IMG/VR virus record: IMGVR_UViG_3300030103_000715
Coordinates: 1-20,093 of that record
Reading direction: 5' to 3' (one strand)
Origin: a virus
Length of the DNA stretch: 20,093 nucleotides
The position numbers and the translations under genes are program-made. Shown here piece after piece: positions 1 to 20,093 of this stretch. The stretch's first letter is position 1; each line of letters starts with the position of its first letter. Under the pieces are notes generated by a model. It was not told the DNA's origin, did no database searches, and was given only the letters and a program-made list of their open reading frames with translations.

Positions 1-1
1 C

Positions 2-1768
2 ACAGTAGCACAAGCTAGTGACCACATGCTTTTCTTAGACGGTGGTGCAACTGGAGATGTAATTGTAGAAAGCATTGGTGATTTTTTAAGTGCGATAGCT
101 GGCTCAGGTATATCAGTAAGTAGTAATCAACTAACTGCAAGCGGTAGTGACACAGTAGACATGGGTGATGGGTTCGTAATAGAAGATGGTGACGGCACAG
201 AAGTAACTATTACTGAAAACAAAGAAATTAAATTTGTAGAAGGTGGTGGTATTGATATTAACTTTACTGACACAGATAACGGAACTGATGGTGACCCATT
301 TGATTTAACTTTTACTATAGATGCAGCTCAAACAGGAATTACATCTATACATGCTACAGATTTAATAATAGGTGAAGATGCACAGACTGCAATAGACTTT
401 GGTACTGCTAACGAGATTGATTTTAAAGTAGATAATGCTAACAGATTAACTCTTGATACTGGTGCATTATATCCTGCAACTAACAACCAAATAGACTTAG
501 GTACAGCTTCGCTTGAATTTAAAGATGCTTATTTTGATGGAACAGTAACAGCAGATGCTTTCGCAGGTCCTTTAACTGGTAATGCAGATACAGCAACTCT
601 TGCAACTACAGTAACTATCACAGATAATGAAAGCACTGACGAAGATAATGCAATAATCTTTACTGCTGGTGGAGATGTTGATGGCGGTAACTTAGGCTTA
701 GAGTCAGACGGCACTTTAACGTATAATCCAAGTACAGGTAAAATTACAGCTACAGGATTTGTTGGAGCTTTAACTGGAAACGCCGACACAGCAACATTAG
801 CTACCACAGTTACTATAACTGATAATGAAAATACAAATGAAGACAACGCTATAATTTTTACTGCTGGTGGGGATGTAGACGGAGGAAATCTTGGTTTAGA
901 ATCTGATGGTAATTTAACATACAATCCAAGCACAGGAAGGCTTACAGCTACTCAGCTTGCAGGTACATTGCAGACAGCAGCACAAGCAAACATTACTTCT
1001 GTCGGAACACTTTCAGGATTAACAATTGCTGACGGTGGGAATATAGGTTCGGCATCTGACACAAATGCAATAGGAATATCTTCTGGAGGTGTTATATCAA
1101 TAACTGCAACCACTGCAAACACAGACGCTTCAGATGGAGCACTAACTGTAGCCGGCGGTGCAAGCGTTGCAGCCGACTTTACAGTTGGGGATGACTTAAG
1201 ATTGTTATCTGATTCATCAGTGCTTAGTTTTGGAGCGGATTCAGAAGCAACAATAACTCACGCAGATGATGCAGGATTAACATTTAACTCTGATATAACA
1301 ATGGCAGCAGATAAAAGCCTTAAAATGCCACAAGGTGCAAATATTAAATTTACCGATGCAATTACACAAGATAGTATAGATGATCACGATGCACAAGGTA
1401 TTATAATGACATTTACAGCAGGCTCAACTATCACACCATTTAGTCCTGTATACATACACACGGATGATGAAGTGCATGAATCTAATGCTAATGACCCCGG
1501 TACAATGCCAGCAATTGGAGTATCTGTAAATACAAGTAATGTAACAGATGGAAACTCTGTTGAAGTTATGGTATTAGGATTAATAAGAGATGAATCATTT
1601 ACAGATTTTGGTACAAATGGAGCTCCATTATTCTGTACCACTACAGCAGGTGTTATGAGTAACACAGCACCGACTGGATCTGGAGACATTCTTCAAGTAA
1701 TAGGGCATTCAATAGGTGAAAAACTAGTATTCGTACAACCTAGTTTAACAACAGCAGAACTAGCATAA
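2..1768 (+). CDS. Phage fibre/decoration structural protein, 5' partial
   Basis: The frame is open to the left edge without a stop, so the gene starts outside the window; the first internal ATG is at 26, but the upstream residues (TVAQASDH) continue the same style of sequence. At least 588 residues are visible. The protein is rich in Gly, Thr, Ala, Asp and Asn with almost no Cys, as expected for a beta-rich virion protein. The middle holds two tandem 66-residue repeats, followed by an LQTAAQANITSVGTL segment of a kind common in phage fibre proteins. The last ~120 residues (from about TFTAGSTITPFSPVYI) look like a compact beta domain resembling the DUF2190-type capsid decoration fold, but this is an inference from pattern. 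It precedes a second large fibre-like gene after nine bases carrying an AAGGAGA ribosome-binding site. Whether it belongs to tail or head is not settled. Confidence 0.75.
   Translation, partial: TVAQASDHMLFLDGGATGDVIVESIGDFLSAIAGSGISVSSNQLTASGSDTVDMGDGFVIEDGDGTEVTITENKEIKFVEGGGIDINFTDTDNGTDGDPFDLTFTIDAAQTGITSIHATDLIIGEDAQTAIDFGTANEIDFKVDNANRLTLDTGALYPATNNQIDLGTASLEFKDAYFDGTVTADAFAGPLTGNADTATLATTVTITDNESTDEDNAIIFTAGGDVDGGNLGLESDGTLTYNPSTGKITATGFVGALTGNADTATLATTVTITDNENTNEDNAIIFTAGGDVDGGNLGLESDGNLTYNPSTGRLTATQLAGTLQTAAQANITSVGTLSGLTIADGGNIGSASDTNAIGISSGGVISITATTANTDASDGALTVAGGASVAADFTVGDDLRLLSDSSVLSFGADSEATITHADDAGLTFNSDITMAADKSLKMPQGANIKFTDAITQDSIDDHDAQGIIMTFTAGSTITPFSPVYIHTDDEVHESNANDPGTMPAIGVSVNTSNVTDGNSVEVMVLGLIRDESFTDFGTNGAPLFCTTTAGVMSNTAPTGSGDILQVIGHSIGEKLVFVQPSLTTAELA
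572..967 (+). repeat. Two tandem 198-bp (66-residue) coding repeats
   Basis: Copy one begins with TTAACTGG at 572 and copy two with the same bases at 770, giving a period of 198 bases. The encoded units both start LTGNADTATLATTVTITDNE and both contain NAIIFTAGGDVDGGNLGLES. By eye about 57 of 66 residues match, while many third codon positions differ. This points to an old duplication held by selection on the protein. Confidence 0.9.
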
Positions 1769-1777
1769 GGAGAACTT

Positions 1778-4216
1778 ATGGCAGATATAGCTAAGATAGA
1801 TGGCGATGCCATAGCAGACATCGCAAAAATAATGGGAGATGATAAAGGAGACATAGCAAAGTTTCTAGGAGCAGACATACCCGAAGCTCAAGCAGACCCA
1901 GCACTTACATCATTGACAAACGAAGATTTTAACGCATCTACAACTTTTGGTAATGCTACAGCTTATAATCCCACTGATAAGATTATGATTTTTTCGTATG
2001 GGGATTCTGCTAACAGTGGTTATCCGACAGTTGTTTGTGCTACTGCATCAGGCAGTACATTAACTTATGGAGATGAAGTAGTAATAGTATCAACAGCAGA
2101 TTCGTTCTCATCAGGTGTTACATATAATGATGAACAAGATAGAGTCATGGGTGCATATATGGTATATGAAGGTAGTGATTACAACTCTGTATATGCTTAT
2201 GCGGCAAGTATAACTACAAGTGGTAGTGGCTCACCTAAGTTATCATCAGTAGGCACTAGCACAGTAGTTTATAATCCAAATAGTGATGGTAGTAGCTTTC
2301 CAAACCTGCATGGTCCAGAAGGGCAAATGTGTATATATGATCATTCAGATGGTGCATCTGCTGGAAGGATGCTTGTATTTTTTGCTAAAGGTGGAGAATC
2401 AAGTGGTTCTTCGGTAGCAGGTGACAGAAGTGATGTTGTAGGTGCCGCAGTAACAATAACAGACGTGTCTAGCAATAATAATGTAACAGTAGGTGCTTTA
2501 CAAGTGCTTCAAGATGTTAACGGATATTCTACTGACCCCCCTATGATTTGGAGTTGGAATGAACAAAGAAACAAAGTTGTATTAGTAACACAAGATGTAT
2601 CTGGTACATTCCAAGTACAGGCAGCAACTGTGACGGGTAGTGGTGCAACCATGACAGTTAATACGCAATATTTATTAGATACTGGTGCAGCACAGGCTTT
2701 ATCCCATAACACTAACTTTGGTTATGACGGAACTAATAAAAGCAGATTTAGAATGGATAATACTAAAAGAGTTGTATATGACAGCACAAATAATTGTCAT
2801 CATGTATACATATATCAACAAAAGTATGGTACGCAATCTACTGATGATTTTTCACTATTTAATTTCACAGTAGCAGCAAACGATACAATTACATGGACTC
2901 AAACACCACACAATGCAAAGCCAGTAAAGTCTAGTGGTATTATAAAACAATCAACATATCTAGATGGTGGAAATGGTGGTACTTTTATGACTAATGGTAA
3001 TGATGCTTCTGGTGATTTTGGAGGCACAAGTACAAAAAATAATATAAGTCTTGCATTTAGTGCAGGTAGAGGTAGAGGTGCAATTTTCGGACATAATAGC
3101 TCACACACTTCTGATGCAGATGTAAATGTAATGGCATGGGGATATACAGCAGGAGAAGGTTATTCGTTTAAAGGTGGTAAATTTGAAATGTTTACTAATA
3201 AACCAAAGAGCCAAGTTACCTCACCAAGTGGTACTACCCACTTATCTGATGACGGCTTTGTGGGTAGTAATTTATTTTTCGTAGGGGACCACCAAGATAA
3301 TAATGGTGAGTCAGAAATAGGTGCTTTTGATACAGGTATTGGTTTAACAGCACCCGGAAACGCAATATTTAGTCGTGGTGATTCTGAACTGCCAGCACAA
3401 AGAAGCAGACTGGCGGGTTTTGGTCAAAGTCGTATTGCTGCTTTGGTAATTGGTGGTAACAATACAGGTGGTACACCTCAAGTAGATGGTGATGAATACA
3501 ACGGAAATGTTTTTACAGCAAGTGGCAATCTGAGTGTTGCAAGACATTCGGCAAGTGGTTCAGGCACCTTGACAGCAGGGTTTATATTTGGTGGTACAGG
3601 TACAGACGGACATGGGGCAAGTGCATCTGCACCTAAAACATCAGAAGAATATGATGGCTCATCATTTAGCACTGGTGGTACGTCAAGTTCAATTGGTGGT
3701 GATGGTATATCGACCACCGGTTTACAAACTGACACTTTAGGAGTAGGTGGATACATAAGTGCTTATAGAGATGATGTTGAATCATATAACGGTAGTTCTT
3801 GGTCAACAGAAGCAGACTCACCTGTAAATCTTAATTATGGAAGAATGGCAGGTAGGTCGCATAATGATGCAATACACTTTGGAGGTCATGCTGGAAGTTA
3901 TACAAAACCTACTTATAAATATAATGGTAGTGCTTGGTCAACTTTAAACAGTATGATCAATGACAACAATGTATTTCAAGCCTTTGGCATAACCACTGAT
4001 GCTGGTGCAACAGGTGGTAATAGAATCGACAATGGTGCTAGTGAGTTTTGGGATGGGACATCTTGGGCATCCGGTCCAACTAATTCGTATTTTGACAGAT
4101 ATGCACCCACAAATTCTATTGATTGTAATGGTACTTTTGCAGGCATATCTTTTGGAGGTGGCACAGGTTCATCGAATGGTGCTGGAGATGTACAAAATAT
4201 GCATTGTGATAGGTAA
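1778..4216 (+). CDS. Tail fibre / receptor-binding candidate with two beta-propellers (Kelch-like C-terminus)
   Basis: The 812-residue product starts nine bases after the previous stop, behind AAGGAGA. Residues 2-30 hold three short units of the form DIAKI-x-GD, which resemble N-terminal repeats seen in other marine phage tail proteins and may attach the protein to the virion. Residues about 35-380 hold roughly 55-residue repeats built around TYN-x-x-QDRVMGAY or SWNEQRNKVVLV, followed by a gly/ser-rich beta strand, as in a propeller. Residues about 543-812 hold five to six Kelch-like units, with strands such as YNGSSWST, YNGSAWST and WDGTSWASG alternating with FIFGG, IHFGG and ISFGG. Kelch propellers bind protein or sugar ligands, so a host-recognition role is likely but inferred. 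Its stop is followed after two bases by the next ATG. Confidence 0.8.
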   Translation: MADIAKIDGDAIADIAKIMGDDKGDIAKFLGADIPEAQADPALTSLTNEDFNASTTFGNATAYNPTDKIMIFSYGDSANSGYPTVVCATASGSTLTYGDEVVIVSTADSFSSGVTYNDEQDRVMGAYMVYEGSDYNSVYAYAASITTSGSGSPKLSSVGTSTVVYNPNSDGSSFPNLHGPEGQMCIYDHSDGASAGRMLVFFAKGGESSGSSVAGDRSDVVGAAVTITDVSSNNNVTVGALQVLQDVNGYSTDPPMIWSWNEQRNKVVLVTQDVSGTFQVQAATVTGSGATMTVNTQYLLDTGAAQALSHNTNFGYDGTNKSRFRMDNTKRVVYDSTNNCHHVYIYQQKYGTQSTDDFSLFNFTVAANDTITWTQTPHNAKPVKSSGIIKQSTYLDGGNGGTFMTNGNDASGDFGGTSTKNNISLAFSAGRGRGAIFGHNSSHTSDADVNVMAWGYTAGEGYSFKGGKFEMFTNKPKSQVTSPSGTTHLSDDGFVGSNLFFVGDHQDNNGESEIGAFDTGIGLTAPGNAIFSRGDSELPAQRSRLAGFGQSRIAALVIGGNNTGGTPQVDGDEYNGNVFTASGNLSVARHSASGSGTLTAGFIFGGTGTDGHGASASAPKTSEEYDGSSFSTGGTSSSIGGDGISTTGLQTDTLGVGGYISAYRDDVESYNGSSWSTEADSPVNLNYGRMAGRSHNDAIHFGGHAGSYTKPTYKYNGSAWSTLNSMINDNNVFQAFGITTDAGATGGNRIDNGASEFWDGTSWASGPTNSYFDRYAPTNSIDCNGTFAGISFGGGTGSSNGAGDVQNMHCDR
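1781..1870 (+). repeat. Triple DIAKI-x-GD peptide repeat
   Basis: The first 30 residues of the propeller protein read as three degenerate units, ADIAKIDGD, ADIAKIMGD and GDIAKFLGA. It lies before the first propeller and may be the virion-anchoring segment; that role is an inference. Confidence 0.75.
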
Positions 4217-4218
4217 TT

Positions 4219-4509
4219 ATGATTTATTTTCAAACAACAACTTTAACAGAATACAAACATACGGATGCTAAAAGATTTACTTTAACTGGATATCCGGGTA
4301 ATATATACAAAGCAGTAGATACTGCTGACTATGGTGGTGGTGTAGAACATTGCACAAAATGGGTAGAAAAATATGGTTACACAATAAAAACAAAAGCACA
4401 AGCACAAGAAATAGTAAATGCTGGTATAATAACATTAAATAACCTTTTAGCAGGTGATGAACTTGAGGGTAGACCAGCAATAGAACAAGGAGCAATAACA
4501 CTTGAATAA
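4219..4509 (+). CDS. Small protein of unknown function downstream of fibre gene
   Basis: This 96-residue product is not recognised. It starts two bases after the propeller gene stop, so translation is probably coupled. The first half is beta-like with several aromatic residues (FTLTGYPGNIYKAVD), and the second half looks helical (TKAQAQEIVNAGIITLNNLL). It has one Cys and no signal peptide or membrane segment. Position just after a fibre gene would suit a fibre assembly factor or small accessory virion protein, but nothing in the sequence proves that. Its last eight bases overlap the next gene. Confidence 0.65.
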   Translation: MIYFQTTTLTEYKHTDAKRFTLTGYPGNIYKAVDTADYGGGVEHCTKWVEKYGYTIKTKAQAQEIVNAGIITLNNLLAGDELEGRPAIEQGAITLE

Positions 4510-5125
4510 TTTTCCAATGTTAAATAAAGAACATAATAAGTTCTTACAAGAATTAAAAGCAGAACTAGAAGATACACATAGTAAAGTACAGATATACAGA
4601 ACTGAAACTGAAATGCGTTACTCTGTACTTAATGATGGTAGGTTTCCTACAAAAGCTAGTAAATATTGGCAAGCTGTAAGAGAACAAGATGTATTTTATA
4701 GACAACTTAGAATAGACTCTTATGAGTATAGAAAACTTTTAGTTGAAATTAAAAAAGTTGAAAGAGCAATAAGTACGGAAGATGATGAATTAGAAGTGGA
4801 ACTATTGCAAATAGAACTAGAAGAAAAATTATGGGCTAAAGAAAATATTGCTAGAAGTGGTGCTGACAGGGTAAGGGAAATTGAGCATTGGTCAAGAATT
4901 AAAAAAGAACTAGATGATGGTTCATTTGATACACAAAATGTTAATACACATCAAAAAGAATCATTAAAAGCACAGTTACAAGAAAGAGCAAAAAGTTTGA
5001 CACCGGGCAGTGGTCAAGGTGAAGTATTAAATGTATTAGGTCCACTAAAAACAATTGATGATGATTTTAGAAAACAAGTTGAAGCACAAGAAAAAGGGAT
5101 GTTAAATGGCGAAAATAATAGTTAG
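4502..5125 (+). CDS. Coiled-coil protein of unknown function (TTG start)
   Basis: The 207-residue product is highly charged and mostly helical. Residues about 10-35 and 75-145 look like coiled coil, with many Glu, Lys and Leu (for example LLVEIKKVERAI and ELEVELLQIELEEKL). The end has a flexible Pro/Gly stretch (SLTPGSGQGE) and a Lys/Glu-rich tail. The start is taken as TTG at 4502 because AAGGAG at 4487-4492 lies nine bases upstream; the first ATG at 4517 is 24 bases from that site. The gene overlaps its left neighbour by 8 bases and its right neighbour by 20. No family is recognised; a structural or assembly role is guessed from its place among virion genes. Confidence 0.7.
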   Translation: MNNFPMLNKEHNKFLQELKAELEDTHSKVQIYRTETEMRYSVLNDGRFPTKASKYWQAVREQDVFYRQLRIDSYEYRKLLVEIKKVERAISTEDDELEVELLQIELEEKLWAKENIARSGADRVREIEHWSRIKKELDDGSFDTQNVNTHQKESLKAQLQERAKSLTPGSGQGEVLNVLGPLKTIDDDFRKQVEAQEKGMLNGENNS

Positions 5126-5411
5126 AAATTCAGATAATAAGGTAGTTTATTGTTTAGCAGATAGTCAAATAATAACCATGACATCTGATGAATGTAAATT
5201 TACACATACTCATGATGACAGGAATACTATTGTGTTAGATATAAATTCTTCAACACATACAGTATACGAAGGTGTTACAGCACCTACATCATTCTATGGT
5301 AATTGTTTTACATACATAGATGGTAATTGGGCATTAGATGCTGATAAGGTAACAAAGTTAAATGAAGTTAGAACCCTTATGAATCAACCAACAATAAATC
5401 CCCAACTTTAA
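5106..5411 (+). CDS. Small protein of unknown function
   Basis: This 101-residue product starts inside the end of the coiled-coil gene, with an AAAGGG ribosome-binding site at 5093-5098. The body looks beta-rich (KIIVRNSDNKVVYCL, NTIVLDINSSTHTVYEG, CFTYIDGNWALD) and the final 25 residues look helical (KVTKLNEVRTLMN). It has three Cys but no CxxC pair. The layout of a small beta domain followed by a helix is seen in some fibre-assembly proteins, but no specific family is recognised. It is the last gene before an 85-base gap with a promoter candidate. Confidence 0.65.
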   Translation: MAKIIVRNSDNKVVYCLADSQIITMTSDECKFTHTHDDRNTIVLDINSSTHTVYEGVTAPTSFYGNCFTYIDGNWALDADKVTKLNEVRTLMNQPTINPQL

Positions 5412-5428
5412 AGATTTCTATAAAAAGT

Positions 5429-5440
5429 TAGTATAATATA
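5429..5440 (+). promoter_or_regulatory. Promoter candidate, TAGTATAATATA element
   Basis: The 12 bases contain a perfect TATAAT (5432-5437) in the 85-base gap before the gene at 5497. No good TTGACA lies 16-18 bases upstream; the best is TAAAGA at 5409-5414. The same 12 bases recur at 7741-7752, again just before a gene with a strong ribosome-binding site. It may be a -10-only promoter. Confidence 0.5.
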
Positions 5441-5454
5441 AGTAGAACTTGCAA

Positions 5455-5472
5455 AATAAGTTGGAATAAGTT
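5455..5472 (+). repeat. Direct repeat AATAAGTT, 10-base period, in leader
   Basis: AATAAGTT occurs at 5455-5462 and again at 5465-5472, a spacing of one helical turn. An upstream AACTT (5446-5450) can also pair with the first AAGTT (5458-5462). The site lies between the candidate -10 element and the AGGAGG ribosome-binding site, so it could be an operator or leader element. It is short and AT-rich, so chance is possible. Confidence 0.3.
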
Positions 5473-5496
5473 AAGATACGATTTTAGGAGGTACAT

Positions 5497-5919
5497 ATGC
5501 CAATAGAAACTAAAACGTACAAACATTACTGGACGGATAAGAAGTGGTGGCAAAATGAAGACTATGTAGAGTTTCCTGTTTTAAGTTATAAGAAACACTA
5601 TGCAAGGACTAAAACAGTTGAAAAAAAGATCAAGAGTTTATTAAGAAGAGGTAAATCTTTTATACTTAACACAAATATTTTGACTGGAGATGATATACTA
5701 TATGTAAGTGGTTTCAACGGGATGGTTCAACCATGTGAGGATGCGACAGATGAATGCAAACAAACATGGCAAACCAAGAAAGATGAAGGACACTATTTAT
5801 ATGTAAACAATTGTCTACCCTTTTTAAATGGGGCTAGACCAGTGTGGGGAGACCCCCCACCGAAAAGAATTAGAAGAGCCTCAATGAAAAGGGGCATTAG
5901 TTCAAGGAGAAATGCGTAA
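5497..5919 (+). CDS. Basic protein of unknown function
   Basis: The 140-residue product has a near-ideal ribosome-binding site, TAGGAGG, at 5485-5491, and its own promoter candidate upstream, so it is probably well expressed. The first 20 residues are rich in Trp and Tyr (HYWTDKKWW), the middle is Lys/Arg-rich (KKIKSLLRRGK), and the C-terminus is very basic (KRIRRASMKRGISSRRNA). Three Cys (in PCED, DECK and NNCL) could make a small metal or disulfide site, but no known motif is complete. No family is recognised; a basic tail of this kind would suit binding to nucleic acid or to an acidic partner. Its stop overlaps the next start as TAATG. Confidence 0.7.
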   Translation: MPIETKTYKHYWTDKKWWQNEDYVEFPVLSYKKHYARTKTVEKKIKSLLRRGKSFILNTNILTGDDILYVSGFNGMVQPCEDATDECKQTWQTKKDEGHYLYVNNCLPFLNGARPVWGDPPPKRIRRASMKRGISSRRNA

Positions 5920-6143
5920 TGCAAGAAGAGCTTAAAAAAGATTTAGAAACTTTAGAAAATGAAGTTGTATCATTAAGACAGCAATTACTTAATGCTAATA
6001 ACCAACGAGATTTACTAATAGCGAAAATTCAACAAGTAAATGGGGCGGCTGGTTACCTAAGAGGTAAACTAGGAGTAGAAGCTCCAGTAGAACAAGTAGA
6101 AGAAAAGCCTGAAGAAACAACGGAGGAAAACTCGGAGGGTTAA
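5919..6143 (+). CDS. Short coiled-coil protein with acidic tail
   Basis: The 74-residue product begins at a TAATG junction with the preceding gene. Residues 1-43 form one heptad-like helix (LETLENEVVSLRQQLLNAN), and residues 55-74 are an acidic Glu/Pro/Thr tail (EEKPEETTEENSEG). It is the opposite in charge to the basic protein encoded just before it, and translational coupling would make both in similar amounts, so the two could interact; that is inference. A GGAGGG for the next gene lies within its last codons. No function can be named. Confidence 0.65.
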   Translation: MQEELKKDLETLENEVVSLRQQLLNANNQRDLLIAKIQQVNGAAGYLRGKLGVEAPVEQVEEKPEETTEENSEG

Positions 6144-6146
6144 CCA

Positions 6147-7283
6147 ATGCCTACAGTGGCAAACGAACAATTTGATTACGTCAGAATTGATACTGGCGGA
6201 GGTGTTTTTACTAATAGAGATTTAGAAGCAAGGTCTATTACAGGTACATCATTTTCAGTAATAGAAGGCACTGACGATTTTTTATATTTAGGGGACGATG
6301 CTAAATTTGATATGGCAATATTTGACATAGATACACCCGGCAGCTATACAGCACCTTTAAAATATGAATATTTCAATGGATCTAGTTTCGCAGAATTTAT
6401 CCCTGATACTCAAGAATTTAATTTAGATGACAATGATGATGGCACATATTCTGGAGAGGCTTATGGATTTGCAGGAGATGGTGTAGAAATCTTCCCAGTA
6501 AGAGTAATAAGTGATTGGGCTAAAACAACTGTTGATGAAGGGCAGTCTGCATATTGGATAAGAATAAGTGCTCCGAATGGTATTAACTCTGGTGCAACTG
6601 TTAAAAATATTAGAAAAAGACCTGTAGAAGCATATTGCACTACACAAGAAGTATTTGAATTATTACAACTTGCAAATGTGACAGGCACTACAGATTTTAC
6701 TACCACAACTGTTCCGAGTAAAGCTACTGTAGAAACATATATTCATGGGGCTCAAGCTCAAATAGATTATCAAACTAGAAAGTCTTGGAGAATGAATTAT
6801 GTTGCAGATGAAAAACATGACTTTAATATCTTTGGATTTAGACCTGATAGACCAGATCCTTACAAAATATTAGAGCTTGCTGTATGGGATGGTTCTGAAT
6901 TTGACGTAAGAAGCAAAGGTAGAGATAAAGATTACTTTTTAGTTAGAGATACTGGTATGATCCATTTTTCTAGATACTTTTTCCTACCAGCAAGATTTAG
7001 AGGATTCAACACCCCTACATTTAGATTTGGCGGTGGTGAATTTATAATGCCCATAAAAATTAAATATTTATATGGTAGAAATATAGGAACAGATGTGCGT
7101 GAAGGTCCATTTGTTACTGAGATAACTAAAAAACTAGCAGCGATAGAAATACTTAAAAACTCTGATTTTGGTAATTTAGCAGTAAGTGGAATGGATAGAG
7201 TACCATTACAACAGAAATTACAGTTATTTCAAGTTGAGGTATCAGAGGGTATAGAATCACTTAAACGTGTGGAGATATTCTAA
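6147..7283 (+). CDS. Head-tail connector/adaptor protein with N-terminal beta domain
   Basis: The 378-residue product follows GGAGGG at 6134-6139. Residues about 40-155 form a beta-rich domain with FLYLGDDAKFDMAIFDI, YEYFNGSSFAEF and AYWIRISAP, a pattern found in other phage virion proteins. Residues about 160-215 (YCTTQEVFELLQL, then ATVETYIHGAQAQIDYQTRKSW) fit the helical start of the gp6-like head-tail connector family, where a TxxEV helix is followed by a long helix ending near an Arg. The remainder is mixed beta and includes PIKIKYLYGRN. The gene is directly followed by a tail-terminator candidate and the tube gene, which supports a place at the head-tail joint. Family assignment is by motif and order only. 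Confidence 0.65.
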   Translation: MPTVANEQFDYVRIDTGGGVFTNRDLEARSITGTSFSVIEGTDDFLYLGDDAKFDMAIFDIDTPGSYTAPLKYEYFNGSSFAEFIPDTQEFNLDDNDDGTYSGEAYGFAGDGVEIFPVRVISDWAKTTVDEGQSAYWIRISAPNGINSGATVKNIRKRPVEAYCTTQEVFELLQLANVTGTTDFTTTTVPSKATVETYIHGAQAQIDYQTRKSWRMNYVADEKHDFNIFGFRPDRPDPYKILELAVWDGSEFDVRSKGRDKDYFLVRDTGMIHFSRYFFLPARFRGFNTPTFRFGGGEFIMPIKIKYLYGRNIGTDVREGPFVTEITKKLAAIEILKNSDFGNLAVSGMDRVPLQQKLQLFQVEVSEGIESLKRVEIF

Positions 7284-7733
7284 ATGCCTACTGAGCCGAT
7301 ACCTGTAAATGAGTTTATAACAGACTTAGAAGGTCAGTGGACTTTTAGTAATGTTAGTGGCACATCTAAAAAACCGGGTTTTATTGAGGTAACTGGGGCA
7401 GGTGAACCCATGAGATATAACTTAAATGTTAATGACCAGATAATTGCAAGGGCTACTGGTCCAGCTTTACAAGAAATTCCAATAGGTAATAGAAAGTTTG
7501 GTAATAGGATTTACAATATTACTTTAGAAATTTACACACAAGAAAGCAGACAACGACTGTATAATGTTATGGCAGAAATTAGAAGAATATGCCACTCTAG
7601 AATACATAGTCTTACTAACTTTCAACGTATCCAGTTTATGGATTTTAATGAACAAACTAATGCACAAGCAAATGTGTGGGTGGGAACTGTATCTGTACAG
7701 TTAGTCAACAATGCAATTGCTTTAGAAACTTAA
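7284..7733 (+). CDS. Probable tail terminator / tail completion protein
   Basis: The 149-residue product starts directly after the adaptor stop, with GGAG at 7271-7274. It has an alpha/beta layout: beta strands around NRIYNITLEIYT, a helix around SRQRLYNVMAEIRRICHSR, then strands around FQRIQFMDFN and ANVWVGTVSVQLVNNA. This order and the size match tail terminator proteins (lambda gpU or SPP1 gp17 type), which cap the finished tail tube and join it to the head. Gene order supports this: connector before it, tube protein after it. Primary sequence does not allow a certain match. Confidence 0.6.
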   Translation: MPTEPIPVNEFITDLEGQWTFSNVSGTSKKPGFIEVTGAGEPMRYNLNVNDQIIARATGPALQEIPIGNRKFGNRIYNITLEIYTQESRQRLYNVMAEIRRICHSRIHSLTNFQRIQFMDFNEQTNAQANVWVGTVSVQLVNNAIALET

Positions 7734-7740
7734 GGTTTTG

Positions 7741-7752
7741 TAGTATAATATA
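7741..7752 (+). promoter_or_regulatory. Promoter candidate, second TAGTATAATATA element
   Basis: The same 12 bases as at 5429-5440 lie in the 37-base gap before the tail tube gene. TATAAT is at 7744-7749. A weak -35 candidate TTTAGA is at 7721-7726 with a 17-base spacer. The AGGAGGA ribosome-binding site (7758-7764) begins only five bases after the element, so the transcript would have almost no leader. Confidence 0.5.
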
Positions 7753-7770
7753 CATGTAGGAGGAAATATA

Positions 7771-9540
7771 ATGGCAGTATTTCGAAGTGATCAATCACAA
7801 TTGACATATGCAATGGAGTCGGCTCCGGGAGGAGACGTAGAATTAAATAATGGTAGTAGAAAAAGTAGCGGTACTTATGGACAGCTTACTGCAGATCATG
7901 CAGTGGGAACAGACCAATTAACTTATGATGGGTTAAATAATGGTCCATGGGTAGTTGGTGATATGGTTAGGATTGGAAACTTAAACCAATCAACTGATGC
8001 TGGTGCTTCAACTGCAGTGCCGTTTGAAATAAGAAGAATTGTACATGGATCAAATTTATCAGGTTCTGGAACTTTATTTTTAGATAGACCTTTAGGGTTT
8101 ACTCATGCTAATAACTCTTACATTGTAGAGATTGATGGTGCGAGCACAACTCAACAAGCTAAAATTATTACAGAAATACCGGGTGTTTATGAATCAGTGA
8201 ATGTGCCAGATATGGTGCCATCATATGAGCCAAGATATTTCTTAGGTGTAGGTCAAAAAAGAGACTGGACTAAGATGTATGTTGGAGCACAATCTTTTTC
8301 AGGATCATTACCGGGTTTTATACCACTAAACGGTAAACCATTTAGATGGGCAATAGGTAGCGTGTTTGATGTGCCGTCTGCGGTAGAATCTGCATCAACA
8401 GATATTGATGGTGCTGTAAGTAAAGGTGATATTTATGTAACACTAGATGGATCTCATGGCTATAGTGCTGGAGATTTTATATGTTTTTCTAATGGGGCTA
8501 CTCCTCAAGTAACAACATCAGTTAGTGATACAAGTCAAGAGATACAAAAAATTGCAGCATTTCCTAGTACAAATGTGGCTAGATTAGAAAAACCTTTTAG
8601 ATTTGATCACGCTGACGATTCAGCTGCTAGAGAAGTAAGTTCTGGTGCGACAGTAAAACACCACATTACAGAACAAGTATTGTTAGATACAATGTCATGG
8701 CACTTACACATGAGAGATAGTAGTGAAACTACAGCTAATGATTTTGATAGAAGATATGTAGGAGGGTTTGTAGACTCTTGTACAATATCAGCCGATGAAG
8801 GTGGTATGTTAATGGTAGGTTGGGACACGGTGACATTCCAAGATATGTTCCACAACCAACAAGAAGTATCACAACCGAATGTGAATCCGGGATCTGAAGC
8901 AGCTAACACGGGTATATTTAGTGGTGACTCAATGTCAGCAGGTATGCCTAGATTTACAGAAATGGCAGATATCTCTACTGGAGATATTACATTACCTACG
9001 AATGACCCATACTACTTCTCAGAAGGTTCTGTTAAGTTTATGGGACAAGAGTTTGCTAGAGTTAGAAACTTCAACCTAAGTATTTCTAATGGTAGTGAGC
9101 CAAGATATTACATCTCTCCAAGACACGGCAGACAAAGAGGACCGTCTGAAATACGAGAGGGTAGAAGATCATACAGTATGAGTTGTACTTTAGCATTACC
9201 AGACTCCGCAGCATCTGCGAGTGGGGTAGGTAGAAATACAGCTACTGAGTTCTTCAAACAATTACTTATGGAAGGTAACTATGGAAGTGGGATGGAAGGA
9301 TTTAATATAGAGATTACTTTTACTAGGGGAACTAATGATAGTTTTCAAATATTAATTCCAGCCGATTACACATCAGGTGACGAAACAACTGGTGCAGCAG
9401 TAGGATTAGGTGAAAATGGAGCTTTCTTAACAGGTGCTCCTCACCCAATTGGTGGAGACCCGATCTTACAAGTAGCTGCAGAGTTCAGCTGTAGAAACCT
9501 AAAAATGTTAGTAACAGATTCAGAGTACGTATACACATAG
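7771..9540 (+). CDS. Major tail tube protein, enlarged
   Basis: The 589-residue product has the strong TAGGAGGA site at 7757-7764 and a promoter candidate, as expected for a high-copy virion protein. Residues about 410-480 match the C-terminal pattern of tail tube proteins: SVKFMGQEFARVRNFNLSISN, then an Arg-rich segment, then EIREGRRSYSMSCTLAL. Residues 331-352 (GFVDSCTISADEGGMLMVGW) look like an earlier strand pair of the same fold. At nearly 600 residues it is two to three times the usual tube protein length. The extra mass includes two similar beta modules at residues about 44-122 and 213-292. The chaperone pair and tape-measure candidate follow immediately. A sheath is less likely because the tube-like end is followed directly by chaperone genes and no separate tube gene exists. 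Confidence 0.65.
   Translation: MAVFRSDQSQLTYAMESAPGGDVELNNGSRKSSGTYGQLTADHAVGTDQLTYDGLNNGPWVVGDMVRIGNLNQSTDAGASTAVPFEIRRIVHGSNLSGSGTLFLDRPLGFTHANNSYIVEIDGASTTQQAKIITEIPGVYESVNVPDMVPSYEPRYFLGVGQKRDWTKMYVGAQSFSGSLPGFIPLNGKPFRWAIGSVFDVPSAVESASTDIDGAVSKGDIYVTLDGSHGYSAGDFICFSNGATPQVTTSVSDTSQEIQKIAAFPSTNVARLEKPFRFDHADDSAAREVSSGATVKHHITEQVLLDTMSWHLHMRDSSETTANDFDRRYVGGFVDSCTISADEGGMLMVGWDTVTFQDMFHNQQEVSQPNVNPGSEAANTGIFSGDSMSAGMPRFTEMADISTGDITLPTNDPYYFSEGSVKFMGQEFARVRNFNLSISNGSEPRYYISPRHGRQRGPSEIREGRRSYSMSCTLALPDSAASASGVGRNTATEFFKQLLMEGNYGSGMEGFNIEITFTRGTNDSFQILIPADYTSGDETTGAAVGLGENGAFLTGAPHPIGGDPILQVAAEFSCRNLKMLVTDSEYVYT
7900..8136 (+). other. Beta module, copy A, in tail tube protein
   Basis: Residues 44-122 contain the pattern VGDMVRIG, FEIRRI, LFLDRPLGFTHA. 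The same order (GD-x-V-x-I, E-I-x-x-I, L-x-L-D-x-P-x-x-x-x-HA) recurs later in this protein and near the N-terminus of the hub, suggesting a shared domain. Confidence 0.55.
8407..8646 (+). other. Beta module, copy B, in tail tube protein
   Basis: Residues 213-292 contain AGDFICFSNG, QEIQKIAAF and ARLEKPFRFDHADD, in the same order and spacing style as copy A at residues 44-122. Identity is low, so this is a domain-level, not a recent, duplication. Confidence 0.5.
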
Positions 9541-9549
9541 GAGGTATAT

Positions 9550-9924
9550 ATGACAACAGAGCCAAGCGGAGCAGCAGTAAACTTTAACATAGATAAGTAC
9601 AAGATAAAAGGAGAAAATCAAAACTTTACCATAAAAATTAAAGATGATCAGTTTGATGTAACAGTTAAACCGATGACATGGAAAAGTAAAAATGATTTAG
9701 TAGCTAAGTGCATGACATTTGAGCCTACAGGTGCATCAAGTTTTGATAGCGGTAAGTATGTAAAGGAAGTGCTTAAATACATTATTGTGGACGCTCCATG
9801 GGGTAAAACCACAGATGAATTTTTAGACTCAATTAATAGTGAGTTGGGAGCAGCATTGGAGCAATTAGTTCCATCTGCTATGGACACTAACCTTTCGGAT
9901 GTAGATGTAATAAAAAAAGGGTAG
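9550..9924 (+). CDS. Tail assembly chaperone, gpG-like, upstream part
   Basis: The 124-residue product starts behind TAGGAGG that overlaps the tube gene stop. The first half is beta (NFTIKIKDDQFDVTVKPMTW), and the second half is helical (YVKEVLKYIIVDAPWG, then FLDSINSELGAALEQLV), matching the size and build of lambda gpG-type chaperones, which bind the tape measure and help the tube polymerise. It sits between the tube and tape-measure genes, the normal location. The last codons read ATA AAA AAA GGG TAG; the run of seven A at 9912-9918 is an in-frame slippery heptamer, and the -1 frame beyond it is open through 10172, so a fraction of ribosomes probably make a 207-residue fusion. Confidence 0.75.
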   Translation: MTTEPSGAAVNFNIDKYKIKGENQNFTIKIKDDQFDVTVKPMTWKSKNDLVAKCMTFEPTGASSFDSGKYVKEVLKYIIVDAPWGKTTDEFLDSINSELGAALEQLVPSAMDTNLSDVDVIKKG

Positions 9925-10000
9925 ATCGATTCCTGAGAGGGGTAAAAGTGTCAACGCGAGAATCGATCTTGTACACGCATTATGCGACTTTGTTGACGCT
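9912..10000 (+). promoter_or_regulatory. Programmed -1 frameshift site with stem-loop/pseudoknot
   Basis: The heptamer A AAA AAA (9912-9918) is in phase with the gpG-like frame. Four bases later, AGATCGATTC (9923-9932) pairs perfectly with GAATCGATCT (9960-9969), a 10-bp stem. Within its 27-base loop, AGTGTCAAC (9947-9955) can pair with GTTGACGCT (9992-10000), nine pairs including one G-U, crossing the first stem as an H-type pseudoknot. A small hairpin, CGCA/TGCG (9976-9986), lies between. After slipping, the frame continues RVDRFLRGVKVSTRE without a stop. Confidence 0.8.
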
Positions 10001-10172
10001 GCTGAGATTAGGACTTAATTACACTGAAGTTCAAGATATGTCAGAAGCTGAAATTAACATGATGTTAGCAACAAATGCGGCTATAGAAGAATTTAAAAAT
10101 GAAACTATGGAAAGGCAGAGTAAGATGGCACAAGCAAATAATGCTCATCCAACACCGCCTAGAGGATTTTAA
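9918..10172 (+). CDS. Tail assembly chaperone, gpT-like part, made by -1 frameshift
   Basis: This frame is entered by a -1 slip at 9912-9918 and adds 84 residues (RVDRFLRGVKVSTRE onward) to the gpG-like protein. The content is helical (SILYTHYATLLTLLRLGL, then MSEAEINMMLATNAAIEEFKNETMERQSK), as in gpT-type extensions that contact the tape measure. An independent start at GTG 9948, giving 74 residues, is possible, since GAGAGGGG at 9936-9943 lies five to six bases upstream; but the open frame through the stop region and the slippery site favour a fusion product. The next gene starts three bases after its stop. Confidence 0.7.
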   Translation, partial: RVDRFLRGVKVSTRESILYTHYATLLTLLRLGLNYTEVQDMSEAEINMMLATNAAIEEFKNETMERQSKMAQANNAHPTPPRGF

Positions 10173-10174
10173 AT

Positions 10175-11242
10175 ATGGCTGAAGAGTATTCGGTAAAAAT
10201 GATGTTGATGGCAGATGGGGTATCATCTGCTGCAGGTCAGGGTAATGTAGTACCCACTGTTGACCCTAATAATGAAATTAAAGACAATCAAGAGAGACAA
10301 ACGCGTAATAAATCATTAGCACAGTTAGTCGGTATTAACTTAGGTCTTGCGGCTTTACTTAGAAACTCACAGATTTTTACTAATACTACTGGTGCAATAT
10401 TTCAATTACTCGGTGGATTAATTGATATTGCGTTAGCTCCAATCGTGCCTTATTTAGCTACAGTATTAAGATACTTTGCTACACAATTTCCTGCTTATGC
10501 CGCCGCAATACAAGCAACCATGCCTAGAATAATCAACTTTGTTGCTGAACTAGTCATAGGTACTAGAAATTTACTTAGTGCATTTCTATCATTAGGCGGT
10601 TTTTCTTTTAGTTTATTTGATAAAGACGGTGTATCAAAAGATGGAAGATTAAGTTTAAGTGATATAGTTTCAGGTATTGGATCTGCATTATTGGGGGTTG
10701 GTCTTACTAATGCACTAACAGCTAACTCCATACCAATGGTATCAGCTGCCATGGGAAGTATGATGCAAGCTGGTGTGGGTAAAGCATTAGCCTTCTTTAG
10801 AGGAGTAGCGTTTTTTAACTTAGTCTATGTTGGATTAAACATGGGGGCAATTTTAAGAGAAAGCGGGGCTGAAGAAGCAGCTAAGCAAGCAACTAGGGCT
10901 ATACTTCAGGCTATCGTTGGAACCATAGCATTCCTTATAACTCCGGGGGGTCCATTAATTAAATTGTTGATCGCTGGAATGACATCATCTATAGTTAGTG
11001 AATTTTTTAGTAGTGCTTTAGATACTGTAGCTGACATGGTTGGTGGTGGAGTAGGAACTATTTTTAGTGGCGGTGGAGGAGGTGGTGCTCCTCAGATGTC
11101 TAGTGCTGGTGGTGGGGGTAGTTTACCGGGTTCAACAGAAGCGTATGCCGTTGATCTTATGCCTATTAATCCACAGGGAGATACAATTGAATCATTTAAC
11201 TATGATGTAAATAGTAGAATGGCAGGAGGTAATAAAGGATAA
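10175..11242 (+). CDS. Tape measure protein candidate, short
   Basis: The 355-residue product follows the chaperone pair and precedes the distal-tail and hub genes, which is the fixed position of the tape measure. It has several hydrophobic helices (around residues 45-95, 105-145, 165-230 and 245-275), including IDIALAPIVPYLATVLRYF, a pattern common in tape measure proteins that insert into the host membrane. Near the end is a Gly-rich linker (SGGGGGGAP). Typical tape measures are longer; at roughly 1.5 angstroms per residue this would give a tail near 50 nm, an inference from family knowledge. An alternative is a membrane-active tail protein with the real tape measure elsewhere, though no better candidate is in the window. 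Confidence 0.6.
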   Translation: MAEEYSVKMMLMADGVSSAAGQGNVVPTVDPNNEIKDNQERQTRNKSLAQLVGINLGLAALLRNSQIFTNTTGAIFQLLGGLIDIALAPIVPYLATVLRYFATQFPAYAAAIQATMPRIINFVAELVIGTRNLLSAFLSLGGFSFSLFDKDGVSKDGRLSLSDIVSGIGSALLGVGLTNALTANSIPMVSAAMGSMMQAGVGKALAFFRGVAFFNLVYVGLNMGAILRESGAEEAAKQATRAILQAIVGTIAFLITPGGPLIKLLIAGMTSSIVSEFFSSALDTVADMVGGGVGTIFSGGGGGGAPQMSSAGGGGSLPGSTEAYAVDLMPINPQGDTIESFNYDVNSRMAGGNKG

Positions 11243-11712
11243 TGGCTTTAGCAATATGTTTATATGACGGATTAAGTTCTAGTGAAAAAAGGTTTGCATT
11301 AAAAGCAGATTCTTTTTCTGTTAACTATGTAAAAACTCCAATACAAATTCCATTCCCAAGTGGAGCAGATCCAGAAATCATTGATTTAGGACAGATTAGA
11401 CCTACTGTTACAATAAGTGGAATAGTAGACACAACTGCACCGGGTTCTGCAGAAAATGTAACAGGTCCTGAAAGGAACAGTAGTCAAGTATATACTGTGC
11501 CTAGTAAAGAAGAATTAGAGGACTTTGTTACAACTAAATTTTATGATCCGTCAGACTCTAAATTAGAGATAATGGTATCCGATGGTTCAACCACACCTGT
11601 TGCAGCTTATGAGGGGGCTATATCTCAAGCAAGATTTGATGTCGCACCCGCCACAGAAGATAGATTTTCATTTACTATGGTGTTTGTAACTAAAAAAAGG
11701 AAAGATAGCTAA
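11242..11712 (+). CDS. Distal tail / baseplate tube-like protein candidate
   Basis: The 156-residue product starts at a TAATG junction with the tape-measure gene, behind GGAGG. It is beta-rich: DSFSVNYVKTPIQIPF, then IDLGQIRPTVTISGIV, a helix around SKEELEDFVTTKFY, then strands LEIMVSDG, YEGAISQARFDV and RFSFTMVFV. This resembles the tube-fold proteins (Dit N-terminal domain or T4 gp48/gp54-type) that start the tube and connect it to the hub. It ends KKRKDS and overlaps the hub start as TAATG, so tape measure, distal protein and hub form one coupled unit. The call rests on order and fold pattern, not a recognised signature. Confidence 0.55.
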   Translation: MALAICLYDGLSSSEKRFALKADSFSVNYVKTPIQIPFPSGADPEIIDLGQIRPTVTISGIVDTTAPGSAENVTGPERNSSQVYTVPSKEELEDFVTTKFYDPSDSKLEIMVSDGSTTPVAAYEGAISQARFDVAPATEDRFSFTMVFVTKKRKDS

Positions 11713-14700
11713 TGGCTAATCCAGTAGTATTTAGATCTTCAAAAATATATGTTTTTATAGAAGTGGCTAAAATTAATGATACAGGAGATATTACATCTGA
11801 TACATCAGCTACTAGTATGACTGTGGATGCTGGGCATAGATTAGAAGTAGGTATGGATGTATTAATTGAAAATGAAGCTGTAAAGGTTACAGCCATTAAC
11901 ACCAGCACTCATGCAATAACTATAAATAGAGCAGAGGTAACTCACACATCTGCAACCACTACGACTGCAGCAACCCATGCTAATGATACACCTATATTTG
12001 CATGGTCTGAATTAAAAGATAGTAATGGCACGTCTCTAGTACAGTCTTTTTCTATAATAGATGACCTATATAAACCAAGAGTGCTACAAATGTCTATTGG
12101 AAACCCATTTAGCGGTGCTATAACTTCATCAGGGATTTTAGAAGGCATTATAAAACAATCTGTTCCCGTAAAGGTAGAGGAAGGTGAAAATCATAGCATA
12201 CTATTTACGGGCAAAATAAGCAGTGTAACTAGACAACAAAGCGGTGGTGAGGGTAACACCATGAAAGTAACTGCTTATGATAATTTGTTTGAATTAGCTA
12301 GAACAAAAATGGGGGGTAATTTTAGCACCATAGAGATAAAAGATGCTGATGGAAACAATTCTGATTTAGGATCTACTAAAACTCCAGCAACAGCGATTAA
12401 ATTTTTAACTAAAAAATTTCAATTTGGAGGTTCAGGGTCTACTACAGATGGTGAAGAAATTAATACCACGACTACTGAACCTGTGAGTGGTAGTGAAGCT
12501 AGATTTCAAGCCAGTTTAGATTCATTCCAAAATACAAATAGAAATGCTAAAGTTACTTTTGGATCATCTGATATAACCGCTTTGTACGGAATAAAAAGAT
12601 TAGCCTCTGGAGATAGAATTGCAAAAGATAAATTTGGTTATGTCTTTTATAATGACCCTAATATTACAAGTTTTTCTACTGCTAGCAACCCCGCTCAAAT
12701 GCTTAATTATTATCCAGCAGGTTTTATGCCTGCTCAAGATCAAAGTAGTATAGCAGACGGCTCCAGATCCCCTGCAATAGGGAACGTGCAATTCCATAAC
12801 TACGGCACTAGTAATACAAATATTGATGGGCATACTAGACAAATAAAACCGGGGGCAGCTTTTGATTTAATAAAAAGTGAAAATTTAACTGAAATACTAG
12901 CTAGATTTAGAGACCCTATTTCAGGTACTATGCGAGAAACTACTTTTGAATTATTTCATTTTAAAGCACAAAGTGTATCATCAAGTGTAGCTGGTTTATA
13001 TGGAGGTAAAGCTATATTAAATGATCCATTTGATGTTACCGGGACATTTGGAGTAGAAGATGTTAACAGAACATCTGTTGCAGATCGTAGTAGTCATGCG
13101 ACTAGACTTGTTGATTCTAGTAATAATATAATAGGATATATACAATTTATCGGTGAGAGCACCTCTAGCATTTCAAATGGGTCGGGAGTGCTTATATTAA
13201 GTGGTTCTGATATAGCGACTGCGGGTGTAGGTGTCACGGCGGGGCAACAATTATTTATTAATACTGCAAGTTCTGGAAACAGTATAACTTTATGTGATAA
13301 TGAAGACCCCGAAGCTGAGTTTCCATTTAGAGCACAGGCTGTAACTAAAGAAAGACAAGTTGCAAGAATGGATTTTGGAACTAATGTAAGTGCTAATGAC
13401 ATTAGAGCTGCAATTGCATCTAAGTTTGCCCAAAAATCTAGAAGTAAAATTAGGGGCAGGTTTCAAGTAGACGGTAAATATCCTTTTAGCACATTAGATA
13501 TTCAACTTACAGGAGATGATTCTATAACAACAAGTTCTGCAGGAGAAAAAACAAAAGTAGTTATTACAGATAACAGCATGCAAGGCGGTAGTGTTACCAC
13601 TGCAATTGCATTATTTGATAATTCAGGAAGTGGTGTAACTTCGTTTTCTGGATTTGGATTGAGAGCAGGGCATACTATAAATAAGTTAACAGCTCAGAAT
13701 GGCACTTCTAGTGACACTTACGGATATTTAGAAAAAGTAACTGCAAAAGAGTTAACATTTTTAGTCACAACAGGGAGTTTTTCTACAAATGATTTTATTA
13801 GAGTGAATGTTCCATTAAGAGTTGGATTTAATACAGAGGTACAGTCATTGCCGCATAACATTGGTACTTCAGGTGGTAGAGTAGGTGGGTCAACAATGAT
13901 CACATCAATAGAATATACAGAAACAGGTAGTAGAGCATACACTCATATTGAGACTATATCATATAATACTACCCGAACACAGGATATTATTTCTCAAGCT
14001 AAACCAGATTTAGGCGATTTAGATGAACAAACTGATGACGATTATGGTGGACTTCCATATGGATTTGAATCCGCCCCACATTTTACAGGCACATTTCGTG
14101 CTGGGGATACTGCCGGCAATGATAAAGATAAAGCAATTAGTTATACTAGTGGAAGTTTATATATAAAGGGACAAGTGTTTTCAATAGCAGCTGACGATAG
14201 TGATAATGGATCTGTAGGGCTGGGCACAACAGTAAATATAACAGATGCTGATGGAGACGGCGAACCAAACAGTAGAGTTATCCTTTACTTTGAACCAGCA
14301 CGTTCTACTACAAAATTTATTATTGAAAATGAAGATACTTTTGAAGCAAGAAATGCCGCAGAGGGTAGAGTAGCTGCAGGTAATTATAGAGCTCCGGTGG
14401 GTATAAGTAGAATTAAATTAGGTGTGATTGTCGGATCTACTATAGGTAGTACAGCTGGGAGAGTAACATTAACCACAGCAAACGGATTTACATACGGAAG
14501 GGCTAATGATTCTGATGTAAATGGAACTAGTGGTGATAGTGGTGCAAAAACCATGCCATCAACAGGTGCAAATGATATAGGTCCAGTAATAAATAACTTT
14601 TGGGTGCCCGCTAAAGATAATAGTTATGACTTAGGATTAACTGGTAATGCATGGAGAAACATTTTTCATGAAGGTAGCATAACAGATACGTCAGACGCGG

Positions 14701-14999
14701 CAGTTAAAGATAACATTGAACCAATACAGTTAGGGTTGGACTTTGTTAATGAATTAGAACCAGTGCAATATAATAAAAAAACAAACCCAGATAAATTAGA
14801 TGTAGGGGTAACAGCCCAAGATGTTAAAGATGCAATCGAAAAAGCAGGTTTAGATCCTAAAGAGGGTACTATTGTACATGAAATAGACACTGATCATCAT
14901 ATGAGATTAGATTATACAAAGTTAATCGCACCCATGTTAAAAGCCATACAAGAACTGTCTGATGAAATAGATAAACTAAAAAATGAAGGCGAAGAATAA
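11712..14999 (+). CDS. Baseplate hub / central tail fibre with C-terminal S74 self-cleaving chaperone
   Basis: The 1095-residue product appears to fuse a hub and a fibre. Residues about 24-96 are a beta module like those in the tube protein. Residues about 100-200 contain SFSIIDDLYKPRVLQMSIG and ILFTGKISSV followed by MKVTAYDNLFELA, the pattern of gp27/gpD-type hubs. Hub-like sequence continues to around 760 (RVGGSTMITSIEY). Residues about 790-980 are a fibre-like beta region, and the end is a peptidase S74 chaperone: TSDAAVKDNIEPIQLG, then a helical C-terminus. The Ser994/Lys999 pair has the spacing of the Ser/Lys dyad in endosialidase chaperones, so cleavage just before Ser994 would release about 102 residues. 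The end overlaps the next gene by 17 bases. Confidence 0.75.
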   Translation: MANPVVFRSSKIYVFIEVAKINDTGDITSDTSATSMTVDAGHRLEVGMDVLIENEAVKVTAINTSTHAITINRAEVTHTSATTTTAATHANDTPIFAWSELKDSNGTSLVQSFSIIDDLYKPRVLQMSIGNPFSGAITSSGILEGIIKQSVPVKVEEGENHSILFTGKISSVTRQQSGGEGNTMKVTAYDNLFELARTKMGGNFSTIEIKDADGNNSDLGSTKTPATAIKFLTKKFQFGGSGSTTDGEEINTTTTEPVSGSEARFQASLDSFQNTNRNAKVTFGSSDITALYGIKRLASGDRIAKDKFGYVFYNDPNITSFSTASNPAQMLNYYPAGFMPAQDQSSIADGSRSPAIGNVQFHNYGTSNTNIDGHTRQIKPGAAFDLIKSENLTEILARFRDPISGTMRETTFELFHFKAQSVSSSVAGLYGGKAILNDPFDVTGTFGVEDVNRTSVADRSSHATRLVDSSNNIIGYIQFIGESTSSISNGSGVLILSGSDIATAGVGVTAGQQLFINTASSGNSITLCDNEDPEAEFPFRAQAVTKERQVARMDFGTNVSANDIRAAIASKFAQKSRSKIRGRFQVDGKYPFSTLDIQLTGDDSITTSSAGEKTKVVITDNSMQGGSVTTAIALFDNSGSGVTSFSGFGLRAGHTINKLTAQNGTSSDTYGYLEKVTAKELTFLVTTGSFSTNDFIRVNVPLRVGFNTEVQSLPHNIGTSGGRVGGSTMITSIEYTETGSRAYTHIETISYNTTRTQDIISQAKPDLGDLDEQTDDDYGGLPYGFESAPHFTGTFRAGDTAGNDKDKAISYTSGSLYIKGQVFSIAADDSDNGSVGLGTTVNITDADGDGEPNSRVILYFEPARSTTKFIIENEDTFEARNAAEGRVAAGNYRAPVGISRIKLGVIVGSTIGSTAGRVTLTTANGFTYGRANDSDVNGTSGDSGAKTMPSTGANDIGPVINNFWVPAKDNSYDLGLTGNAWRNIFHEGSITDTSDAAVKDNIEPIQLGLDFVNELEPVQYNKKTNPDKLDVGVTAQDVKDAIEKAGLDPKEGTIVHEIDTDHHMRLDYTKLIAPMLKAIQELSDEIDKLKNEGEE
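11781..11999 (+). other. Beta module, third copy, in hub N-terminus
   Basis: Residues 24-96 of the hub contain LEVGMDVLIENEAVKVTAI, ITINRAEVTH and ATHANDT. The order resembles the two modules in the tail tube protein (G-x-x-V-x-I, then E-x-x-x-V/I, then a strand ending in H-A). Confidence 0.5.
14691..14996 (+). other. Peptidase S74 intramolecular chaperone domain
   Basis: Residues 994-1095 start SDAAVKDNIEPI and contain LDFVNELEPVQY and VGVTAQDVKDAIE, which are the conserved landmarks of S74 chaperones of endosialidases and fibres. Ser994 and Lys999 are placed like the catalytic dyad. The domain helps a fibre trimerise and then cuts itself off. Confidence 0.85.
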
Positions 15000-15369
15000 A
15001 GTAGTTAGACTGCGTAAAAACAACCCCTTCATGTCTATATCTGAAATCGCAAGACAAGTAGGGATAGATGTATCGTATGCACGCAGAGTTTTAATTAAAA
15101 ATAATCTACCAACAAAGGTCTCTAAACCTAAACCTGTGGTATACTGTAAAGTATGTAGAGAGATAACTACGGACCGTGGCGGAATACACAAAGATAAGTG
15201 TAGATTCAAATGGAATAGAATTAAATTAACATGTTATTTCTGCAGAGTGCCTTTTTACAGAAGTCGTAAAAGAGTTATGCAGGGGTATAGATTAAAATTA
15301 AAAAATGTTTATTGCACACAACCGTGTTATCAAGCGTACAGAAAGTATAAAAAAAATGGAAATCAATGA
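14983..15369 (+). CDS. Helix-turn-helix plus double zinc-finger regulator candidate
   Basis: The 128-residue product is very basic. Residues 17-41 (MSISEIARQVGIDVSYARRVL) form a clear helix-turn-helix. Two probable zinc sites follow: C55-x2-C58 with H69-x3-C73, and C84-x2-C87 with C111-x3-C115. Together these suggest a DNA-binding protein. It lies between the late tail genes and the replication genes, next to a sigma-like gene, so it is a candidate transcription regulator; an HNH-free recombination or packaging factor cannot be excluded. The start overlaps the hub gene by 17 bases and lacks a strong ribosome-binding site, so coupling is likely. Confidence 0.65.
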   Translation: MKAKNKVVRLRKNNPFMSISEIARQVGIDVSYARRVLIKNNLPTKVSKPKPVVYCKVCREITTDRGGIHKDKCRFKWNRIKLTCYFCRVPFYRSRKRVMQGYRLKLKNVYCTQPCYQAYRKYKKNGNQ

Positions 15370-15904
15370 CGATTTAATATTGCAATGGGAACCTAAGATA
15401 AATAAAATGTTATCTAACATTTACATTCAAGGATATGATCGAGATGATCTTGCCCAAGAACTTAGGTTGATAGTTTTAAAAGCTGCAAAACTATATAAAC
15501 CAAATAGAAACGCAATATTTCATACTTATTTACACACAGCTATGGTAAATAGATTAAAAACGCTGTGGATGCAAGCTAGTAAAAAACTTCATGGACAAAG
15601 TTTAGATGCTACAACAAGTGACTCTGATGGAGAAAATAGTTTTAAATTAAGTGACTTTGTAAAACAGTTAGATGAAAACTTAGATGAAGTAGAATTTATA
15701 GATTATTTAGAGTCTTTAGATTTAGATGACGGTGAAAAACAATTTTTAAAAGACAAATTTATGAACAGGACTATGAAGGACATAGAACAAAACTTAAAAC
15801 AATTAACAAAAGTAAACACTGTCAATGGTGAAGAAAGTGTGGTAAACTACTCCATATACAAAGTAAAAAAATCTTTGAGAAACAAAATTAACGAAGAGAA
15901 ATAG
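15356..15904 (+). CDS. Sigma-factor-like protein
   Basis: Starting at ATG 15356 gives 182 residues. Residues about 8-78 match sigma-70 region 2: a helix containing YDRDDLAQELRLIVLKAA, then the segment FHTYLHTAMVNRLKTLWMQA, the equivalents of the core-binding and -10-contacting helices. Residues about 114-178 (EFIDYLESLDLDDGEKQFL, then MNRTMKDIEQNL) would fit a shortened region 4. No region 1 or 3 is seen, as in small phage and ECF-type sigma factors. An upstream ATG at 15305 is in frame but would overlap the previous gene by 65 bases, so 15356 (14-base overlap) is preferred. A T4 gp55-like late role is possible but not shown. Confidence 0.65.
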   Translation: MEINDDLILQWEPKINKMLSNIYIQGYDRDDLAQELRLIVLKAAKLYKPNRNAIFHTYLHTAMVNRLKTLWMQASKKLHGQSLDATTSDSDGENSFKLSDFVKQLDENLDEVEFIDYLESLDLDDGEKQFLKDKFMNRTMKDIEQNLKQLTKVNTVNGEESVVNYSIYKVKKSLRNKINEEK

Positions 15905-15906
15905 TA

Positions 15907-17145
15907 TTGGAAAACTTTAATTTTATAGAGTCTGCGATCATATTTGGATTATGTGATGCCGGCAATTATAAACAATTTACCTATAATCCTAAAGACTTTG
16001 CTGAACATGGTAAAGCATATGAGTTTATACAAACATACATTGATGATTACAAAGAGTTCCCTACATCAGAGGTTTTAGTTGAAAAGTTTGATTCATTAAA
16101 AACAGATGCACAGTCAGTTAATTTTAATTATGCATTGAACGAATTTAGTAAACAAGTTATGTTTAGACACATTATCTCAGTATTTCAAGATAATAAACCA
16201 TTGCTAACAGAAAACCCTAAAAAAGCATTAGGTTCAATTATGGATAATTTAAATGATATTGAAATATTACATGATGCTGATGTAAATCAATACGATACGG
16301 GTGACTTAGATAGATATGAAGAATGGAAGAAGAGAAGCTCTGTAAGACAGATGGGTGATGGCATGATAGGTATTAGGACACCATTTCACATGATTAACTC
16401 TACTGGTGTAGGATGGCAGAAAGGGGATTTAATTACTGCTTATGCTAGACCGACTGTAGGTAAGACATGGTTATGTTGTAAGTTAGCAGCAGATGCGATA
16501 CTCAGTGGATATAAAACACTATTAGTATCTACCGAAATGCCTGTCGCATCCATCGGATTAAGGATGGATGTGTTACTAGCACACGCTCAAGGGTATGAAT
16601 TATCACATAGTGCACTTAGAACGGGGCACAAGATTGATGAAGAGATATACAAAAAGTTTTTACAAAACACTAATTTTAAAAATTTACTAGTATGTGATCA
16701 TATAAGTGGTGAAGATAGTATTTCGTTACCTAGTATAACTAACTTGGTGCGTAAGTATAAACCTGATGTTTTAATTATTGATGGGGTATATTTAGTATCT
16801 ACTCACGACAAAAATAAAGCGGTGTGGGAACAATCACACTCATTATTTTACGGTTTAAAAACAATGGCATTGTCAACCAATACTACTGTTATCGCATCTA
16901 CTCAAGCTACAAGAGACGCGGCTAATATGTATACTCAACCTACAGCAAGTCAAGTTGCTTTTGGGGATGCATTAATTAGAGCATCAGATGTTGCACTCTC
17001 TATGTGTATGGTAGAAGATGAGCCTAAATTAAGAGAAGTAGCGTTCCAAAAATATAGGGACGGTGATTTAGGTGGTAGAGATTCCCAATTTATATGGGAT
17101 GTTGACAAAGGCAAAGTAGAGGAGAACAATGAGTCGTTTATCTAA
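15907..17145 (+). CDS. Replicative DNA helicase, DnaB type
   Basis: The 412-residue product uses a TTG start two bases after the sigma gene stop, with GAAGAG upstream; no ATG lies near. The N-terminal ~120 residues are a small helical domain like that of DnaB. The RecA-type core has the Walker A motif ARPTVGKT (residues 180-187), an Glu at 210 in STEM (motif H1a), the Walker B DVLIIDG with Asp292, a motif H3 Gln333 in IASTQATRD, and the K-x-R finger at 382-384 in QKYRDGD. Such helicases form a hexamer that unwinds the fork. It is followed by a zinc-ribbon gene and then the primase, so a split helicase/primase system is encoded rather than a T7-like fusion. Its last 17 bases overlap the next gene. 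Confidence 0.9.
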   Translation: MENFNFIESAIIFGLCDAGNYKQFTYNPKDFAEHGKAYEFIQTYIDDYKEFPTSEVLVEKFDSLKTDAQSVNFNYALNEFSKQVMFRHIISVFQDNKPLLTENPKKALGSIMDNLNDIEILHDADVNQYDTGDLDRYEEWKKRSSVRQMGDGMIGIRTPFHMINSTGVGWQKGDLITAYARPTVGKTWLCCKLAADAILSGYKTLLVSTEMPVASIGLRMDVLLAHAQGYELSHSALRTGHKIDEEIYKKFLQNTNFKNLLVCDHISGEDSISLPSITNLVRKYKPDVLIIDGVYLVSTHDKNKAVWEQSHSLFYGLKTMALSTNTTVIASTQATRDAANMYTQPTASQVAFGDALIRASDVALSMCMVEDEPKLREVAFQKYRDGDLGGRDSQFIWDVDKGKVEENNESFI

Positions 17146-17344
17146 AAAATACAAATGCGGTAAATGTTCTGCAAACGGAGTTATTAAAGTGGGGCTTACT
17201 ATTATAGACCCTAACTCATTATTACTTAAGCCAGTTTTAGGTTTAGTAAAGAACGATCCATATTGTTTTCAATGTGGTATGACATTTCCTGAAGGGTTTT
17301 GGAAAGAGAAAGATGGTTTTATATACAGGATATCAAAGAACTAA
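17129..17344 (+). CDS. Small zinc-ribbon protein in the replication cluster
   Basis: The 71-residue product has two CxxC knuckles, C10-x2-C13 (KYKCGKC) and C46-x2-C49 (YCFQCGM), which fit a four-Cys zinc ribbon. The region between holds a hydrophobic stretch (SLLLKPVLGLV). The start at 17129 is supported by AGAGGAG about five bases upstream. It lies between the helicase and primase genes, overlapping the first by 17 bases and ending one base before the second start. It may be a small partner of the helicase or primase, for example a DNA-binding or loading factor, but no family is recognised. Confidence 0.65.
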   Translation: MSRLSKKYKCGKCSANGVIKVGLTIIDPNSLLLKPVLGLVKNDPYCFQCGMTFPEGFWKEKDGFIYRISKN

Positions 17345-17345
17345 T

Positions 17346-18206
17346 ATGGATTGGGCAACAGCATTGACGGATATGGGGTTGTCTATACCTGTAGGGGATA
17401 GTCAAGTATCTATTTTATGCCCGTTTCATGAAGACACCACAGAATCTTGCTCTATTAATATAGAAAAAGGTGTTTGGATATGTTTTGCAGGTTGTGGACA
17501 AGGTGGTTTGAAAAGTTTCATTAAAGAGTATAAAGATTGGGATTATAGACAAGTTAATCAATACCTAGTTAATTATAAGGGTAACTATAAAGATGATTTA
17601 TTTGATTTTACTATAGAAGAAGAAGATAAACAATTACCTGAAGTTACTATACCTTATACACTAGGAGCTGTACCCCCATGGATATTTAACAGAGATTTTA
17701 CTAAAGCAAGCATGAAAAAATGGAGATGTGGTGTTACGGGCAGGAATGGATTAGTATTACCAATGCTTGATAAAGATGAAAGAGCAGTTGGATGGGCTAT
17801 CAGACAAGAAAAGATAATTCCTAAGTATTTATATTCTAGAGGACTACAAAAATCGAAGATATTATTTGGTCAGCATTTAATTACCCCATCACAAACACTT
17901 TGTGTGACTGAGGGACCTTTAGATACAATGTGGTTAGACCAGCTTGGATTTAAATCTGTGGCTATACTAGGTGCAATTATGTCAAGGAGACAGCAGGAAT
18001 TACTATTGACACTACCTGTAAAAGAGATTATACTATGTTTAGATAATGATAAGGCTGGTATAATTGGTCGTAACAAAGCATTAGATATGTTGAGAGGCAA
18101 GATTGCACTATCTTATATAAAAATTCCTAGTGAATATAAAGATGTGCAGGATATCAGATCTTATGATATACTAAAAAATGTAATAAACAATAGACGATAC
18201 TGGTAA
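17346..18206 (+). CDS. DNA primase, DnaG-like (CHC2 zinc finger and TOPRIM)
   Basis: Starting at ATG 17346, one base after the preceding stop, gives 286 residues; an earlier in-frame ATG (17313) would add eleven unconserved residues and overlap the zinc-ribbon gene. Residues 25-50 form the zinc finger, C25PFH28 with C46-x3-C50 followed by GQGG. A TOPRIM domain follows: the acidic EGPLD (Glu189) and LDNDKAG (Asp233, Asp235). These are the metal-binding residues of DnaG-type primases that make RNA primers at the fork. The protein is shorter than bacterial DnaG and lacks a long C-terminal helicase-binding region. The next gene (SSB-like) follows after ten bases with an excellent ribosome-binding site. 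Confidence 0.85.
   Translation: MDWATALTDMGLSIPVGDSQVSILCPFHEDTTESCSINIEKGVWICFAGCGQGGLKSFIKEYKDWDYRQVNQYLVNYKGNYKDDLFDFTIEEEDKQLPEVTIPYTLGAVPPWIFNRDFTKASMKKWRCGVTGRNGLVLPMLDKDERAVGWAIRQEKIIPKYLYSRGLQKSKILFGQHLITPSQTLCVTEGPLDTMWLDQLGFKSVAILGAIMSRRQQELLLTLPVKEIILCLDNDKAGIIGRNKALDMLRGKIALSYIKIPSEYKDVQDIRSYDILKNVINNRRYW
18006..18034 (+). promoter_or_regulatory. Internal sigma-70-like promoter candidate
   Basis: TTGACA (18006-18011) and TATACT (18029-18034) are separated by 17 bases inside the primase TOPRIM region. They match the bacterial consensus at 11 of 12 positions and lie about 180 bases upstream of the SSB-like gene. It may boost transcription of the SSB and polymerase genes, but such matches also arise by chance in AT-rich DNA. 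Confidence 0.3.
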
Positions 18207-18216
18207 GGAGGATAAT

Positions 18217-18951
18217 ATGTCTGGAATCGGTATGATACAAAACAATATTCAAAACAGGACTGCAAGATCTACTCAGAGCACTGAGAGTACAGGTAAAGAA
18301 ATCTGGTTAAAAGATGGTGATCAAGTATTTATGAAATCCATTGCAACAGGTGACGAGGACGACATCTTTTTAGATGAGTTCCATGTGTATGAATTTCAAA
18401 GCGGTGTAGATAAAAGTTGGAGAAGTGTCTTGGTAGTTAATGGTGAACCCGTTGATGATGTACCAAGTGAAGCTCTATACTGGGAAGATGGTGGCAAAAG
18501 AAAGCTTCCTCGACACAAATTTGCACTATGGGTGTATGTAACAGAAGTTCTACACACTGAACAACGTGTTGATTCATGGGAAGAGATCACAAGTCCTACG
18601 GGTAATAAACTTTATAAGGAAGTTGTCAATGACTTTAAAGTAATGACACTCTCTTTCGGTGCTAATAACATCAACTGGAATCAATTAGTAGACGTTTACG
18701 GTGATAATGGAGCACTTGATAAGTCTGTGATAAGAGTAAAAAGAAGAGGTAGTAGTTTAGATACAACTTATACTATTACATCTACTAACGGTAGTATTGA
18801 ACTACCCGAAGATAAACAAGCAGAGGTGGCAAACCTCACACCTATCAAAGAGTATGTAGCTCAAAGATACGGTAAATTTGAAGCATCTGATACATCAGTG
18901 CCTGCAAATGCAGTGTCAGTTGATGATGAAGATGACGATATGCCCTTTTAA
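18217..18951 (+). CDS. Single-stranded DNA-binding protein candidate
   Basis: The 244-residue product starts behind TAAGGAGG (18204-18211). The protein ends DDEDDDMPF, an acidic tip closely like the DDDIPF end of bacterial SSB, which recruits partner proteins. The body looks beta-rich and contains positively charged segments (KRKLPRHKFALWVYV, IRVKRRGSS) that could bind DNA, in the manner of T7 gp2.5 or T4 gp32 type phage proteins. It sits between the primase and the DNA polymerase, the standard place for a replication SSB. The OB-fold itself is not obvious from sequence. It ends at TAATG, overlapping a possible polymerase start by one base. Confidence 0.7.
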   Translation: MSGIGMIQNNIQNRTARSTQSTESTGKEIWLKDGDQVFMKSIATGDEDDIFLDEFHVYEFQSGVDKSWRSVLVVNGEPVDDVPSEALYWEDGGKRKLPRHKFALWVYVTEVLHTEQRVDSWEEITSPTGNKLYKEVVNDFKVMTLSFGANNINWNQLVDVYGDNGALDKSVIRVKRRGSSLDTTYTITSTNGSIELPEDKQAEVANLTPIKEYVAQRYGKFEASDTSVPANAVSVDDEDDDMPF

Positions 18952-18952
18952 T

Positions 18953-19013
18953 GGGGACCTCCATAACTATGCAGCCCTCAGCCGATGTCCTGTTGGGGGT
19001 TGCTGCAAATCCG
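18953..19013 (+). promoter_or_regulatory. GC-rich structured leader candidate before the DNA polymerase gene
   Basis: By hand count 36 of the 62 bases at 18952-19013 are G or C, about 58 percent, while flanking genes are near one third. It contains TGCAGC (18970-18975) that can pair with GCTGCA (19002-19007), and ACCTCC (18957-18962) that can pair with GGGGGT (18995-19000, one G-U). These two pairings cross, as in a pseudoknot. No U-tract follows, so it is not an intrinsic terminator. A cis-regulatory RNA is suspected. Confidence 0.4.
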
Positions 19014-20093
19014 ATGATAGTAACAACTAATACATTTGACTCAACCATAGACTTATTTACTAAGTCAACGAGCACTGAATGGATTATTGATGTTGAAACT
19101 AACGGATTGAATCCTTATGATATGCATCAACTATGTGGTATAGGTATATCTACGACTAATGATAAAGATAATATATATTATTTCCCATTTAGACATCAGT
19201 CAGAGGAACCAAATTTATCTCAATCAGATTTAAATAAACTTGTAGAGTGTATAAACACTAAATGTAAAACTTTAGTAGGGTACAATGTGAAGTTTGATGC
19301 TAAGTTTTTAGAGAACGAAGGTATTGATATACAAGCTATGGATCTAGTTGATGTATTAGTCATGGTTAGAATGACTGAACCAACTACTATAAACCAATTG
19401 AGTCTTACAGATACTATTATTAGAAGTTATGGGGACGATGCAGGGAAATATGATATTGATACTAAACAAGTTTTACGAAAGAATAAGTGGACTAAGGACT
19501 TTTCTTTAGCACCTCCATCTATATTAGGACCATATTGTATTAAGGATGTGGAATGGACACGCAGAGTTTACTTTGATAGGCTTAAAAAACTAGACGAAAC
19601 AAAACAATCTGAGCTATTTAAGTTCCAATGTGACCTAACTAAAACTTTATACACTATGGAAAAACGTGGTATCCCTATAAATAATGCATATGCTAAAGTA
19701 GCCTACGAGAAAATGATGAAGAGGGTAGCTGATTTGAAGCTACAGGTATATGAATTAGCGGGGCAAGAGTTTAATATTAGTAGTCCTAAACAAATTGGGG
19801 AGATATTTAATGGCATGGGAGTTCATTCTCCTGCTAGAACAGGCACGGGTGCAGAGGCGTGGAATGAAGCAGTATTAGTACAACTTAATAATCCACTCGC
19901 AGGTATGATAAGACAGTATAGAACACTTGTAAAATATAGCTCAACATATATAGAACCCTATCTAGAGATGCCAGTTTTACATACTAACTTCTGTAATTGG
20001 GGTACAGTAACAGGTAGACTATCATCTCGTAACCCAAATTTGCAGAATATACCTAGAGATGTAGTGTATGTTGAAGATAGACAGCTATCGGAT
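19014..20093 (+). CDS. DNA polymerase, PolA family with 3'-5' exonuclease, 3' partial
   Basis: The frame runs off the right edge after 360 codons. Residues are numbered from ATG 19014. The proofreading domain is complete: Exo I D26VE28 (in IIDVETNG), Exo II N91 and D95 (LVGYNVKFD), and Exo III Y174 with D178 (YCIKD). A thumb-like helical region follows, then TGRLSSRNPNLQNIP (residues 333-347), the first conserved polymerase motif of family A. The fingers and the active-site aspartates lie outside. ATG 19014 is preferred because it puts MIVTTNTF just ahead of the exonuclease core; ATG 18951 (a TAATG junction) would add 21 residues with unusual codons, and ATG 18969 would add 15. The phage therefore encodes its own replicative polymerase. 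Confidence 0.9.
   Translation, partial: MIVTTNTFDSTIDLFTKSTSTEWIIDVETNGLNPYDMHQLCGIGISTTNDKDNIYYFPFRHQSEEPNLSQSDLNKLVECINTKCKTLVGYNVKFDAKFLENEGIDIQAMDLVDVLVMVRMTEPTTINQLSLTDTIIRSYGDDAGKYDIDTKQVLRKNKWTKDFSLAPPSILGPYCIKDVEWTRRVYFDRLKKLDETKQSELFKFQCDLTKTLYTMEKRGIPINNAYAKVAYEKMMKRVADLKLQVYELAGQEFNISSPKQIGEIFNGMGVHSPARTGTGAEAWNEAVLVQLNNPLAGMIRQYRTLVKYSSTYIEPYLEMPVLHTNFCNWGTVTGRLSSRNPNLQNIPRDVVYVEDRQLSD

Follow-up and report, generated by a model that had tools for sequence, protein, structure and literature searches.

A putative lambda-type −1 frameshift signal with a predicted pseudoknot in the tail chaperone gene of an uncharacterised phage lineage

In phage lambda, the gene that follows the tail tube gene has a short G ORF whose product has a chaperone-like fold; it ends at a stop soon past the shift site and is extended in the −1 frame by T (gpG/gpGT; Xu, Hendrix and Duda 2004; reviewed in PMC5009743). 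Among long-tailed phages, G-T frameshifting at a low level is a widely conserved feature; it has also been proposed in haloviruses, with −1 shifts suggested for HVTV-1 and the HCTVs (PMC5009743). Other bacterial −1 signals, those of dnaX and the IS3-family elements, place a stimulatory hairpin or pseudoknot a few bases downstream of an A-rich heptamer. Lambda itself shifts on GGGAAAG, for which we know of no downstream stimulator, and to our knowledge the RNA stimulators of the widespread tail chaperone frameshifting have rarely been resolved. Bacterial ribosomes are known to respond to pseudoknot stimulators (PMC5009743), apical loop-internal loop pseudoknots are listed as bacterial stimulators (Mazauric 2008, as cited in PMC4066793), and prokaryotic −1 frameshift signals do not all show a stimulatory structure (PMC4066793). 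Reporter tests gave 10% frameshifting for an A_AAA_AAA cassette and 6-7% for chaperone cassettes (PMC3711429).

We analysed a 20,093-base virus fragment (IMG/VR record IMGVR_UViG_3300030103_000715, positions 1 to 20,093; hereafter the window). As judged from comparative sequence analysis, the window, which comes from an uncharacterised phage lineage, is highly likely to carry a −1 frameshift of the lambda gpG/gpGT type whose stimulator is a stem-loop/H-type pseudoknot. The locus resembles lambda in the predicted chaperone-like fold, the gene position after the tail tube, the short G ORF, the −1 extension T and the stop soon past the shift site, and differs in its heptamer, A AAA AAA, and its covarying stem/pseudoknot. 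With dnaX and the IS3-family signals it shares the A-rich heptamer and a structure a few bases downstream; it differs in the gene concerned and in a crossing strand further downstream, predicted to give an H-type pseudoknot with long loops. The frameshift trick is known in tailed phages; what is new is the lineage, with unusually good RNA-structure evidence. No paper on this lineage was found in the open-access literature, though one may still exist. The features are as follows.

7771-9540, + strand: tail tube protein, just upstream of G (Pfam PF18906 Phage_tube_2, E 2.1e-11)
9550-9924, + strand: zero-frame ORF of 124 aa, predicted G-type tail assembly chaperone (sequence, fold match)
9912-9918, + strand: putative slippery heptamer A AAA AAA, in phase (sequence; invariant in 19/19 distinct homologues)
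9918-10172, + strand: putative T-type −1 frame extension, 84 aa plus stop (third-position-biased change from the slip site on)
9923-9932, + strand: stem 1, 5' arm (compensatory changes)
9947-9956, + strand: predicted stem 2, 5' arm, within the stem 1 loop and overlapping GTG 9948 (synonymous suppression, pair retention)
9960-9969, + strand: stem 1, 3' arm (compensatory changes)
9991-10000, + strand: predicted stem 2, 3' arm (Leu as TTG in 16/16, synonymous suppression)
10175-11242, + strand: 355-aa ORF in tape-measure position (position and HHTV-2 synteny only)

The G/T junction and its relatives

Direct reading of the sequence gives ATA AAA AAA GGG TAG as the 3' end of the ORF at 9550-9924, with A AAA AAA (9912-9918) forming an X XXY YYZ heptamer in phase for tandem −1 slippage and the zero-frame TAG at 9922-9924. 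From 9918, the −1 frame (RVDRFLRG...) runs for 84 codons to a stop at 10170-10172, and the predicted GT fusion is about 207 aa long. An earlier note on this DNA had described the in-phase heptamer, a TAG two codons past it, a −1 frame open to 10172, a perfect 10-bp inverted repeat (9923-9932 with 9960-9969) and a pairing that crosses it (9947-9955 with 9992-10000); each of these holds on re-reading, the repeat being an exact reverse complement.

Relatives in IMG/VR were found with the G protein, with the T protein and with a degenerate junction pattern; 26 loci and the window yielded 19 distinct element sequences. Because the pattern search presupposes A AAA AAA and the RIDRF codons, only the loci from the protein-based searches count as independent evidence for the heptamer; L054, L056, L060 and L069, the four that the pattern added, do not. 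Seven A, a zero-frame TAG two codons later and the −1 extension are present in all 19 distinct versions. Across 9919-9947, which spans the slip site to the first usable start codon (no earlier start is common to the relatives), pairwise differences among the 19 fall at −1 frame codon positions 1/2/3 as 267/80/493; this concentration on third positions makes the stretch look translated in the −1 frame, even though ribosomes in the zero frame would terminate immediately. Upstream of GTG 9948, the same frame encodes RIDRFLRG, conserved among homologues. Within the stretch examined, synonymous change is lowest at 9904-9923, the codons just before and at the heptamer (0.15 of expectation).

Relatives with about 40-60% identity came from a broader chaperone profile search, and most of them keep A AAA AAA. 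The others carry U UUA AAA (L109, L110), A AAU UUA (L099, L101) or A AAA AAC (L102), in each case in phase and with T continuing in the −1 frame; exchange of one X XXY YYZ heptamer for another is what tandem −1 slippage predicts. The earlier note had placed a frameshift in a tail chaperone gene, and this is strongly supported by the invariant heptamer and stop, the codon-periodic −1 change ahead of any usable start codon, and the swapped heptamers. Stems of 9-11 bp lie at +7/8 to +52/53 in L091, L097, L100 and L102, beating nearly all recodings, and strong short hairpins are present in L098 and L099; no significant stem 1 was found in L078, L086, L096, L103, L105, L107 or L110. Loss of both stems with the slippery run kept, which the earlier note had taken to speak against its proposal, occurs in the distant L078, L096 and L107 and not within the clade. 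The stimulator is thus present in some relatives and missing from others, with the slip site retained, and a frameshift chaperone does not always need one.

Three further observations concern the junction. At 9907-9911, GTA (16/16 in the main clade) and then RTA precede the heptamer with zero synonymous change, which may reflect an influence of the E site or of sequence context on slippage. In nine relatives (L018, L019, L020, L023, L024, L025, L029, L030 and L032), a GAGG whose end lies exactly 10 nt ahead of A AAA AAA recalls the Shine-Dalgarno stimulator of dnaX; the Glu codon at this site is GAG in 9/10, versus 30% in the family, and the window has no GAGG. In L107 and L108 the G/T junction has 9 A, not 7, at most about 25 nt ahead of the G stop; the zero-frame stop comes later, no stem is significant, and the site could work by transcriptional slippage.

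Stem 1, stem 2 and the predicted pseudoknot

Chance pairing was assessed by scoring the best contiguous stem starting 2-10 bases past the heptamer, and the best crossing stem pair, against synonymous recodings of the −1 frame drawn with family codons. Scores were nearest-neighbour stacking energies; because loop costs are left out, they serve as a comparison and give no stability estimate. In the window, stem 1 was equalled in 33/5000 recodings and the crossing stem pair in 0/5000, and for each of the other 18 distinct homologues the observed pair was reached in 0/150. The nested single-sequence minimum of the window (−22.6 kcal/mol, z −0.45) contains stem 2 and lacks stem 1, and the best nested fold with stem 1 is calculated to be less stable (−18.3 versus −22.6). 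Since the nested minimum lacks stem 1, the single-sequence fold alone would not support the claim.

Stem 1 is a perfect 10-bp helix of 9923-9932 (AGATCGATTC) with 9960-9969, extended to 12-13 bp in many relatives. Standard pairs occupy 96.3% of its cells in the 19-sequence alignment, in which pair 9926/9966 is U-A in 12 sequences and C-G in 7, with no intermediates, and pair 9929/9963 occurs as A-U, G-U, U-G and C-G. A tree inferred from sequence outside the element places two changes on each side of 9926/9966, and six on the 5' side and two on the 3' side of 9929/9963. None of 500 shuffles reached the whole-structure covariation score or the number of cells with both sides changed, the observed structure paired far better than all slid registers, and RNAalifold recovered stem 1 blindly; simpler counts of pairs and pair types showed no clear excess over shuffles. 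Synonymous change is not suppressed at stem 1 wobble positions (p 0.25), which change but compensate. Stem 1 is very likely conserved as an RNA structure.

The nominal spacer between heptamer and stem 1 is 4 nt (9919-9922), which the earlier note had judged slightly short, the usual range being 5-8 nt (PMC4066793). That length stands as counted, but within stem 1 the basal A-U pair 9923/9969 is retained least often (15/19), so the working spacer is probably 5-7 nt, within the normal range.

In stem 2, 9947-9955 (AGTGTCAAC) pairs with 9992-10000 (GTTGACGCT) through eight Watson-Crick pairs and one G-U, and 9956/9991 can add one further G-U. The stems cross because stem 2 begins inside the stem 1 loop and ends beyond stem 1; the resulting H-type pseudoknot would have long loops of 14, 3-4 and 21-22 nt. 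Across the 16-sequence main clade, 94.4% of stem 2 cells are paired (L025 has a G-G mismatch), and variation is one-sided, G-C to G-U and U-A to U-G, with no clean double compensation among the 16 and no excess of further pair types over shuffles in the main-clade alignment. Codons with their third base in stem 2 show a synonymous observed/expected ratio of 0.26 (p 0.00085, by column permutation, with relatedness modelled only through pairwise expectation), and suppression over the whole element is weak (p 0.09). The stem 2 codons GTG and TTG are fixed in 16/16, and TCA is used in all 15 sequences that encode Ser there. In the sister clade L035/L036/L056, Val-Ser-Thr is encoded as GTC AGT ACA and the 3' partner of stem 2 is gone; a 4-bp GGUC/GACC pairing, the only alternative found, is tentatively proposed as its replacement. 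On these alignments, the predicted stem 2 pseudoknot is specific to the main clade and lost or remodelled in one sister clade.

The earlier note had proposed a stimulatory pseudoknot and looked to homologues for covariation in both stems. Compensatory pairs bear this out strongly for stem 1, whereas stem 2, without clean double compensation, is supported less directly, by synonymous suppression and wobble changes; overall, we regard the pseudoknot as likely.

Within pseudoknot loop 3, a small hairpin (CGCA-NNN-TGCG, 9976-9986) also occurs in L027, L028, L029, L034 and L054 and is absent from L018 and L025. A promoter at the conserved TTGAC in stem 2 was considered as a cause of conservation, and a site scan was negative there. 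No known Rfam family matched above its gathering score (best chance match, E 0.54).

Gene identity, tail module and host

The AlphaFold model of the G protein (29 sequences, mean pLDDT 81) matched annotated tail assembly chaperones in BFVD at E 2.9e-5 to 1.4e-3, among them those of Bacillus phage Gemini (2.9e-5), Haloarcula virus HHTV-2 (5.3e-5) and Bacillus phage 019DV002 (4.8e-4); such chaperones make up many of the best-ranked named BFVD matches. The top PDB match, YqbN, is weak (E 0.23); we take YqbN to be an XkdN-type protein, of the same family as the sub-threshold Pfam match Phage_TAC_5 (PF08890). Relative L056 matches phrog_25860 at 5.7e-4. Searches of PHROGs and Pfam with the window's own G, T and 355-aa proteins gave no match at 0.001, and searches of annotated phages with its G and T proteins gave none; the G of a diverged relative reaches HHTV-2, weakly. 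No significant fold match was found for the T protein model. By predicted fold, the G protein is thus related to known tail assembly chaperones.

Haloarchaeal tailed viruses (HHTV-2, HVTV-1 and HCTV-1/2/5) are the best named relatives by tail tube sequence and, through a weak match, by chaperone sequence, and they are among the best by fold and gene order. The HHTV-2 order is tube, chaperone, chaperone, tape measure; by position and this synteny only, the 355-aa ORF after T is a candidate tape measure protein. Unlike these viruses, the window encodes a sigma-70 region 2 protein (15353-15901; Pfam E 2.1e-8) adjoining DnaB, DnaG-like primase and PolA genes. The presence of these genes speaks for a bacterial host even though tail tube and chaperone are halovirus-like. 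A scan of genome contigs found no relatives and hence no prophage link to a host. At 11712-14999, the window also encodes a 1095-aa tail fibre-like protein with a C-terminal Peptidase_S74 (endosialidase chaperone) domain.

Proposed mechanism and alternatives

Most ribosomes would read ATA AAA AAA GGG TAG and stop, releasing the 124-aa G protein. A minority would pause with two Lys-tRNAs on AAA AAA and the ribosome entry at stem 1 (9923-9932/9960-9969), which the crossing stem 2 (9947-9956/9991-10000) would brace. These ribosomes would move back by one base on A AAA AAA and read on as AGG GTA GAT..., so that the 84-aa T domain is added and a GT fusion of about 207 aa results. If lambda is a guide, G would coat the tape measure protein and T would recruit tail tube subunits. 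A small share of ribosomes would thus very probably shift frame here, giving a second, longer tail-building helper protein.

The stem 1 hairpin might stimulate the shift alone, with stem 2 conserved by protein or other sequence constraint. The clean covariation in stem 1, which persists where stem 2 is lost, fits this reading, as do the comparably placed stems (about +7 to +53) in L091, L097, L100 and L102; it is nonetheless unlikely given the strong synonymous suppression at stem 2 wobble positions and the use of other codons for the same amino acids where the stem 2 partner is absent. Alternatively, ribosomes could initiate internally at GTG 9948 and produce T on its own, leaving the frameshift unneeded. 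A good Shine-Dalgarno-like sequence, GAGAGGGG (about 9935-9942), lies ahead of this GTG in the window, and about half of the homologues have a similar arrangement, but the −1 frame is under coding constraint already upstream of the GTG, L027, L028 and L054 no longer have the Shine-Dalgarno-like sequence, the GTG is GTC in L035, L036 and L056, and the invariant heptamer and stop are left unexplained. Such initiation is very improbable as a replacement for frameshifting, and may occur as a source of an extra product. A reading that joins the two, in which stem 2 sequesters GTG 9948 behind the Shine-Dalgarno-like sequence in the stem 1 loop, would make the pseudoknot both stimulate the −1 shift and hold back a T-only product in the window's subclade; we think this improbable.

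RNA polymerase rather than the ribosome might slip on the A run, giving mRNAs one base longer or shorter. Poly-A runs can cause RNA polymerase slippage, and L107 and L108 have the nine A that is the usual run length. The run is exactly 7 A in 19/19, and distant relatives carry non-homopolymer heptamers, which together make transcriptional slippage very unlikely; nor does it predict a conserved downstream RNA stem. The usual A run in bacterial transcriptional slippage is 9 (PMC5009743).

With ribosomal −1 frameshifting as the preferred reading, the two ORFs belong in one joined frameshift product in annotation. The lineage offers divergent natural variants of one heptamer: with both stems, with a remodelled stem 2 beside stem 1, and with no evident stem; completed by the relatives in which the heptamer itself is replaced, this set would allow a direct test of how RNA structure tunes the ratio of G to GT.
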